A DNA stretch of 64,000 nucleotides from a virus: the IMG/VR virus record IMGVR_UViG_3300026512_000009, positions 1-64,000 of that record; one strand, written 5' to 3'. Shown here in pieces: positions 1-64,000 of the stretch. The notes beneath the pieces are model-generated. The model searched no databases. It saw only the letters and a program-made list of their open reading frames with translations, and had not been told where the DNA came from. Numbering within the stretch: position 1 is the first letter of the stretch; each line of letters begins with the position of its first letter. The translations under genes were made by a program, and so were the position numbers.

Positions 1-16
1 CTTCAGTACTAATACT
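1..16. repeat. Left copy of 16-bp terminal overlap
   Basis: The first 16 bases, CTTCAGTACTAATACT, are identical to bases 63985-64000. An exact match at both edges of the window is best explained by a circular or circularly permuted genome of about 63,984 bp read past its start. A short direct terminal repeat, or an uncollapsed assembly overlap, would look the same. Confidence 0.7.
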
Positions 17-88
17 TTCATAGGTTCTTAATGACTTAACTATTAAGTCTATATAAGTACTCTAATGAATACTTATATAATATTAATA

Positions 89-134
<46 letters not shown>

Positions 135-140
135 GTGTTA

Positions 141-171
141 TACATACATACATACATACATACATACATAC
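141..171. repeat. (TACA)n microsatellite, about 8 units
   Basis: A tandem tetranucleotide TACA run sits 14 bases after the TA tract. Related TATATG-type runs occur in the leaders of the genes starting at 1867 and 2344, so the tract resembles an expanded version of a sequence this phage places in early leaders. Confidence 0.9.
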
Positions 172-172
172 T

Positions 173-195
173 AAGAATACACTTTTTATATTCTT
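173..195 (-). other. Companion hairpin next to hairpin E1
   Basis: AAGAATA and TATTCTT form a 7-bp stem with a 9-base loop. It directly follows hairpin E1 (197-222) in the minus-strand direction, as companion hairpins do beside E2, E3 and E4. Confidence 0.5.
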
Positions 196-196
196 C

Positions 197-222
197 TATA
201 AACCTACCTTAATAGGCTTATA
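197..222 (-). other. Early intergenic hairpin E1 (TTAAGG loop)
   Basis: Read on the minus strand, a 10-bp stem with one G-T pair encloses the loop TTAAGG. It lies about 35 bases after the stop codon of the gene ending at 257 and upstream of the RNA polymerase gene if the map is circular. Its closing bases CCTA/TAGG differ from CACA/TGTG in E2 and E3 while pairing is kept, which is compensatory change. No U-run follows on either strand, so it is not a standard intrinsic terminator. Confidence 0.6.
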
Positions 223-225
223 AAA

Positions 226-255
226 GAAGAAGAAGAAGAAGAAGAAGAAGAAGAA
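226..255. repeat. (GAA)n microsatellite, 10 units
   Basis: Ten GAA triplets lie directly against the stop codon of the minus-strand gene that ends at 257. On the mRNA strand this is a TTC run. A length change would not alter the protein, but a mutated stop codon would extend it into the repeat. Confidence 0.9.
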
Positions 256-256
256 A

Positions 257-1507
257 TTACACTTGAACTTCCCAAGCATAATCAGTATCTAAATAAACAC
301 CTCTTTCTCTAGTTGTTACAGTAGAATAGTCAGCTTCCCAAGATCCTGAAAATCTTAAATCCCAAAGATCTAAATCGATAGGGTAAACTTCTCCTATAGA
401 CTTACCTTTGAAATCTTTTCTTAGTTCTGGAGACCACCCATAGCTACTGTTACCAATAGCTATTTTATACCCTCTATCAAGAAGAGTAGAGAATACTTCT
501 CTTACTCTTTCTTTTTGAGAAGCATAATCTCTTCTAGATTCAATAGAGTCAAATACAATACAACCTTTTCTACTATCAATCCACATAAGAGATTGAAAAA
601 CTACAAGACCTTTATTATCAACTAATGCCCATACAGTAGCATTTTCATTAATAATTGAAAACTCCATAGCAGTTTCTCCAGCATCATCTAGTCTCTGACA
701 ACAATTAGAGTGTAGTTCTTCTCCACACACTAACATTTCTCTAGCTGTCAGTTCTCTAAAAGTATAAGAACCTACTTTAAAAGGTTCTATTTTTAGAGAT
801 TTAACTGAGTCTTTAAAATTGTCAATAATAGTTTCATAAGAAGCTACATCGTCTTTAATAACTCTAAAATCTAAATGGCTTCTTAAAGAAGTATCTTTAG
901 TTATTTCTCTTAGACATCTTTTACCTCTAAGCACTCTCTTACTGTTAGAATGGTATTTAGACTCCATCTCTAATACCGGTTCAATATTAAATATATCAAC
1001 ACCTGTTTGAGCTAGAAATACTTCAAATTCTGTCAGCTCTGTATGTTTAAACACATTAAACTTATTCCAACCTTGAAATATCACATTGATATTCCAATTA
1101 TTTACGATACATCTAACAATAAAAGTAGAGTCAAAATCTATCTTTTTATTATAGATACTGTTTATAATATTTCTAAAGTCTATAGATTTTAATTTCCCAC
1201 CTCTAAGATGTTTTTTAAAATCTTTATACGGAGAAAATAAGTAGAAAAACTCATTACTTCTATCTTCACTATACTCTGCATAATCTATATAATCTACCCA
1301 TGAACTAGCATCATTTACCCATGCCCATTGAAGATGATTAGGTAACGCTTGAGCAAATTTAAAATCTGGTATCTCGTTAAACCAAAAGTCTTTTCTATAT
1401 TGCCAATTATTTAAAATAAATAATCGTCTTTTAACAGATAGCTTTTCTAAACGCTCAATGTATTCTTCTATACCGTCTAACGACGTAAATAAACTTAATA
1501 CTTTCAT
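257..1507 (-). CDS. Hypothetical early protein, 416 residues
   Basis: I do not recognise the family. The C-terminal half has a segment beginning EELHSNCCQ around residue 267, followed by alternating short strands and the motif FDSIESRR near residue 320. This loosely resembles the acetyltransferase-like or PcfJ-like accessory proteins of mobile elements, but I cannot support that. It is rich in Trp and aromatic residues, with no signal peptide or membrane segment. It is the last and largest of four small early genes transcribed leftward ahead of the RNA polymerase gene, and paired hairpins (1531-1581 and 173-222) flank it. Early expression and a host-takeover role are inferred from position only. 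Confidence 0.8.
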   Translation of the reverse strand: MKVLSLFTSLDGIEEYIERLEKLSVKRRLFILNNWQYRKDFWFNEIPDFKFAQALPNHLQWAWVNDASSWVDYIDYAEYSEDRSNEFFYLFSPYKDFKKHLRGGKLKSIDFRNIINSIYNKKIDFDSTFIVRCIVNNWNINVIFQGWNKFNVFKHTELTEFEVFLAQTGVDIFNIEPVLEMESKYHSNSKRVLRGKRCLREITKDTSLRSHLDFRVIKDDVASYETIIDNFKDSVKSLKIEPFKVGSYTFRELTAREMLVCGEELHSNCCQRLDDAGETAMEFSIINENATVWALVDNKGLVVFQSLMWIDSRKGCIVFDSIESRRDYASQKERVREVFSTLLDRGYKIAIGNSSYGWSPELRKDFKGKSIGEVYPIDLDLWDLRFSGSWEADYSTVTTRERGVYLDTDYAWEVQV

Positions 1508-1530
1508 CCTATATCCTTTAATGTTGATTT

Positions 1531-1552
1531 TAAGAGTATACTTTTACTCTTA
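1531..1552 (-). other. Companion hairpin next to hairpin E2
   Basis: TAAGAGTA and TACTCTTA form an 8-bp stem with a 6-base loop, immediately 3' of hairpin E2 on the minus strand and about 25 bases before the start codon at 1507. It lies in the 5' leader of that gene. Confidence 0.5.
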
Positions 1553-1581
1553 TAGATACACACCGTAATGTGCATTTATAA
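1550..1581 (-). other. Early intergenic hairpin E2 (TTACGG loop)
   Basis: The minus strand can form a stem of 12 pairs with one mismatch, closed by GCACA/TGTGT around the loop TTACGG. It lies 50 bases after the stop codon of the gene ending at 1631 and upstream of the gene starting at 1507. It belongs to the same family as E1, E3 and E4. Confidence 0.6.
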
Positions 1582-1595
1582 AAGGAGTAGTTTAT

Positions 1596-1611
1596 AGACA
1601 TACTCAGGTCT
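1596..1611 (-). other. Short post-stop hairpin, CTGAGTAT loop
   Basis: AGAC and GTCT flank the loop (minus strand CTGAGTAT), about 20 bases after the stop codon of the gene ending at 1631. Hairpins with nearly the same loop occur after the genes ending at 46559 and 61961. Confidence 0.3.
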
Positions 1612-1630
1612 TAGTGTAGGCAAAGTGTGC

Positions 1631-1867
1631 TTATATTACTATAGTCTCTTGAAGAGGACCGTATTCTAGACCTGTTCTAGCATCTCTTCTAATGAAAGAA
1701 TAAAAGAAACTTTTAACTTCCCATACTCTATGAGTTTTAAAGAATTGTTTACAAAGATCTTCTTTTAACTGACCAAAACTAATGTCCATTAAACCATAAC
1801 CTATAATTGTTTTATTTTCTATATCTATTTCTACTCTATAACTGTTATCTGCTGCTGTTACTATCAT
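1631..1867 (-). CDS. Hypothetical small early protein, 78 residues
   Basis: A small beta-rich protein with no recognised family. Its start is supported by AAAAAGGAAATGTTATG and by a leader resembling that of the neighbouring gene starting at 2344: a TATATATG-type repeat, then AACAAAAAGGAAAT. The shared leader suggests the two genes are regulated alike. Position among the first-transcribed genes suggests a host-interaction role, which is inference. Confidence 0.7.
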   Translation of the reverse strand: MIVTAADNSYRVEIDIENKTIIGYGLMDISFGQLKEDLCKQFFKTHRVWEVKSFFYSFIRRDARTGLEYGPLQETIVI

Positions 1868-1938
1868 AACATTTCCTTTTTGTTAATTTATATATATGTG
1901 TATGTATATATGACTACATGTCATACTTTAAGGTAAAC

Positions 1939-1985
1939 TCTATATTTTATAACTCAAAACCAATTGAGTTCAATAAAGTATAGAG
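1939..1985 (-). other. Long companion hairpin near E3
   Basis: CTCTATA near 1939 pairs with TATAGAG ending at 1985, and an inner stem AACTCAA/TTGAGTT (1951-1957 and 1964-1970) closes a 6-base loop. It stands between E3 and the start codon at 1867, the same order as at the other early intergenic sites. Confidence 0.5.
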
Positions 1986-1997
1986 AACAATACCTCA

Positions 1998-2023
1998 TTT
2001 AAACACACCTTAATGTGCTTAAA
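1998..2023 (-). other. Early intergenic hairpin E3 (TTAAGG loop)
   Basis: A continuous 10-bp stem with one G-T pair encloses TTAAGG on the minus strand. It starts about 25 bases after the stop codon of the gene ending at 2048. Loop and stem length match E1 and E4, while the stem bases differ. Confidence 0.65.
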
Positions 2024-2047
2024 AGAAGCAGAGGAAAACCCTCTAAC

Positions 2048-2344
2048 TTATAATATTACTGCATATAATTTCCATAATAAGAAAAGTGCTAATACTTCCT
2101 GTACTTCCCATCCTTTCACATTTGTAACTTTAAAAAGGTTGTTTTCTAGATCTACCGTAGCTGTATGTATTAACCCTCTTTGTCCTCTCCAAGAGAATAA
2201 GAAATTACCATTTGGTAATATTCTTCTGTCTAGTAATTCCATACCTACTCTAGTTAACACTCCATTAGCTACTACCATTAATTCATTTACATTAATTCCT
2301 AACACACCACACTTCACTGTCACTACATTTACTTGATTTCTCAT
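2048..2344 (-). CDS. Hypothetical small early protein, 98 residues
   Basis: A short, mostly hydrophobic beta-rich protein ending in an Ala/Leu-rich segment. No family recognised. The start is preceded by AAAAAGGAAATACT at good spacing. The 5' leader carries tandem TATATG units (about 2361-2387) and a hairpin of AGAGCAT/ATGCTCT at about 2408-2433. It sits between early hairpins E4 and E3. A 107-codon plus-strand frame over the same bases is a shadow. Confidence 0.65.
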   Translation of the reverse strand: MRNQVNVVTVKCGVLGINVNELMVVANGVLTRVGMELLDRRILPNGNFLFSWRGQRGLIHTATVDLENNLFKVTNVKGWEVQEVLALFLLWKLYAVIL

Positions 2345-2458
2345 AGTATTTCCTTTTTGTTATATATGTATATATGTATATATGTATATTTCTATACCTC
2401 TATACTTAGAGCATAGTCTTGAACCATGCTCTTAACACTTGTCTTACCAAGTTTTAAT

Positions 2459-2476
2459 TAAGGCACTATTGCCTTA
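2459..2476 (-). other. Companion hairpin next to hairpin E4
   Basis: TAAGGCA and TGCCTTA form a perfect 7-bp stem with a 4-base loop, directly abutting E4. It lies in the leader of the gene that starts at 2344. Confidence 0.55.
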
Positions 2477-2502
2477 TATTAACCTACCTTAGTAGATTAA
2501 TA
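2477..2502 (-). other. Early intergenic hairpin E4 (CTAAGG loop)
   Basis: A 10-bp stem with one T-G pair encloses CTAAGG on the minus strand, 20 bases after the stop codon of the gene ending at 2523. It is the most regular member of the E family. Confidence 0.65.
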
Positions 2503-2522
2503 AAAAGCAATTAAGCAGGAGA

Positions 2523-2822
2523 TTACTCTCCTAGTCTTAATATACTATAAGATTTATTTCTAATCATTTCAGCTTTAGTAGCTGCTGGAGCTTTTTTAAA
2601 CTTAGCTCTCATGTCACTAATATAGCTTGCTGGTACATTATCTTTAAACCAGCTTACTACTGCTGCTACTGATCCATCAAATGCTGCTACCAATAACTTC
2701 CAGTTCTCTGCTTTGAACACCCAACTAACTAAATCTAAAGTTAATTCTGCTACTTTTAGAACAAGTTTTAAACCTTGTTTAACTACTACTACTGTCTTTT
2801 TAATGATGTTTGTTTTCATCAT
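2523..2822 (-). CDS. Small early protein, paralogue of the protein at 59725-60099
   Basis: A 99-residue protein whose first 45 residues are hydrophobic or amphipathic (VVVVKQGLKLVLKVAELT and onward). A later segment reads VVSWFKDN, followed by a basic helix with ATKAEMIR. The protein encoded at 59725-60099 has the same order: a hydrophobic start, VVSWFHDE, then TKAAMVRSG. The two are therefore paralogues. Membrane association is likely but no function is known. It is the first minus-strand gene after the divergent region, with AAAGGAG at its start, so it is probably expressed very early. Confidence 0.75.
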   Translation of the reverse strand: MMKTNIIKKTVVVVKQGLKLVLKVAELTLDLVSWVFKAENWKLLVAAFDGSVAAVVSWFKDNVPASYISDMRAKFKKAPAATKAEMIRNKSYSILRLGE

Positions 2823-2859
2823 AGCTCCTTTGAATTTTCCTATAAGGATTGTTATTTAG

Positions 2860-2925
2860 AGGTCTGTACGGGGGGTAACCCACCTTGGCTCCTACCGTCG
2901 CCTCTCTACTGCCCTTATACTAAAA
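2860..2925. other. GC-rich island at the divergence point
   Basis: This stretch is markedly richer in G and C than the rest of the genome and contains GGGGGGTAACCC followed by further G/C runs. It lies between the divergent early and late modules, about 0.9 kb before the terminase genes. Candidate roles are a packaging (cos or pac) site, a replication origin, or a leader RNA structure. Nothing in the sequence decides between them. Confidence 0.3.
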
Positions 2926-2947
2926 TTATTATTTCTCACACGAATTT

Positions 2948-2976
2948 TTGCCTTACTCCTCTCTTCTTGTTATAAT
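2948..2976 (+). promoter_or_regulatory. Candidate sigma70-type promoter for the late module
   Basis: TTGCCT at 2948-2953 and TATAAT at 2971-2976 are separated by 17 bases. The ribosome site AAGGAAGG follows at about 2991-2998, before the ATG at 3002. A similar TATAAT with a weak -35 lies at 23012-23040. Phage RNA polymerase promoters could not be identified by eye, so this may act only early or not at all. Confidence 0.45.
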
Positions 2977-3001
2977 TAGATAAAAAGATAAGGAAGGTAT
3001 A

Positions 3002-3331
3002 ATGGGAACATTAAAGTTAAAGATACAGGTAGAGAATAATAAAGTAGTTAAGAGTACATATAGTACATGGTATAACGTTATAAGAAGTTTATTTCCTAAA
3101 ACTGCTACTACTGCAGAAATAGAGACATATGTATCAGGAGAGAATGCAGGTAAAATAGTTATTACTTATAAAGATGAGAATAATGATGGTACTGTTACTT
3201 CTATTGTTAATGATATTATAGGAGCTACGCATAAAGACGATGATGATAATGATCTTATTAAAGCTATATATGACGATATAAAAGATAAAGAAGATGATAT
3301 AGCAGACTATACAGAAGTAGAGTATGATTAA
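3002..3331 (+). CDS. Hypothetical acidic protein, 109 residues
   Basis: First gene of the plus-strand module. The N-terminal half is beta-rich; the C-terminal third is very acidic, with Asp clusters around residues 78-84. No family recognised. It has a strong ribosome site and its stop overlaps the next start by one base. A small virion or DNA-mimic-like role is possible but unsupported. Confidence 0.7.
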   Translation: MGTLKLKIQVENNKVVKSTYSTWYNVIRSLFPKTATTAEIETYVSGENAGKIVITYKDENNDGTVTSIVNDIIGATHKDDDDNDLIKAIYDDIKDKEDDIADYTEVEYD

Positions 3332-3798
3332 TGGCTTTCTATAAAAGAAAACAATTAGAGTATGAATTAGAGGAAGGTAGAGTATACCTTCTTAAACTCC
3401 ACTTAGATGATAAGACTGTTTACAAGATAGGAATAACATTTAGTGAAAGAGTAGAAGATAGAATGGTGGAGATATTACTTAGCTTTTTTAAAACTTATAG
3501 GTATATACCTAAAACTGTATTGAAGAAGAACATAAAAACTAAAATACCTAGAACTTTTGAAAAACATATACATTATATGCTAAAAGATTATTCTTATACA
3601 TTTAGTAAGAAGTTTAACGGCTACACAGAATTCTTTACAGATATTGATGAGAAAACACTAATCGATTATATGACCAACTTAGATTATAAAGCAGTTTTAG
3701 AAGGTGTAGATCGTATGCCTATTAAAGAATATAATACAGTAAAAGAAGAACTAGATAAAGACAAAGAAAAGTTATTAGATGGTATATTACCATTTTAA
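3331..3798 (+). CDS. GIY-YIG superfamily (T5orf172-like) protein
   Basis: The pattern VYLLKL, then KIGIT, then an Arg-containing helix, and later a Glu-His pair (FEKHIHYML) and GYTEFF matches the layout of the T5orf172/MUG113 branch of GIY-YIG domains. At 155 residues it is essentially a single domain. Family members are predicted nucleases found in phages. It precedes the terminase genes, so it may be a free-standing homing nuclease or a DNA-end processing factor. Active-site identity is inferred from the motif pattern only. Confidence 0.6.
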   Translation: MAFYKRKQLEYELEEGRVYLLKLHLDDKTVYKIGITFSERVEDRMVEILLSFFKTYRYIPKTVLKKNIKTKIPRTFEKHIHYMLKDYSYTFSKKFNGYTEFFTDIDEKTLIDYMTNLDYKAVLEGVDRMPIKEYNTVKEELDKDKEKLLDGILPF

Positions 3799-3807
3799 GG
3801 AGAATTA

Positions 3808-4491
3808 ATGAGTAAATTAACTAAAGAATTATTAACTGAAATAGTACCTAAAAGGATGAAGAATAATATAACAGATGAAGTAGTAGGTACTATTAACCAT
3901 TTAATAGAAGATCCAGACTTTGGAGAACAATTTAAAGAAGAGTTACTTACTTACTCTAACTTATTAGATCATAATCCTAACTGGAATATAAAGAATTATA
4001 TGAATGCTATTAAATTCTATACTCAAGTAAATAACGGTAAAACCATAGTAGATGCTTACTGTACTACTTTTCCTGAAAGATTACAGAGAAGGTTAGATAA
4101 AGGAGAAGCTAAAGCTGATATTACAGGAGAAGCTAGTAGATATAATAAGTCTCAATTAGTTAATAAGATTAGAGAACAAGCATTAGTTCCTGTACATTTA
4201 ACTAATCAACATCTATTACAGAAAATGATAAATGAAGCTGCTAAGTTAGCTACTAGTGCTAAGAGTGAAATGGCTAGAGTTAAAGCTATTGATACTTTAT
4301 TAGGTTACTTAACTCCACCAGAAACAGCTAAAGTAGAAGTAGACATTAAGACAAGTAATGTCAATGCTATAGATGAATTAAGAAAGGCTACTGAAGAATT
4401 AGCTTTACAGCAATTACAAAGTATTAAAGCAGGTAAAGCAGTAAAAGAAATGATAGAGATACCTATATTAGAGGCAGAGTTAGATGAGTGA
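3808..4491 (+). CDS. terS: Terminase small subunit (putative)
   Basis: A 227-residue, mostly helical protein directly before the large terminase and overlapping it by 8 bases. The middle (about 65-150) contains the NNGKTIVDAYCTTFPER segment and a helix-turn-helix-like region. The C-terminus is a long helix suited to oligomerisation or to binding the large subunit. The call rests on size, fold composition and gene order rather than on a diagnostic motif. The ribosome site is AAGGAG. Confidence 0.65.
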   Translation: MSKLTKELLTEIVPKRMKNNITDEVVGTINHLIEDPDFGEQFKEELLTYSNLLDHNPNWNIKNYMNAIKFYTQVNNGKTIVDAYCTTFPERLQRRLDKGEAKADITGEASRYNKSQLVNKIREQALVPVHLTNQHLLQKMINEAAKLATSAKSEMARVKAIDTLLGYLTPPETAKVEVDIKTSNVNAIDELRKATEELALQQLQSIKAGKAVKEMIEIPILEAELDE

Positions 4492-6103
4492 TTTAGCGAT
4501 ACCTTTAGAACAAAGAGTAAATCAAGTAGATTATAAAGCTTTATTCGATAAAATTCCTAGTAAAGAAGCAATGGAGTTTATTAACTTTATTAAATTAGTT
4601 AATGGTAAGAAAGGTGAAGAGAATAAATCTTCAATTATCCACTTAGATATGATAGATACAGTAGTAACTAGTAGAGAAAACTTATTTGTATCTTTTAGAG
4701 GTTCAGCTAAGACTACTGTACTGCATGAGTATATGTTTTTATATATAGCTACTTATGGTAAATTTCCTGGATTTGGAGAAGTAGACGTAGCTATGTACGT
4801 ATCTGATACTATAGATAATGGTGTTAAGTCTATGAGACAGAACTTAGAATACAGATGGTCTGAAAGTCCTTTCTTACAAAAGTACTTACCTAAAGCTAAA
4901 TTTACAGATGTTAGATGGGAATTTGAAAACTTATCAGGTAAAAAGTTCTGTATTAGAGGATTTGGAGCAAGTACAGGAGTTAGAGGATTTAAAGAATACG
5001 GTAAAAGACCTACATGGCTTAGCTTAGATGACCTTATGTCTGATAAGAATGCAGAATCTCCAACTATTGTACAAGATATAGAGAATATCATCTATAAAGC
5101 TGCTAGACAAGCACTAGCTCCTGGTAAAAGAATGATTAACTGGACTGGTACACCTTTTAATAAAAAAGATCCTTTATATAAAGCAGCTAGTGGGACTTCA
5201 TGGACTGTTAAGACTTACCCTATATGTGAAAAGTATCCATGTACTAGAGAAGAATTTGTCGGTGCATGGGAAGACAGATTTAATTATGACTTCGTTAAAA
5301 ATGAATATGAACAGCTTTTAGGTAATGATCAGATATCTGCATTTAACCAAGAACTTATGTTAAGGATTATATCTAACGAAGATAGACTTATTCAGGATGG
5401 AGATATTGTATGGTATGATAGCCTATTAGTTATGAAGAATAAAAGACGATTTAACTTTTATATAACTACAGATTTTGCTACCTCTAAGAAACAGAAAGCT
5501 GATTATAGTGTTATAAGTGTATGGGCTTACAGTAATAACGGGGATTGGTTATGGGTAGACGGTAAAGTCGCTAAACAAGGTATGAGTAGTAATATAGATG
5601 ATTTATTTAGATTTGTAAGTATATATAAACCTTTAAATGTAGGTATAGAGGTTACAGGACAACAAGGGGGTTTTATAGACTGGATACAAGAGAAGATGAT
5701 AGAGAAGAATGTATTCTTTAACTTAGCTAGTGACAATAATAGCAGTAATCCAGGTATAAGACCTGCTACTGATAAGTTAGTCAGATTTAAGACCGTAGAA
5801 CCTTTATTTAAGAATAGGAAGATATGGTTACCTAAAGATAAGAAAAACACTATAGAAATTATGGAAGCTTTAGACGAATTGACTAATGCGTCGAATGAAG
5901 GCTTTAAATCAGCTCATGATGATTTTATAGATACGATATCTATGTTATCTTTAATGAAACCTATAAAACCCACTTTAGATAGTTTTTCAGAAAAAGAAGC
6001 TAACCGGGTAAATTACAATACTCATAGTACTTATGATATGGTATCATACCATGATGATTATATTGAAAAAGCAGAAGAAATTAATGAATACGATGTGTAT
6101 TAA
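4484..6103 (+). CDS. terL: Terminase large subunit
   Basis: The DNA-packaging motor ATPase and headful or cos nuclease, 539 residues. A Walker A variant SFRGSAKTT lies at 70-78. Walker B, WLSLDDL, has acidic residues at 182-183. A coupling-type motif follows in NWTGTPF near 224. The RNase H-like nuclease domain begins with TTDFAT (Asp330) and includes a later acidic HDDFIDT segment near residue 480. Length and order are typical. It is translationally coupled to the preceding small subunit. This is a firm family call; the packaging mechanism is not determined. Confidence 0.95.
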   Translation: MSDLAIPLEQRVNQVDYKALFDKIPSKEAMEFINFIKLVNGKKGEENKSSIIHLDMIDTVVTSRENLFVSFRGSAKTTVLHEYMFLYIATYGKFPGFGEVDVAMYVSDTIDNGVKSMRQNLEYRWSESPFLQKYLPKAKFTDVRWEFENLSGKKFCIRGFGASTGVRGFKEYGKRPTWLSLDDLMSDKNAESPTIVQDIENIIYKAARQALAPGKRMINWTGTPFNKKDPLYKAASGTSWTVKTYPICEKYPCTREEFVGAWEDRFNYDFVKNEYEQLLGNDQISAFNQELMLRIISNEDRLIQDGDIVWYDSLLVMKNKRRFNFYITTDFATSKKQKADYSVISVWAYSNNGDWLWVDGKVAKQGMSSNIDDLFRFVSIYKPLNVGIEVTGQQGGFIDWIQEKMIEKNVFFNLASDNNSSNPGIRPATDKLVRFKTVEPLFKNRKIWLPKDKKNTIEIMEALDELTNASNEGFKSAHDDFIDTISMLSLMKPIKPTLDSFSEKEANRVNYNTHSTYDMVSYHDDYIEKAEEINEYDVY

Positions 6104-6109
6104 TAAAGG

Positions 6110-6472
6110 ATGTATATGAACACTAGAGTTAGTGGTAACGGTATATGGATAAACGACATATTAGTATACACTACTGATGATAATGGCGATCCTACTAATG
6201 TAGAAGTTGTTAGTAATGATATTGACGCTATAGTAAATCGGGTATACTTATGTGATACTACAGAAGACGGTTTTGACGTTACACTACCATCTGGTAGTGA
6301 TTTAGGGAAGTATTTTCTTATTATTGATATAAAAGGTACATTTGAAGATAATCCAGTAAACTTAAAAGGTAATGGTACTACTATCATGGGAGAAGACGAG
6401 GATTTCACATTAGATGTAAATGATCGAGAATATAAAATAATCTATGTAGATGATGATTGGAGGGTAGTGTAA
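6110..6472 (+). CDS. Tail-associated protein, single fibre-adaptor-like domain
   Basis: A 120-residue beta-rich protein. The core pattern (VYLCDTTEDGFDVTLP, a short gap, then GTFEDNPVNLKGNG and a final WRVV) is the domain often found near the base of phage tail fibres and spikes. The same pattern recurs at residues 30-115 of the next protein, so the two are related by duplication. Its stop overlaps the next ATG by one base. Confidence 0.65.
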   Translation: MYMNTRVSGNGIWINDILVYTTDDNGDPTNVEVVSNDIDAIVNRVYLCDTTEDGFDVTLPSGSDLGKYFLIIDIKGTFEDNPVNLKGNGTTIMGEDEDFTLDVNDREYKIIYVDDDWRVV

Positions 6473-8373
6473 TGGGTAAATTTAGTGACTATTTTAGAGA
6501 TAAAATTAAACAAGTAGGTGGAGAAGGTAGTGGAATATTAAGTCTTGAAAACATAAATAGTGATACAACTGCTAAAACTTCTAAAGCATACTTATGCGAT
6601 GTCAGTGATGATGGTTTTAAAGTTACTTTACCTAAGAGTCCAAAGGATGATGATATTATAGGAGTAGTAAATTATAAGGGTTCTTTTAAAGATAATAATT
6701 TAAAGATAGACGGAAATGGTAATAAAATAAATGGAAAGGATACATATACTTGCAAATTAACTGATACTTCTTATACTTTACAATACAGTGAAGACAATGA
6801 AGAATGGGTTTGTTTAATAAGTAGTTCCTTTGCCTTAAGCAGTTTATTTGCCGAATTTATGTGCGAAATTCCTGAACTAAGTAATCAAAGTGCAGATGAA
6901 ATAAACGAGGGAGATTATATCGAGATTGATATAGACAATTACGATGAAAATGCCGAGTATTTAGTTGATAATGAGTTAGTTACGAAATTTGTTTATAAAA
7001 GTGATAAAACTTTTAAGGTATATTTCGGAAATGTTGATGAAGATACAGACACAACTTTTAGAGTTAGGGCAATTAAAACAGGGTATATTTCAAGTTCGTG
7101 GAGTGATGAAATATCAATAACTGTTAAAGATAAACCAGAAGAAGAAGACGATGCGATTATAAATGATGCTTTTGCTGATAATGAGGACAGCTCATCTGAT
7201 TGTGATGTAACAAATGATAAAGGGGTATTTACAGAAGACGGAGGAGAATATAAAGAAGTTATTACAGAGCAAGGGGACGATGAGGAAGATTGGTCATCTT
7301 ATCAAACAATAGCAAGGATAGAATTAGAAAAAATGGATATTATTGATAATGATACCGACACTGATACATTAGCAGTAACAGATGAAAAAATTAAAGATGT
7401 ATCTAAATGTTACATTATAAATGATGATTACCCTGACGGAGTTGAGATAGATATAGGGGATGTTGATGATGAAAGTGGGAATACTACAGATACATTAGAT
7501 ATATTTGATGATGATAGTTGTATTGCTTGTTATAATTTTGATGGTGATGCTACTGATTTAAGTGGGAATTATGATGGCACAGCTACTAATATCGATTATG
7601 TGGATGGTAAATTTGATAAAGGTGCAAAATTTAATGGTTCTTCTAGTTATATTCAATTTCCTGATAACACATTTACATCAGGTAAAGATTTTGCAATAAC
7701 TTTTTGGATAAAATGCGAAGATGTATCAGCATCACATAGACACGTTACATTACGACATAATCATAATATAGAATTATTTATACAAGATAGTAAAATAAGC
7801 TTAGGAGATACAGGGACAAAAACCCTGGAAGACGATACTTGGTATTTTTGTGCATTTTCAGCAACCGCAGATGGTACTACAGGTAAAATTTACGATGCTG
7901 ATGGAGAATTAGAGACTATAACTACAAATGATGATGTTAGAGGGTCTGGTTCATTTGATCACGATTGGTTAGGTAGAAATGATGATAGTTACTATGAAGG
8001 AACAATAGACCAAGTTAGAATATTTAACAGAACATTATCAGACGATGAAATAGATAAATTATACAATGAAGAAAAATCAAAATATAAAGCTGACATCTCT
8101 TCAAACGATTTAGATAATGCTCCTACAAGTGCTTATTTCATAGAAGAAAACATAACAATAAAAACAGCACTTACAAAAGATAATGACCCAACAGATGATG
8201 ATTTTAACGATGAAGATTTAGATACTTGGAAAATAGATACTGATAATGACTATAAAGAAAATAGTTATAAAAAAGTTAGTGATTATAGTGGAAATAAATT
8301 CCAAAGAAAAATAACTGGTGATAAAAATGCTAATGTTACTTACTTAAAATCAAATATGTGGAAGGATAACTAA
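6472..8373 (+). CDS. Tail fibre or receptor-binding protein with LamG-like domain
   Basis: A 633-residue protein. Residues 30-115 repeat the adaptor-like domain of the preceding gene (AYLCDVSDDGFKVTLP). A beta-sandwich region with Ig-like character follows. Residues about 349-535 form a LamG/concanavalin-like jelly roll with the usual DGKFDKGAKFNGSSSYI opening and GTIDQVRIFNRTLSDDEI ending. Such folds commonly bind carbohydrate, so receptor recognition is likely. The start is set at 6472, where GGAGGG ends 7 bases upstream, rather than at an in-frame ATG at 6457 inside the previous gene. Confidence 0.75.
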   Translation: MGKFSDYFRDKIKQVGGEGSGILSLENINSDTTAKTSKAYLCDVSDDGFKVTLPKSPKDDDIIGVVNYKGSFKDNNLKIDGNGNKINGKDTYTCKLTDTSYTLQYSEDNEEWVCLISSSFALSSLFAEFMCEIPELSNQSADEINEGDYIEIDIDNYDENAEYLVDNELVTKFVYKSDKTFKVYFGNVDEDTDTTFRVRAIKTGYISSSWSDEISITVKDKPEEEDDAIINDAFADNEDSSSDCDVTNDKGVFTEDGGEYKEVITEQGDDEEDWSSYQTIARIELEKMDIIDNDTDTDTLAVTDEKIKDVSKCYIINDDYPDGVEIDIGDVDDESGNTTDTLDIFDDDSCIACYNFDGDATDLSGNYDGTATNIDYVDGKFDKGAKFNGSSSYIQFPDNTFTSGKDFAITFWIKCEDVSASHRHVTLRHNHNIELFIQDSKISLGDTGTKTLEDDTWYFCAFSATADGTTGKIYDADGELETITTNDDVRGSGSFDHDWLGRNDDSYYEGTIDQVRIFNRTLSDDEIDKLYNEEKSKYKADISSNDLDNAPTSAYFIEENITIKTALTKDNDPTDDDFNDEDLDTWKIDTDNDYKENSYKKVSDYSGNKFQRKITGDKNANVTYLKSNMWKDN

Positions 8374-8374
8374 A

Positions 8375-8758
8375 ATGGGATATAAAAAGACAACTGAAAT
8401 AATTGGAATGAGACATAGAACTTATTATGAAGAAGAACCACAAAAAGTTGGTGTAAAGAAAGGTAAAATAAGAAAAGATATATCTAAAATTAGTGATAGG
8501 GACGACCTTATTGCTGATTTATTTAAGTTAAATTTTCTTACTATTTCAGCACTTAAATATGTTTATAATGCTTTACCAGATGATATAAAAGATGATATAC
8601 CAGATAAAGCAAAAGAGTTATTAGATAGTTCATTTAAAAAGTATGAAGAAACTAAAACAATAATGGATTTATATATAGAAAATAGGGATATGTCCTTTAT
8701 TGATAGAGTTTTAACTAAACAAGAAGAAATAACTAAAATAGTGGAGAAAAATAAATGA
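8375..8758 (+). CDS. Hypothetical helical protein after the tail fibre
   Basis: 127 residues. It has a basic N-terminus, then a helical region from about residue 50 to the end. No family recognised. Its position directly after the tail-fibre gene, with tight spacing, makes a tail accessory or fibre chaperone role possible. Its ATG follows the previous stop by one base and its own stop overlaps the next start. Confidence 0.6.
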   Translation: MGYKKTTEIIGMRHRTYYEEEPQKVGVKKGKIRKDISKISDRDDLIADLFKLNFLTISALKYVYNALPDDIKDDIPDKAKELLDSSFKKYEETKTIMDLYIENRDMSFIDRVLTKQEEITKIVEKNK

Positions 8759-9087
8759 TTAGGTATAGTGATTTTAAAGTTTACCCTATGAGAAACCATA
8801 GATATAAGATAATTGAAGATATTCAATATTATAATGTAATAGTCCCCAAAGGATATAAAACTAATGGGGGTAATATTCCAAGATTATTTTGGAGTATTTT
8901 ACCACCAAATGATAGTGAGATGTTACCTTTGTATATTATTCACGATTATTTATGTGATTTAGAACAATATAAAAAGGCTGATACATATCTGTATAAAGTA
9001 GGTTTAGATTTAAAAGTTTCTAAATGGAAATTAAAATTAGTTTATTATGCCATTAGACTTTATCATAAAATTAGATATAATTCATAG
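8755..9087 (+). CDS. DUF1353 family protein
   Basis: 110 residues. The sequence VPKGYKTNGGNIPRLFWSIL followed by an IIHDYLC segment matches the DUF1353 signature (VPxGFxTDGASIPR, then a His-Asp-Tyr-Leu motif). DUF1353 proteins are common in tail or lysis regions of phages, and their biochemical role is not established. The ATG overlaps the previous stop by 4 bases. Confidence 0.8.
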   Translation: MIRYSDFKVYPMRNHRYKIIEDIQYYNVIVPKGYKTNGGNIPRLFWSILPPNDSEMLPLYIIHDYLCDLEQYKKADTYLYKVGLDLKVSKWKLKLVYYAIRLYHKIRYNS

Positions 9088-9277
9088 AAACGAAAAGAAT
9101 AGTGCGATCGGTATAGTAAGTATGTTAGCAAATGCAGGAATTGATTTAGTATCTAAATTTATAGATACAAGTAGAGATAAAGTTTTTGTAAAGGGGTATA
9201 TGACTACTACTCTATCATTCTATTTTAGTTTTTCAAAAACTGAAGCAGATAAGCATAAACGAGGATATAAATTATGA
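9047..9277 (+). CDS. Hypothetical small protein (start uncertain)
   Basis: 76 residues if translated from the ATG at 9047, which lies inside the preceding gene; an in-frame ATG at 9122 would give 51 residues. Neither has a clear ribosome site. The segment SMLANAGIDLVSKFIDTSRD resembles the amphipathic start of small phage holin-like or structural proteins, but I cannot assign it. It may be a fragment. Confidence 0.35.
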   Translation: MPLDFIIKLDIIHRNEKNSAIGIVSMLANAGIDLVSKFIDTSRDKVFVKGYMTTTLSFYFSFSKTEADKHKRGYKL

Positions 9278-9348
9278 TAAATGAAAGGATAAATCTAAAA
9301 CAAAATAAACTAAAGGATAAAGATGGTATTAGTTATATGGGATTATAA
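9274..9348 (+). CDS. Possible 24-residue peptide
   Basis: An ATG overlapping the preceding TGA is followed by 24 codons to TAA, with GAGG about 10 bases upstream. It is basic and polar. It overlaps the start of the next gene. Short, coupled and unsupported by any family; it may only relay ribosomes to the next start. Confidence 0.25.
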   Translation: MINERINLKQNKLKDKDGISYMGL

Positions 9349-9550
9349 TGAAAAAGTATATAGTAAAATGTTTAAGTTAGAAGATATTATGTATAAGAAA
9401 GAATTAAAATTAAACGGTAGAAAACCTAATAAGTTAATTATACCTGAAAACCTTTACATCGGTAAAACTAAAAATAAACTAAAAAAGTTATGTGCTTATA
9501 ACGCTAAGATAGTTACTATAAAGGATAAACATGACATTCAAAGAACTTAA
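9323..9550 (+). CDS. Hypothetical basic protein, 75 residues
   Basis: A lysine-rich small protein preceded by AAAGGATAAAG. No family recognised. Its end overlaps the next gene, the predicted head-tail adaptor, by 20 bases, so the two are probably coupled. Confidence 0.55.
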   Translation: MVLVIWDYNEKVYSKMFKLEDIMYKKELKLNGRKPNKLIIPENLYIGKTKNKLKKLCAYNAKIVTIKDKHDIQRT

Positions 9551-10139
9551 AAACATACTTAGTTATACTACTTTATTTGATCTAGGTATAAAGAAAGATG
9601 ATGAAGCTATAGCTGTGTTTGTAAATAATGGTATTAAAGACTTACAATCTAGGTTCTTCTTAAACCCTAAAACAGATACATTAGATTTAGATGATAGTAC
9701 TGTATCTTTACCTACAGACTTTAATAGGTTTATTTCATTACAGTACAAAGATAATAATGAGTTTGTTAGATTTAATGTTACTGAAATGTATAAAGAGCTA
9801 GAATACAAACTGATACATAGTTTTAGTGGTTTACTTATCCTAGGAGACATTCCTGATAGAACAGTAAACTTTATATATGAGTCTAATATACCTTTAATAG
9901 ATACATCGGAGGATGATTATGATGATCAAGTAATAAATGTACCTACTACATTCGTAAACGCTCTTACGTTGTATGTAGGGTTTATAGCTCATGCGTCTAT
10001 GGATAGTAATATTAAAGCAGAGAATAATACATACTATATGAGATATATTGCAGAATGTAAAAGACTAACAGCTACATACAGTATACTAGAGAGTAATAGT
10101 TTAGATACTGATTACACAAATCCGATAATAGGTATCTAA
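9531..10139 (+). CDS. Head-tail adaptor (tail tubular A-like)
   Basis: 202 residues. The layout is typical of podovirus adaptor proteins: a helical start with DDEAIAVFVNNGIKDLQSR, a short beta region ending LPTDFNRFISL, and a long C-terminal helical part with repeated small residues (NALTLYVGFIAHASM). Such proteins form the ring below the portal. The call rests on architecture and on location within the morphogenesis cluster. Confidence 0.6.
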   Translation: MTFKELKNILSYTTLFDLGIKKDDEAIAVFVNNGIKDLQSRFFLNPKTDTLDLDDSTVSLPTDFNRFISLQYKDNNEFVRFNVTEMYKELEYKLIHSFSGLLILGDIPDRTVNFIYESNIPLIDTSEDDYDDQVINVPTTFVNALTLYVGFIAHASMDSNIKAENNTYYMRYIAECKRLTATYSILESNSLDTDYTNPIIGI

Positions 10140-10140
10140 A

Positions 10141-10533
10141 ATGGCTACTAACTACATTAGAGGTCCTTTAGGAGACTCTATAAATATAGACGATGAAATA
10201 GCTAAAGGGCATAGTACAGTAGAAGCTGTAGAAGAAGAGCAGTTTACTAAACCTGTTACGTTTACTCAGATTAGACAAACAGTTACAACTACAGATGAAG
10301 TAGTTATAGGGCATATAGAGAATTATGTCAATACACATGAATACGTACTAGTAGCTCAAAAAGGTACTTTAAAGGTAGAAGTAAACTCTGATGATGACAG
10401 TATAGGAGATCTTAAGTATACTGCTGATGTAGAAGGTAAACCTGATATTTTATGTATCTTAGTTAGAGATAGAGAACATGAGTTATTAGTATCAAAACCC
10501 GTAATAGTTACGATAAATACAAGTCTACAGTAG
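10141..10533 (+). CDS. Putative virion protein, 130 residues
   Basis: An acidic, Thr/Val-rich beta protein starting one base after the previous stop. It begins MATNYIRGPLGDSINIDDE and continues with regular strands. No family recognised. Gene order between the adaptor and the lysis or portal genes suggests a small structural component such as head decoration or tail completion. Confidence 0.6.
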   Translation: MATNYIRGPLGDSINIDDEIAKGHSTVEAVEEEQFTKPVTFTQIRQTVTTTDEVVIGHIENYVNTHEYVLVAQKGTLKVEVNSDDDSIGDLKYTADVEGKPDILCILVRDREHELLVSKPVIVTINTSLQ

Positions 10534-10545
10534 TAAGGAAATAAA

Positions 10546-10944
10546 ATGTTTGAAAACATGTTAAATTTAGTAGGAAAAGTTAGCGATAAATTCTTTCCTG
10601 ATAAAACTAAAGAATTAGAATTTAAGAATAACTTAGCTTTAGAAATGATGAAAGAAGCAAGTAAAGAGAATAGTGAATTTAAAAAATTCATGTTAGGTTA
10701 TGAAGGTAAATTAGAAGATATACCTAAAAGTATGCAAGTATTAAGAACATCTGTTAGACCTATAGTTACTTATATAGTAGTAGGAGCTTATATATACGGA
10801 TTTCTACATCCTACAGAGTTTACCCCTAATCAAATGGGTACATTAAGTAGTGTAGCATTATTAATACTAGCTTTTTGGTTTGGAGAGAGAACACTAAAAA
10901 ACTTAGGCGTAGTAGATGCTTTAACTAAAAAGGACAGTAAATGA
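10546..10944 (+). CDS. Holin-like membrane protein (3TM/GTA holin type)
   Basis: 132 residues. It has a charged amphipathic N-terminal helix (residues 1-60), then VLRTSVRPIVTYIVVGAYIY, a second hydrophobic stretch (GTLSSVALLILAFWFGERTL) and a charged tail. The RPxxTY and FWFGERTLKN features match the GTA/3TM holin group. It would make inner-membrane lesions for lysis. Two more membrane genes follow with overlapping starts. Confidence 0.7.
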   Translation: MFENMLNLVGKVSDKFFPDKTKELEFKNNLALEMMKEASKENSEFKKFMLGYEGKLEDIPKSMQVLRTSVRPIVTYIVVGAYIYGFLHPTEFTPNQMGTLSSVALLILAFWFGERTLKNLGVVDALTKKDSK

Positions 10945-11621
10945 GAAATTATTTATTTGGAGAGTCTTATATTATTTTTAGGATACTCTACTTATCTGTA
11001 TTTTTAGTATTCTTTAATTTTATTTATAAAGTATCTGTAGATGTGACAATAGATAAAGAAGCTAAATTGAGTTTAGAACATATCAGACAGTGTATACAAC
11101 ATAGTACGGGTAGTAAGAAACCTACTACTAATATACTTAATCAGTGTTTGTCAAATTCTTTAGTAGGAGGTAGTACTGGTGATGTATTCGTAGTATCGAT
11201 ACGTGACAAGAAAGTAGTATGGGATAATTCATTAGATTGTAAAACAGGAGATAATTCTACACTAACTTTAAATGGTATATGTAATAAAGCGTATGACGCT
11301 AATAGTTGTGTAGAGTTAGGTAATATGATAGCTAAAGGATATTCTAATTCGTTTGTTTGGTATTTTAATGATAACCCTGAATACGATAGTTGGATAATAC
11401 TACCTAATGAGACTTTAAACTTTAACGGTACTCCTAGAGCAAATAGTGAAAATATAGATCAATTAGCTATTGTACAGGGTGTACAGTATGTAGAATTTAC
11501 GGAATATTTAAGGTATATTAAATGGTTTGTTAATACATATATAGGTATATACCTATTCCTATTAGTTATAATATCATCAATTATTTATAAAAAAGAAAGA
11601 GAGAACCAAATGAATGACTAA
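10941..11621 (+). CDS. Bitopic membrane protein with Cys-containing periplasmic domain
   Basis: 226 residues. A transmembrane segment at about 10-30 (IIFRILYLSVFLVFFNFIY), a middle domain of about 160 residues with four or more Cys, and a second transmembrane segment at about 194-214 followed by a basic tail. This topology puts the middle domain in the periplasm, where disulfides could form. Lying between two holin-like genes and overlapping both, it could be a lysis regulator (antiholin or inhibition sensor) or a spanin-like partner. No family match is claimed. Confidence 0.6.
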   Translation: MRNYLFGESYIIFRILYLSVFLVFFNFIYKVSVDVTIDKEAKLSLEHIRQCIQHSTGSKKPTTNILNQCLSNSLVGGSTGDVFVVSIRDKKVVWDNSLDCKTGDNSTLTLNGICNKAYDANSCVELGNMIAKGYSNSFVWYFNDNPEYDSWIILPNETLNFNGTPRANSENIDQLAIVQGVQYVEFTEYLRYIKWFVNTYIGIYLFLLVIISSIIYKKERENQMND

Positions 11622-11973
11622 TGAACAATTACATACTTTAATGCAGTTTATGGTATATATGCGAGATATATTATTAGGAGCAGTAGGTGGAGCAATAGCT
11701 TATTTACTTCAGTATAAGAAACATAAAGAGGAAGATACTACATATACGGTTCAATGGAGTTTACTTTTAGTGAATATGGTATTAGGAGGGTTTATAGCTT
11801 CTATTATAGGAGATCTTGTACCAACTGATACTTCTTATCACAACTTCATAGTAGGCTCTATAGGAGTAGCTAGTTACCCTCTATTAACTCTTATAGAAAA
11901 TAATATAGCTATAATAGTATACGAAAAACTGACTGACACTAAAGTACAGGAAAAGGATATCGATGGAAAATAA
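11614..11973 (+). CDS. Holin, LydA/holin superfamily III-like
   Basis: 119 residues. Three hydrophobic segments: MRDILLGAVGGAIAYLL, SLLLVNMVLGGFIASIIGDL, and HNFIVGSIGVASYPLLTLI. Charged turns separate them and the tail is acidic/basic. The Gly-rich first and second helices fit the LydA-type holin group. Together with the genes at 10546 and 10941 it forms a three-gene membrane cluster placed between structural genes rather than beside the wall hydrolases. Confidence 0.65.
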   Translation: MTNEQLHTLMQFMVYMRDILLGAVGGAIAYLLQYKKHKEEDTTYTVQWSLLLVNMVLGGFIASIIGDLVPTDTSYHNFIVGSIGVASYPLLTLIENNIAIIVYEKLTDTKVQEKDIDGK

Positions 11974-13930
11974 ACAATTACTTAAAACATTTAAAGCTAA
12001 CTATGATGACGCTAGTCAGTTAAGAAATAACCAATTAGATAAAGTAACGGGTTGGTTAAAAGTATATAACAGTGCTAAATACGGTAACGAGAAACCTTAT
12101 AAATCACAATACGTATCAGATCTAACTAAGAAACTAGTTAGTTGGCAATTACCTGCTCTAGTAGACCCACTGGTTAACAATAAAGATTTATTAGACTTTA
12201 AACCTGCTACTTATAGAGATACAGCAATCACAATACAAGAACAAAAAGTAGCTTCTTTTGACTTACTTCAAGCTAACAATCATTATACTTTTATAACTGA
12301 TTTAGTTAGTAAATTGATCAAAGAAGGTACTTGTTTTGTTAAATTGGGTTGGGAGTATGAAGAAGTATATAAAGATGTAGATGAACCTATATTTCAAGTT
12401 AACCCTGCTACAGGACAACAAGAGATGGTAGATATGAAAACAGTTACTAAAAAAGTAGTTGTAAAGAATAACCCTACACACCTAATATGTAATTTAGAAG
12501 ATATCATAATAGATCCTACTTGTGAAGGAGATATAGAGAAGGCTAACTTTGTTATCCATGATTTTGATACAGATTTATCCTCTTTAAGAAAAGACGGTAG
12601 ATACAAGAATTTAGACAAATTAGAAGCTAGATTAGAAGAGTTAGATACAGATACTAGATACTATGACACTAGTTTGAAAGAAGCTGAAGATATATCATTT
12701 GAATTTGCAGATAAAGCTAGAAGGAGATTAACAGTACATGAGTACTGGGGTAACTATGACCTTAATGGTGACGGTATAGCAGAACCTATTGTATGTGCTT
12801 GGTGTAATGACATAATCCTAAGACTAGAAGAAAACCCTTTACCTGGTAAAAAACTACCTTTCGTTAAAGCAGACTACATAAGAAAACCTAAAGAAATATA
12901 TGGAGAACCTTTAGCTGCATTAACTAAGAAAACTCAACATATCGATAGTGTGCTTAAAAGAGGTGTGTTTGATGACCTTAAAAGGGTTAATAACGGACAG
13001 ATAGGTGTTAAGATTGGAGCTATGGATGATAAAAACTTTAATAGGTTTAAGAAAGGTTTAGATTTTCAATATAATACTTCAATGAATGATATATGGGTAA
13101 ATGAATATAAACCTATGTCGGGTAGTATATTTAAGGTAATGGAAGATAACCATTATGAAGCTGAGTCTTTAACAGGAGTTAAGTCTTTTAATACGGGTGC
13201 TGGAGGTAACAGTTTAGGTAGTACTGCTGCTGCAGTAAATGCTACTATGTCTTCATCAAGTAAAAGAGAAATGCATATAATTAGAGGTATTGCTGAAACA
13301 TGTATTATACCTATGGTTAGAAGATGGTTAGAATACTCTAGAGAATTTAGAGAACCTGAAGAGATAGAGGTTATTACAGATGACCCTTATGTACCTATCA
13401 CTCAAGAAATTAAATATGATGTAAAAGTAAATATAGAGAGTGCAGAAGTTAGACAACAAAAGATACAATCTATGGGCTTTTTATTGCAAACTATGGGACC
13501 TAATATGCCACATGAAGTACAGCAGATGTTATTAGCTAGGTATGTTAAACTGAATGGGGAGTTGGATTTAGCTAAACAGATTGAGACTTATCAACCTCAA
13601 CCAGATCCTATACAACAACAGATGGCTCAGTTACAAGTACAGTTACTTGCAGCACAGGTTGAACTTGAAAGAGCTAAAGCAGCTAACTATGCAGCAGATG
13701 TACCTTATAAACAAGCTAAGACTGAACACATTAAGTCAGATAAGGACCTTAAAGACCTTAACTATATTAATGAAGCTTCAGGCGTTAACCATAACCAAAA
13801 AGTGGAAATGGAAGACGCTAAAAGCTTTCATAAAATACAACAAGATACTAATAAAGCAGGTATGGAATTAGGTAAAGAATTGACAGTAAATAGTCAGAAT
13901 AATACATCAAACGCACAATCTATGTTATAA
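11963..13930 (+). CDS. Portal protein
   Basis: 655 residues. It forms the dodecameric DNA channel at the capsid vertex. The middle has the typical portal run of a Pro/Gly wing region, then NSLGSTAAAVNATMSS with SSKREMHIIRGIAETCI, matching podovirus portals of the P22/epsilon15 type. The C-terminal 120 residues are Gln-rich helices (the barrel), containing PQPDPIQQQMAQLQVQLLAA. The order portal, small protein, scaffold, capsid supports the call. Confidence 0.85.
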   Translation: MENKQLLKTFKANYDDASQLRNNQLDKVTGWLKVYNSAKYGNEKPYKSQYVSDLTKKLVSWQLPALVDPLVNNKDLLDFKPATYRDTAITIQEQKVASFDLLQANNHYTFITDLVSKLIKEGTCFVKLGWEYEEVYKDVDEPIFQVNPATGQQEMVDMKTVTKKVVVKNNPTHLICNLEDIIIDPTCEGDIEKANFVIHDFDTDLSSLRKDGRYKNLDKLEARLEELDTDTRYYDTSLKEAEDISFEFADKARRRLTVHEYWGNYDLNGDGIAEPIVCAWCNDIILRLEENPLPGKKLPFVKADYIRKPKEIYGEPLAALTKKTQHIDSVLKRGVFDDLKRVNNGQIGVKIGAMDDKNFNRFKKGLDFQYNTSMNDIWVNEYKPMSGSIFKVMEDNHYEAESLTGVKSFNTGAGGNSLGSTAAAVNATMSSSSKREMHIIRGIAETCIIPMVRRWLEYSREFREPEEIEVITDDPYVPITQEIKYDVKVNIESAEVRQQKIQSMGFLLQTMGPNMPHEVQQMLLARYVKLNGELDLAKQIETYQPQPDPIQQQMAQLQVQLLAAQVELERAKAANYAADVPYKQAKTEHIKSDKDLKDLNYINEASGVNHNQKVEMEDAKSFHKIQQDTNKAGMELGKELTVNSQNNTSNAQSML

Positions 13931-13961
13931 TTTTGGTGTAATAAGTATATAAGGAGCAAAA

Positions 13962-14315
13962 ATGTTTATGGATATTAAAGAAGCAGAAGAGTTAGTAGTG
14001 CTTAAAAATGCTATTGAAAGATTAAAAAACAATAGAGATTTTAAAAAAGTAATTACTCTTCAATACAATGAAAAAGAAGCAGCAAGATTAGCTAAAGCAT
14101 TAGCCAATCCAGAAATGCAAGAAGATATTGATCAAAGAATAATCAAAGAGAAGTTAGCAGCTATTGGGCATTTAGATGCTTGGTTAGATACTAAAATTAG
14201 ATTAGGTAAACAAATCGAACAAGAACTAAAAGAAACTGAGAAAGACCAAAATAAAACAGATATGGAAGAACCAGAGATTGACGAAATTACTGGTGAAGAA
14301 TTAGGAGCTGAATAA
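13962..14315 (+). CDS. Small helical protein before the scaffold
   Basis: 117 residues, almost entirely helical, with an acidic C-terminus. The start at 13962 is backed by AAGGAG ending 5 bases upstream; a second in-frame ATG lies at 13968. Located between portal and scaffold, as small head-assembly proteins are in related podoviruses. It overlaps the next start by one base. No function is recognised. Confidence 0.6.
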   Translation: MFMDIKEAEELVVLKNAIERLKNNRDFKKVITLQYNEKEAARLAKALANPEMQEDIDQRIIKEKLAAIGHLDAWLDTKIRLGKQIEQELKETEKDQNKTDMEEPEIDEITGEELGAE

Positions 14316-15415
14316 TGGAAGCTAATGTAGATCTAACTTCGATGAACGATGAGGAATTAGATAATTTCTTATTAGGTGAAGAAAGTAATCAGGGCGTTGA
14401 GGAAGAACCTCATGTAAGTCCTACATCTGAATCTGAAGAAGAACAACCTACTGAAGATACTGACGAGTATACGGAAGAGGACTCTGCTGAAGATTCGACT
14501 GACGATGAGCAACTTGATGGATCATCTGAGGAGGAAACAGATACTGAAGAAGATACAGATACTGACACAGAATCTGAAGATGAAGAAGAGACTACAGAGT
14601 CAGATGAAAAAACAGATCTAGGCGAAATAGAACTAAAACCTATTAAAGCTAACGGGAAAGAGTATGAAGTTAAATCTATTGATGAACTTTATAAGTTAGC
14701 TAGTGCAGGTATTGGAGTGCAGTCTAAGTTTCAAGCTATAGCGAAATACAAGAAAGAGATTGTTACAGCAGAAGAGTTAGGGATTGATTTAACAGAAGCA
14801 GTTAATATTGCAGCTAACCTTAAAGAAGACCCTCAAGGGACTTTAAAAGCGTTAATTAAGCAGTATGATGTAAATGAGTCAGAAATAACTTTTGGGTTAG
14901 AAGACGAAGGTAACGTTGAGTTAAAAGATTATAGAGTATCAGATGATACTGTAGTGTTTAACGATATTATTAAAGAGATAGGTAATACACCTGAGTTTGA
15001 AAGAGTTAAAGACGTAGTCTTGAATAAATGGGATGAAAGAAGTAAAGCTGAATTTTTTAAAGATCCAGTACTTTTTAAAGGTCTTCATCAAGAAATGTTA
15101 CCTAATCCAACATTAGATAATAAGTCTATGTTTGAAGTAGTACAACCTGAATTTGAAAAGGTTAAACTATTTAACCCAAATTTAACTGACTACGAAGCAT
15201 ACTTAGAAGCTAGAAAGATTAAGGTAGCAGAGATTGAGCAACATCTACAAGCTAAACAGCAAGTAGAAGGTAAGATTAAACAGAAGAAAGCTAAAATTAC
15301 TGATAAGAAGAAGAAAGCTTCTCCTAAAACTCAGAGTAAACCTGTAGCTAATATCGTTAAAGACATGAGTAAACTTAGCGATGAAGAGTTAGAGAAACTT
15401 ATATTAGGAAGTTAA
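14315..15415 (+). CDS. Capsid scaffolding protein
   Basis: 366 residues. The first 115 are extremely acidic (Asp/Glu/Ser/Thr-rich). A helical middle and a basic C-terminal region with many Lys (about 315-345) follow, ending in a short acidic helix. An acidic coiled protein with a basic capsid-binding tail directly before the major capsid gene is the standard scaffold layout. It would be absent from mature particles. Confidence 0.8.
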   Translation: MEANVDLTSMNDEELDNFLLGEESNQGVEEEPHVSPTSESEEEQPTEDTDEYTEEDSAEDSTDDEQLDGSSEEETDTEEDTDTDTESEDEEETTESDEKTDLGEIELKPIKANGKEYEVKSIDELYKLASAGIGVQSKFQAIAKYKKEIVTAEELGIDLTEAVNIAANLKEDPQGTLKALIKQYDVNESEITFGLEDEGNVELKDYRVSDDTVVFNDIIKEIGNTPEFERVKDVVLNKWDERSKAEFFKDPVLFKGLHQEMLPNPTLDNKSMFEVVQPEFEKVKLFNPNLTDYEAYLEARKIKVAEIEQHLQAKQQVEGKIKQKKAKITDKKKKASPKTQSKPVANIVKDMSKLSDEELEKLILGS

Positions 15416-15428
15416 AAAGGAATATTAA

Positions 15429-16664
15429 ATGGCTCAAATTTATGGAAATGGGACAACAACAGCTACTAACGGAGAAAACGTTAGAATTGATGCACTAAGT
15501 GAAAAAGCGATTAGAACAGCTAAAAGAGAGATTATTTTTGAACAGTTATGTGATAGTAGAACTATGCCTTTACAACATGGTAAAACGTTAAAGGTACATA
15601 AAACACTATACATTTTAGATGATGCAAATACAAATGATCAAGGACTAGATCAAAATGGTAACCCAGTAAATGGGGATGGTAACTATGGTAACTTATACGG
15701 TTCAAGTAGATCGGTATATGATATTACAGATGGTTTACCGAAACTAAGTGAAGGTGCTGGAAGAGTAAACAGAGTAGGTATTACTAGAATTACTAAACAA
15801 GGTACACTTACTAGAATGGGAGCATTCTTAGAGTATACTGATGAAGTAGATTTATTCTCAGATGCTAAAATGGAAATGGATTACTACGAGAAAATGGGTG
15901 AGTTAGCAGCAGAACTTTATGATGACTATTTACAAAAAGAGTTGTTAGGTGCTTGTGGTATCGAGTTATATGGTGGAGAAGCTACAGCTTTAGATGAAAT
16001 TTGTGGTACAGATGATGATAATGCAGTAGCATCAGCATTAAGCTATAGTCTAATCTTAGATGCAGAGGATATGTTAGCAGCTAATCATGCTAAAATGAAT
16101 ACTGAGATTATTAAAGGTTCAACTTTACAAGGAACAGTACCTGTTAATGCTTCATACTTTGCATATTGTGGTAGAAATACAGTAAGAGAACTTAACTTAC
16201 TTAAAGATGATTTCGATCAAAAAGCATTTGTACCAGCTAGAATGTATGCAGCTACAGGAAACTTAGCTAAAAGTGAAGTAGGAGCAGTACATAGTACAAG
16301 ATTTATTCAAGCTGAAAGAATGATGAAATATGATGGTGCAGGTAAGAAAGTAGGAGCTAATGCTACAGGAGGATGGAAGTATACTCACCTAACAGCAGCA
16401 CAAGCTGAAAGAAGAGGGCATACTGATGGTGAAGCAGATTACTATGACGGATTACCAATTGTTTATGTAACTAAAGGGGCATTTGCTACTATTGGTTTAG
16501 AAGGTAAAGGTAAGATTAAATTCTTAAGTAGAAAACCAGGAGGTACACCAGATCAACAAGATCCGTACAGCTTACAAGGTATCTACTCATTCAATTTCTT
16601 TGCAGGGTCAATTGCATTAGAACCTGAAAAGATGTGTAGAATTGTACATGCAACTAGATTTTAA
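15429..16664 (+). CDS. Major capsid protein, N4-gp56 family
   Basis: 411 residues. It carries the N4-gp56 family pattern: an early IRTAKREIIFEQLCDSR segment, a long beta region with GLPKLSEGAG and ITRITKQGTLTRMGAFLEYT, and the late ATGNLAKSEVGAV-RFIQAERM segment. It should adopt the HK97 fold. Codon choice and the strong ribosome site AAAAAGGAAT fit high expression. This ties the virion to N4-like podoviruses even though the rest of the genome is organised differently. Confidence 0.9.
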   Translation: MAQIYGNGTTTATNGENVRIDALSEKAIRTAKREIIFEQLCDSRTMPLQHGKTLKVHKTLYILDDANTNDQGLDQNGNPVNGDGNYGNLYGSSRSVYDITDGLPKLSEGAGRVNRVGITRITKQGTLTRMGAFLEYTDEVDLFSDAKMEMDYYEKMGELAAELYDDYLQKELLGACGIELYGGEATALDEICGTDDDNAVASALSYSLILDAEDMLAANHAKMNTEIIKGSTLQGTVPVNASYFAYCGRNTVRELNLLKDDFDQKAFVPARMYAATGNLAKSEVGAVHSTRFIQAERMMKYDGAGKKVGANATGGWKYTHLTAAQAERRGHTDGEADYYDGLPIVYVTKGAFATIGLEGKGKIKFLSRKPGGTPDQQDPYSLQGIYSFNFFAGSIALEPEKMCRIVHATRF

Positions 16665-16673
16665 TATCTAGCT

Positions 16674-16687
16674 TTCCCTTAGGGGAA
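16674..16687 (+). terminator. Small hairpin after the capsid gene
   Basis: TTCCC and GGGAA form a 5-bp stem with loop TTAG, starting 10 bases after the capsid stop codon. No T-run follows. It may dampen read-through or protect the abundant capsid mRNA 3' end. Evidence is limited to the inverted repeat. Confidence 0.3.
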
Positions 16688-16737
16688 TGATTAAGGCATC
16701 ACTAGATGTTTTAACAATTCAACTAAAGGTAGATAAT

Positions 16738-17211
16738 ATGGCAAAAAGAACACAAGAAGAGTTACTAGAAGATTTAAAGAAAAAAGCAGATATGTTAGGT
16801 ATTGAATATGCACCTAATATTGGATTTGAAAAGCTAAAAGAAAGAGTAGATGAAAAATTAAAAGAAACTGAAACAATAAAAGAAAAGAATGTAGATACTA
16901 GTAAACGAGTACATGATGAAATGCATAAACCTATCTTAGCTAAAGTTACAGATTTAGACCCTTTATATAGTGGAGAACCTACTATTTTACTTACAGTAGG
17001 TAATGCATTCAGTAGAGTAGGGTGTATCGTTAAGAAAGGTACAGAGCAGATTATACCACAAGCAATAATTAAAGCTTTAAGAGCTAAAACTATGGTTACA
17101 TGGGAAGAACAAATCCATCCAGTAACTAAAAGACCTACAGGAAATAGAGTAGCTAAAACTTCAAAAAGATTTTCAATCGAGATTATCAACGAAAATCCTA
17201 AACTTAAATAA
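16738..17211 (+). CDS. Virion-associated protein with HeH/LEM-like start
   Basis: 157 residues from the ATG at 16738, which follows AAAGGT at a usable distance; an upstream in-frame ATG at 16687 lies in the post-capsid hairpin with no proper spacing. The first 35 residues (ELLEDLKKKADMLGIEYAPN) resemble the HeH/LEM helix-extended-loop-helix fold used for DNA or protein binding. A beta-rich C-terminal domain of about 90 residues follows. Position suggests a head completion or capsid-interacting protein. Confidence 0.6.
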   Translation: MAKRTQEELLEDLKKKADMLGIEYAPNIGFEKLKERVDEKLKETETIKEKNVDTSKRVHDEMHKPILAKVTDLDPLYSGEPTILLTVGNAFSRVGCIVKKGTEQIIPQAIIKALRAKTMVTWEEQIHPVTKRPTGNRVAKTSKRFSIEIINENPKLK

Positions 17212-17219
17212 GGACTACT

Positions 17220-18806
17220 ATGGAAGCCTACACAGTAGAGAGGGAATTAGAGAGTACAGAAATACCCTCTACTGTTGACATATCAATCGATGACTTAACA
17301 TCAAATACACAAATAAATGATGACGGTAACCTTATCGGAGACGGTTCATTTGATAAGTTAATGGAGACAGTAGAGAAGCATATATCGAAACAAGTTGATG
17401 ATGGAAGAATAACTACAGAAGCTTATGCTGAAGTATATTTAAACAGTCTAATTAAAGTACTAGATGTAGCTAATATGTTCGTACTAGAGTCTAAAGTTAA
17501 AAACTATCAAATACAAGAAATAGCAGAAAACACTAAACTTACAGGTAGTAAGAAATTGCTTACAGATAAACAATCAGAATTAGAAACAGCAAATATTGTA
17601 CTAACTAACAGTAAAAGTATGCTTACAGTTAGACAGTTAGGTAGAGAATCTGCATCTATAAATTTGCTAGAAGCTCAAGTAGAAGAACTTAGAAACTATA
17701 AAAGTAAGGAATACAAAGCTAGAACTAACTTAATTGTTAAACAAACAGAAGTAGAGACAGAAAAAGTTAATGAAGTTAAAAATAGAAGTGAATTACTATT
17801 ATCTCAAGTAGGAGAAAGCAATAGTAAAATTAAACTGATTACTGCACAAACAGATACTGAACTAGTATCAAAAGACACAGAAGAAAGTAGAAAAGCTTTA
17901 ATATGTGCACAAACAGGTAATGAGTTAGCTAAAAGAGATAATGTTAAAGCTCATACTGATTTACTTAAAGCACAAAGATCTGTAGAAAGTAGAAAAGCAG
18001 TATTAGTTACTAGTCAGATAAATACAGAAGACCAAAAAACTGAATTAACAAAAATGGAAGTAAACAAGACATTATCTGATACGGCTCTGGTAGATAAAAA
18101 TATAACTTTAACAGAAAAGCAAAAAGAAGAATTAGATAGTAAAATATCTAAGTATACTGCAGAAACTAATTCTTTACTTAATGAAAGAAAACAATTAACA
18201 GAAGCTCAAGTAATCAAAATAAATAAAGATAGTGAAGAAGTAACTAGAAGAATAAAATCTATGCAATATCAAGATGCTTTAACTAATGCTCAAACAGTTA
18301 AAGTAAATAAAGATAACGACGAAATAACTAGAAGAATAAAATCTATGGATTACCAAGACGCTTTAACAGAAGCTCAAATAACAAGAACTCAGACAGAAGA
18401 GGTCTTAACTAAAGTAAAAGTAAACGAAGTAGGAGCTAGGATAGATCATACTAAAGCAGAGATTGACAGTATAGTAAACTATAAGAATAATAATATTCAT
18501 TCTAACACTTTACATAACTATGCTAAAATTAGATCAGCTGATCATCAAAACACACTGTTAACTAAACAAGCAGAAGTAACAGAAAAACAGCAAAACCTGA
18601 TAGAGAGACAGACTAAAGGATTTGATGATGATGCTAAACTTAGACTACTTAAAGAAGTTTTAGGTAACTGGTCAGTAGCTTATTCAGTAGCACAAGACGA
18701 CGTTATACCAGATTCAATTAAGTCAAATCCGATAGATAGTGTTACTAAAAATCTATTCGACAGTTTAGGTGTTGAAAACCAAGATGATCCGTTAGGTGAA
18801 GACTAA
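17220..18806 (+). CDS. Long coiled-coil virion protein with repeats
   Basis: 528 residues, dominated by helical heptads with recurring Gln-Thr and Ala-Gln pairs (ITAQTDTELV, ICAQTGNELAK, TNAQTVKVN, TEAQITRTQ). Two adjacent units near residues 335-390 are nearly identical 28-residue repeats containing ITRRIKSM and YQDALT, also repeated at DNA level 84 bases apart (18241 and 18325). This resembles rod-like internal or tail proteins of podoviruses. It lies directly before the ACP gene. Confidence 0.6.
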   Translation: MEAYTVERELESTEIPSTVDISIDDLTSNTQINDDGNLIGDGSFDKLMETVEKHISKQVDDGRITTEAYAEVYLNSLIKVLDVANMFVLESKVKNYQIQEIAENTKLTGSKKLLTDKQSELETANIVLTNSKSMLTVRQLGRESASINLLEAQVEELRNYKSKEYKARTNLIVKQTEVETEKVNEVKNRSELLLSQVGESNSKIKLITAQTDTELVSKDTEESRKALICAQTGNELAKRDNVKAHTDLLKAQRSVESRKAVLVTSQINTEDQKTELTKMEVNKTLSDTALVDKNITLTEKQKEELDSKISKYTAETNSLLNERKQLTEAQVIKINKDSEEVTRRIKSMQYQDALTNAQTVKVNKDNDEITRRIKSMDYQDALTEAQITRTQTEEVLTKVKVNEVGARIDHTKAEIDSIVNYKNNNIHSNTLHNYAKIRSADHQNTLLTKQAEVTEKQQNLIERQTKGFDDDAKLRLLKEVLGNWSVAYSVAQDDVIPDSIKSNPIDSVTKNLFDSLGVENQDDPLGED

Positions 18807-18816
18807 AAGGAAAACT

Positions 18817-19077
18817 ATGACTAGAGTAGAAATTAAGAAAATTGTACTACAACTTATAGAGGAAGAGTATGGCACTCCTTCCTTAGATGAGTCTAAAAAG
18901 ATAGTAGATATGGGTATGGATAGTTTTAGTATAGTAAGCTTTTTTCTGCTTATAGACAATGAATTTCATATATTTAAGGATATAGAAGAAGGTACTGATC
19001 CTTTTTCTACTATCGATATAAACAATATAACATTAAAAGAGGTAATAGATATATGTTTCTTAATGAATATAAAATAA
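18817..19077 (+). CDS. Acyl carrier protein (phage-encoded)
   Basis: 86 residues. The signature DMGMDSFSIVSFF with Ser36 matches the ACP phosphopantetheine site (D-x-G-x-DS-hydrophobic), flanked by a preceding helix with KKIVLQLIEEEYG and a following acidic helix with LIDNEF. The start at 18817 follows AAAAGG by 6 bases; an in-frame ATG at 18796 lies inside the preceding gene and lacks a site. After modification by a host phosphopantetheinyl transferase it would carry an acyl chain as a thioester. The next gene, a ketosynthase, overlaps it by 25 bases. Confidence 0.85.
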   Translation: MTRVEIKKIVLQLIEEEYGTPSLDESKKIVDMGMDSFSIVSFFLLIDNEFHIFKDIEEGTDPFSTIDINNITLKEVIDICFLMNIK

Positions 19078-19910
19078 TAACCCCTAGCATAGTAAAAGAT
19101 GGGTATATGGCTATTAAAGATTTTGATGGTAAAGGTATAACTAAATATACTATAAATAAGTTAGGTAAAATAGTTACAGAAGGTACTAGAGTAGCTCTAC
19201 TCTATTTAAGTGGTGGATACCCGTTAGATGATAATGAAACATATTTAACTGATGAAAGTAAGTTAAATTTTGACAGGAAATGTATGCCTGATACTTTAGT
19301 ATATAAGAAATCTATAATAAAGAATTTAGGTAAATGGGTTAATAACATTAAAGGTAATATCGTATATACTAACTTAGTTTCTAATACTTGTGCTACTGGA
19401 ATATATGCTATAGAGCAAGCTAAATTCTTATTAGAAGCTAATAAGGTAGATGAGGTAGTAATTGTGGGTGAAACTAAAATACATTATAATGTTATGAGAT
19501 TGTTCAAAGAACATAGAATTCCTTTAACTTTAGGAGAAGGTGCAGTAGTGTTTAGGTTATCTAATAAACAAGAAGGATATTACATAGATGATATCAAAAC
19601 ACATTATGCTTTTCACACTAATCCATTCTATGTATCAGCTAAAGAGTACGCTAAGGTATTAAGTCCTGCAGATATAGTTAAACCTCATAGTACATTTACA
19701 GAAGTAAATACTAGAGCAGAAGACTTTTTAGGTAAATACGATACTATCGTTACCTATAAACAAAATATAGGACATACTTTAGGTATATCTAGTTTATTAG
19801 AGACAGGTATGTTACTAGGAGATAATCATCTAGTAAATAAAAAAGCAATAGTTATCGCATCTGGTATGGGAGGATTTTATGGTAGTTTCACAATTCAAGA
19901 TTACTCATAA
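19053..19910 (+). CDS. Beta-ketoacyl-ACP synthase-like protein (compact ketosynthase)
   Basis: 285 residues, versus about 400 for standard FabF/FabB. Catalytic features are visible in order: Cys113 in NTCATGIYAIEQA, LGEGAVVFRL at 160-169, His212 in KPHSTFTEV, His241 in QNIGHTLG, and a final SGMGGFYGSFTI near 270, like the GFGGxN loop. This Cys-His-His set is that of elongating, decarboxylating ketosynthases. The N-terminal part is shortened, so dimer or acyl-pocket details must differ. It is coupled to the ACP gene upstream and overlaps the next gene by 32 bases. Substrate and product are unknown. Confidence 0.85.
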   Translation: MFLNEYKIITPSIVKDGYMAIKDFDGKGITKYTINKLGKIVTEGTRVALLYLSGGYPLDDNETYLTDESKLNFDRKCMPDTLVYKKSIIKNLGKWVNNIKGNIVYTNLVSNTCATGIYAIEQAKFLLEANKVDEVVIVGETKIHYNVMRLFKEHRIPLTLGEGAVVFRLSNKQEGYYIDDIKTHYAFHTNPFYVSAKEYAKVLSPADIVKPHSTFTEVNTRAEDFLGKYDTIVTYKQNIGHTLGISSLLETGMLLGDNHLVNKKAIVIASGMGGFYGSFTIQDYS

Positions 19911-20361
19911 GTTATATAAAGTAGAAACATGTACAAGTAAAGAAAATACTACTAAACTAATACATACTTTTCTACCTACTTACTCTATAAGAGAAGATAA
20001 TGAACTGTATATTCCAAGATTGTTGTTATCAATAGCTTCTAATACGTGTTTTAAACTATTAGACGAAAACAATAAAGTATTAGGGATTATTAGTTACATA
20101 ATTAAAGGACATACAGCTGATATGGTATTCATAGGTATAAACAAAAAACTAAATAAATTAGCTGTAGTGCCTTTTTTCTATGCAACTGTTAAAGATACTA
20201 CTATTAAAAGTATGGTAATAAAAGATCATGACAATGTAATATACTTTTCTAGTTTTAGTAAAAGATATGCTAATAAAGCTATTATAGATGTACCTAAAGT
20301 AAAAGAGTACTCAATAAAAGCTATAAATAACTTAAGTAAAGTTGTAGAATGGCTGCAGTAG
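19879..20361 (+). CDS. Unknown third member of the ACP/ketosynthase cassette (acyltransferase?)
   Basis: 160 residues. The start is well supported by GGGAGG ending 5 bases before the ATG at 19879. The middle (residues 46-90) reads as a strand-turn-strand unit, KLLDENNKVLGIISYI, which looks like the early core of a GNAT fold. Size is close to HlyC-type ACP-dependent lysine acyltransferases (about 170 residues), with a conserved-looking HKLY near residue 10. This resemblance is weak and is inference from context. It overlaps the following virion gene by 13 bases, so both are probably made together. Confidence 0.5.
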   Translation: MVVSQFKITHKLYKVETCTSKENTTKLIHTFLPTYSIREDNELYIPRLLLSIASNTCFKLLDENNKVLGIISYIIKGHTADMVFIGINKKLNKLAVVPFFYATVKDTTIKSMVIKDHDNVIYFSSFSKRYANKAIIDVPKVKEYSIKAINNLSKVVEWLQ

Positions 20362-23027
20362 TTAATGTAGTAAAAGGTACTTATCACGCTGTCAATAAAG
20401 CAGCTCAAGAAGCTTATGATGCAGTAAAAGATGCTGCAGTTTTCGTATGGCAGGATGTAATATCTGCTTCAATAGAGATAGTAGTAGGATTATTTGGTAT
20501 TAAAGATAAGGATGTAGTATCTGTAGCGTTAGGAGTAAATAGAGTTTTTAAAGATGACTATAATATAAGTAAAGATATAATAAGAGCTAAAATAGTAGAG
20601 ATTAGAAGTCCTGATAGAGTAGATGCTTTTAAAGACGAGTTTCTAGCTAATATAAAAATACCTTCTGGTAGATTAAAGAAGTTTTTTAATTATTGTATAG
20701 AGGATACTAATATAGGTACACCTCAATTAGATTTCTCTAGTTCTAAAGCTAACGATGATGTTATACAAGAAAAGCTAGATAACGTGGAAGATTCAGATGG
20801 TCAATATATCAAGTTTTATCAAGCTAAACAAATAGATGCTTTTACTTTATGTAGATTTAAAATGCGAGATAACTATGATTATGAAGGCTATAGAGATGGA
20901 TTTACTTACGATAACCACGATGATTACGAAATAGAGTCTATTACTGTAAATTCTGATAATATGGATATTGATATTAGACGTAAACATTTAACTAGATATG
21001 AATATTTTAACTTAACTAAGAGTCAATCAGAAATAGAAAAAGGTCATGAAATCTATTATATAAAATTTAAAGGCTCTAAACACGAAGAAGGTACTGATTT
21101 ATTTATTAGTTTTGATGGTATAGACATTAATATAGACTCAGATGCTGATACTAGATTAGAGATCATGTTAAATTGGATAGAGCAGTATAACGATCAATCA
21201 GGTAGAACTTTTGATATATGGGTAGCATATGAAGATACAGAAGACGATACTGATTATGTAAAACTGTTTTTAGTATCCGTAGATAAAGATGAAGACATAG
21301 ACGATTTAACTGACGGTTCTTTTGTTATACAACAACAGGATGATGATAATTTCTCTATTTATAGTACGACTCTATTAATGGATTCAGGAGACGATAATAA
21401 AGGAGATGCTACTTTTACAGGGGTAAAGGTAGAGGAGTATGAAGCTAATGAGAAATGGGAATATCCTGATGATCCTACTAATACAACTAGCAAATACACT
21501 AGACTGACTAATATCGATATAATTGCAAGTGATGATGATTTAGATGAAAGTGTAGATACAGTACACAGTAGTACTGTAGAAGAAGTGACTTATACAGATA
21601 GTAATACTATAACAGAAGATTATACGTTTAATGAAGATGATTTATATTTATACTTCGAATTTAGTGAAGATGAAGATTCTAAAGATAAGTTTAACATATC
21701 TTTATATAACCTTACAGCTAACGATGAAGAAGATTTAGCCTTGACTAGAGATAGCATAAAAGTATTAGATACTATGCCTGTAATCATTATAAGAAATGAT
21801 GGAGAGTTTTGGGATAAAGATTATGATGAAAACGTGTATAATTCACAAGTTAAAGCTTGTAAGCTATTAGGTACTGATTATGATGATGTCATGGACAACC
21901 TAAAAAACAATGAGGATATCGATAAGGTATTAGATGCCTATATATGGTTTTACATACAACCTAACGATCCAGACGAAATAGTAAGTAAATATTTGTATAC
22001 TATGACTGAATTCATTCATAATCAAAATACTTCATGGAGTACTGAAGATTTAACTATTACAGGTAAACGATTATTACCTTACAGGTATAAGAAAATAGAT
22101 TGTGTACTGATATGGGATACTTTAGATAAAGTTTATGTAAATGATGCTGAGAAAGGTGATAGAACTTATGAACATGAAATAACAGATGATTACCTTAAAG
22201 TACGTAAATGGGTAGATGATACTTCTTATTTTGAATATACTTTTAATGCTATATATAGTATGGTATTTATAACTAATGGGGATTATAAAGGTATGGTTAA
22301 TGATAAACCTACATCTGACAATTTTCCTTTTCCTGTAGCTTATAGTATTATATCTGAGTTTACTCCTATAGAAAAAAGTCAAATAATGTACAAATCATTA
22401 AAGCTTTGTACTAATGCTCTAGATGTACAACACTTAGCTTGGTATCAAACAGAAGAATTTGGTATATTCTTAGAAGTGTTAACAATAGTTATTATAATAG
22501 CTGTTAGTATTCTTACACTTGGTGCAGGTACTGAAGCAGCTATAGCTATAGGAGAAGCTTTATTGCTTATGATAGCAGTAAAGAAAACTATAAAAGTTAT
22601 AAATAAAAATGTTAAAGTACCTTGGCTTAGAGCAGCTTTAGACGTATTTGTACTAACCCTAGCTTCTATGGCAGGAGACTGGGATGATGTAATATATGCT
22701 GTTACTACTACTGCTGCTATTACAGCTTACGGGACACAGACTTATTATCAAGCTAAACTAGAACAAGAACAAGGAAAGCAAGAAGACTTCTTAGAAAGAG
22801 CAGAAAAACGATTTGAAGAAATGTATAATAAATTTGAAGAGTTGGATGATAGTTATCTAACTACTGACTTTTTAGCTTGGTTAGAACAAACAAATGGTAT
22901 AGCTAAAATAGTACCAGAGTACACTCCTTTAGATAGTCAAAGGTATAAAGCTGTATCTATGCAAACAGATTATACTTTATTGTTTGATACTACGAGTAAA
23001 GTACAAGTAGATTTACCTCGATACTAA
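20349..23027 (+). CDS. Large virion protein with C-terminal hydrophobic segments
   Basis: 892 residues. The N-terminus is amphipathic (AAVVNVVKGTYHAVNKAAQ, then an aliphatic VVGLFGI segment). The middle 550 residues are acidic and beta-rich. From about residue 703 there is a long hydrophobic stretch (FLEVLTIVIIIAVSILTLG, then an Ala/Ile-rich segment), and a second near 761-800, followed by a charged coil. This layout suits a tail or ejection protein that inserts in a membrane. It is coupled to the ACP/ketosynthase cassette, which makes it the first candidate for acylation. Family not recognised. Confidence 0.6.
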   Translation: MAAVVNVVKGTYHAVNKAAQEAYDAVKDAAVFVWQDVISASIEIVVGLFGIKDKDVVSVALGVNRVFKDDYNISKDIIRAKIVEIRSPDRVDAFKDEFLANIKIPSGRLKKFFNYCIEDTNIGTPQLDFSSSKANDDVIQEKLDNVEDSDGQYIKFYQAKQIDAFTLCRFKMRDNYDYEGYRDGFTYDNHDDYEIESITVNSDNMDIDIRRKHLTRYEYFNLTKSQSEIEKGHEIYYIKFKGSKHEEGTDLFISFDGIDINIDSDADTRLEIMLNWIEQYNDQSGRTFDIWVAYEDTEDDTDYVKLFLVSVDKDEDIDDLTDGSFVIQQQDDDNFSIYSTTLLMDSGDDNKGDATFTGVKVEEYEANEKWEYPDDPTNTTSKYTRLTNIDIIASDDDLDESVDTVHSSTVEEVTYTDSNTITEDYTFNEDDLYLYFEFSEDEDSKDKFNISLYNLTANDEEDLALTRDSIKVLDTMPVIIIRNDGEFWDKDYDENVYNSQVKACKLLGTDYDDVMDNLKNNEDIDKVLDAYIWFYIQPNDPDEIVSKYLYTMTEFIHNQNTSWSTEDLTITGKRLLPYRYKKIDCVLIWDTLDKVYVNDAEKGDRTYEHEITDDYLKVRKWVDDTSYFEYTFNAIYSMVFITNGDYKGMVNDKPTSDNFPFPVAYSIISEFTPIEKSQIMYKSLKLCTNALDVQHLAWYQTEEFGIFLEVLTIVIIIAVSILTLGAGTEAAIAIGEALLLMIAVKKTIKVINKNVKVPWLRAALDVFVLTLASMAGDWDDVIYAVTTTAAITAYGTQTYYQAKLEQEQGKQEDFLERAEKRFEEMYNKFEELDDSYLTTDFLAWLEQTNGIAKIVPEYTPLDSQRYKAVSMQTDYTLLFDTTSKVQVDLPRY

Positions 23028-23040
23028 GTTAGAGTATAAT
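23012..23040 (+). promoter_or_regulatory. Candidate internal promoter before the ejection-protein genes
   Basis: TTTACC (23012-23017), 17 bases, then TATAAT (23035-23040), in the only sizeable gap (41 bases) of this part of the late operon. The -35 box overlaps the end of the preceding gene. AAAGG follows before the ATG at 23069. Confidence 0.35.
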
Positions 23041-23068
23041 TATAAATAAAAGTAAAGTAAAAGGATGA

Positions 23069-23701
23069 ATGATGGGAAATAGAAGCAATATAATAGACCC
23101 TACAAGTGATGAAGCTTTATATGGGTATACATCACCCAATGTAGGTAGTACAGAGGAAATAGTTGTAGATGTAGGAGTACCTAACACAAATACGAATACA
23201 AATATAGATACTACGACTATATTAAGTAATCCAGATTTAGTATCTCCTTACTCAAATGTAAGTAATACATATGGTACTGCCCCTACTCGATATGTTGGGG
23301 ATGTATCTGATATAGCAGGAGGACAATCGATAAGAGGTGTTGGAGAAGTAGATAGTCAGGGGAGAATAGTTAATCCTAATAACCCTAATAGTCCTACTCC
23401 AGAAAATACCGGTGCTTGGACTAAGAATTTACAAGCAGGAGCAAGTGTAGTAGGAGCAACAGCAGGTCTAGCTAACGCATATTTAGGTTTTAAGAATTAT
23501 GCTTTAGCTAAAAAACAATACGCATTCCAAAAGAGTGTAACTAATAGAAACTTAGCTAACCAAGCAACTTTAATAAATGAGCAATTAGATAGAAGAGCTA
23601 GAGTAGGTAATGCTTTAGCAGGTAATACTTTAACAGCTGATGAGAAAGCAGCAAGACTAGATAGAGCAGCTAAAAACCATGTAGATGGTTCTAGTATTTA
23701 A
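23069..23701 (+). CDS. Internal virion (ejection) protein, 210 residues
   Basis: The first 120 residues are Asn/Thr/Gly/Pro-rich and disordered-looking. A Gly/Ala-rich hydrophobic patch follows (ASVVGATAGLANAYLGF), then a helical tail with AKKQYAFQKSVTNRNLANQA. This order is typical of the small internal protein encoded before the two large ejection proteins in podoviruses (T7 gp14 position). The start may be 23069 or the adjacent in-frame ATG at 23072. Confidence 0.6.
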   Translation: MMGNRSNIIDPTSDEALYGYTSPNVGSTEEIVVDVGVPNTNTNTNIDTTTILSNPDLVSPYSNVSNTYGTAPTRYVGDVSDIAGGQSIRGVGEVDSQGRIVNPNNPNSPTPENTGAWTKNLQAGASVVGATAGLANAYLGFKNYALAKKQYAFQKSVTNRNLANQATLINEQLDRRARVGNALAGNTLTADEKAARLDRAAKNHVDGSSI

Positions 23702-23713
23702 TAAGGATATGAT

Positions 23714-24880
23714 ATGCAATGGAATAATATAAGAGCTAATTTTAGTGATTCTAACCAGTTAATGGGTATAGCAGCTAATCAAGTTAATCAAGGTGTAACT
23801 ACAGCAACTGACACACTAACTACTACTGCTGAGTTGTTTAGACAAGCTGAACAGGATAAGTTAGCAGAGTTAGAAAGAAGACATAGAATGCTTATAGCTG
23901 ATAAAACTCTAGAGTTGGAGAACGAGAAATTAGCTGAAACTGAAAGAGTGAATAATTCTACAATCGACTTAAATAATGCTAATGTAAACCAGATAAAACA
24001 CAAAATTGTTAATGATGATGATAAGACAGCAGCAGAACTAAAAGTGAAAGATGCAGAAGCAAATGCAAAGAATGCTCAAGCAGGAGAACTTAATGCTTTA
24101 TCAAGGCTTTACTCGGCTCAGACTAGTAACGTTAATGCAAGCATAAATATAGCTAATGAAAAATGGGAACTTAATAAAGGTTTATTAGAAGAACAAAAGA
24201 AAGATAAGGTCTCAAACAGAGAACTTAAAATACAAAAGCAACAGTATGATAAGCTTAAATCTAATGGTAGTCCTGCTTGGGTTATAAAGAAAGACGGTGA
24301 AACAACTATTATGGAAATGGTATCAGGTAAAGTATGGTATAACGGAGAAATGATGGATGAAGATAGGTATAAGACTTTAGTAAACGTAAACAATGCAAAG
24401 AAGATAACAGAAGCAAATGAAGCTGTTTATAAAATTATAAATAAGTATTTAGGTACTGATCCTGAAAAATTTGATAAAGTGGTAAAGAATAATGATAGTT
24501 TCTTTAGTAAAGGACTAGAAGGAGATAATTACTACATTAATAGTAGAACTTATAAAAGTGTAATAGGTACATTAACTTCTAAATTTAAAGGAGATACACA
24601 AGGGATTAAACGTATGGTAGATAATGGATTAATATATGATCCTAATACAGGAGGTGTAGGAGTACCTAAAAGGTATGTAACTAAAAAAGGTAATTTCGTA
24701 TCTACTATTCATAGAGATGCGTTTTTAGTAGAAGCTTATATGAAAGCTAGGGGGGGTGATTTAAAAGATTCTACCACTAAGTACATATATCTTAATGATG
24801 GACTTAATGCTTTAGGTATCAAAAATACGAGTGAAAGAAAGAGTATATTAAACATTTTAAATAAACGTCCTGGAGGATAA
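23714..24880 (+). CDS. Internal virion (ejection) protein, 388 residues
   Basis: A helical coiled N-terminal half, rich in Gln, Asn and Ala (residues 1-165), then a mixed C-terminal domain with a basic end. It is spaced 12 bases after the previous gene and one base before the next. Composition and position match the middle ejection protein of podoviruses, which helps form the transperiplasmic conduit. No motif decides a specific function. Confidence 0.6.
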   Translation: MQWNNIRANFSDSNQLMGIAANQVNQGVTTATDTLTTTAELFRQAEQDKLAELERRHRMLIADKTLELENEKLAETERVNNSTIDLNNANVNQIKHKIVNDDDKTAAELKVKDAEANAKNAQAGELNALSRLYSAQTSNVNASINIANEKWELNKGLLEEQKKDKVSNRELKIQKQQYDKLKSNGSPAWVIKKDGETTIMEMVSGKVWYNGEMMDEDRYKTLVNVNNAKKITEANEAVYKIINKYLGTDPEKFDKVVKNNDSFFSKGLEGDNYYINSRTYKSVIGTLTSKFKGDTQGIKRMVDNGLIYDPNTGGVGVPKRYVTKKGNFVSTIHRDAFLVEAYMKARGGDLKDSTTKYIYLNDGLNALGIKNTSERKSILNILNKRPGG

Positions 24881-24881
24881 T

Positions 24882-27800
24882 ATGGATAAAACAATCGATT
24901 TAAACGGAATACAACCTACAACTGTATCTAAATTAAAAGAAAAAATGGATACACAGGCTATAACTTATATGAATAAACTAAATGATAGTGTAAAGATTAT
25001 AGACCCTATTGAAGAAGCTTATAAGAAAGATGTAAGAGATATAACTAAAGCTTATGACGATAATCCAGAAGAAGCACAAAAGCATTTAGATTTAGCTAAA
25101 GCTTATTATGAGTATAGTATTATAGCTAGAGAGAAAAATAATTTAGAACAAGTTAATGCAGCTAATGTAAATCCTTATAAGATAAATGAAGGAATACTAG
25201 ATCAAGAAATAGAAGGTATCAATACCAGAGAAACTAACTATAAAGACGCTAAAAAAGAAGATTGGGCTAATGTAGGTAAAAGAGCTGCTATATCAATAGC
25301 TAAAATCCCAGGAGAACTAGCAGGATATGCAGAGAAAGGTTTAGGTGCTTTAGCTGGTGCTTTACTTTTATCTAAGAGTGTAGAAGAACATTTTGATATT
25401 GCTGGAGACTATATCTTAGATAAGAATGATAAATTAGAAAAAGCTTTAAATGAAAGATGGAATGTAGATAAATTCTGGATAAATAAATATAATAGAGAAA
25501 GTGCTGAATTAAGTAAAAACTCTACAGGATTTATAGACAGTTCTGTAAAAGGATTTATTCACGGTATAGAAAGTCCTTTTACTGCCATGGCTGAAAGTAC
25601 AGGTGAAATGGCTACAATGATACTTACTCCAGAAGTAAAATTAGCTAGTTATGCTACTCGATTAGCTAAAGGTACTAAATTCGTAGATAACCTTGCTAGT
25701 AAGGCTCTATTAAAGAAAGCTACTACAGATAGTGTAATGAATAAAATAGCTAAAGATGCAGCTAGTTTCGGTTTAAAGGTTACTAAGGGGACGGTTAAGT
25801 TAGCTGATAGTGCAGCTTCTAAAGGTTGGATTGTAGGATTTATGCATACTAATGAAGTCAATGAAGAATATAAGAAGATAACAGGTAAAGATTTAGACAC
25901 GAAAACTAAATTATTATACTTTTCTATTGACTCTGTTATTAGTGGAGCTGATTTTAATTTATTAAAAGCAGGTACTAAAGATGTTTTAAAAAATGCTATG
26001 TTTACTGGCAGTAAAGATACTTTATTTAAACAGTTAAATGTTCTAGCTAGTAAACAACCTGCTATAGTAAAAGCTATAGGATTGACAGGCATAGCAGCTA
26101 CTAATATTGTAAAACCTTTTACAAAAATAACTGCTTCAGTAGCAGGAGAATATACTCAAGAGTTTTTACAGGAATGGCATGACTACAATATAAAAAATGG
26201 TAATAGCTCATTTGCTTTACTTACAGGAGAAACACTAAAAGAAATAGCTGGAAATGCAGGTTCAGCAGCAGCTGGAGCAGGTGCATTACATGTAGTAGGT
26301 ACAACACCAAGTGCTACAGTAAAATCTGTATTAGGTACTATGTCTTTAATTAAAGATGTAACAGACTATACTATAAGAAAACATCGAATGACTAATGCAG
26401 CTAAGATTGTAGATAACGATCATCTTAGTGTTAAAGATGAGCATAATAAGATAGCTGTTGAAGCTTTAAGAAAGACTAATGAACAAAATAGAGTAATTTA
26501 CGATAGGATACTAAAATCTAAAGACTTAACTAAAACATTAGATGAATTAAGTAAAGAACATCCGGATAAGTCAGCTCTTTTCCAAGACACTGTAAAAGCT
26601 GTAAAAGCATCTAATATAGATGAGAAAAAAGTAGCAACTTTAAAACAATCTTTGCTAAACCATATAAACCTTGAAGGTAAAACTGTAGAAGAGACTAAAG
26701 CATTTACTAATGAATTGAAAAGTAAACTTGAAGAGTTTGACGTAGAGAGTAATAGTGATAAGACCTTAGAAGAAGTAATAAGTCCTGACACTAAACAATT
26801 ATTAGAACATATAATAAAGAAAAGTAACAGTAAAGTAAGTATAGAAGAATTACTTAAAGAGAAAGTATCTGAAAGCAGTATAAATCTTATTAAAAATACT
26901 GTAGATACTTATGCTAAAGATATAGATAGTCTAACTAACAATGAAGATTTAACATACTCATTTTTAGATACATTAGAGCAAGCAGCTATTAAGTATAATG
27001 ACATAATAACATCTAAACAAATAGAGTCTGTCATAAATACCCCTCTTACAGAAAAAGAACAAAATGAAGCTAAAGCACATATAGCAAGTTTATTAGATAA
27101 AGCTGTATTCAGTAATAACCAAGCAATAGTACAAATCAATGGATTAAGTAGACCTATACATCTAGGTAGAACTAAAACTGGACCAGTTACAGTAAATGGG
27201 GTAAAAGTACATAATAATACACCTAACACTACTATAGTACACAATTTAATGAAGGAAGCTAAAGATAAGACTAAAGAACTAGCTAGTAATCTTTCTTTAG
27301 ATAAGTTAGTAGCTTTAAAAGAGTCTTTAGATAACACTAAAGTAAATGAGACTAATGAAGAACAATTAAAGAAAGTAAAGGATGTAGTAAATAAAGCTTT
27401 AGATATTAAAGTAGATGCATATAATACTTTATTCGGTAAAAAGAATGAAACATTAACAGATGAGAATATTGATTTTGGAGATAGTAAAACTGGTCCTGAA
27501 CTATTTAAAGGAGAGAACTCGTTACAGGAAGAAGCTAATCCTTTAAAACAGACTATCGTTAAACAGACATACGCTAAAATAGCAGAAGGTAGTAGTAAAG
27601 AAGTACCTAATAAAGAAGTATTTGAAAGTACTATAGAAGCTTATGCAGATACTTCAAAATCAGAAATAGATTTAGAAAATACTCCAGATATTCAACAAAC
27701 TGCACAAGAAGCAGTAAAGACTGTTATTAATGAAGATATAAGTCTAGATGGTAAGAAAGCTAAAGAAGTCATTGATGCTCTGAAGAAAGCTTTAGAAGTT

Positions 27801-28592
27801 GCAAATAAAGAACCTGAACAAAATAGAAAAGCCTACTTTACAGGTGGAGCACTTGAAAACTTAAGTAATGTATTACCTGAAAAAGAAGAAGCAATAGGGT
27901 CTAATATAAATAACATAGAAAAACTTTATGATAAACTAACAGGTAGAGGTGAGATAGATAAGTCATTAACTAAAGATAATATTAGAGATACATTAACTAA
28001 AAAACAAAACAATCTAACAGATAAAGAAATAGATCTATTAACAGATTATATAACAGATTTAATAGCTAATAAGCCTAGTATGTTAAATAACTTGATATCT
28101 GATCCTTTATTATCTGCTTTTATAGGAGAAACTAAATTTAAAAACAGTAAAGACTTCTATACAAAACTTACTAGTCATGTAAATAGACAGTATCAAGCTT
28201 TATTGAATAATACTAATAAAACACATGTAGTAGATATAGAAATACTAAAAGCAGTTAAAGGGCAATTAAAGAGTCTTAAATCATTAGTTAACTTTTTAAA
28301 AGATAAAGACATTTCGAATTTAAAACTACCTACAGAAAAAGAATTATCATTATTAGACTCTAATATTAAATTATTAGAACTGAGTAGTAAAAACACTCAA
28401 GTAGGTTTAAATGATATAATTAGACAAGCCAAAGAAGTTGCTAAGACTATAAAATATGAGTTTGAAAATAGTACTAAGGCAGAAGAAGATAAAGGTACTG
28501 CGATGGAATATACGATATTGAATGAGAAAGCAGATAAGAAAACGTTAGCAGAAATTTTTAAAAGACTAGATAAAGCAGGTATGATCTGTTAA
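24882..28592 (+). CDS. Large ejection-type virion protein, 1236 residues
   Basis: Mostly helical. Two hydrophobic zones lie in the first 500 residues: around 150-170 (IPGELAGYAEKGLGALAGALL) and around 450-480 (Ala/Gly-rich, AGNAGSAAAGAGALHVVG). Long Lys/Glu/Asn coiled regions follow. Such proteins are packaged inside the capsid and expelled with the DNA. It is directly followed by the 2142-residue protein in the same operon. No enzymatic motif found by eye. Confidence 0.65.
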   Translation: MDKTIDLNGIQPTTVSKLKEKMDTQAITYMNKLNDSVKIIDPIEEAYKKDVRDITKAYDDNPEEAQKHLDLAKAYYEYSIIAREKNNLEQVNAANVNPYKINEGILDQEIEGINTRETNYKDAKKEDWANVGKRAAISIAKIPGELAGYAEKGLGALAGALLLSKSVEEHFDIAGDYILDKNDKLEKALNERWNVDKFWINKYNRESAELSKNSTGFIDSSVKGFIHGIESPFTAMAESTGEMATMILTPEVKLASYATRLAKGTKFVDNLASKALLKKATTDSVMNKIAKDAASFGLKVTKGTVKLADSAASKGWIVGFMHTNEVNEEYKKITGKDLDTKTKLLYFSIDSVISGADFNLLKAGTKDVLKNAMFTGSKDTLFKQLNVLASKQPAIVKAIGLTGIAATNIVKPFTKITASVAGEYTQEFLQEWHDYNIKNGNSSFALLTGETLKEIAGNAGSAAAGAGALHVVGTTPSATVKSVLGTMSLIKDVTDYTIRKHRMTNAAKIVDNDHLSVKDEHNKIAVEALRKTNEQNRVIYDRILKSKDLTKTLDELSKEHPDKSALFQDTVKAVKASNIDEKKVATLKQSLLNHINLEGKTVEETKAFTNELKSKLEEFDVESNSDKTLEEVISPDTKQLLEHIIKKSNSKVSIEELLKEKVSESSINLIKNTVDTYAKDIDSLTNNEDLTYSFLDTLEQAAIKYNDIITSKQIESVINTPLTEKEQNEAKAHIASLLDKAVFSNNQAIVQINGLSRPIHLGRTKTGPVTVNGVKVHNNTPNTTIVHNLMKEAKDKTKELASNLSLDKLVALKESLDNTKVNETNEEQLKKVKDVVNKALDIKVDAYNTLFGKKNETLTDENIDFGDSKTGPELFKGENSLQEEANPLKQTIVKQTYAKIAEGSSKEVPNKEVFESTIEAYADTSKSEIDLENTPDIQQTAQEAVKTVINEDISLDGKKAKEVIDALKKALEVANKEPEQNRKAYFTGGALENLSNVLPEKEEAIGSNINNIEKLYDKLTGRGEIDKSLTKDNIRDTLTKKQNNLTDKEIDLLTDYITDLIANKPSMLNNLISDPLLSAFIGETKFKNSKDFYTKLTSHVNRQYQALLNNTNKTHVVDIEILKAVKGQLKSLKSLVNFLKDKDISNLKLPTEKELSLLDSNIKLLELSSKNTQVGLNDIIRQAKEVAKTIKYEFENSTKAEEDKGTAMEYTILNEKADKKTLAEIFKRLDKAGMIC

Positions 28593-28601
28593 GGAGATTA
28601 A

Positions 28602-31600
28602 ATGAGTTGTATAACTAAAGAAGAATTTGAAAAGTATTTTACTACAATTGATAAAGAAGCTACTAAAGAAATGTTAGCTGAAATGTTGCATAGAAGACCT
28701 AAGTTTTCTATATGGGATATAAAAGCAGAAGACATTACAACATTAATTAAAGATATAAAAAGTAAAGTAGGATATGAAATAGCTTCTATACCTACTGTAT
28801 TAGATAATATGACTAAAGTTAGAATGAAAAGATTATTCTGGGAAGGTAATAGGGAAGTCTTAAATGAAAGCTTTTATGATATATTCAGTAATGATGTTAA
28901 CGTAAAAGAGAATATCATTACTATGAAACATATAATAGACAGTATAAGTAGTGAATTAGCTAAAGTTGATAGAGAAGGTTTAGATGTAAATAGTATTGTA
29001 AATAAAGAAACAGGTACTGTAAATATTCCTTTAGCTAGATTAGCTACCGTAATCGGTAGAGAGATAGCATATACTCAAGGAATAGCAACTAAAGAGAATG
29101 GTAAATTAACTAAAGAAGAAGCTGCTTATAGAGAGATGCTATATTATAAGATAGGTATAGAACAAATAGAAAGACTAGAAAGACAAGGAATAGTAAAGAC
29201 TGGAGAATTACCTGTAGTAAATGATTTCTATTCTGAAGAAACTAAAGGTAAAGTAAATGTAACTAATATGCCTTCTGTATCTTTAGTGTTAGACAGGTCA
29301 ATGTTTAATGCTGGAGAGATAGCAGATTTTAAAAAGGCATTGTTTAAAGGCTATAACGAATTAATAGGTAATAAATTATATACTGCACTTAACAGTACTA
29401 TAAATCCACTAAGTAGATTAGTTAGAGAGACTTTAATTACTTATCCTCCTAAGGAAAAACCTTCAGCTAAAGAATTAGCTAAAGGAGATTACATGAAAGT
29501 AACAAATCTTAATAAATTGTTTAGGGATATTATGGAGACAGTAGATCTTAAACTAGATAAATCTTTTACTGATATGTTATTAACATTAGCTAGAGAATAT
29601 GAAAACAATATGGATAAACCTTTTAGTACATTCATTAGAGAGTCTAACTTACCTGAAGTTGCTAATATAGCTAAAGTGTTAGGTTTACATGATACACACA
29701 GTAAAGCTAATAAGACATCTACATTAGGTCAGAATGTATCTATGATGAGTCCTGTAGAGTCTGCAGTTAACTGGTTAATAGATCAAAAACTAGAAGAAGG
29801 TAGTTACCCTGAAGAAATTAAATGGTTTCCTACATATGCATTTGTAAGGAATGCTAGATTACATGACTTAAACAGTTTTCTTAACGCTCAGCTAGAAAAG
29901 TTTGTTAGGGGAGCCATTAGATTAGGAGATCCTGTAACAATAGAAAAAGGAAGTATTGCAGAACAAGTTATGTATGCAGGTATAGAAGAGGTATTAGATG
30001 TAACTAAAGATGGTCAAACTGCAGAACAGGCTATAACAGAATTAGTAAACACTATTAAAGATTTAGATAAGAATAATAAAGATGATATATTTTATATCAA
30101 AGGTTTTGTTAATGCTATAGTAGAGGAGAAGGCTACAGAGAGAGCTTTATTAGATAAGATAGCTAGATTAATAAATACAGGTAAAGCATTTAAAGGACAA
30201 ATGCCTACTGAAGTATACAAAGCACTTATAGGTATAGCAGACTTAGTAAAAGCTAAAGATGAAAACACAATCAATACAACGTTTAATGTAGAACCGGATG
30301 CTACAGCTAGTGGGTTTTCTATTATGATTATGCAGAAATTAAATACAGCTAATCCAGAACAAAGAGCAGCATTAATAGAATTAGCTAAAGGTTTAGGTAT
30401 ATTTAAAAGAGATAAAGATACTAAAACAGTAAGAGATCCTTACCAGTTAGCAGAAGAAGGTATTAAAAGAATATTAAACAATGAAACTAAATCAAATACA
30501 GAACTAGATTTCTTAGATGAAATAGATAGTGAACTTAATGAAGATACAGACATTGAAAACAAGAAAGAAAAACTAAAAGATTTATTAGATAGTGGTATAT
30601 TTAGAAATTTAAGAGATATAGCTAAAATACCTACAGTATCTCTTATATATCAACAATCAAAATCAGGAGCTAGAAGTTCAATAGCTAAAGATATAGCAGA
30701 TACTTTAATTACAGCTTTAGAAAAAGGAGATGTAGAAGGTAGAAAAAAAGCAAATAAGTATGTAACTAAATTACTAGAAAATGAACATCTACCTGAAAAC
30801 TATAATCCTTTAGAAGACTCAGCCCTAAAACGTAAACTTATTAAAGTTTTAAAATCTAAAGGACATATTCCTGAAATCTTATATTCTATTATCGAAGAAG
30901 AGGCTAAAGGTAAATATTTTGAGTCTTTCGATGAAAGAACTAAAGCTATGTTTGATGTAGCTAAGAATTTATCAACTAAGTTTAACATACCTTTAAAAAT
31001 ACTACCTGCTTTAACAGCAATAGATTTCCGTAATGGAAGAAGAAGAGCAGACTTTAAAGACTTAATGCAATACGGTATTCCTTTAATGAAAAGAAATAAC
31101 GTTATAGAAGAAGTTACTGATGAGAATGGTAATCCATATCAAGTAATGAGAGTAGAAGAAGTACCTCTGTTTACTACATTCGGTACATTAACTACACACA
31201 GTACAGATGAAGCTATATTAGCTAAAGCAACAATAGCTACTAAAAAAAGAGTAGGTAAAGATTTTAATATATACGGTATTCAAGATGCAATAATTGCTGA
31301 TCCTAATATAGCAGCTATATTCCAAGAAGAGTATATAAAAGCTACTAAAGATGTGTTATTAGATTATGACACTAAAGAAGAACTACTTAAATCTATGGAA
31401 TTAATGGTAGCTGAAATAGAGAGTAGAAAATTAGAAGAGAAAGATAAAGAAAGTTTAAAAGCAGCTAAAACTTTTATTAATAATATTAAACAAGAAATAG
31501 CAGAAGGTAAAACACAAAAACAAACATTAATTGATTCTATGTTTGATGAGGATAGTAGTTATTTATTCGGGTTTGAAGTAGAAGCAAAACCTAAAAAAGT

Positions 31601-34600
31601 TAAAACTAAAAAAATACATAAGGCTAAATCTAGATCAGGATTGTCTAAATGGATGGAGAAATTAAAAGACGAGTCAGAATTTATACGAAGAGTAGGGTAT
31701 GAAGGTCTATTACCTGAGTTTAAAGTAGACCCTAATATGTCAGAAGATGCTAAGTATGATCCTACAACAGATACTGTATATGTAAAAGATAAAAAATTAT
31801 TAACTAAAGAAGTGATAGAACACGAAATTGCACATGCAATAGTAAGTGGATATATAAATGAAAGAGCTACTAAAACTAATTTCCATGAAGTACATAATGT
31901 CAGAAATAGTAAAGATATAAACTTACACCATATTACAGTCGCTTTAGATTTACTAACTAAAACAATGAGTGATGACAATAGAATGCAACATATTAAGTCT
32001 TATGAAAAAGTACAAGATCAAATTAATGAATTTGTTACTTTATATACAACAGATAAAGATTTTAGAGATAAAGTAAATAACCGTTTAACTAAACATACAG
32101 AAAAGAGTAATAAGAAAAGACTAGGAGATAGCCTTATAGCTTATTTAACTAATATTGCGTTTAGATTAAGAGCAGTATTAAAAGCTTTTATGAAAGGAGA
32201 TTTTAAAAACTATACTGAAAGTACTAAGTACAAAAAAGATATAATGTTTAAAACTAAAAACGGAGAAGAAGTGTTTAACCTTAGTCCTGACTTATTAGCT
32301 AAATCTGTATCCTCTACTATAAACAAAGGGTTTTTATATAGAGCTGTATCTTCTAAAACATCTAATGGTAGTGTTATGTACAAAGATAAGAAAGTAGATG
32401 AAATTTATAAGGATGATCACCAGAATTATACACCAAAGAAAAGAGTAGATGATAGAATTGAACAAGCTACTCTTATTAGAGCAAATGAAGCTATTAGAGC
32501 AGCTTTTGTTAATAAAGGAGAAGCATTAAGCGTTAAAGCTTTAAAAGAAATACATAAGAAACTTAAAAATAAGTTTCCTGTATATGCTACAGCTTTTGAT
32601 AAAGTAATGGAGTTGTACGAAGAAAATACTCCTTTACAGAAGATACTACACTATACAAATATTAAACCTTTAGCTGATAGTAAAACTAAAAATGAATTAC
32701 TATCTCTATATCAAAATATTATAGAAGATAGTAGTAGAATGATCGATGAAGGTATGGTTAGATTTGAAGAAGCTACTAAAAACTTAACTAAAGAAGAGAA
32801 GAGTTTATTAGATAAAACAGTTAATAAAGTACCTTTACATAGTTATTATGACTTACCTATAAACGTAAGAAATAAACCTATAGAAGAAGCTTTAGATATG
32901 TATTCTAATGACTTTAATAGAAGAGAGTTTGGGTTATTAGATGAAATAGCTGAAGTAGTAGTAAACAAAAAAGTAGGTAAAAACTTAGTATATAATACAT
33001 ATGAATTATTCGGTGATAACCATAATGCAGAAGCAGTAGTTACTTTATTAAGTATTAAGAAGTTAGCAGAGAAAGAAAAAACTACTACTGATAATATAAA
33101 ACAGTTACTAGAACATAAAGACCTAAAAAACATATTATCTGATAATGCATTAGCTTTAAGGTCTTATACACATAAAGTACATAATAATAAAGGTAATACT
33201 AAATCATTAAGGTATGTACATCAAACATTCAACAGGAAAGTAGCTAAAGAGAAAATAGAAACTAAAGTCATAACTAGAGATGAATTAGATAATTACGATT
33301 TAATTGAGGAAAATGGATGGAAGGTATTAAGAAAACCTACAGATACTACTATAGGAATTATATATAGAAAAGTTTATGATGATGTAACTACTAAAGGTAT
33401 AGGAACAGATATTAGGTACAACCAACAAGATGTTTATGTACCAGACCATATCATAATGAAGTATAAACGTAATCTAGAAGCTAATAATGTAGTTACAATA
33501 AACAGAGAGTCTAAGAAAGAAAGAAAGTTCAAAATAGTTTTAACTGAAGAAGAGGAGAATACTTTAGGTTATATGACTGATGCTAAAGATGTAGTTATTA
33601 GATCTACACAACATATGGCAACAGCTAACGACACTATAGTTATTAGAGATAGATTATTGGAAGAGTCTTTAACTATGAAGATAGGTTCTCTTAACGATCC
33701 TAGACTTAATAATCTATTGAATTTAATTAAAGCACAAGACATAGATCATCCATACTTTATAAAATTAGGTACAGATTTACATTATGAGGATTTACCTAAA
33801 GAAGTAAAACAAAAATATATCCTTAAACCTAAAGTATTATCTAATGTACAAAACTTTAATGAAAATGTAACATTAGTTAGAAAAGATATAAGTTATTGGT
33901 TATTAGGAGAAAAACAAGATAGTATCTTTAAATCTGAAAAATTAAGAATTACTAGTAAAGTGTTTAAACATATAGTATCTAGTGCTAAATTAGGTATGGT
34001 TATAGCTAACCCTAAGAAGATCGGAGCTGATATCATTTCTAATAATGAGTATTTAGCAACTATGGGAGTACCTGTAACTAAAATAGCTCAATACGGTCAT
34101 AGAATTATGAAAGAGATGGGAACATTAGATGAAGTAAGATTAGATATGGTACTTAAAAGATATAAATATAATATATTAAGAGAGTCTAGTGGATTTACTA
34201 CAGAAGAGATTAGGAAAGCAGAGAAAGAATATTTAGAGGCTAGAGATAGATTTGATAACCATCCTATGGCTAACGCAGTTAAGAACGGGTTTATTAACTC
34301 TATTAGTTCAGATGTAATCAATAACTCATATACAGAGACTATATCAGGATTACAAGCTGATATCGAAACAGTATTACAAAAGTTATTATTAGATAAGAAC
34401 GGTAACAATACTCTAGTTGCTAAGGGTATAATGAAGTTAGCTAAGTTTGGTTACAACTTAGAAGAAGTATTAGGAGGAATAGCTAAACCTTTAGGTAAAT
34501 TTGAAAGCACTAAAATATTTGAAGAGAGGTTGAAAACTGCTATGGAACACATAGCTAAGTATAAGAAAGAAGATGATGTAGTATCTTATGTACAACAATT

Positions 34601-35030
34601 CTTATTGTCTCCTAAATCAGAAATTGTAAAAACAGGTGTAATGATGAATGACTTATCAGATATTGTAGCTAAAGAAACTTACTATAGACATCTAAGAGAT
34701 GTAGGAGTAAGCCATAAAGAAGCAGTAGTTAAAGTTATACAAGCATTTCCTGACTATAAAGAAGAAATGCCTATAGAGATAAAAGCTTTATCTGATTACG
34801 GTATTTTAATGTTCCCAGCTTATTGGATAAGAATACAAAAAGTAGTTTATAATATGGTAAAAAATAGATTATTATCATTTGGTATAGGAGAGATTGCTTA
34901 TAATGCTTTAGGTATAGAAGATCAATCTATATTTAATAGTAATATATTTAGTAAATACGAACTTATAAATAATCCATTCGATTTAGTAAATATAAATGCA
35001 GTTATACCAACTAAATTGAACCCTCTTTAA
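28602..35030 (+). CDS. Giant ejection-type virion protein with HExxH metalloprotease motif
   Basis: 2142 residues, the largest gene. At residues 1074-1078 the sequence VIEHEIAHAIVSGY is a zincin HExxH site; candidate third ligands follow in a His-rich segment ending HEVHNV about 20 residues on. The C-terminal 130 residues (with ALSDYGILMFPAYWIRIQKV) look like the end of other giant podovirus ejection proteins. I searched for T7/N4-type RNA polymerase motifs and found none, so it is not an N4-like virion polymerase. The protease part could open cell envelope proteins or process virion proteins during entry. Confidence 0.7.
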   Translation: MSCITKEEFEKYFTTIDKEATKEMLAEMLHRRPKFSIWDIKAEDITTLIKDIKSKVGYEIASIPTVLDNMTKVRMKRLFWEGNREVLNESFYDIFSNDVNVKENIITMKHIIDSISSELAKVDREGLDVNSIVNKETGTVNIPLARLATVIGREIAYTQGIATKENGKLTKEEAAYREMLYYKIGIEQIERLERQGIVKTGELPVVNDFYSEETKGKVNVTNMPSVSLVLDRSMFNAGEIADFKKALFKGYNELIGNKLYTALNSTINPLSRLVRETLITYPPKEKPSAKELAKGDYMKVTNLNKLFRDIMETVDLKLDKSFTDMLLTLAREYENNMDKPFSTFIRESNLPEVANIAKVLGLHDTHSKANKTSTLGQNVSMMSPVESAVNWLIDQKLEEGSYPEEIKWFPTYAFVRNARLHDLNSFLNAQLEKFVRGAIRLGDPVTIEKGSIAEQVMYAGIEEVLDVTKDGQTAEQAITELVNTIKDLDKNNKDDIFYIKGFVNAIVEEKATERALLDKIARLINTGKAFKGQMPTEVYKALIGIADLVKAKDENTINTTFNVEPDATASGFSIMIMQKLNTANPEQRAALIELAKGLGIFKRDKDTKTVRDPYQLAEEGIKRILNNETKSNTELDFLDEIDSELNEDTDIENKKEKLKDLLDSGIFRNLRDIAKIPTVSLIYQQSKSGARSSIAKDIADTLITALEKGDVEGRKKANKYVTKLLENEHLPENYNPLEDSALKRKLIKVLKSKGHIPEILYSIIEEEAKGKYFESFDERTKAMFDVAKNLSTKFNIPLKILPALTAIDFRNGRRRADFKDLMQYGIPLMKRNNVIEEVTDENGNPYQVMRVEEVPLFTTFGTLTTHSTDEAILAKATIATKKRVGKDFNIYGIQDAIIADPNIAAIFQEEYIKATKDVLLDYDTKEELLKSMELMVAEIESRKLEEKDKESLKAAKTFINNIKQEIAEGKTQKQTLIDSMFDEDSSYLFGFEVEAKPKKVKTKKIHKAKSRSGLSKWMEKLKDESEFIRRVGYEGLLPEFKVDPNMSEDAKYDPTTDTVYVKDKKLLTKEVIEHEIAHAIVSGYINERATKTNFHEVHNVRNSKDINLHHITVALDLLTKTMSDDNRMQHIKSYEKVQDQINEFVTLYTTDKDFRDKVNNRLTKHTEKSNKKRLGDSLIAYLTNIAFRLRAVLKAFMKGDFKNYTESTKYKKDIMFKTKNGEEVFNLSPDLLAKSVSSTINKGFLYRAVSSKTSNGSVMYKDKKVDEIYKDDHQNYTPKKRVDDRIEQATLIRANEAIRAAFVNKGEALSVKALKEIHKKLKNKFPVYATAFDKVMELYEENTPLQKILHYTNIKPLADSKTKNELLSLYQNIIEDSSRMIDEGMVRFEEATKNLTKEEKSLLDKTVNKVPLHSYYDLPINVRNKPIEEALDMYSNDFNRREFGLLDEIAEVVVNKKVGKNLVYNTYELFGDNHNAEAVVTLLSIKKLAEKEKTTTDNIKQLLEHKDLKNILSDNALALRSYTHKVHNNKGNTKSLRYVHQTFNRKVAKEKIETKVITRDELDNYDLIEENGWKVLRKPTDTTIGIIYRKVYDDVTTKGIGTDIRYNQQDVYVPDHIIMKYKRNLEANNVVTINRESKKERKFKIVLTEEEENTLGYMTDAKDVVIRSTQHMATANDTIVIRDRLLEESLTMKIGSLNDPRLNNLLNLIKAQDIDHPYFIKLGTDLHYEDLPKEVKQKYILKPKVLSNVQNFNENVTLVRKDISYWLLGEKQDSIFKSEKLRITSKVFKHIVSSAKLGMVIANPKKIGADIISNNEYLATMGVPVTKIAQYGHRIMKEMGTLDEVRLDMVLKRYKYNILRESSGFTTEEIRKAEKEYLEARDRFDNHPMANAVKNGFINSISSDVINNSYTETISGLQADIETVLQKLLLDKNGNNTLVAKGIMKLAKFGYNLEEVLGGIAKPLGKFESTKIFEERLKTAMEHIAKYKKEDDVVSYVQQFLLSPKSEIVKTGVMMNDLSDIVAKETYYRHLRDVGVSHKEAVVKVIQAFPDYKEEMPIEIKALSDYGILMFPAYWIRIQKVVYNMVKNRLLSFGIGEIAYNALGIEDQSIFNSNIFSKYELINNPFDLVNINAVIPTKLNPL

Positions 35031-35040
35031 TAATAAGAGG
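35022..35040. terminator. Bidirectional hairpin terminator between convergent modules
   Basis: CCTCTT and AAGAGG form a 6-bp stem with a 7-base loop, overlapping the stop codon of the giant virion protein and lying where plus- and minus-strand transcription meet. ACTCTTTT follows on the plus strand. T-runs are short, so efficiency is uncertain. Confidence 0.5.
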
Positions 35041-35191
35041 ACTCTTTTAGTGATATATAAGTAATTGTAAATATGATTGCTGCAATAGAAATAGGTAGAA
35101 GTAAATAAGAAGAATAAAACATAACTATAAGTGTTACCATAATAAATATAGTAATAGATATAGCTTTAAGTAGTGTAAATATTTTATTCAC
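35027..35191 (-). CDS. Small membrane protein with GTG start, 54 residues
   Basis: An open frame on the minus strand from a GTG at 35191 to a stop that overlaps the end of the plus-strand late operon by four bases. Almost all residues are hydrophobic, giving two candidate transmembrane segments (ISITIFIMVTLIVMF and LLLPISIAAIIFTITYI). GGGG lies 6 bases before the GTG. It would be the last gene of the minus-strand module and follows a small coiled-coil gene, an arrangement also seen for spanin or holin-regulator pairs. Function is unknown. Confidence 0.45.
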   Translation of the reverse strand: MNKIFTLLKAISITIFIMVTLIVMFYSSYLLLPISIAAIIFTITYISLKESSYY

Positions 35192-35381
35192 TACTTTCCC
35201 CTATCAGTCTATCAAACTCACCTCTTAGTTTTACTAGCTCTTTAGTACAATTATCTATATCTAATCTAATTTCATAAGTTACAGCTGGTGTATGAGCATA
35301 TTTATTTTTAAGTTTATCTTCTAACTTTATAATATAGTTAGAAATATCTGTAATCTTATTTTGTAATTCTTTTAATTTCAT
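35184..35381 (-). CDS. Small coiled-coil protein, 65 residues
   Basis: The start is placed at the ATG at 35381, which has AAAGGAG directly upstream; a longer frame to 35462 lacks one. The product is a single charged helix (LKELQNKITDISNYIIKLE) with an acidic end. No family known. It overlaps the following membrane protein gene. Confidence 0.6.
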   Translation of the reverse strand: MKLKELQNKITDISNYIIKLEDKLKNKYAHTPAVTYEIRLDIDNCTKELVKLRGEFDRLIGESSE

Positions 35382-35382
35382 A

Positions 35383-35670
35383 CTACTCCTTTGATTTACA
35401 ATGTTTATCTTTAATAAACTGTCTAAGTAATTCAACGATATCGCATTCTTCAGCAATATCATCTAAACTGATGTATAACATACCTTTAGTCTCAAGTACA
35501 TAATCAGATCCATCATCATAGAATTTAGGTATACCATATTCTACAGTAACTGTATCTTTGCCTTTTAAAAGCATATATGAAAACATTTCATATGCTTCAT
35601 TTGTTTGATATATAGCATCATACACCTCATCAGAGGTAGTATAATGATATTCAAAATCGATATTATTCAT
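35383..35670 (-). CDS. Small protein, paralogue of the protein at 56290-56577
   Basis: 95 residues. The segment MLLKGKDTVTVEYG-IP, an acidic turn and KGMLYISLDDIAEE align with MLSKGHRYVTVEYG-IP and YGVIDISVEDF in the protein from 56290-56577. They share position of all strands, so they are duplicates of one gene family. No function known. Acidic, soluble. Confidence 0.6.
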   Translation of the reverse strand: MNNIDFEYHYTTSDEVYDAIYQTNEAYEMFSYMLLKGKDTVTVEYGIPKFYDDGSDYVLETKGMLYISLDDIAEECDIVELLRQFIKDKHCKSKE

Positions 35671-36022
35671 AGTAATCCCATATAATGTTTTGTGTTTTAT
35701 CTTTATCTATATCTACATGGATAAAATTCTTTCCAATTCCAATTCTATTAAACCCTACAAATAGTAATGCTTTTAGGATAGTATACCTATCTTTTATAGT
35801 AGCAGTTCTGATATCTGCAGCTAAACCTTTTAAGTGTGATGAGTTAGGAGAACCTCCTATAGACTTATTATGTTCTTTACATCTATAACCACTATTAATA
35901 TGGAAAGGTATTCCTGCAATATCTCTAGCTTTATCAAGTTTTTGTAACAAACTCTCATCCATATTGCATTGTCCACAACAAGGACAATTAAATTCTTCTA
36001 ATTTAAAATGTTTTAATTTCAT
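35663..36022 (-). CDS. Peptidase M15-type endolysin
   Basis: 119 residues, a single-domain D-Ala-D-Ala peptidase-like enzyme. Zinc ligands fit His63 in SSHLKG, Asp70 in AADIR and His102 in FIHVDID. The SGYRCKEHNKSIGGSPNSSH segment is the M15_3 signature. A Cys cluster at 13-19 (CPCCGQC) may bind an extra metal. No signal peptide is seen, so release needs a holin. It would cleave cross-bridge peptides of peptidoglycan at lysis. Confidence 0.85.
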   Translation of the reverse strand: MKLKHFKLEEFNCPCCGQCNMDESLLQKLDKARDIAGIPFHINSGYRCKEHNKSIGGSPNSSHLKGLAADIRTATIKDRYTILKALLFVGFNRIGIGKNFIHVDIDKDKTQNIIWDYYE

Positions 36023-36031
36023 GTAGCTCCT

Positions 36032-36898
36032 TTAGTTAAAATCGTTTGTTTCTACAGTGTATATTTTAGGTAGATTACTTATCATACCTGTTAACTGCAT
36101 ACCTAATGAGTCTTCTAAGGCATCTAATTGATCATTTTGTCTAAGTAGGTTTTTATAGTCATCTGGTAAAATAGATAACATTGCTAAAGATAAAATCCTA
36201 AATTCAAGTAAAACATCTTTAGCTAGTCTTAATGTTAATAAATGCATAAGACTTCTTAAGTTAAAACTAATTTGTCCTTTAAATTTATAAGCTTCTGGTA
36301 AAATATATTTTACTCTATCATTACTAAAACCTGATACCACTAGTCTTCTTAAATTTTCTAGTGCTTTAATACTGTCATGGTTTACTGCGTTATAAACTGT
36401 ATTGTTATCATCTTTAATCATATACAGGTATTTAGCAGCTCTTTTATAAACTTCTTCTCTACCTTCAATCCATGTAAAAGGTTTTTCTTTTTTTAGCTCT
36501 TTAAGTGTATATCTCGTAGATTTAATAGTAGGACTAACACCAATTCTATGTCTACTCAGTTCTTGTAACAAAGCTCTACTCGCTTCGAACTCAAATACAA
36601 TAAGACTATGTTCTAAAACACTTTCATGTTTAAACTTAAACCCTACTCGTTTGATTAAATTATAATCTTTTTCTCCTATATGTGTTTGTAGATTAGCTCC
36701 ACAATCTTTACATATACTTGTTACATTACATCCATACATACTAAGCGACTCTTCTAACTTGTTTGAACCACAATATGGACATTCTGTACCCATACCATCT
36801 AACCAATAACTATCTGCTTTATTAGTGGTATCATGACTTTGTCTAATACCGTTACTAATAAGCCATAAAGGGCTTGTGTATAATAATTTTACACTCAT
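36032..36898 (-). CDS. thyX: Flavin-dependent thymidylate synthase with zinc-ribbon insertion
   Basis: 288 residues. It methylates dUMP to dTMP using flavin and methylene-tetrahydrofolate. The signature RHR at 116-118 leads into KSTRYTLKELK, and LEHSLIVFEFEASRALLQEL precedes it. One residue more than usual separates RHR from the Ser-x-Arg part. Unusually, residues 38-70 hold CPYCG (Cys40, Cys43) and CKDC (Cys63, Cys66), a zinc ribbon inserted before the catalytic core. It supplies dTTP for an A+T-rich genome together with the ribonucleotide reductase genes. Confidence 0.9.
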   Translation of the reverse strand: MSVKLLYTSPLWLISNGIRQSHDTTNKADSYWLDGMGTECPYCGSNKLEESLSMYGCNVTSICKDCGANLQTHIGEKDYNLIKRVGFKFKHESVLEHSLIVFEFEASRALLQELSRHRIGVSPTIKSTRYTLKELKKEKPFTWIEGREEVYKRAAKYLYMIKDDNNTVYNAVNHDSIKALENLRRLVVSGFSNDRVKYILPEAYKFKGQISFNLRSLMHLLTLRLAKDVLLEFRILSLAMLSILPDDYKNLLRQNDQLDALEDSLGMQLTGMISNLPKIYTVETNDFN

Positions 36899-37101
36899 TC
36901 TTTTTCCTTTTCTACTTCACTAGGAAGTTTAATTTTTTTAAGATTACGCAGATCTGATTTTATTCTCCTAATGATCTCTTTATAATGTTTTTCATGTTTT
37001 GGAGTAGTTTCTAATAACTGTCCATAAATACCTAATTGATATTCGTGTTCTCTAAATTTGTCTTCTTTTTCTATCCAGTCAGGAAACCATAACTTTTTCA
37101 T
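36895..37101 (-). CDS. Hypothetical basic helical protein, 68 residues
   Basis: The start is set at the ATG at 37101, with AAAGGAG 5 bases upstream; an earlier GTG at 37107 overlaps that site. The product is charged and helical, with His/Lys-rich KHEKHYKEIIRRI. Its stop overlaps the thyX start by four bases, so the two are coupled. No family recognised. Confidence 0.6.
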   Translation of the reverse strand: MKKLWFPDWIEKEDKFREHEYQLGIYGQLLETTPKHEKHYKEIIRRIKSDLRNLKKIKLPSEVEKEKE

Positions 37102-37111
37102 TAACACTCCT

Positions 37112-37504
37112 TTATATATAGTCTAATATGATTTCAAATAAGTCGTATTTACTTAACCTATTTAAAGTAGTTTGGTAATTGTGTTTTATATAGTCATCTA
37201 AACACTCTTTATTCTTGACTTGGGTTTTTATCCATTTTCTCACGATCTCTTTATTAAAGCCATTAAGAAATAAAAAATATTCATCAGTAGCTTTAATATG
37301 AATCATTTTATCATTTAAAAATATTTCACTGTCTAAAGGTTTTGGAAATATGTCTTTAGATGTCCATATAAGATCATCTTTATTAAAAGTACTTAACGGA
37401 CAAGACTTGTTTTTAGCTTTAAATACTCCACAATTATAGTGTATCCAATAATCTAATTTACCTCTAACACTTTGATAGTTTTCAAGAGTTGATTGTATTA
37501 TCAT
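37112..37504 (-). CDS. Hypothetical protein, 130 residues
   Basis: A mixed alpha/beta soluble protein with two Cys in the first third and aromatic-rich DYWIHYNCG. No family recognised. It overlaps the upstream gene by 23 bases. Confidence 0.55.
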   Translation of the reverse strand: MIIQSTLENYQSVRGKLDYWIHYNCGVFKAKNKSCPLSTFNKDDLIWTSKDIFPKPLDSEIFLNDKMIHIKATDEYFLFLNGFNKEIVRKWIKTQVKNKECLDDYIKHNYQTTLNRLSKYDLFEIILDYI

Positions 37505-37928
37505 TTTCTATAAACCTCAAATAGTCTTTAACTAAGTAATCGACAGAATCAAGTTCTTTAGCACTTTTAACTAAGATTGTAGGTACTTTAATAAAAGTAT
37601 TAGTATACTCAACTAAATCCAATTCTAAAGACTTTAACCATCTGTTATAAAATCCAGGCTGGTATAAACTTTTACCTTTTACCATCGTACCTTTAATTCT
37701 ACCTATAGTAACATCTTTAAACACATTTTTAAGTATTAACGATAAAGTAGGAATATACTTATCATATGTATTATATTTATCGATAGGGATTTGAAGCTCT
37801 ACTAACTTTAACATTACTACATCTGAATTAAAAGGTATAGCTTTATCTATCTTATATATAAACTTATTTATAGAGTTTAACTGCTGTGTTGTAAATCTTA
37901 CATTAAATAGTTTTAAATCTGAAAGCAT
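37482..37928 (-). CDS. Hypothetical protein, 148 residues
   Basis: A helical, basic protein with GRIKGTMVKGKSLYQPGFY in the middle. It lies in a run of small middle genes. No family recognised. It directly follows, without overlap, the gene ending at 37932. Confidence 0.55.
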   Translation of the reverse strand: MLSDLKLFNVRFTTQQLNSINKFIYKIDKAIPFNSDVVMLKLVELQIPIDKYNTYDKYIPTLSLILKNVFKDVTIGRIKGTMVKGKSLYQPGFYNRWLKSLELDLVEYTNTFIKVPTILVKSAKELDSVDYLVKDYLRFIENDNTINS

Positions 37929-37931
37929 GTC

Positions 37932-38189
37932 TTATCCTTTAGGTTCTATTAAACCCAATTCTTCTAACTTATGTATAGTTCTATGGTGTATCTGTACTGT
38001 AACTGATAAACCTCTAATACGTTTCCAAATAACATATACTGAGTTATTGTTAGTTTGCTTGTATCCTGTAAAATCCTTATTCTTAAATAGTAAGTGTTTA
38101 TTGCCTTTTATGTCATAGAAAGGGGTAGGAATTGTACTATTTACAAACTTCCTAGCGTCTTTAGCTAATCCTTGTCTAATACTAAGCAT
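37932..38189 (-). CDS. Hypothetical small basic protein, possibly DNA-binding
   Basis: 85 residues, strongly basic. The C-terminal half (VTVQIHHRTIHKLEELGLI) could be a winged-helix recognition unit, but this is only a reading of helix spacing. It overlaps the preceding gene by 8 bases. Confidence 0.5.
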   Translation of the reverse strand: MLSIRQGLAKDARKFVNSTIPTPFYDIKGNKHLLFKNKDFTGYKQTNNNSVYVIWKRIRGLSVTVQIHHRTIHKLEELGLIEPKG

Positions 38190-38424
38190 ATAACTCCTTT
38201 AGCGTATCTTCACTACATTTCTTTATATCTTCCAGTACTTTTATTATATCTTCCTTATTAGTTTCTAAATCTTTAAACTTATAAACTTTAGAAGATAATA
38301 ATCCTTGTAAGAATACTCCAGCAACCATACCACTAGATACAGTTACTCCTTTAGGAGCTGCAGGAGCTTCAAACAAAGCAAACACTTTACTTAATAAATC
38401 TTCTGCTATAGTTTTAGTTTCCAT
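38182..38424 (-). CDS. Hypothetical protein, 80 residues
   Basis: A short protein with an Ala/Pro/Gly-rich centre (ALFEAPAAPKGVTVSSG) between two helices. The stop of the MazG-like gene touches its ATG. No family recognised. Confidence 0.5.
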   Translation of the reverse strand: METKTIAEDLLSKVFALFEAPAAPKGVTVSSGMVAGVFLQGLLSSKVYKFKDLETNKEDIIKVLEDIKKCSEDTLKELYA

Positions 38425-38924
38425 TACTTTATCCTTGCTTTATTGAAATCTGCTTTATATAAAGTTGATTTATCTTGACTTTTATTTTTTAACCATTTCT
38501 CTCCTGGATGTTTTCCTTTACTCATCCATCTATGCCTTTGAGCTGGGTCTTGTTCTCTTGAACTAATTTCTTTAATTGTCTCATTTAATGTACTTTCTGG
38601 ATTATATCCCATCTTTCTAATTTCTCCTACAGCAATGACAATGATATCATTTAATGCATCTAGCATTTCTATATTGTCATTATTTAGATCAGCTTCTTTA
38701 AACTCTTCTAATTCTTCATATAGTTTACTGTATGCTTGAGTCGGATTAAAACTTAATCCGTATCTTTCTTCATTTAACTCTACAATTTTATTGATAGGAT
38801 CTACTTCTACTTGTAATTCATCTGCAATCTGTCTTAATAACTCAGCATCATTTACATTACCTGCTTCTTCTTCATTGTAATCAGCTAAATCTCTTAGTTT
38901 GTTAATCATTTCTTGTCTATTCAT
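38424..38924 (-). CDS. MazG-like NTP pyrophosphohydrolase
   Basis: 166 residues. The metal-binding pattern of the all-alpha NTP pyrophosphatase superfamily is visible: EELEEFKEA near residue 70, then EMLDALNDIIVIA near 85, giving the EExxE and ExxD halves. The C-terminal segment QDPAQRHRWMSKGKHPGEKW is a conserved-looking basic tail. Such phage enzymes hydrolyse nucleotides or alarmones and so shape nucleotide pools. It clusters with thyX and ribonucleotide reductase in the middle region. Substrate undetermined. Confidence 0.75.
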   Translation of the reverse strand: MNRQEMINKLRDLADYNEEEAGNVNDAELLRQIADELQVEVDPINKIVELNEERYGLSFNPTQAYSKLYEELEEFKEADLNNDNIEMLDALNDIIVIAVGEIRKMGYNPESTLNETIKEISSREQDPAQRHRWMSKGKHPGEKWLKNKSQDKSTLYKADFNKARIK

Positions 38925-38985
38925 TTATTCTCCTTTTATAGTACTAGTCGTTTAATATTAGCCATTAAAGCATCTCCACCGTCTC

Positions 38986-39072
38986 CTATTTATTACAAAT
39001 TCCCATATCAGGCCATCCAGCTTTAATTGGTCCTATGTCGCCTCTGTATTCAACATAACCTTTTAAAATCAT
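38986..39072 (-). CDS. Small ORF of 28 residues, possibly frameshifted
   Basis: ATG at 39072 with AAAAAGGGTG upstream gives MILKGYVEYRGDIGPIKAGW and eight more residues before TAG at 38986. The -1 frame then continues without a stop for 17 codons to 38936, reading IGDGGDALMANIKRLVL. The protein-like character of that continuation suggests one original gene of about 45 residues broken by a one-base change or read by frameshifting. Confidence 0.4.
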   Translation of the reverse strand: MILKGYVEYRGDIGPIKAGWPDMGICNK

Positions 39073-39089
39073 TATTCACCCTTTTTATT

Positions 39090-39647
39090 TTACTTCTCTA
39101 TAACCCATTTATAACGCATTATGTCATCTTGTGTAAACACATAAGGTTTAACAAAGATTTTTTGTGTTATAGGACAAATATCAACAACATCGATATGGGC
39201 TTCATAATTCACTTCCGTACCTTCTTCAAATACACCTAATAAAGGCGGTCTGTTTATCTTAAATTTACTTCCTGGCACATAAATTAAAAAACTATCTTTC
39301 CAGAGCTTATGTCTCACTCTGTAACCTAATTTCAATAATTCTTTTGCTTCACCAATACTAAAGTCTCCATCTAAAGGTTTATATGGTTTCATTGCTCTGT
39401 TGCTAACAAACCAACAATCTGGATTTTCTGCAATAGGTTCTTCATTGTTATGTATCTCTTCTATATTATTTATATCTCCCATTACTACACCAACAACATC
39501 TCCTGATAATGCTTCCACAATAGCAGGCTTATCTGCTTTTGAAACACCAATAAAGTCATATTTCTTTAGCAGATTATCTAAATCTAACCTTGTTACTTCT
39601 AGCCCTGTATGTATTTTTCCGTCTCTTAAATACTGTTTTATCCTCAT
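39090..39647 (-). CDS. DUF2829 (Tad2-like) protein with N-terminal extension
   Basis: 185 residues. Residues 96-183 have the DUF2829 layout: FSIGEAKELLKLGYRVRHKLW, YVPGSKF, RPPLLGVFEEGTEVNYEAHI and a C-terminal FTQDDIMRYKWVI. DUF2829 is the domain of Tad2, a phage protein known to sequester the cyclic signalling nucleotide of Thoeris defence; some homologues bind CBASS signals. The first 95 residues are an extra domain of unknown type, not part of single-domain Tad2. Anti-defence function is inferred from the family; many DUF2829 proteins are untested. Confidence 0.75.
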   Translation of the reverse strand: MRIKQYLRDGKIHTGLEVTRLDLDNLLKKYDFIGVSKADKPAIVEALSGDVVGVVMGDINNIEEIHNNEEPIAENPDCWFVSNRAMKPYKPLDGDFSIGEAKELLKLGYRVRHKLWKDSFLIYVPGSKFKINRPPLLGVFEEGTEVNYEAHIDVVDICPITQKIFVKPYVFTQDDIMRYKWVIEK

Positions 39648-39904
39648 ATTAAACCTTTATAATTCTTCTTGATACAACTATTTCCATATGTTTTTGATTC
39701 TTTCTCTATTTCCACATAGCCTTTCTCAAAAGCCTCTTTTGGACTCCAACTTTTATAACCATCTTCGTATTCAACATAATACCCTTCTTGTTCGTCTTTC
39801 CCTACATCATAATCTCTAACATATCCCCAATGACCTGCCTCATGATATTTCATTGGTTTTGCTTTTACTACTTTAATAGACCTATACTCTTTTAATTCAT
39901 CCAT
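39644..39904 (-). CDS. Hypothetical phage protein with GYKSWSP motif
   Basis: 86 residues. The segment EGYYVEYEDGYKSWSPKEAFEKGY is of a kind seen in many small phage proteins of unknown function. Its stop overlaps the start of the DUF2829 gene by four bases, so the two are co-expressed. An accessory or anti-defence role is possible from context only. Confidence 0.6.
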   Translation of the reverse strand: MDELKEYRSIKVVKAKPMKYHEAGHWGYVRDYDVGKDEQEGYYVEYEDGYKSWSPKEAFEKGYVEIEKESKTYGNSCIKKNYKGLI

Positions 39905-39962
39905 TTTGTAATCCTTTTTACTTTTTACTTTTTACTTTTTAAACTCAATACTTAACATTTAG

Positions 39963-40649
39963 TCAATCTTCTAATTCTCTATATGTTTCTATAAGAAACT
40001 TATCGTCTGGAAGTGGGTAAGACAGATAATTAGTGTATGAAGTTCCTTTTCTACAACCTTTTGTAGTAAATGTACAATCATTTTTCGCATCATAAAATCG
40101 AATAACTTTATCCGTTTCTGGTCCATTCCAGCATATAATTAACTGTTTATCATGTAATCCTCTTACTGGATTGTAAGCTACATCTTGCCAATAGTCGTTA
40201 GTATGTTCAAACCACTCTTCAGACTCATAACCTATATAATAAGGTGAGTCTGGCATTTTAAATACTACTATTCCTTGTTTAGGTCCTGTAAATTTAACTA
40301 TAACCTCTTTACTTGTTCCTTTATTAGCAATTTTGAAAATAGGATAACTAAACTCTGACTTAACTCTATATTTAATGTCAGGAGTCCATAAACAATGTGC
40401 AGTTACCAACCATTTTTTTAAATATTTATTATAGTATTCAAACACTGTAGAAGGTTTATCAATTTGCAATTTCCTTAATTTAGCATGCTTATCGTTTACT
40501 ATATAATGACAATTTTCACTCCAGCTACAATCTTCAAACCCTATTTTAAACCATTCACCGTTATTAATAAATTTATCTTTAACCCATATTTTAGGTTCTT
40601 TTCGATTTTTTAGCCATCTTTGTATTTCTTTCTTATGTTCTTTTAACAC
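39963..40649 (-). CDS. Hypothetical protein, 228 residues
   Basis: A basic, aromatic-rich beta protein (many Trp and Tyr; CSWSENCHYIV near residue 40, then repeated short strands). No family recognised. It belongs to an accessory-looking run of small genes from 39.0 to 41.8 kb. Confidence 0.55.
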   Translation of the reverse strand: MLKEHKKEIQRWLKNRKEPKIWVKDKFINNGEWFKIGFEDCSWSENCHYIVNDKHAKLRKLQIDKPSTVFEYYNKYLKKWLVTAHCLWTPDIKYRVKSEFSYPIFKIANKGTSKEVIVKFTGPKQGIVVFKMPDSPYYIGYESEEWFEHTNDYWQDVAYNPVRGLHDKQLIICWNGPETDKVIRFYDAKNDCTFTTKGCRKGTSYTNYLSYPLPDDKFLIETYRELED

Positions 40650-40650
40650 T

Positions 40651-40986
40651 TTATTCTCCTTTAATTATATAATAAACATTAAGATGTTTATTATTTTGTG
40701 AATTTTCAATAATTGTACTAACTTTAAAGTTTTTAACTAACTCTTTATAAATATTAGCAATATTATTAGATAAATTATCGTTTATACTAAATTGGTACTT
40801 TATATAATTTTTATCTTTAATAAAATTATTTACATCTCCTAACCAAATTGTATAATCTACTAAACTTTTACTACTACAATGACTAACTCCAATTAAGTTT
40901 GAACTATCGTGTTCTTTTTCAGCAAGTTTCCAAATCTTTGGAATATCTTTAATACTATATACTTTATACAGTTTTTTACTTTTCAT
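40651..40986 (-). CDS. Hypothetical protein, 111 residues
   Basis: A mixed alpha/beta, lysine-rich protein. No family recognised. AAAGGATATAAG precedes its ATG, and its stop lies one base before the start of the next gene. Confidence 0.55.
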   Translation of the reverse strand: MKSKKLYKVYSIKDIPKIWKLAEKEHDSSNLIGVSHCSSKSLVDYTIWLGDVNNFIKDKNYIKYQFSINDNLSNNIANIYKELVKNFKVSTIIENSQNNKHLNVYYIIKGE

Positions 40987-41041
40987 CTTATATCCTTTAA
41001 TTTTAAGTAGAATAAATTACTATTCAATTAACCTATCTACA

Positions 41042-41230
41042 TTATGTTCTTTCTATAGTTATTTTATACCTTTTAACTTCTTCTATTTTATGTTCATATT
41101 CATTATAAGGATCGTATTTCTCATCTTTATTAAGTAATTCTAAATAATCTATACAATCATTATAAGACCCTACAAACATAATAGTGATATCTAATATTTT
41201 AGCTGTTCTAACTATCGCGTAAATTCTCAT
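41042..41230 (-). CDS. Hypothetical small protein, 62 residues
   Basis: The start is placed at the ATG at 41230; a longer frame would need a TTG at 41245. It reads as a short alternating alpha/beta protein with an acidic middle (NKDEKYDPYNEYEHKIEE). It overlaps the end of the DUF6378 gene by 23 bases. No family recognised. Confidence 0.45.
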   Translation of the reverse strand: MRIYAIVRTAKILDITIMFVGSYNDCIDYLELLNKDEKYDPYNEYEHKIEEVKRYKITIERT

Positions 41231-41576
41231 TACTGTTACCTTCAACCCATTCTCCGTTTTTTCTTATAACTTGAATTGTCTTAACATCAGTTACATTTTC
41301 AGTCTTTTCTAACTCATCACAAACTAATTTAGCATATGCTGATAAATCTCTCCATGAGTCTAAGTAATAAGGATCTCCATTTAAAATTCTAGCTAGTTTA
41401 TGGATAATCATATCTAATCCTTCCATAATAACCATATTAGCTTCTCTTCTTTCTTTATCTAACTTTAAATCTGTATATACTTTATTTTTAATACTTTGAC
41501 TTATTTCTGCAAATGAAGAGAAAGAGCCGTATCTTTTTCCTCTCTCTTCTAATAACTTTTCTGTAGTCTTATTCAT
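41208..41576 (-). CDS. DUF6378-like phage protein
   Basis: 122 residues from the ATG at 41576, which has AGGAG at 7-base spacing; an upstream in-frame ATG at 41606 lies inside the preceding gene. LLEERGKRYGSFSSFAEISQ and GLDMIIHKLARILNGDPYYLDSWRDL are the hallmark segments of the family. These all-alpha proteins are common in phages; a nucleotide-related role has been suggested by resemblance to MazG-like folds, but none is shown. Confidence 0.65.
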   Translation of the reverse strand: MNKTTEKLLEERGKRYGSFSSFAEISQSIKNKVYTDLKLDKERREANMVIMEGLDMIIHKLARILNGDPYYLDSWRDLSAYAKLVCDELEKTENVTDVKTIQVIRKNGEWVEGNSNENLRDS

Positions 41577-41775
41577 TATCTTCTCCTTCGTATACTTCGT
41601 ATACACTTAAACATAACATATCATCTTTAATATACTTTTCTTTATCGATTACCATAAACACTAAACCGTTACACTCTAGCTCCTCTAACAGAGCATCTAA
41701 ATACTTAGTTTCTGTTTTATACAATCTTACTTCCCCTAATCCTGATAAGGCTACTACATATATACTATCTTCCAT
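41569..41775 (-). CDS. Hypothetical acidic protein, 68 residues
   Basis: A small alpha/beta protein. It lies immediately 3' of nrdB in transcription order, with an 11-base overlap. No Cys pair of a glutaredoxin is seen, so it is not an obvious reductase partner. No family recognised. Confidence 0.5.
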   Translation of the reverse strand: MEDSIYVVALSGLGEVRLYKTETKYLDALLEELECNGLVFMVIDKEKYIKDDMLCLSVYEVYEGEDNE

Positions 41776-42865
41776 ACTTCAACCTTTCTTTAAAATCTTT
41801 AGGAATATCTTTATTAAGTTTACCTAATAAGTAATTCACACCATCAGACTCGTTTAAAGCTACTTGCAAATTAGATGTATTTACATATTTACTAACCCAA
41901 GTACAAGGATTGTTTATCTTATCAGTTAAAGGGTTTAAACCTAAAGAACCCATTAGTTTATACATATTGTAATCAATATACTTTTTTAGTATCTTATCAT
42001 TTAAACCTAGTAAATTAATTATCTTATCTTTAGGGAATAGGTAATCAACCCACATATAATCTAATTCTCTAGCTAAACTATAAGCTTTATAAACCCAAGG
42101 TTCTAAATCTTTAAATATTTGAATATACTCAGAGTCTTTTCTAAGTCTATTAAGCAAGTAAACCGTCATAGCTAAATGGTTAGACTCATCCATATGGATC
42201 TTACCTATAGTTTTAGCTGAAGACTCCATCATACCGTTTTCGCTAAATGCATAAGTAGTTACAAATGATGATTGAAACATTCCACCTTCTAATATGTTTA
42301 AGGTATATAATGCTTTAACTAATAACATTTTATGGTATTCTTCATTATATTCTACATGACCTACTAATACTCTTTTTGCATTATACTCATAGATTTCATT
42401 AAACATATCAGTAAGCAATCTACCTCTTTTAAGTATGTTTTCATTAACCATAATATCATCAAATTCATTAGTTGAATTTAAAGGCAATGCTTTAATGATC
42501 TCTGCATATGATTGAGTATGGATATCTTCTTGAAAAGCATGTACTGCCCACCAACTCTCTAGTTGAGGGTTAGTTGTAATAGGTTTAAATACTTCACTAA
42601 CACTTCTTTCTGCTACTGAGTCTAACAGGGTTTGAAATTTAAGGTTTTTAACAAATAGTTCTTGTAATTCTGATTCCATAGTATAATAATCTACAGCATC
42701 TTGTGTATAACTAAAGTCATGTTTAAACCAAGTAAGTCCTAAAGCTCTATCTGTTGTCTTTAAAATCCATTGTTCGATAGCTAGATCAAGTCTAACTATA
42801 TTCCTACCTTTACCAAAGAACAAAGGTTCTTTAGTAAAATCTATTATGTTATTATCAAATATCAT
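41765..42865 (-). CDS. nrdB: Ribonucleotide reductase class Ia, beta subunit
   Basis: 366 residues. It houses the diiron-tyrosyl radical that activates the alpha subunit. Visible ligands: Asp82 in TLLDS, Glu113 and His116 in FQEDIH, and the radical Tyr120 in HTQSY, followed later by a Glu in AFSENG and the Glu/His pair of DESNH. All key residues of E. coli NrdB have counterparts, so it should be active. Its start overlaps the nrdA stop by four bases. Confidence 0.95.
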   Translation of the reverse strand: MIFDNNIIDFTKEPLFFGKGRNIVRLDLAIEQWILKTTDRALGLTWFKHDFSYTQDAVDYYTMESELQELFVKNLKFQTLLDSVAERSVSEVFKPITTNPQLESWWAVHAFQEDIHTQSYAEIIKALPLNSTNEFDDIMVNENILKRGRLLTDMFNEIYEYNAKRVLVGHVEYNEEYHKMLLVKALYTLNILEGGMFQSSFVTTYAFSENGMMESSAKTIGKIHMDESNHLAMTVYLLNRLRKDSEYIQIFKDLEPWVYKAYSLARELDYMWVDYLFPKDKIINLLGLNDKILKKYIDYNMYKLMGSLGLNPLTDKINNPCTWVSKYVNTSNLQVALNESDGVNYLLGKLNKDIPKDFKERLKYGR

Positions 42866-45069
42866 ACTTCACATCCTCCACTAGAACAACTAACCTGTTC
42901 TGTCATGTTGTCTTTTACATAAGTATTATTATAATACAAAGTTTTAATACCTAACCTTTTAGCTAAAAACATATCTTCCATCAAGTCTACAATTGGTACT
43001 TTACCGTCTTCATATAGCTCAGGATTATAAAAGGTATTAGCACTAATTCCTTGATCAATCCAATCTTGTACGACTGCTACATGCTCTAAGAAGTCTTTAG
43101 TTATATCTTTTCTACTAAATGCATAGTCATACTTATCTGCTAATCTAAGCCCTTCTGGGGCAAATTGGATAATAGGATCTTTCTTACTACCTTTTACAGT
43201 AACGATGTCTCTAATAGGCTCTATACCACTAGTACTATTAGATATTACACTACTAGTTTCACTAGGAGGTATCATTGATAAAGCAGCATTAGCTATACCA
43301 AATTCTTTAGCTTTAGTTATAAGCTTATCCCAAGGTAGTCTTGATCTTTCAATAGGGTAAGGTACTTTACCTTCACTAATTATCTTAGTTTTGTTAGCCA
43401 ATTTACAAGACTTATCAAACTCCTTAGCATACTCAATAGAAGCATCTACTAAACCATACTGGAAATATTCCATCCATTCATCTAAAGCTTCTAATGCTTC
43501 TTTATCTCCGTATTTCCATCCATGTTTAGCTACCCAATAAGCATGATTAGCAAAACCAATACCTAATGAAGCATAAGCATCTACGAAAGCTTGTCCTCCT
43601 GCAGTAGGTTGTTCTTGTCTATGCATAATTTCATTTAATCCATAAACTAAAAGTCTAGTTATTGAAGGTAACTCAGTGATATCCACATTAGCTTGATTGA
43701 TATTAGCTAATATACAAATACCTACATTAGGCTCTTTTGATTCCTCACTAATTTCCGTAATAGGTTTAGTAGGACTAATAAATTCCATACAGATATTAGA
43801 TTGAGTAATAGGTTCTGTATAAGGAGTTCTCTTATTAGCTTCATCTACATTAAATACATAATATACTCCATTTTCAAACCTTTCAGTTAGAAACATTGTA
43901 AGTAAATCTAATGCTTTAATTGTTCTATGTTCTTCTTGAGTACTCGCTTCAATACCCTCATAAACTCTTTTAAACTTTCCATAATCATTGCTATCAAAAG
44001 CTTTCTGTAATTCAGGGTACTTTCTTACACTCAACAAAGTAATATACCCATCTTCTAAAACTCTATCATAGAATAATTGATTAAACTTAATAGCATATTT
44101 AAGATCGTTAATCCTTTTAGCTACATCTGTTCTAGGAGATTTTAAAGCTAAAATACTCTCTATCTCTGGATCAAAGAAATTTATATACGCTACTGCTTGT
44201 CCTCTTCTTCCATTTTGAGTAGAAGTCTGAATTAAAGCGTCTAATGCTTTTAACAACGGAATTTTACCTCCGTGTGTAATTTGTCCTTTTTTAACTTTAT
44301 CTCCTATACTTGAAATGCTAGATACATCTACACCTATACCTGCATTAGCTACTGTATGTTTTACAACAGCTTTAAATCCTGTAGTCCAACTAGATATACT
44401 ATCTCCTATATTTAAAGCTACACAACTTGCATAACTAGTATTAGTAGTTCTTAAAGCTTTCATCATAGGAGTAGGTAAAGATACTTTAAAGTTACTTAAT
44501 GCTTTATACATTTCAATTACATACTGTAATCTTAATGTTTTAGGTTTTATATCTAAAAACATATCCATAGCAATAGTCATAAACATGACTTGAGGGTCTT
44601 CTATTACACCTTTAATCATATACTTATCTTTTAAGTACTTAAGACCAATATAACTAAAATTAAAATTATTTTCGTATTCAATTGCTTTTTCAAGCACAAG
44701 TATCTCTTCTATTGAATAATCAACCATTAATGATTTTTTATAATATTTATAATATGTAAACTTACTTAAAACATCTAAAAACCTTATAGGTTCATGTCCT
44801 TTATACACATTCTTATATATGTCAGACATTAACAACCTTGCAGCAACTTTATCGTAATCTGGGGTTCTAGCTGAAACCATATCAACTATTGTTTTAATTA
44901 CCTTTTGATGTATATCTTCTGTTTTAATACCGTCAAATAAATGCAATTTTAGATTAACCTCTATATCGGATGGACTAACATCAAGACCTTCACATGCCCA
45001 ACTAATAGAGTCTGAAATCTTACGTATATTTAGTTTCTCTATTGAACCGTCTCTTTTTACTACTTTCAT
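42862..45069 (-). CDS. nrdA: Ribonucleotide reductase class Ia, alpha subunit
   Basis: 735 residues. It reduces ribonucleoside diphosphates to deoxy forms. An ATP-cone domain occupies about residues 1-90 (KVVKRDGSIEKL start). The catalytic barrel carries SYASCVALNIGDS, the QSNICMEF finger-loop motif and GIGFANHAYW. The C-terminal redox pair CSSGGC is at 728-733. The ATP cone suggests dATP feedback is retained. It forms an operon with nrdB. Confidence 0.95.
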   Translation of the reverse strand: MKVVKRDGSIEKLNIRKISDSISWACEGLDVSPSDIEVNLKLHLFDGIKTEDIHQKVIKTIVDMVSARTPDYDKVAARLLMSDIYKNVYKGHEPIRFLDVLSKFTYYKYYKKSLMVDYSIEEILVLEKAIEYENNFNFSYIGLKYLKDKYMIKGVIEDPQVMFMTIAMDMFLDIKPKTLRLQYVIEMYKALSNFKVSLPTPMMKALRTTNTSYASCVALNIGDSISSWTTGFKAVVKHTVANAGIGVDVSSISSIGDKVKKGQITHGGKIPLLKALDALIQTSTQNGRRGQAVAYINFFDPEIESILALKSPRTDVAKRINDLKYAIKFNQLFYDRVLEDGYITLLSVRKYPELQKAFDSNDYGKFKRVYEGIEASTQEEHRTIKALDLLTMFLTERFENGVYYVFNVDEANKRTPYTEPITQSNICMEFISPTKPITEISEESKEPNVGICILANINQANVDITELPSITRLLVYGLNEIMHRQEQPTAGGQAFVDAYASLGIGFANHAYWVAKHGWKYGDKEALEALDEWMEYFQYGLVDASIEYAKEFDKSCKLANKTKIISEGKVPYPIERSRLPWDKLITKAKEFGIANAALSMIPPSETSSVISNSTSGIEPIRDIVTVKGSKKDPIIQFAPEGLRLADKYDYAFSRKDITKDFLEHVAVVQDWIDQGISANTFYNPELYEDGKVPIVDLMEDMFLAKRLGIKTLYYNNTYVKDNMTEQVSCSSGGCEV

Positions 45070-45073
45070 TCTT

Positions 45074-45307
45074 TTAAATCCTTATTGTAATTCCGTATAT
45101 ATTTATCAATAACCAAATACTATTTAATACTATTAATCCTTTACTTTTTATATCGATCCCATATAGTATAAAAGAGGTACAACTAATAGTATAAATAATA
45201 AATGGTATAGCATTAGTAATACCACTAGCTAACATAAAAGAAGCCATTATACCTGTGAGTACTCCTAACCATTCATAGATAAACCTACGGTTAATTGTTA
45301 TCCTCAT
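45074..45307 (-). CDS. Small inner-membrane protein, 77 residues
   Basis: The start at 45307 is favoured by AAGGA 7 bases upstream. The other in-frame ATG at 45313 is too close. Three hydrophobic segments (WLGVLTGIMASFMLASG, NAIPFIIYTISCTSFILYG, GLIVLNSIWLLINIYGI) give a triple-helix bundle like the small YgjV/SemiSWEET-like proteins. Transport is possible but not shown. Confidence 0.55.
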   Translation of the reverse strand: MRITINRRFIYEWLGVLTGIMASFMLASGITNAIPFIIYTISCTSFILYGIDIKSKGLIVLNSIWLLINIYGITIRI

Positions 45308-45545
45308 TATCATATCCTTCTGGTAATAGGTCTATAATTGTATCTAAACTTTTTATATTTTCTTCTAATTCTTTAATAGTAGCTTGATGGTAAACTGCTA
45401 TAAAACTATATTTATCTGGTATACCTGACCATTTATTTAATTCTTCCAATCTACTTATGTTTAAACTATCTCGTAAGAGATTTAACTCTGTACGAGTAGT
45501 CCTAGAGATAGGATAAACTATAAGGTCTTTAGTTAGACTTACCAT
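45291..45545 (-). CDS. Hypothetical helical protein, 84 residues
   Basis: Two helices with a short turn (SRLEELNKWSGIPDKYSF) and an acidic end. It overlaps both neighbours, so it is part of a coupled run. No family recognised. Confidence 0.5.
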   Translation of the reverse strand: MVSLTKDLIVYPISRTTRTELNLLRDSLNISRLEELNKWSGIPDKYSFIAVYHQATIKELEENIKSLDTIIDLLPEGYDNEDNN

Positions 45546-45813
45546 TTTTCTGTTCCCTTTTAGGTCTAATGGTAATTTTGTTATTAGCTCTTTTATCTAC
45601 ACATTTAAACTTACTTTCAATAACTCTAAGATGTTTTCTAAAGTTTACGCTATCTTTTTGCATGTTAAAAGTTCTAAATCTAACTCTTCTAGACATTGCT
45701 TTATTGTACTTATTCTTTTTAAGTAGTCTAATAAGTTTATTAACTTCTTCTAATTGTTCCTGTAAGATAGAAGAGTAATCTTCTAATCTTGTTAATTCTT
45801 TACTAGTAGTCAT
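45529..45813 (-). CDS. Hypothetical basic protein, 94 residues
   Basis: An N-terminal coiled helix and a very basic C-terminal half (RRVRFRTF; KRANNKITIRPKREQK), suited to nucleic-acid binding. Its start overlaps the stop of the putative SSB gene by one base, which suggests a replication-linked role. No family recognised. Confidence 0.55.
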   Translation of the reverse strand: MTTSKELTRLEDYSSILQEQLEEVNKLIRLLKKNKYNKAMSRRVRFRTFNMQKDSVNFRKHLRVIESKFKCVDKRANNKITIRPKREQKNGKSN

Positions 45814-46481
45814 TATTTAGCTCCAAACTTTTTAGCACCAAATGAAGGTTTAGTCTTTTCTGCTTTAGATGCTCCACCAGGGATATCACCTTTCTTTCTA
45901 CCATTAGCAATCCATGCTTCTACTACTTCTTTAGTTAAACCGTCTTTATAAACATCTTTTACATAATTTTTATCTTTTTCAATTTGTTCTGGTTTTTCTA
46001 CACCTTTAAGGATCTCTTCTGCTGTAAATCCATCAGTATTATAGAAACCTCTAATTACTTTCTTCTCAGTAATTGAACCTTGATAGATACCGTATTCCAT
46101 AATAATTTTTACTTTACATTCGATATCTGATAAGTCTTCTAATAATGCTACATCTTTTAATGCACCTTCTTTACCTATAGGTAATTCACCATCAACAGAG
46201 TCTTCAACTTCTTCAATATCTGCTATTACTAATAATTGGTTAAAGTATTTAGCTGCAAAGTTTTCACTACCATCTCTATTTGTTAATCTTAAGTTACCGT
46301 ATAATACTTGTTTTTTACCTTCATAATCAATATAGAAATCTACTACCATTGAACCTTTAGGATCTCCATTTAAAAATGCTGCTAAAATGTTAATATCATA
46401 AATACCTGATTTGTTAATTACTTTACTTTCTGCTCTGTCTTTTACTGCTTCTTCTGTTCTTTTTGCTTTAAAAAATGCCAT
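45813..46481 (-). CDS. Putative single-stranded DNA-binding protein
   Basis: 222 residues. A beta-rich core (about 25-145) with alternating strands and conserved-looking aromatic and Lys residues could be an OB fold. The C-terminal quarter is flexible and Gly/Lys-rich, ending with two FGAK-type repeats. Location between a Sak4-like ATPase and the basic small gene fits the SSB position of podovirus replication clusters. No diagnostic motif, so the call is moderate. Confidence 0.5.
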   Translation of the reverse strand: MAFFKAKRTEEAVKDRAESKVINKSGIYDINILAAFLNGDPKGSMVVDFYIDYEGKKQVLYGNLRLTNRDGSENFAAKYFNQLLVIADIEEVEDSVDGELPIGKEGALKDVALLEDLSDIECKVKIIMEYGIYQGSITEKKVIRGFYNTDGFTAEEILKGVEKPEQIEKDKNYVKDVYKDGLTKEVVEAWIANGRKKGDIPGGASKAEKTKPSFGAKKFGAK

Positions 46482-46524
46482 GTCGAATTCCTTTTTACTT
46501 TATTTATAAATATAGCTGAACAGT

Positions 46525-46551
46525 TTATAAGGACTTATTCAGGTCCTATAA
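46525..46551 (-). other. Hairpin with TTATTCAG loop after the Sak4-like gene
   Basis: TTATAAGGAC and GTCCTATAA form a stem with one bulged base around TTATTCAG, just after the stop codon of the gene ending at 46559 and before the start at 46481. The loop recurs at 1596-1611 and 61958-61970, each time at the 3' end of a minus-strand gene. It is a candidate terminator or processing signal. Confidence 0.4.
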
Positions 46552-46558
46552 GTTTATA

Positions 46559-47224
46559 TTATAAACTCCATTCTTCTGCTTCTTCATTAGACTTTTCTAA
46601 CAATGAGATATGCTCATTTATATCAAATTTATCAATCTCAATATGGTCTGGTAATCCATCATGTAATGTTCTACAAGGGAACTTAGCTGTTTTAAAATGT
46701 ACAATTCTTTTAGAACCTTTAAGTTCTATATAAACTGCTTCATCTACTACTGACAGCCAACTACCGTTTTTACCAAATGAACCTGAACTATGTATCTTAT
46801 AAGTCATAGTATCAGCATTATATTGAGTATGTGCTGTAAATACTACATTAATTCCTGATTCTACAATACTTTCTAGAAAAGCATTCAATTCTAGGATATC
46901 TCTACCTAGATTCTTATAAACATCAAAACCTCTAAACTTCTCATTACAATACTTTTCCATATTATTAGTTAAGTGTGTAATAGAGTCGATTACAATAGTT
47001 TTAGGAGGTTTACCTATCTTAGCTTCATATGCTGCTACTTTTTCTTCAAGTGTACTGATAAAATCATCCATCCCATTATACTCACTATATCTATAATGGG
47101 GTACTTTACCTGTAAATGCTTTATTATCTGTACTTACAACTAATACGTCATTAATATGACTAATAAGTCTAGTTTTACCTGATCTTTCAAACCCTACTAC
47201 TGCAAGTTTAATACCTTTACTCAT
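46559..47224 (-). CDS. Sak4-like RecA-fold ATPase
   Basis: 221 residues. Walker A GFERSGKT lies at 11-18, Walker B with a TIVIDSITH run near 75-83, and a sensor-like FTAHTQ near 130. This compact RecA core without extra domains is typical of the Sak4 family, which promotes strand annealing or recombination with SSB. Its neighbours, a PD-(D/E)XK nuclease and a putative SSB, complete a recombination set. Confidence 0.75.
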   Translation of the reverse strand: MSKGIKLAVVGFERSGKTRLISHINDVLVVSTDNKAFTGKVPHYRYSEYNGMDDFISTLEEKVAAYEAKIGKPPKTIVIDSITHLTNNMEKYCNEKFRGFDVYKNLGRDILELNAFLESIVESGINVVFTAHTQYNADTMTYKIHSSGSFGKNGSWLSVVDEAVYIELKGSKRIVHFKTAKFPCRTLHDGLPDHIEIDKFDINEHISLLEKSNEEAEEWSL

Positions 47225-47969
47225 TTAATTCCTCCTTTAATTTCATTGACTTATACAATAACGGTATAAGCTCTGGTTGTTCTCTTTGTTTAATAACTGT
47301 TTCCGCTATTAATTCTAAAGTATTGTCAATCATTTCCCAATCATCTGCTTGAATTTGTTTATCTACTATAAAAGTTCTTACTCCCATAGTTTTAGTAGGT
47401 TGTACAACATAAACTAATCTTAACCAATTTATATCTTTACCTTGTTTTCTTAAAATCCATGCATAAGCCATAAGTTGGATTAAATAATTGAAAGGTATAG
47501 TATCTCTAGGTTTTTTACTTGCTGTTTTATAGTCAATTATCATATCACCTTTAATAGCATCAATAGTTCCACCTACATAGATATCTTCTTTAACTTTATG
47601 CCATACTGCTTTCTCTACTTCATCAGGTTTACCTTTTTGAATAAGATATTGATTTACTACAGCTTCAGCCATTTCAGGGTATAATCCTTTAATCTTAGCT
47701 ACATCTAAATCTTCACCTATAAGCTCTGCTTGTTCATCAATATACACATCAATCTCATCTTTAGTTATAGATTTATTTAATGCAAATAATTCTGCAACTT
47801 TATGTACAATAGTTCCTAATACTGTACTAGTACTACCTATAAAGTTTTTCTCTCCTAGAAAGTTTTCTCTATACCAAACAGAAGGGTAAGAAAAGAACTT
47901 ATCAATTTGAGACGGACTAATCCTAAACCCTCCTCCTTCTATTTGAATATCGTTATAATCAAACTGCAT
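47217..47969 (-). CDS. PD-(D/E)XK (RecB/Cas4-like) nuclease
   Basis: 250 residues from the ATG at 47969, with GAGG 9 bases upstream; a TTG would add five residues. Motifs: GTIVHKVAELFAL (motif I His), GGTIDAIKGDMIIDYKTAS (the catalytic D-x(n)-D/E-x-K) and IQLMAYAWILRKQGK (the QxxxY motif). This is the exonuclease type that pairs with annealing ATPases in phage recombination. Its stop overlaps the Sak4-like gene by 8 bases. Confidence 0.8.
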   Translation of the reverse strand: MQFDYNDIQIEGGGFRISPSQIDKFFSYPSVWYRENFLGEKNFIGSTSTVLGTIVHKVAELFALNKSITKDEIDVYIDEQAELIGEDLDVAKIKGLYPEMAEAVVNQYLIQKGKPDEVEKAVWHKVKEDIYVGGTIDAIKGDMIIDYKTASKKPRDTIPFNYLIQLMAYAWILRKQGKDINWLRLVYVVQPTKTMGVRTFIVDKQIQADDWEMIDNTLELIAETVIKQREQPELIPLLYKSMKLKEELNE

Positions 47970-48231
47970 AAGGTAATACCTCAATACTTATAATTACTGT
48001 CATATTGCCTAAAAATTCACAAATAGGAATAGAGTTATCTGTATTATCTACCGGATCTGTAGTAAAAGCAAATGCTGCTTTAGATTTATTATAAGCAATA
48101 TTATATATCTTTTCTCTAACTGTTGTAGGATCTACTTTACCTGTTTTAATATCTATTTCTCCTAGTAATACTCTTACTAGATCTCCTTTAACTATAGGAT
48201 TTCCATATTTATCAATTAAACCTATTTCCAT
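47959..48231 (-). CDS. Hypothetical beta-rich protein, 90 residues
   Basis: The start at 48231 is supported by AAAGGAG. The first half (GDLVRVLLGEIDIKTGKVDP) suggests a small beta barrel. No family recognised. It overlaps the nuclease gene that follows. Confidence 0.55.
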   Translation of the reverse strand: MEIGLIDKYGNPIVKGDLVRVLLGEIDIKTGKVDPTTVREKIYNIAYNKSKAAFAFTTDPVDNTDNSIPICEFLGNMTVIISIEVLPYAV

Positions 48232-48232
48232 A

Positions 48233-48462
48233 TTAATCTCCTTTACCTGTTCTAATTGCAAATGTTAATATCATGAATGTTATACCTGTAATTATAGGCA
48301 ATTCTACATGTCCATTAGTAAAATATAATGGTCCTGTAAACCATTCTATTATCCAACCTAATAAGTAACCTACACCAAACCTAAGTACTACCATTACTCC
48401 AAATACTAGTACAAATAATAAGAATACCCCTATTAAAGTAAATACATCTTTTAACGATTCTT

Positions 48463-48466
<4 letters not shown>
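48233..48466 (-). CDS. Small membrane protein, 77 residues
   Basis: At least two transmembrane segments: FTLIGVFLLFVLVFGVMVVL and a later hydrophobic IITGITFMILTFAI, with a Trp/Gly-rich middle. It follows the DNA polymerase gene with a four-base overlap. Membrane anchoring of replication or superinfection exclusion are possible roles; neither is supported. Confidence 0.55.
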
Positions 48467-51538
<3,072 letters not shown>

Positions 51539-51542
<4 letters not shown>

Positions 51543-51907
51543 TGTACTACCCTACCGTGTTTAATCCTATAACCTAATTTAATAGCTCTTGATCTAATAG
51601 CTGCTTCAGTTCTACCTATCTTCTTAGCTAATCTAGCTACTGATTGTTCACTAGCTTTACCCTCTTTAGCTGCATAATGTATTTGATTATCCTCAATAAC
51701 AGTCCATGTTTTATTTTTAGTTACCGGAGTAGATCCTTGTAATTCTTCCAATAGTTGTTTATCTTCTACTGCTTTAGTTTGTTTAAAAGGTTTACTTGTT
51801 TCTGTATGAGAAAGTACTACTTGTTTTTCTACTTTATTATTATTTTTTTCTTGTAAATAAAGCAGATACTCTTCTGCTTCTTTACCTGTTAATTTAATCT
51901 CTAACAT
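51539..51907 (-). CDS. Putative DNA-binding protein with Myb/SANT-like C-terminus
   Basis: 122 residues. Residues 1-20 form a short LTGKEAEEYLLYLQE helix. A linker is followed by WTVIEDNQIHYAAKEG and IGRTEAAIRSRAIKLGYRI (about 68-115), the Trp-start tri-helical pattern of SANT/Myb-like DNA-binding units used by phage proteins. It sits between nuclease-type genes in the replication cluster. A role in regulation or DNA targeting is inferred. Confidence 0.6.
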
Positions 51908-51925
51908 TATTACTCCTTAACAGTA

Positions 51926-52363
51926 TCATTTTATATTTCCTTTATAAAATTTTCCTAATATGTTTTCATTTAAAAAGTTATCATCTTCAAGTACCTCATA
52001 AGCAAATAAAGCATGAGCTTCTTTAAAGGTTAAATATCTTTTAGTTTCACATAACATAAGTATAAGTTTTTCTATAACCTTTTCTTTATAAGGAGTCTTA
52101 AGACTTCCTTCATATGTTTTCCAATTACTTTCTTTACTTATAATGTCATACGGTACTAATTTACCATTTTGTCTTTTCTTAATCCTTTTAGCATTCTCTC
52201 TAACCTCACCATTCTTTAAAGCTGGTAAGGTTTTGTTATCGTAAAAGGCTTTCTTACCTATATACTTCTTACCATCTGCATAAGTAAGCATATAAATAAA
52301 ACCGAAATAGCCTTTAGGTATTTCAGTTAATTCTTTTCCTTGATAAACCCAATTCAAAACCAC
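51926..52363 (-). CDS. GIY-YIG-like endonuclease (putative homing endonuclease)
   Basis: 145 residues. FGFIYMLTYADGKKYIGKK is a variant of the GIY-YIG core, and KESNWKTYEGSL downstream matches the conserved Trp-x-x-Tyr-x-Gly segment of free-standing phage enzymes. It lies just beyond the polymerase/exonuclease genes. Because the polA introns have no endonuclease of their own, this gene is a candidate trans-acting homing enzyme. Confidence 0.6.
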   Translation of the reverse strand: MVLNWVYQGKELTEIPKGYFGFIYMLTYADGKKYIGKKAFYDNKTLPALKNGEVRENAKRIKKRQNGKLVPYDIISKESNWKTYEGSLKTPYKEKVIEKLILMLCETKRYLTFKEAHALFAYEVLEDDNFLNENILGKFYKGNIK

Positions 52364-54507
52364 CTCCTTATTTGAGATAAGATAGTAACCTCTAACCTGT
52401 CTTCATCCATAGGATAAACCCAATAATCATTAATTTCTCTCATAAGATCGATAATTTGTTCTTCAGACATACCTAAGTCTTTTGCGTGATAAGCTGCTCT
52501 AATAAGAGATCTACTACCTTCTCCACCTTTAGCTTCAAACGCATATTTAAAAGTATCGAATTTGTTATCTAACATTTTCTTTATTTCATTTTTAGTAGGA
52601 GCCTTTTTAGTTTTTACTTCTTGTTCTACTTTTTCAAGTAAGTGTTTAACTCTTAAAGGTTCTCCATCTAAAGTTGATAACACTTCTCTACCTTCATATG
52701 AATAATAAATTTGAGACTTAGGTAGTATATCTATTTTAATACCTAATTCATCTTGTACAGCTAACATAAACTTCTTCCATTTAATATCGTCTATATCTAC
52801 TATAGAGTCTAACTCAATAAGTACTCTAAATTTATAAGGATTTTCTGAATTACTTGTTCTAGCTATATGATGGTTTAAATCTTCTAATAGTAGATGAGCT
52901 TCTTCATCTGTAATATTAGAGTCATCTACATCTAATACTATCCATTTAGTTCCTCCAACTATACAATCTTTACATCTCTTACCGTTTTTAAATTTAAAGT
53001 TACTATAAGCATAATCGTATCTCAACATATCTGCCAATTCATCAAACGTAGCTTCTATTACATCATAACCATCAGCTACTTTAGTTGCTCTTTCTTCTTT
53101 AGTTCCTGTAACTTCTTTTGCACTAACTTCTACAGTTTCTGCTTTAACTAATTTCTCATAGCATACACCATCATCACATTCACTATAAATACCTTCTTTA
53201 TCGTAACTATTAGCTAATTGTACTAATTCTTTTAGTTTATTCATACCAGAAATATAACCCATCTTTTTCAAAGTATGTAAACTAATAGATAGTTTATTGC
53301 CATCAATAGCATGTTTACAGAAATCTACGAATAGCTCATAAGGCTCTTTAATAAGTTCTTTTTCAAATTCTATTAAATCTTGATTAAAGTACTCTACTAT
53401 GTCTATTGCTTGTACATAATCTGTAAGTTCTACTCTATCATGCCCATGAAGTATAGCTATATTACCACTTAGTTTTAAAGCTAACCACTGTTTATGTTTC
53501 CTAGATAGTCTACTAATAGGGTATTGTAAACTAATTTCTTCCGATGTGATATTGTTATACTCTTTATAAACATCGAACATTCTCTGTGCTTCTATTGATA
53601 ACAGTAGAGGTTCTTGGTTAGTAGAATGTACAATATCTTCAAATAACTCTTTTAATTCAGCTACATTCCCCATAGCTAACTCTCTTTCTTTTTCTCTATA
53701 AACATACAACTCATCTACAGTTTTAAACTTTAATGGTTGAGGTTTTTCATTAGTGAAACTAAAGATAGATCTTCTAGCTAACTGGGTGCTGAATACTAAT
53801 TTGAATTTATTCTTTACACTTTGGTCATAAAGAATAGCATCTTGAGATCCAAAGAATAAAGCATTAACAGGTAAACATTCAATACTATCTGTTTGGTTTT
53901 CTTGAGCTTTTAAGATTTTACTAGGAATTTTACCTAAGTCGTATCCTATAGCTATAACTTTAATAATATCTACTAAATTAGGATTAGACAATAAATCACT
54001 ACCTATTTCACTAGATTGTATAAACCCTGCTCCTAAAGGTAAATCCTCTATAGCTTTAAAATGAGCTACTAACCCTTCTACTGTACCTAAACCAGCATAT
54101 AACTCTTTAGGTTTTTTATAATACTTTAACCATACAGAAGGCTCTTCTCCCATTTCTTCAGCTTCTTGCATTGCTTGTTGTTTTGCTAACTCTTTACGCA
54201 TATCATTTAAGACTTCTAAAGCATCTTTAAATACTTTTCTTACCATATTCATAGATGAGTCTTTACTTACACCACTCTTAGCTAAACTAAAAGTAATAGC
54301 ATTACATGGTACAAGTGTTCCATCATGAATTTGTATGTGTTTCCTTAAATGTGATGTGAAAGTTATTAGCTCACTTAACGCGATACTAACTTTTAAATGT
54401 TCAGGTATTTCTCCTGTAATAACACTAATTAACTTATGTACAAAATCAGGAAGTTTTCCTGATAATGCACCATTAGTTACTAGTTCCTTTTTTAACATTT
54501 TCTTCAT
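52354..54507 (-). CDS. Replication protein: P-loop-like N-terminal part plus primase-like C-terminal part
   Basis: 717 residues. The N-terminal half (LVPCNAITFSLAKSGVSKDSSM, a degenerate ATPase loop near 75) resembles DUF3987-type replication proteins. From about 500, GGTKWIVLDVDDS and then LNHHIARTSNSENPYKFRVLIEL fit an archaeo-eukaryotic primase (PrimPol) active site with DxD and SxH-like parts. The last 65 residues form a PriCT-like helical unit (MSEEQIIDLMREIND). It would prime or unwind DNA for the phage polymerase. Helicase function remains uncertain. Confidence 0.65.
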   Translation of the reverse strand: MKKMLKKELVTNGALSGKLPDFVHKLISVITGEIPEHLKVSIALSELITFTSHLRKHIQIHDGTLVPCNAITFSLAKSGVSKDSSMNMVRKVFKDALEVLNDMRKELAKQQAMQEAEEMGEEPSVWLKYYKKPKELYAGLGTVEGLVAHFKAIEDLPLGAGFIQSSEIGSDLLSNPNLVDIIKVIAIGYDLGKIPSKILKAQENQTDSIECLPVNALFFGSQDAILYDQSVKNKFKLVFSTQLARRSIFSFTNEKPQPLKFKTVDELYVYREKERELAMGNVAELKELFEDIVHSTNQEPLLLSIEAQRMFDVYKEYNNITSEEISLQYPISRLSRKHKQWLALKLSGNIAILHGHDRVELTDYVQAIDIVEYFNQDLIEFEKELIKEPYELFVDFCKHAIDGNKLSISLHTLKKMGYISGMNKLKELVQLANSYDKEGIYSECDDGVCYEKLVKAETVEVSAKEVTGTKEERATKVADGYDVIEATFDELADMLRYDYAYSNFKFKNGKRCKDCIVGGTKWIVLDVDDSNITDEEAHLLLEDLNHHIARTSNSENPYKFRVLIELDSIVDIDDIKWKKFMLAVQDELGIKIDILPKSQIYYSYEGREVLSTLDGEPLRVKHLLEKVEQEVKTKKAPTKNEIKKMLDNKFDTFKYAFEAKGGEGSRSLIRAAYHAKDLGMSEEQIIDLMREINDYWVYPMDEDRLEVTILSQIRRWF

Positions 54508-54700
54508 CTAATTTCTCCTTACATAATAAACTTTTAAGTTTACTCCTATTCTCTACATACTCACATGAAGGCCCTAAAGCACTCTTAACATCTTCTTTAA
54601 ATCTTATAATAATGTCATGTACATAATCTGCTAACAAATCTAAATCATCTATATGTTTTAATCTTACTATTGTATGATAAACTTTTTCTTCTATTGACAT
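54473..54700 (-). CDS. Hypothetical helical protein, 75 residues
   Basis: Charged, with helices containing HTIVRLKHIDDLDLLADYVHD. AAGGAG precedes the start. Its end overlaps the replication protein gene by 35 bases, implying coupling. No family recognised. Confidence 0.5.
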   Translation of the reverse strand: MSIEEKVYHTIVRLKHIDDLDLLADYVHDIIIRFKEDVKSALGPSCEYVENRSKLKSLLCKEKLDEENVKKGTSN

Positions 54701-54709
54701 TTTATCTCC

Positions 54710-55105
54710 TTAAATTAAATCGTATAATTCAATTAACTCTTCTTTAGTTAGTTTGTTAAAAGATTTATTAAAATGGTAATCACTTTCACGATCTAAATCT
54801 ATTTCATCTTTAAAACCTTCTAAAATCTCTTTTAATCTCCATTTAGGTATGTGTTCTATATCATATACTAAAGCGTATACATTAGTACCGTCGTGATGAC
54901 TAATTTTCACTTCTAATTGATTATTATCATATTGTGTTATATGAATATCTCCATCTGTAGCCCTACTAAGAAAATCTTTAAAAGTATCACCAGCTTTCTG
55001 AAAAAAGTAAGGAACAGTTCCTTCCCATAAGTCTAAATAACCTCCTATAAGGTAGAAAGGTCCTGGTAATTTACAAGCTTTTTCATAATCTATAGATCTA
55101 TTCAT
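54710..55105 (-). CDS. Hypothetical protein, 131 residues
   Basis: A soluble alpha/beta protein with an aromatic start (GPFYLIGGYLDLWEG) and an acidic helical end. No family recognised. Its start overlaps the stop of the gene upstream by one base. Confidence 0.5.
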   Translation of the reverse strand: MNRSIDYEKACKLPGPFYLIGGYLDLWEGTVPYFFQKAGDTFKDFLSRATDGDIHITQYDNNQLEVKISHHDGTNVYALVYDIEHIPKWRLKEILEGFKDEIDLDRESDYHFNKSFNKLTKEELIELYDLI

Positions 55106-55359
55106 TATATATCCTTATTTATATCCATAATATGATCATAAAAATCTTTTTTAGTTCTAAATATACGAGTATCTTCACAATTCTCTACTTCACTATATTC
55201 GCAATAACTTCCTTCCCTTTTAAAGGTATAACATATCGTAGTATCTTCTCCTTCTTTAACAGTAACTACTATATACTCAACTACAGCTTTAATTAGTTTT
55301 CCGTATTCATCAACATAAAACAACTCTTCCCCTATATTATATTTAGTTTTTATTTTCAT
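55105..55359 (-). CDS. Hypothetical beta-rich protein, 84 residues
   Basis: The start at 55359 has AAGGA 8 bases upstream; a GTG five codons earlier overlaps the previous gene. Strand-rich, with two Cys and an acidic patch (REGSYCEYSEVENCEDTR). A small barrel fold is likely. Function unknown. Confidence 0.5.
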   Translation of the reverse strand: MKIKTKYNIGEELFYVDEYGKLIKAVVEYIVVTVKEGEDTTICYTFKREGSYCEYSEVENCEDTRIFRTKKDFYDHIMDINKDI

Positions 55360-55363
55360 ATTT

Positions 55364-55774
55364 TTATCCTTCACCTCTAAATATTACTCTGAAAGAACTA
55401 CTTTCAGTATTTCTCCAATCTGTAACACATTCTGAAAATTCAGATATAATCTTTTTATTGACAACTTCAGTAAAATATCCTGGAGTATCCGGACTAGATG
55501 TTTCAAACACCAATCTATTCACATACCCTTCAATTACAACACCTGTATTATCATCTCTAATGAATAAAACTTCTACTAATAGATTATGACCTAAATCCAT
55601 TTCTTTTTTGTCAAGAACTAATTTACCTTTATAGAAATCTCCTAAGGGTTTACCTGTTTTTCTATCAAATTCTCTATGTCCTGATAATATGATTTTATCA
55701 TCAGTCAAGTCTACAATTTTACACCAACCTTGGTTATAAGGTGTTTCTAAATATACTAAATCTCCTACTTTCAT
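55364..55774 (-). CDS. Hypothetical beta-barrel-like protein, 136 residues
   Basis: Alternating short strands starting KVGDLVYLETPYNQGWCKIV, like SH3 or KOW-type barrels. No motif beyond that. It lies in a run of seven overlapping small genes at 54.4-57.2 kb. Confidence 0.5.
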   Translation of the reverse strand: MKVGDLVYLETPYNQGWCKIVDLTDDKIILSGHREFDRKTGKPLGDFYKGKLVLDKKEMDLGHNLLVEVLFIRDDNTGVVIEGYVNRLVFETSSPDTPGYFTEVVNKKIISEFSECVTDWRNTESSSFRVIFRGEG

Positions 55775-56031
55775 TTTATCTCCCTTATCGCTATTATATT
55801 GAAATATTCTTCAACATCAATTGAACTAAACTTATGTAAATCATCATTTTCATCAATAGATATATAAATCTTATTTTTCTTTATTTCTAATAAAGTGTAT
55901 GTATATCCTTTAAAGTAAGAAATATCTAATGCATTTGAGTCAAGTAAAGTTTGGTTTTCATTTTCCCATATATCACTAGCACATACTTCCATTATTAAAG
56001 TCTTTTTACATTCTACTTTAAGTAATCTCAT
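55771..56031 (-). CDS. Hypothetical protein, 86 residues
   Basis: A mixed alpha/beta protein with an acidic C-terminal half (SIDENDDLHKFSSIDVEEYF). Overlaps both neighbours by four bases. No family recognised. Confidence 0.5.
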   Translation of the reverse strand: MRLLKVECKKTLIMEVCASDIWENENQTLLDSNALDISYFKGYTYTLLEIKKNKIYISIDENDDLHKFSSIDVEEYFNIIAIREIK

Positions 56032-56318
56032 GGCATATACCTTTGTATTAATTTTTCTAATTTTCTTAAATCCTTAAAAGTTATACCGTCATAACCATAT
56101 GCTTTATTATCGATATAGTAAGGTGATCCTTCTTCTAATAGAAAAATTAAAGAATCTCTAATCTTATCTTTATATAGGTCTAAAACTGCCCATACAATAT
56201 AATAACTAGGGCATTCACTAGGTTCAGCACTAGTTTTAGCATGGGCTTTAGCCTCTCTATATGAAATACCAAATTTATTACACAACTTCTTAGCTAATCT
56301 TTTTTGTTTTTTGTTCAT
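56028..56318 (-). CDS. Hypothetical helical protein, 96 residues
   Basis: A basic N-terminus (MNKKQKRLAKKLCNKFGIS) resembling a short recognition helix, then helices with a Pro/Cys turn. Possibly nucleic-acid binding. No family recognised. Confidence 0.5.
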   Translation of the reverse strand: MNKKQKRLAKKLCNKFGISYREAKAHAKTSAEPSECPSYYIVWAVLDLYKDKIRDSLIFLLEEGSPYYIDNKAYGYDGITFKDLRKLEKLIQRYMP

Positions 56319-56577
56319 TGTACAACTCCTGTGCTATATCAAACCAATCTAAATTAAAATCTTCAACGCTAATATCAATTACTCCATAAGTTTTAGGTAA
56401 ACAATCATTACCCTCTTCATAAGGAATGCATTCACCATATTCTACAGTCACATATCTGTGTCCTTTAGACAACATATCATTAATAATTTCTTGTCTTATA
56501 GAACTGTCAGGGTCATTAAGAATTTCAATAACCTCTTCAGCTGTTGTAGCATCTATCCAAAAGTTCTCTTCTTTCAT
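56290..56577 (-). CDS. Small protein, paralogue of the protein at 35383-35670
   Basis: 95 residues. MLSKGHRYVTVEYGECIPYEEG and YGVIDISVEDF correspond to MLLKGKDTVTVEYG-IPKFYDDG and KGMLYISLDDI in its paralogue 20 kb away. The shared core is followed by an Asp/Trp-rich helix here. Function unknown. Confidence 0.6.
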   Translation of the reverse strand: MKEENFWIDATTAEEVIEILNDPDSSIRQEIINDMLSKGHRYVTVEYGECIPYEEGNDCLPKTYGVIDISVEDFNLDWFDIAQELYNEQKTKKIS

Positions 56578-57104
56578 TTTAAAACCTTATGTACGATTCT
56601 ATCAATAACATTTACCATATCATCCCAATTTTTAAATACTGAAATTCCATAAATTTCTATATAAGATGTATATAACTTTTTAACATATTCAAGTTGATTG
56701 TCTACAAACTTACCTGTAACTGCATAACCTAAACTTTGTCCTACCATATCAAGCACAAATAGTAATTTAGCTCCTGTAGATAAACCGTTATCTTCTAACT
56801 CTTTAAACTGCATTTCTTGTACTTTAAGTTCATCTTCTAAGCTAAATGATAGATCATATATATAATGGTATTCATCATGCCATAGTCTAGCAAGTAAATT
56901 TAAACTAGCACCTGCCGGTAATAACGAATATATAGTATTATTATTAGACTCATCAGCTAAAATTTCCATAGTTTTCTTATCTGTGTTTACACATTCTTCT
57001 CTCCATCTACTGTATTTAGATACTTCTTTAGTCATTAATTCCATTGTAAATTTATAATCTCTATTAATCATAAAAGTCGCTAATTCTTTAACTGCTCTTT
57101 TCAT
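56574..57104 (-). CDS. Hypothetical helical protein, 176 residues
   Basis: Mostly helical with an Asp/Glu- and Trp/Tyr-rich centre (RLWHDEYHYIYDLSFSLEDEL). The segment GAKLLFVLDMVGQSLGYAV is moderately hydrophobic and might associate with membranes. Start at 57104 has AAGGAG. No family recognised. Confidence 0.55.
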   Translation of the reverse strand: MKRAVKELATFMINRDYKFTMELMTKEVSKYSRWREECVNTDKKTMEILADESNNNTIYSLLPAGASLNLLARLWHDEYHYIYDLSFSLEDELKVQEMQFKELEDNGLSTGAKLLFVLDMVGQSLGYAVTGKFVDNQLEYVKKLYTSYIEIYGISVFKNWDDMVNVIDRIVHKVLK

Positions 57105-57168
57105 GTTTGTCTCCTTGATGTATATTTTCTTCTTTTATATTCTGCTTATCACAATATAAGCATTTCAT
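57088..57168 (-). CDS. Possible 26-residue CxxC peptide
   Basis: An ATG overlapping the stop of the gene ending at 57165 opens MKCLYCDKQN and runs 26 codons into the next gene. A Cys-x2-Cys pair is present. AAAGG lies about 8 bases upstream. No other support; listed because it fills the only gap here. Confidence 0.25.
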   Translation of the reverse strand: MKCLYCDKQNIKEENIHQGDKHEKSS

Positions 57169-57473
57169 TTACAACCTTTCAATTCGTTTAATAAAGCTTG
57201 ATTGAAATCTATAGCTTTCCATACAGCGTTTAACCTTTTTTCAGCTAATTGGTACTCGCTATACTCTTCATCCTCTTTTAGTTCAATACTAAACTTATCC
57301 TGTCCTATAGCTTGATTCAATTCTCTCGCTAATTTCTTAGCTAATCTAATCTTTTCTTTTAAAGCACCTATATAAGTTAAATTAGTAAAATGACAAGCTT
57401 TAACTCCGTATAAGTATTCACTATCATCAATTTTACGACTTAAACTTATAATTCTATCTATTTTATCACTCAT
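57165..57473 (-). CDS. Hypothetical coiled-coil protein, 102 residues
   Basis: Two charged helices around a central acidic turn (IELKEDEEYSEYQLAEKR). No family recognised. It overlaps the upstream gene by 8 bases. Confidence 0.5.
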   Translation of the reverse strand: MSDKIDRIISLSRKIDDSEYLYGVKACHFTNLTYIGALKEKIRLAKKLARELNQAIGQDKFSIELKEDEEYSEYQLAEKRLNAVWKAIDFNQALLNELKGCK

Positions 57474-57831
57474 TGTTACCCTTTCTGTTTAAGATACTTA
57501 ATATAGCTTCATGCAATTCTAAAGCACATTTAACTATATCTTTATTAACACATTCATACATATTTATACTATATTTATCAAAACCGTAATTTTCATCTGT
57601 GAATTCTAATTTAGTATGATATAGATCACTTATTTTTGTTAAATCAAATATTATTTTAATAAATAATCCTTTCTTGATTTCTACTTGATACATAAACATT
57701 TCATATATAAATTTAAGTTCTTCTACAGGTTCAGAAATACTTGCTTTTTCTAATACTCTAATTATGTCCAATTTACGTATTTCTTTTACTTTATCTCTAA
57801 ATAGTTCCATTTCTTTTATTACATCTGACAT
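57466..57831 (-). CDS. Hypothetical helical protein, 121 residues
   Basis: An alpha-rich soluble protein (MELFRDKVKEIRKLDIIRVL start). Aromatic and acidic residues cluster in the middle. No family recognised. Start supported by AAGGATAAAA. Confidence 0.5.
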   Translation of the reverse strand: MSDVIKEMELFRDKVKEIRKLDIIRVLEKASISEPVEELKFIYEMFMYQVEIKKGLFIKIIFDLTKISDLYHTKLEFTDENYGFDKYSINMYECVNKDIVKCALELHEAILSILNRKGNNE

Positions 57832-57859
57832 TTTTATCCTTTATCTGTAAATTACTTAC

Positions 57860-58384
57860 TTACTTAAAAGTAGAATTATGTTTATTTAACCATTTAAAAT
57901 ATCTTTTTAAATATTTTACTTTTTTTACTATATTTCTATAATATCTTATATTTCCTTTATGTCCACCATTATATGAACTAATCATATATTTCCACAAATA
58001 CCTTTTATTTCTAACTTTCCAATAACCTTTCCAATAGTGTAATTCTGCTATTGCTTGTTGTAAAGCAAATTCTTTATCTCTAATCAACCTTTCAAGTATT
58101 CTACTCTGGTTCCATTGATTAGGAGTTAATTCTAATCTATAACATACTGAACCAAGAAGGTTATGGAATAATCCTCCTGATGGATCAGATAAGTTGATAG
58201 GATACTTACCAAAAGCACTTTCTTGCCAAGCAATAGCTGTAAGAGTCAATTCTAAATCGTACTTTTTACCTTGCTTGTATACCCATATTAGATTAGTATA
58301 CTGCTTTTTAGATAAAGAGTCTATCTCTTTAAAAGGAGAAGCATAAAGAGAAAAAGTAAGTAAAACTAATAAAAGTTTTAACAT
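57860..58384 (-). CDS. Exported lytic transglycosylase (SLT-like endolysin)
   Basis: 174 residues. A signal peptide-like start (MLKLLLVLLTFSLYAS) precedes a lysozyme-like fold with catalytic Glu55 in TAIAWQESAFGKYPINLSDP and a later SSYNGGHKGN motif typical of SLT enzymes. It would be secreted by the host Sec system and cleave glycan strands. This is a second wall hydrolase besides the M15 peptidase. The sequence style resembles transglycosylases I associate with Campylobacterota. Confidence 0.75.
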   Translation of the reverse strand: MLKLLLVLLTFSLYASPFKEIDSLSKKQYTNLIWVYKQGKKYDLELTLTAIAWQESAFGKYPINLSDPSGGLFHNLLGSVCYRLELTPNQWNQSRILERLIRDKEFALQQAIAELHYWKGYWKVRNKRYLWKYMISSYNGGHKGNIRYYRNIVKKVKYLKRYFKWLNKHNSTFK

Positions 58385-58968
58385 ACTATTTTTAACTCTC
58401 TTTTAATGTCTAAAGTATCATTCTCTAATTTTAATTTTTTATTATATAAATTAAACACCCTATCTCTGATAGGTGATTTACCAACTAGTTTATTATACAC
58501 ATCACAAGTTTTTTCTTGAGGTACACTATTCATGTGTACATATTTTTCACCCGTATCTAAAGTTTCTTTTAGTGTAGCTTTATATTCGCCATCTTCACCA
58601 ACTTGTATAACAATATATACTATATTTCGAGATTTTGAATAGCTGTAATCCGTATCAATATACACTAAATCATTTTTCTCTACGATATCTAACTGTTCTT
58701 TAATGTTTTCTATATCCTGTCCCATAGATAATAACTTATCTATTTTATCTTTATTTGCAATTATGTTAGTGTATAGATAGTCGGTAATAAGTAATTCTCT
58801 TTCTGCTTTAGTTAGTTTATTACCTATCTCTAAATCACTTACTTGTACTATCTGTTTAGTACATTTACCTACTAACCAAATATGTCTATCTACTCTACTA
58901 ACTGTAAAGTCTTTACCGAACCCGTGATCTTGTAGTATTTTTTCTGCTTCTTTTCTAAATAGTACCAT
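58378..58968 (-). CDS. Hypothetical protein, 196 residues
   Basis: A helical N-terminal part with a DNA-binding-like basic stretch, a coiled middle (LLSMGQDIENIKEQLDIVEK) and a basic end (LKLENDTLDIKREL). It overlaps the exported transglycosylase gene by 7 bases. No family recognised. Confidence 0.5.
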   Translation of the reverse strand: MVLFRKEAEKILQDHGFGKDFTVSRVDRHIWLVGKCTKQIVQVSDLEIGNKLTKAERELLITDYLYTNIIANKDKIDKLLSMGQDIENIKEQLDIVEKNDLVYIDTDYSYSKSRNIVYIVIQVGEDGEYKATLKETLDTGEKYVHMNSVPQEKTCDVYNKLVGKSPIRDRVFNLYNKKLKLENDTLDIKRELKIVC

Positions 58969-58979
58969 TTTTCTTCCTT

Positions 58980-59092
58980 TTAAATTTCTGTTAATTCTTT
59001 ATAATGCATTATACTTTTTTCAGTATATTCCAATTTAGTTTCTAACCCATCTAATTTCTTCTGTATATCAATAACAGCTCTTCTAATACCAT
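58980..59092 (-). pseudogene. Small coiled-coil gene with apparent frameshift
   Basis: GGAGG and an ATG at 59092 open only 13 codons. The -1 frame, entered right after that ATG, is open for 35 codons to 58980 and reads like a coiled coil (RRAVIDIQKKLDGLETKLEY). A one-base deletion after the ATG, programmed frameshifting, or initiation at the ATT at 59087 would each explain it. Confidence 0.4.
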
Positions 59093-59093
59093 T

Positions 59094-59627
59094 TTATCCT
59101 CCTATTGTATATTGATTAAATAAATGAGGAGCTATCTGTTCCTCTACAACTAATTCACTACACTTATACTTATTAGATAGTCGAGGTCTCATGTCCTCTA
59201 TCCAATACTCTGATTTATTCTCTTGCCTATTTAATTCCTCTAATAAAGGTTTAATAGGTACAATAAATTGCTTTACAGCACCTTTATTAGTTCTAAATCT
59301 CAACCTAGCTTTCATTTGTCTTCCTTTTAATGTTTTTTGTATAGGTGGCATAATTACTACCTTATCTGGATATTTGATTTTAAGACCTATTTTATCTGAT
59401 AGATCAAAATCTTTATATATATACTCTTTAGCTAAAAAGTATATGTATTTACCTTGTTTGTTCTTTTTATTATTAAAGATTTTAACATCAGTAACACGTA
59501 ACCAGCTATGATCTTTATAAAAGACATAGCCTTTTGCAGTTAACTTATGTATATCTTTAATTAAAAGCATAGTATCACCGTTACGGTAACTAAACCTAAC
59601 AGTGACAGCTTTAAGTACTAACAGCAT
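59094..59627 (-). CDS. Hypothetical basic protein, 177 residues
   Basis: Rich in Lys and Arg, with beta strands and RQMKARLRFRTNKGAVKQF in the second half, suggesting contact with nucleic acid. An in-frame ATG near residue 20 is an alternative start. No family recognised. Confidence 0.5.
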   Translation of the reverse strand: MLLVLKAVTVRFSYRNGDTMLLIKDIHKLTAKGYVFYKDHSWLRVTDVKIFNNKKNKQGKYIYFLAKEYIYKDFDLSDKIGLKIKYPDKVVIMPPIQKTLKGRQMKARLRFRTNKGAVKQFIVPIKPLLEELNRQENKSEYWIEDMRPRLSNKYKCSELVVEEQIAPHLFNQYTIGG

Positions 59628-59658
59628 AATTTCTCCTTAGTATAACTCTGCATAACCT

Positions 59659-59708
59659 AGACACAGAGTCTCTCTTTCGATGGACCTCTACTACTGAGCT
59701 ACAGGGTA
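59659..59708 (-). other. tRNA D-arm-like remnant
   Basis: On the minus strand, ACCCTGTAGCTCAGTAGTAG looks like the 5' quarter of a tRNA (TA at 8-9 and a GCTC D-stem). No matching anticodon arm, T-arm or acceptor partner follows. It may be a decayed tRNA or a chance likeness. Confidence 0.2.
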
Positions 59709-59724
59709 ATAATACCTACTAAGA

Positions 59725-60099
59725 TTACTCTTGAGTAGGTTGTACAGGAACAAGATTTTTATTCTCTTTCTTATCTTTTTCCTTATTTTCTTCTTTTGGT
59801 TTTTCTGTTTCTTCGAAACTAAACATTTTATATACACCAGATCTTACCATAGCTGCTTTTGTTTTAGCATCAGCTTTTAGAAACTGATCTCTTATAGCTA
59901 TAATCTCTTCATGAGTCAATTCATCATGAAACCAACTCACTACGGCATCTATAGACCCATTAAAGAAACCTTTAATAGTCTCTACCATATCAGGACTTAC
60001 TAATACTTTTATAAAATCTATAACTATTTCTCCTATCCTTATTAGGATAGTAACACCATTTCTTACTACTGCGATAACACCTTGTACTAATTCTTTCAT
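59725..60099 (-). CDS. Small protein, paralogue of the protein at 2523-2822
   Basis: 124 residues. The N-terminal 40 residues are hydrophobic with repeated Val/Ile. Then VVSWFHDELTHEE and DAKTKAAMVRSGVY mirror the paralogue. Unlike it, this copy has a Lys/Glu-rich tail of about 30 residues. Early or middle expression, possibly membrane-associated. Function unknown. Confidence 0.65.
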   Translation of the reverse strand: MKELVQGVIAVVRNGVTILIRIGEIVIDFIKVLVSPDMVETIKGFFNGSIDAVVSWFHDELTHEEIIAIRDQFLKADAKTKAAMVRSGVYKMFSFEETEKPKEENKEKDKKENKNLVPVQPTQE

Positions 60100-60115
60100 C
60101 CATCTTCCTTTAAAC

Positions 60116-60937
60116 TTAAAACTTAATAGCTTTAATTAACATTTCAAGAGATTTTTTATCTTTAGCTACAGCAAAAAATTTTCCATTATGAATAAATTCT
60201 ACTCCAGGTATCTGTTCTTTAAGAGCTGGATCGATACCTATTTCAAACTCAAAACTTCCTGGTTCTACTGGTACTGCTTGAATTTTATATTTATCTTGTA
60301 CTTTATCATACCAAGCAAAGAAGTTACAATCTGCACCAGTAGCGTCAGTCAGTACTTGATCCCACATAGGAATGAAATCATCTGACCATCTAACAGTTAC
60401 TCTATTATTATAAGTAACACAAACTGTACTTTTTACAGTTTCTGAAGCTTTATTGATTTTGTCTTGTTCACTCTTAAAAGCTGTAATGTATTTAACGGTC
60501 AAATCAACAGCATAATCAAAAGCTTCTTCTTGCTCCTGACTATAAGGATTATCTGTATTTAAGTATTTAATCATGCTAACAAAACTATGAGGTTCAGCTT
60601 TTTCTATACCTATATCGTTTAGGTCTACTTGTACAACTAATTCGCATATACTTGGGTATATATAATCAGCTTCACCTATAACATACTTCCAAATCAACCC
60701 TGCACTAGCCATAGGCACAGTTTTAGGGTCTAAATGGTGATGATCAAACCATTTAATCTCATTATAATGGCTACCTATATCTATTATATAGTCAAAACTA
60801 CCTAATTCTTCAGCTGGTGTTTGATGATTAACTCTTGTAACTTCAAAAGTTTCATCTGTATAAAAGCTTTTTAGTAGTGCTATTGCTACTACTTCGTCTG
60901 CATGAAATATTCCGTTATGTGTTACTATTTTCTTCAT
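60116..60937 (-). CDS. MYG1/GAMP1 family protein (DHH-like phosphoesterase fold)
   Basis: 273 residues, shorter than cellular MYG1 (about 320 or more). Signature THNGIFHADEVVA has His7, His12 and Asp14; WFDHHHLD holds Asp65-His68, and a MASAGLIWKYV segment follows. Eukaryotic MYG1 is reported as a 3'-5' RNA exonuclease. A phage copy could act on host or phage RNA or on small nucleotides. It is transcribed soon after the RNA polymerase and has a 9-bp hairpin at its leader. Confidence 0.8.
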   Translation of the reverse strand: MKKIVTHNGIFHADEVVAIALLKSFYTDETFEVTRVNHQTPAEELGSFDYIIDIGSHYNEIKWFDHHHLDPKTVPMASAGLIWKYVIGEADYIYPSICELVVQVDLNDIGIEKAEPHSFVSMIKYLNTDNPYSQEQEEAFDYAVDLTVKYITAFKSEQDKINKASETVKSTVCVTYNNRVTVRWSDDFIPMWDQVLTDATGADCNFFAWYDKVQDKYKIQAVPVEPGSFEFEIGIDPALKEQIPGVEFIHNGKFFAVAKDKKSLEMLIKAIKF

Positions 60938-60944
60938 ATTAATC

Positions 60945-60979
60945 CTTTATTTGTTGTATATGTATATGTGCAAATAAAG
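60945..60979 (-). promoter_or_regulatory. Leader hairpin overlapping the ribosome site of the MYG1-like gene
   Basis: CTTTATTTG and CAAATAAAG form a perfect 9-bp stem with a 17-base loop. The 3' arm on the mRNA ends in AAATAAAG, which joins the AAGGAT ribosome site of the gene starting at 60937. Folding could hide part of the site. Confidence 0.4.
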
Positions 60980-60985
60980 AAACTC

Positions 60986-61129
60986 TCATACGAGAATTTC
61001 TTTTAGATGAGATGGTACCTTGTTGAATTCTTCAAAACTAACAATATTAGCTCCTCCTGCAATTACTAACTCTGGATGACTTCCTCTAGGGAAGCTATAG
61101 TAAAACCCTTTATACTTAACTCTAGTCAT
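60986..61129 (-). CDS. Small protein, 47 residues
   Basis: ATG at 61129 with AAGGAGT 8 bases upstream, TGA at 60986. The product begins MTRVKYKGFYYSFPRGSHPE and has a short hydrophobic central stretch (LVIAGGANIVSF). The strong ribosome site and protein-like composition make it a likely gene. No family recognised. Confidence 0.55.
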   Translation of the reverse strand: MTRVKYKGFYYSFPRGSHPELVIAGGANIVSFEEFNKVPSHLKEILV

Positions 61130-61212
61130 CTTATACTCCTTACTGTTAATTTATTTTGTAGAAATATATAAATATATCTCTATCAAATAAATTTTACTAC
61201 TGTAAGTAGAGA

Positions 61213-61240
61213 GTACGCAAAAATCGTTGATTTTTGGTAC
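61213..61240 (-). other. 12-bp hairpin with GTT triloop
   Basis: GTAC, one bulged G and CAAAAATC face GATTTTTG and GTAC around a GTT loop. It follows the stop of the gene ending at 61285 by about 45 bases and precedes the 47-residue gene. No U-run follows, so termination is uncertain. The rest of the gap up to 61284 shows no gene. Confidence 0.5.
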
Positions 61241-61284
61241 CCTCCACTGTACGTATTGGTATATGTAAGCTAAGAGAAATTAGA

Positions 61285-61602
61285 TCAGCTATACAGCTTC
61301 TCTAACTCACTTAACATATCCTCTTCTTCACCGAAGTCTCCAACTAAGTTGCTGTACTCTTCTTGCAGAGCCTCAGCCGGAGTCATAGCTAATAAGCTCT
61401 TAAGGTGGTTCAGATACCACTCCTGCCCCTTAGCCAACTCTTCCAAGGTTTTCTTACTACCCTCTTCTAGCTTCTTCTCAGCTAATTGAAGAGCCAAAAC
61501 CTCTATATCGTCATCGTCTAAATCTTTTAGATTTAGTTCCTTAGCCTTACTCAACTTGAATTTCAACGACTTATAAGCCATCGATTGGACTACTTTATTC
61601 AT
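61285..61602 (-). CDS. Hypothetical acidic helical protein, 105 residues
   Basis: Entirely helical and acidic at both the centre and the end (LKDLDDDDIEVLALQLAEKK; GDFGEEEDMLSELEKLY). It is the first gene after the RNA polymerase and has a long structured leader. Base composition here is less A+T-rich than in neighbouring genes. No family recognised. Confidence 0.6.
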   Translation of the reverse strand: MNKVVQSMAYKSLKFKLSKAKELNLKDLDDDDIEVLALQLAEKKLEEGSKKTLEELAKGQEWYLNHLKSLLAMTPAEALQEEYSNLVGDFGEEEDMLSELEKLYS

Positions 61603-61960
61603 TACTTATCCTTATATATATAAATTTCGAACAACAACTTGTTTGTTGTTCACAATAAGTGCGAAGCACTAGTAGAATTTAGTGGCATATGTCTATGTAG
61701 GACTACCTACACAGAATACGATCTCACTATCGATTACTCGATAACGAGAAAGTACGACATCAGTCCTAGTCCTTAGGCCCTAAAAACTAAGAGGTACTAG
61801 AGACGGAACGATAACCATTCCACCTCAACCTCCTTGAGACTATACGAGACAATACGATAACCGTATCACCTCAGTCTCGTTTCCAGAGCTTCAGGAACTA
61901 TTTCCTTTGCCATAATAGAATACTTACATAAGTACTCTATAAAAGCAAAGAAAGAGAGCC
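61603..61960 (-). other. 358-nt structured gene-free region
   Basis: No convincing gene. It holds many hairpins: GAACAACAA/TTGTTGTTC (61629-61651, 9 bp), AGTGC-GAA-GCACT (61658-61670), TGTAGG/CCTACA (about 61696-61711) and three hairpins around a CGATAAC motif (61737-61748, 61805-61821, 61852-61866). Two of the last are followed by CACCTCA. Group I core sequences were looked for and not found. It may be a long regulatory leader or a separate RNA. Confidence 0.5.
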
Positions 61961-61970
61961 TTATTCAGGC
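61958..61970 (-). other. Stop-codon hairpin of the RNA polymerase gene
   Basis: GCC and GGC flank TTATTCA so that the polymerase stop codon lies in the loop. Loop sequence agrees with the hairpins at 46525-46551 and 1596-1611. Stem is only 3 bp, so weak alone. Confidence 0.25.
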
Positions 61971-63922
61971 ATTAAGAAGTTTACACTATCTAATACTTTA
62001 TCCCTTTCAAGATCTCCTACAAACAATTTAGGCATGCATTTGCTATTCACTTTAGATTCTATTTGAGCCATAGCATCTAGGTAAGGGTTAATATCGTATA
62101 TCTTAGCCATAAATTCTCTAGCTGTATTGATAACATTATCCATATCATTAGGATGCACGATGAAATCATCATGCTTCCATATTCCTCTGAAGTTAACAGA
62201 TTCTTGTATAATTCTTAATAAATAAGAATCTATACTATGAGTTATATTAGCAAATAATCCTCTTTTCTTAAGTAATTTATATGCTTCTTTATCTTGATAA
62301 ATCTCACCATTATTAGTAAATAAAACTGGCATACTTCTCTTGATAGTAGTTTGTACCATTTTACCAGTGAAAATATTGTATGCATCCATAACAATTTCAT
62401 ACCCTTCGTAATATGCCGTTGACTGACATGGTAACCCATCTAACGATTTCCAACTAAGAGAGGGATTTTCTTTATTAATAGCAGATTCTCCTCCCCATTC
62501 AGCTATTGCAGGGATATTATCTATTGCTGCTCCAAACTTATCACTTAACAGTTTTTGAATATCTTTAGAAGTAAACTTATCTTCTCCTAAATACTCATTT
62601 ATAGATTTTGCAGCAGCCTTATATGTTGAACCGTGAAATATAGGAGCATTTACTTTCTTAGCTGCTGTTCTATCTTTCACTCCTAGAGCATCTGCAACCA
62701 TCATATGTAAGTCATTAGCTTCACCTCCTCCATTCCAATTAGCTGCATCAGCTAATACAGATGATCTAAAACTAACTCCTGCTATTCCAGGACCACTTGA
62801 AGTAAAATCTTTACCTATTAAAACTTTAGAAGGAACACCTCTTTTATAGTCAGTATATGCTGTATACAATCTACCAGCATACATAGCAATTCCCATCTTA
62901 TTTTGAGGTTTCTCATACACTGAAAAATCTTCAGTATACAAAGTATCAGCTAATCTTTTTAATCTTAATAAATGAGATAATTTAAACACTTCATTAGCTT
63001 TCTTTAAAGACAGTCTACCGTCTAACAAATTAACAATAGCATGTATAATATGTCTACTACCTTCATCTGTAATTACTTCACCGATAGGAAGTTCCCATTG
63101 GCAAACCTCAAATAATTTCCCTTGAGGTCTTACTCCTTCTAATTGATTAAGAGAATAATACATTCTTAATCTGCTATCGTACCATACATCTAAAAAATTA
63201 CATCTACCTCTTAAATGATCTATACCATCTAACAATTTATTTTTATACATATTTCTAATGATATTAGATGAAAATTCAATTTTAGTAAAAGTATTACTAA
63301 GATCTAAATACTTCTCAAATATTTCTCTTGGAGTGTCAATTAATTTAAGTCCTTGACTACCTATACTTTTAGCTAATTTTCTAAGTTTACTAGGTAACTT
63401 AATAGATTTAGCTCCTATCTTAGCTACTATTCTCTTTTTAGATACTGTAGGTTCTATATTAGCACCTTTAGTTAATATTTTAAGAGCTGATGCTACTTTA
63501 TATGGCATTACTGTTTTACTTATTTTCCATTCTCCGTCTACTATCTTTTTATTTACTTTTACTTTAACTGTCTTTTCTCCTTCTAAGATAGTCATTAATA
63601 CTGAAGCAAGATATACTTTTCTTACTTCTTTACTATGAGCGTCTAATCCTTCTAATGAAGGATACCCATTGTTAAGTTTATAACTAAGTTTAGCTACTGC
63701 TTCACTGTATAAGATTTCATCTATAAGTGTATCTAGAAAAGCTTTAGCATCTGCTACTGCTCCACCTTTTATTAACTCTTCAATAGCTTTAGTAGCCTCT
63801 TCTGCTTCTGCTAATGTAAACTGTAAACTTCTAACTTTCTTGTCATCTTTAGCTAACTCACTAGCAGCTATTGCTGCTTTAATACTTTCAACTCTGTCCT
63901 GTGCTACTGTTAATGTTCTCAT
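61961..63922 (-). CDS. Single-subunit (T7/N4-type) RNA polymerase, 653 residues
   Basis: Phage transcription enzyme, shorter than T7 RNAP (883). A template-binding TxxGR-like region reads WYDSRLRMYYS near 247 with PQGKLFE at 266-272. Motif A is GKDFTSSGPGI with Asp372. Motif B runs from Lys422 to His430-Gly431 (APIFHGSTYKAAAKS), where T7 has Tyr639-Gly640. HSIDSYLLR lies at 562-570 and motif C KHDDFIV has Asp585. The C-terminus aligns with the T7 end region, so it is complete. Expected to transcribe middle or late genes after early host-dependent expression. Confidence 0.9.
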   Translation of the reverse strand: MRTLTVAQDRVESIKAAIAASELAKDDKKVRSLQFTLAEAEEATKAIEELIKGGAVADAKAFLDTLIDEILYSEAVAKLSYKLNNGYPSLEGLDAHSKEVRKVYLASVLMTILEGEKTVKVKVNKKIVDGEWKISKTVMPYKVASALKILTKGANIEPTVSKKRIVAKIGAKSIKLPSKLRKLAKSIGSQGLKLIDTPREIFEKYLDLSNTFTKIEFSSNIIRNMYKNKLLDGIDHLRGRCNFLDVWYDSRLRMYYSLNQLEGVRPQGKLFEVCQWELPIGEVITDEGSRHIIHAIVNLLDGRLSLKKANEVFKLSHLLRLKRLADTLYTEDFSVYEKPQNKMGIAMYAGRLYTAYTDYKRGVPSKVLIGKDFTSSGPGIAGVSFRSSVLADAANWNGGGEANDLHMMVADALGVKDRTAAKKVNAPIFHGSTYKAAAKSINEYLGEDKFTSKDIQKLLSDKFGAAIDNIPAIAEWGGESAINKENPSLSWKSLDGLPCQSTAYYEGYEIVMDAYNIFTGKMVQTTIKRSMPVLFTNNGEIYQDKEAYKLLKKRGLFANITHSIDSYLLRIIQESVNFRGIWKHDDFIVHPNDMDNVINTAREFMAKIYDINPYLDAMAQIESKVNSKCMPKLFVGDLERDKVLDSVNFLMPE

Positions 63923-63984
63923 AACATTTTTCCTTACTATTAATTTTTATAGAGTAGTTTAAAATATCTCTATCAACACCTATC

Positions 63985-64000
63985 CTTCAGTACTAATACT
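63985..64000. repeat. Right copy of 16-bp terminal overlap
   Basis: Identical to bases 1-16. Together with 63923-63984 and 1-256 it would form a gene-free leader of roughly 320 bp before the RNA polymerase gene on a circular map. That leader contains hairpin E1 and three microsatellites. Confidence 0.7.

What the first reader, a model, noticed from the sequence alone, without database searches (positions are those of the whole stretch)
18817..23027. ACP, ketosynthase and putative acyltransferase encoded inside the virion operon
Seen: an ACP with Ser36 in the DSF phosphopantetheine motif, then a 285-residue ketosynthase with Cys113, His212, His241, a GEGA motif and a GMGGFYGS loop, then a 160-residue unknown. 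All overlap and lead into an 892-residue virion protein with strong hydrophobic segments near residues 703-745 and 761-800. Known: this Cys-His-His set elongates acyl chains on ACP, and HlyC-type enzymes of about 170 residues move acyl groups from ACP to lysines of membrane-active proteins. Inference: the phage builds a special acyl chain and attaches it to a particle protein, probably the hydrophobic 892-residue one, to help membrane penetration. I know of no described phage system of this kind.
Basis: partly seen in the sequence, partly recalled or inferred. Interest (0 to 1): 0.92.

Follow-up and report, generated by a model that had tools for sequence, protein, structure and literature searches.

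The report
Acyl-transfer genes beside phage tail plug
A branch of N4-like phages carries, between its tail-tube and tail-plug genes, a small fatty-acyl toolkit (acyl carrier protein, often a chain-lengthening enzyme, and an acyltransferase-like protein) that always goes with a special front end on the plug, so these phages may lipidate the plug of their own tail, something no described phage is known to do.

Summary
[quoted passage not shown] AlphaFold2/Foldseek give the last a GNAT acyltransferase fold (all top 50 PDB hits). The '892-aa virion protein' is the N4 gp53 tail-plug family; its C-terminal hydrophobic segments are family-wide.

The cassette recurs in eight divergent lineages forming one clade of Schitoviridae. 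Five carry ACP-KS-GNAT-gp53; three, including cultured Alteromonas phages PT11-V19 and R22Y, carry ACP-GNAT-gp53 without KS. No other schitovirus examined has an ACP here. In every cassette phage, and in none of 52 other gp53 sequences compared, the plug has a 42-50-residue hydrophobic N-terminal extension. It has no conserved lysine (one lineage has none in its first 55 residues) but always starts Met-Gly/Ala/Ser.

Best reading: the phage ACP presents an acyl chain, tuned by the KS where present, to a GNAT-type transferase that acylates the tail plug, most likely at its N-terminal amine, rather than HlyC-like on lysine. ACP, KS and fold identities are shown; donor, acceptor and catalysis are inferred. 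Only the R22Y ACP was found described, as a host-metabolism gene.

The parts
17220..18806 (+). gp54-like tail tube protein (528 aa), first neighbour of the cassette
   Evidence: PHROG 2050, E 6.2e-30, the family of N4 gp54; N4 gp54 is the tail tube in PMC12633501
18817..19077 (+). acyl carrier protein, 86 aa; phosphopantetheine Ser36 in D-M-G-M-D-S-F
   Evidence: D31, D35 and S36 invariant in 8 of 8 lineages; profile vs PDB ACPs E 4.6e-6; Pfam PP-binding 17.6 bits, below cut-off 20.8
19053..19910 (+). compact KAS-type beta-ketoacyl-ACP synthase, 285 aa; Cys113, His212, Lys236, His241, Glu250
   Evidence: catalytic residues align to E. coli FabF and are invariant in 5 of 5 KS lineages; profile vs PDB E 1.2e-4
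19879..20361 (+). P3, GNAT-fold putative acyl-ACP:protein acyltransferase, 160 aa; invariant His117 and Ser125
   Evidence: AF2 pLDDT 79, pTM 0.78; Foldseek PDB top 50 all GNAT-fold; His and Ser invariant in 8 of 8, no CoA P-loop motif at the usual place
20349..23027 (+). gp53-family tail plug, 892 aa; proposed acceptor
   Evidence: PHROG 2220 E 4.1e-32, the family of N4 gp53, identified as tail plug in PMC12633501
20349..20519 (+). clade-specific hydrophobic N-terminal extension of the tail plug (residues 1-57), starting M-A-A and ending FGIKDKDVV
   Evidence: the marker FGIxDExVV is present in 9 of 9 cassette phages and 0 of 52 others

Best explanation
This is a dedicated ACP-dependent acylation cassette built into the tail operon of one clade of N4-like phages (Schitoviridae). 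The phage ACP is expected to be made holo by a host phosphopantetheinyl transferase and to receive an acyl chain from the host fatty-acid system. Where the compact ketosynthase is present it elongates the ACP-bound chain, with host reductases and dehydratase completing each cycle, and so sets chain length or type. The GNAT-fold protein then moves the chain from ACP to the freshly made tail plug gp53, most likely onto the alpha-amine exposed after Met removal (Gly, Ala or Ser in all lineages) at the tip of the clade-specific hydrophobic extension. The acylated plug would seal the tail tube and, once receptor binding releases it, could insert in or perturb the host outer membrane. Shown: identities, order, purifying selection, clade-wide conservation, GNAT fold, co-occurrence with the plug extension. 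Inferred: loading, chain, transfer, acceptor and role.
For: ACP with invariant phosphopantetheine Ser in 8 of 8 lineages. KS with Cys-His-Lys-His-Glu invariant in 5 of 5, aligned to FabF. P3 has a GNAT fold, an invariant His and Ser, and no [RQ]xxGx[GA] CoA loop at the usual place, as expected if the donor is an ACP rather than CoA. ACP and P3 are always found together and always between gp54 and gp53, across phages whose gp53 is ~25% identical; the genes mostly overlap. Every cassette phage (9 of 9 gp53 rows, eight lineages) has the N-terminal plug extension and none of 52 others does. Residue 2 is G, A or S in all of them, there is no invariant Lys, and L115 has no Lys in its first 55 aa. 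dN/dS 0.08-0.12. In N4, gp53 residues 29-56 and 670-716 form the hydrophobic knot that corks the tail tube, so the extension probably lies next to the cork.
Against: All cassette phages form one clade (98% SH-aLRT), so cassette plus extension may be one historical event, not repeated co-evolution. Gly2 of gp53 is conserved in most schitoviruses without ACP (51 of 56 distinct N-termini in the whole family set), so a small residue 2 is not specific to the cassette. No sequence profile links P3 to GNAT: the evidence is one AF2 model from 4 sequences, with TM about 0.5. Catalytic roles of His117 and Ser125 are guesses. No phage-encoded ACP-loading enzyme was seen among the ORFs scanned. GNAT-fold proteins in virion operons of T7-type phages (Foldseek hits named internal virion protein A / host specificity protein A) are not known to me as acylating enzymes.
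Confidence: 0.42

Rival explanations
1. The ACP/P3 pair acylates another virion or ejection protein (tail tube gp54, ejection proteins gp52 or gp51, or a membrane protein of the lysis region), and its place beside gp53 reflects only shared late timing.
For: All late virion genes share one strand and probably one transcript here. gp54 also lies directly beside the cassette and varies strongly in length: 176, 225, 230, 303, 528 and 731 aa. HlyC-type enzymes act on internal lysines (general knowledge).
Against: The strict cassette/extension co-occurrence points to gp53; P3 lies next to gp53 even where the KS is absent.
Confidence: 0.15
2. The cassette makes a small acylated molecule (N-acyl amino acid or N-acyl signal, as FeeM or LuxI do) that acts on host or community, not on the virion.
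For: Known enzymes using acyl-ACP for amide formation include N-acyl amino acid synthases such as FeeM (PMC8762209). An ACP+KS+N-acyltransferase set is also the logic of Nod factor synthesis (PMC5080398).
Against: Fixed, mostly overlapping position between tail tube and tail plug in all eight lineages; correlation with a plug extension; expected late expression, when a signal is of little use to a lytic phage.
Confidence: 0.13
3. ACP and KS are auxiliary metabolic genes that adjust host fatty-acid synthesis or membrane fluidity, as proposed for the ACP of Alteromonas phage R22Y.
For: Published proposal for R22Y gp30 (PMC11705849).
Against: That proposal does not consider P3, the position in the tail operon or the conserved neighbours; KS is absent in R22Y, PT11-V19 and L115 while P3 is always present; sequences are far from E. 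coli ACP and KS, and no close KS relative was found in 84,980 prokaryote genomes.
Confidence: 0.1
4. ACP and P3 are structural or assembly factors: the ACP is a non-catalytic scaffold (as in mitochondrial complexes) and P3 is a GNAT-fold chaperone for gp53, comparable to GNAT-fold internal virion protein A of T7-type phages.
For: Viral Foldseek hits of P3 include proteins named 'internal virion protein A' and 'host specificity protein A'. Gene position directly before gp53 suits a cognate chaperone. P3 diverges fast (15-30% identity between lineages).
Against: The phosphopantetheine Ser motif of the ACP and the full KS catalytic set are kept where the rest has diverged; a scaffold does not explain the KS.
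Confidence: 0.15

Closest known systems
NodF-NodE-NodA of rhizobia (Nod factor N-acylation)
   Same: Specialised small ACP, dedicated KAS-type ketosynthase and N-acyltransferase acting from ACP; NodF (1fh1) is among the best solved-structure matches of the phage ACP profile
   Different: Nod enzymes acylate a chitooligosaccharide; P3 has no sequence match to NodA; the phage KS is ~285 aa and absent in some lineages; the location is a virion operon
FeeM/FeeL N-acyl amino acid synthase and LuxI-type enzymes
   Same: GNAT-type fold using acyl-ACP as donor for amide formation (FeeM: PMC8762209 and its reference to Van Wagoner 2006; the GNAT-like fold and LuxI from general knowledge)
   Different: Small-molecule products; not among the top Foldseek hits of P3; no sequence similarity found
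HlyC/RTX toxin-activating lysine acyltransferases
   Same: About 170-residue ACP-dependent protein acyltransferase acting on a membrane-active protein (general knowledge)
   Different: No HlyC Pfam match for any P3; no invariant Lys in the proposed acceptor; HlyC systems use host ACP, not a dedicated one
N4 gp53 tail plug (PHROG 2220)
   Same: The acceptor candidate is a clear family member with the C-terminal hydrophobic region
   Different: Cassette phages replace the short MGLFS-(K) N-terminus with a 42-50-residue hydrophobic extension
ACP as auxiliary metabolic gene in phages (R22Y gp30; Rhodobacteraceae prophages)
   Same: R22Y is one of the cassette phages; its ACP is the published example at this locus (PMC11705849)
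   Different: It was read as host metabolism; the linked acyltransferase-like gene and plug extension were not noted in the passages read
T7-type internal virion protein A
   Same: GNAT-like fold, virion operon (viral Foldseek hits)
   Different: No linked ACP or KS that I know of; no sequence similarity shown

Membership tests
Acyl carrier protein (PF00550) | phosphopantetheine attachment Ser in D-S-[LF] motif | tested here: met
   D35-S36 invariant in 8 of 8 lineages
Acyl carrier protein (PF00550) | significant profile match to known ACPs | tested here: met
   8-lineage profile vs PDB ACPs, best E 4.6e-6
Acyl carrier protein (PF00550) | Pfam gathering score | tested here: not met
   17.6 bits vs 20.8 for the window; 20.7 vs 20.8 for PT11-V19
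Acyl carrier protein (PF00550) | carries 4'-phosphopantetheine and an acyl chain | not testable with these tools
   needs MS or a PPTase assay
KAS I/II beta-ketoacyl-ACP synthase | Cys-His-His with Lys and Glu of the active site | tested here: met
   C113, H212, K236, H241, E250 align with FabF and are invariant in 5 of 5
KAS I/II beta-ketoacyl-ACP synthase | profile match to the family | tested here: met
   PDB KAS E 1.2e-4; L015 passes the Pfam Ketoacyl-synt_C cut-off (24.6 vs 20.8); the window protein alone does not
KAS I/II beta-ketoacyl-ACP synthase | complete double thiolase fold | tested here: inconclusive
   AF2 model pLDDT 49; many weak Foldseek hits are FabH/thiolase/OleA
GNAT acyltransferase superfamily | GNAT fold | tested here: met
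   pLDDT 79; Foldseek PDB top 50 all GNAT-fold, prob mostly 0.97-1.00, E from 4e-4
GNAT acyltransferase superfamily | sequence profile match | tested here: not met
   no GNAT Pfam, NCBIfam or PDB profile hit for P3
GNAT acyltransferase superfamily | [RQ]xxGx[GA] acyl-CoA loop | tested here: not met
   absent in 7 of 8; the one match (L112 residue 75) is not at a conserved position; fits an ACP rather than CoA donor
HlyC toxin-activating lysine acyltransferase | HlyC family sequence (Pfam) | tested here: not met
   no hit in Pfam scans of P3 members
HlyC toxin-activating lysine acyltransferase | acylates internal lysines of a protein | not testable with these tools
   indirectly disfavoured: no invariant Lys in gp53 of cassette phages
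N4 gp53 tail plug | PHROG 2220 membership and position after gp54 | tested here: met
NodF-NodE-NodA type pathway | dedicated ACP + KS + N-acyltransferase genes together | tested here: inconclusive
   ACP + KS + GNAT-fold gene together in 5 of 8 lineages; N-acyltransferase activity and homology of P3 to NodA not shown

The most novel reading that the evidence does not exclude
A bacteriophage clade lipidates its own tail plug: a phage-encoded ACP, an optional chain-setting ketosynthase and an ACP-dependent GNAT-type transferase put a fatty acyl group on the N-terminus of gp53, a bacterial-virus counterpart to N-myristoylation of animal-virus entry proteins, used to seal the tail and/or engage the outer membrane at genome ejection.
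Probability: 0.33. Interest if true: 0.93.

Novelty: categorically new. Interest (0 to 1): 0.8.

Why it matters
No phage is known to me, and none was found in the papers searched, to encode its own machinery for fatty-acylating a virion protein. If true, it adds protein lipidation to the ways tailed phages cross the cell envelope. It also gives a reason why some N4-like phages need a dedicated ACP, corrects the 'auxiliary metabolic gene' reading of the R22Y ACP, and is directly testable because two carriers (Alteromonas phages R22Y and PT11-V19) are in culture. Even if the acceptor is different, a conserved, selected ACP/KS/GNAT cassette locked between tail tube and tail plug is unexplained by present knowledge.

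Tried and rejected
Chance ORFs: rejected (dN/dS 0.08-0.12, deep conservation). Recent host-derived metabolic genes: no close KS relative in 84,980 prokaryote genomes; tblastn of the KS in 50,697 phage records found nothing; ACP and P3 of the Alteromonas phages match only each other or themselves there. HlyC family: no Pfam support. C-terminal hydrophobic segments as the special feature: rejected, present in N4 and most others. Lysine acceptor in the plug extension: disfavoured. Gly2 as a cassette-specific mark: rejected, it is family-wide and window/L001 have Ala2. KS structure prediction: too poor to use (pLDDT 49). P3-based pattern scan of IMG/VR from the Alteromonas pair: no confirmed hit. 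A first tree on MCP was dropped (long PT11 branch, R22Y missing); portal and gp53 trees were used instead. Literature searches for lipidated phage virion proteins gave no precedent, within the open-licence library only.
Full report
WHAT WAS CHECKED. The window is 64,000 of 64,123 bases of one IMG/VR virus record. Its portal, major capsid, tail tube, plug and late-gene order are those of N4-like phages, Schitoviridae.

IDENTITY OF THE PARTS. ACP: D31, D35 and S36 are invariant in eight lineages. A profile of these matches solved ACPs at E 4.6e-6, with NodF at 7.7e-6. The single window sequence is below the Pfam cut-off (17.6 vs 20.8 bits). KS: 285 aa, shorter than FabF (413 aa). Cys113, His212, Lys236, His241 and Glu250 align to the FabF active site in one local alignment (weak by itself) and are invariant in all five KS lineages. 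The five-lineage profile matches solved KAS enzymes at E 1.2e-4, and all 12 hits at E<=0.1 are ketosynthases. L015 passes the Ketoacyl-synt_C cut-off. The KS structure model was too poor to use (pLDDT 49). Third protein (P3): no sequence family, but an AF2 model from four sequences has pLDDT 79 and pTM 0.78, and all top 50 PDB Foldseek hits are GNAT-fold (best E 3.7e-4, TM mostly 0.4-0.5). His117 and Ser125 are the only residues besides Met1 invariant in eight lineages. The acyl-CoA loop [RQ]xxGx[GA] is absent in seven of eight, and the one match is off position.

THE NEIGHBOUR. The 892-aa protein belongs to PHROG 2220, the family of N4 gp53. A 2025 preprint on N4 (PMC12633501) identifies gp54 as tail tube and gp53 as tail plug; gp53 residues 29-56 and 670-716 form a hydrophobic knot that corks the tube.

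DISTRIBUTION. The same order ACP-KS-P3-gp53 occurs in L001 (94% KS identity), L003 (61%), L014/15/16 (33%; these three are identical over the region), L112 and L113. ACP-P3-gp53 without KS occurs in Alteromonas phages PT11-V19 and R22Y and in L115. In the other loci with enough sequence downstream of the capsid gene, and in ten further phage records, gp54 is followed by gp53 without an ACP; the vibriophage SBP1 has a homing endonuclease there. In trees, the cassette phages form one clade (portal tree 100%; gp53 tree 98% SH-aLRT). Within it the KS distribution needs two changes; since KS sits in the identical slot in both branches, one ancestral KS lost twice is the simplest history. ACP plus P3 is therefore the core, and KS is optional.

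THE LINK TO THE PLUG. In all nine cassette gp53 sequences (eight lineages), and in none of 52 others, the N-terminus has a 42-50-residue hydrophobic, often amphipathic extension that ends in FGIxDExVV. It replaces the short MGLFS-(K) start of other family members. Across the clade gp53 has no invariant Lys (K547 is Lys in 7 of 8), and L115 has no Lys in its first 55 residues. The one acceptor always present in the extension is the alpha-amine: residue 2 is Gly, Ala or Ser, all permissive for Met removal (general knowledge). This is why I prefer N-terminal over lysine acylation. The caveats are that residue 2 is Gly in most of the family (51 of 56 distinct N-termini), and that a monophyletic clade gives only one independent origin for cassette plus extension.

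MECHANISM. Shown: parts, order, selection (dN/dS 0.08-0.12 between window and L001), fold, co-occurrence. Inferred: host PPTase and host fatty-acid enzymes load the ACP; KS adjusts the chain; P3 transfers it to gp53; the lipid helps seal the tail or engage the outer membrane when the plug is displaced. The working analogy is NodF/NodE/NodA and FeeM (PMC5080398, PMC8762209; note that PMC5080398 states the NodE and NodF roles the other way round from the PDB naming). I do not claim membership in those families for P3.

RIVALS. Another acylated virion protein; a small-molecule product; a host-metabolism role, as published for R22Y gp30 (PMC11705849); and a purely structural or chaperone role, suggested by viral Foldseek hits named internal virion protein A and host specificity protein A. 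The metabolism reading is weakest, because P3 and position are constant while KS is not.

NOVELTY. Each part is of a known superfamily, and an ACP at this locus was already reported in R22Y. The combination (a dedicated acyl-transfer cassette locked between tail tube and tail plug, with a matching plug extension) has no described phage counterpart that I found, so I rate the system as categorically new while giving the tail-lipidation mechanism itself only moderate probability.

VERDICT. Acyl transfer to gp53 is unproven, but can be tested in cultured phages.

Noticed in passing
gp53 homologues across Schitoviridae (N4 locus L011 and others); window 20349-20360: The tail plug N-terminus is almost always M-G, usually MGLFSxKK or MGFFG, resembling an N-myristoylation signal, even in phages without any ACP cassette (51 of 56 distinct N-termini have Gly2). 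Cause unknown.
   Followed up: partly
window 17220-18806; L001 1072-3267; L003 8936-9847: The gp54-like tail tube protein varies from 303 to 731 aa between close relatives through a repetitive, probably coiled-coil middle region (repeats such as KLLTDxQxxxExxN).
   Followed up: no
window 39090-39647 (-): Weak match to the Thoeris anti-defense 2-like (Tad2) domain, E 2.2e-4, just below the Pfam cut-off.
   Followed up: no
window 28602-35030 (+): 2,142-aa protein in the position of the N4 virion RNA polymerase, much shorter than N4 gp50 (3,500 aa); Alteromonas R22Y (2,083 aa) and PT11-V19 have similarly short ones, as relatives of this clade.
   Followed up: no
L012 921-4690; L112 1940-3735; L113 2160-3716: In R22Y, L112 and L113 extra genes for tail- or fibre-like proteins (108-1,147 aa) lie immediately upstream of gp54.
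   Followed up: no
L101 4773-5273 (-): Vibriophage SBP1 has a putative HNH homing endonuclease at the gp54/gp53 junction, the same slot as the ACP cassette.
   Followed up: no
window 60116-60937 (-): MYG1/UPF0160 exonuclease-family protein (E 5.4e-26) encoded in the phage.
   Followed up: no
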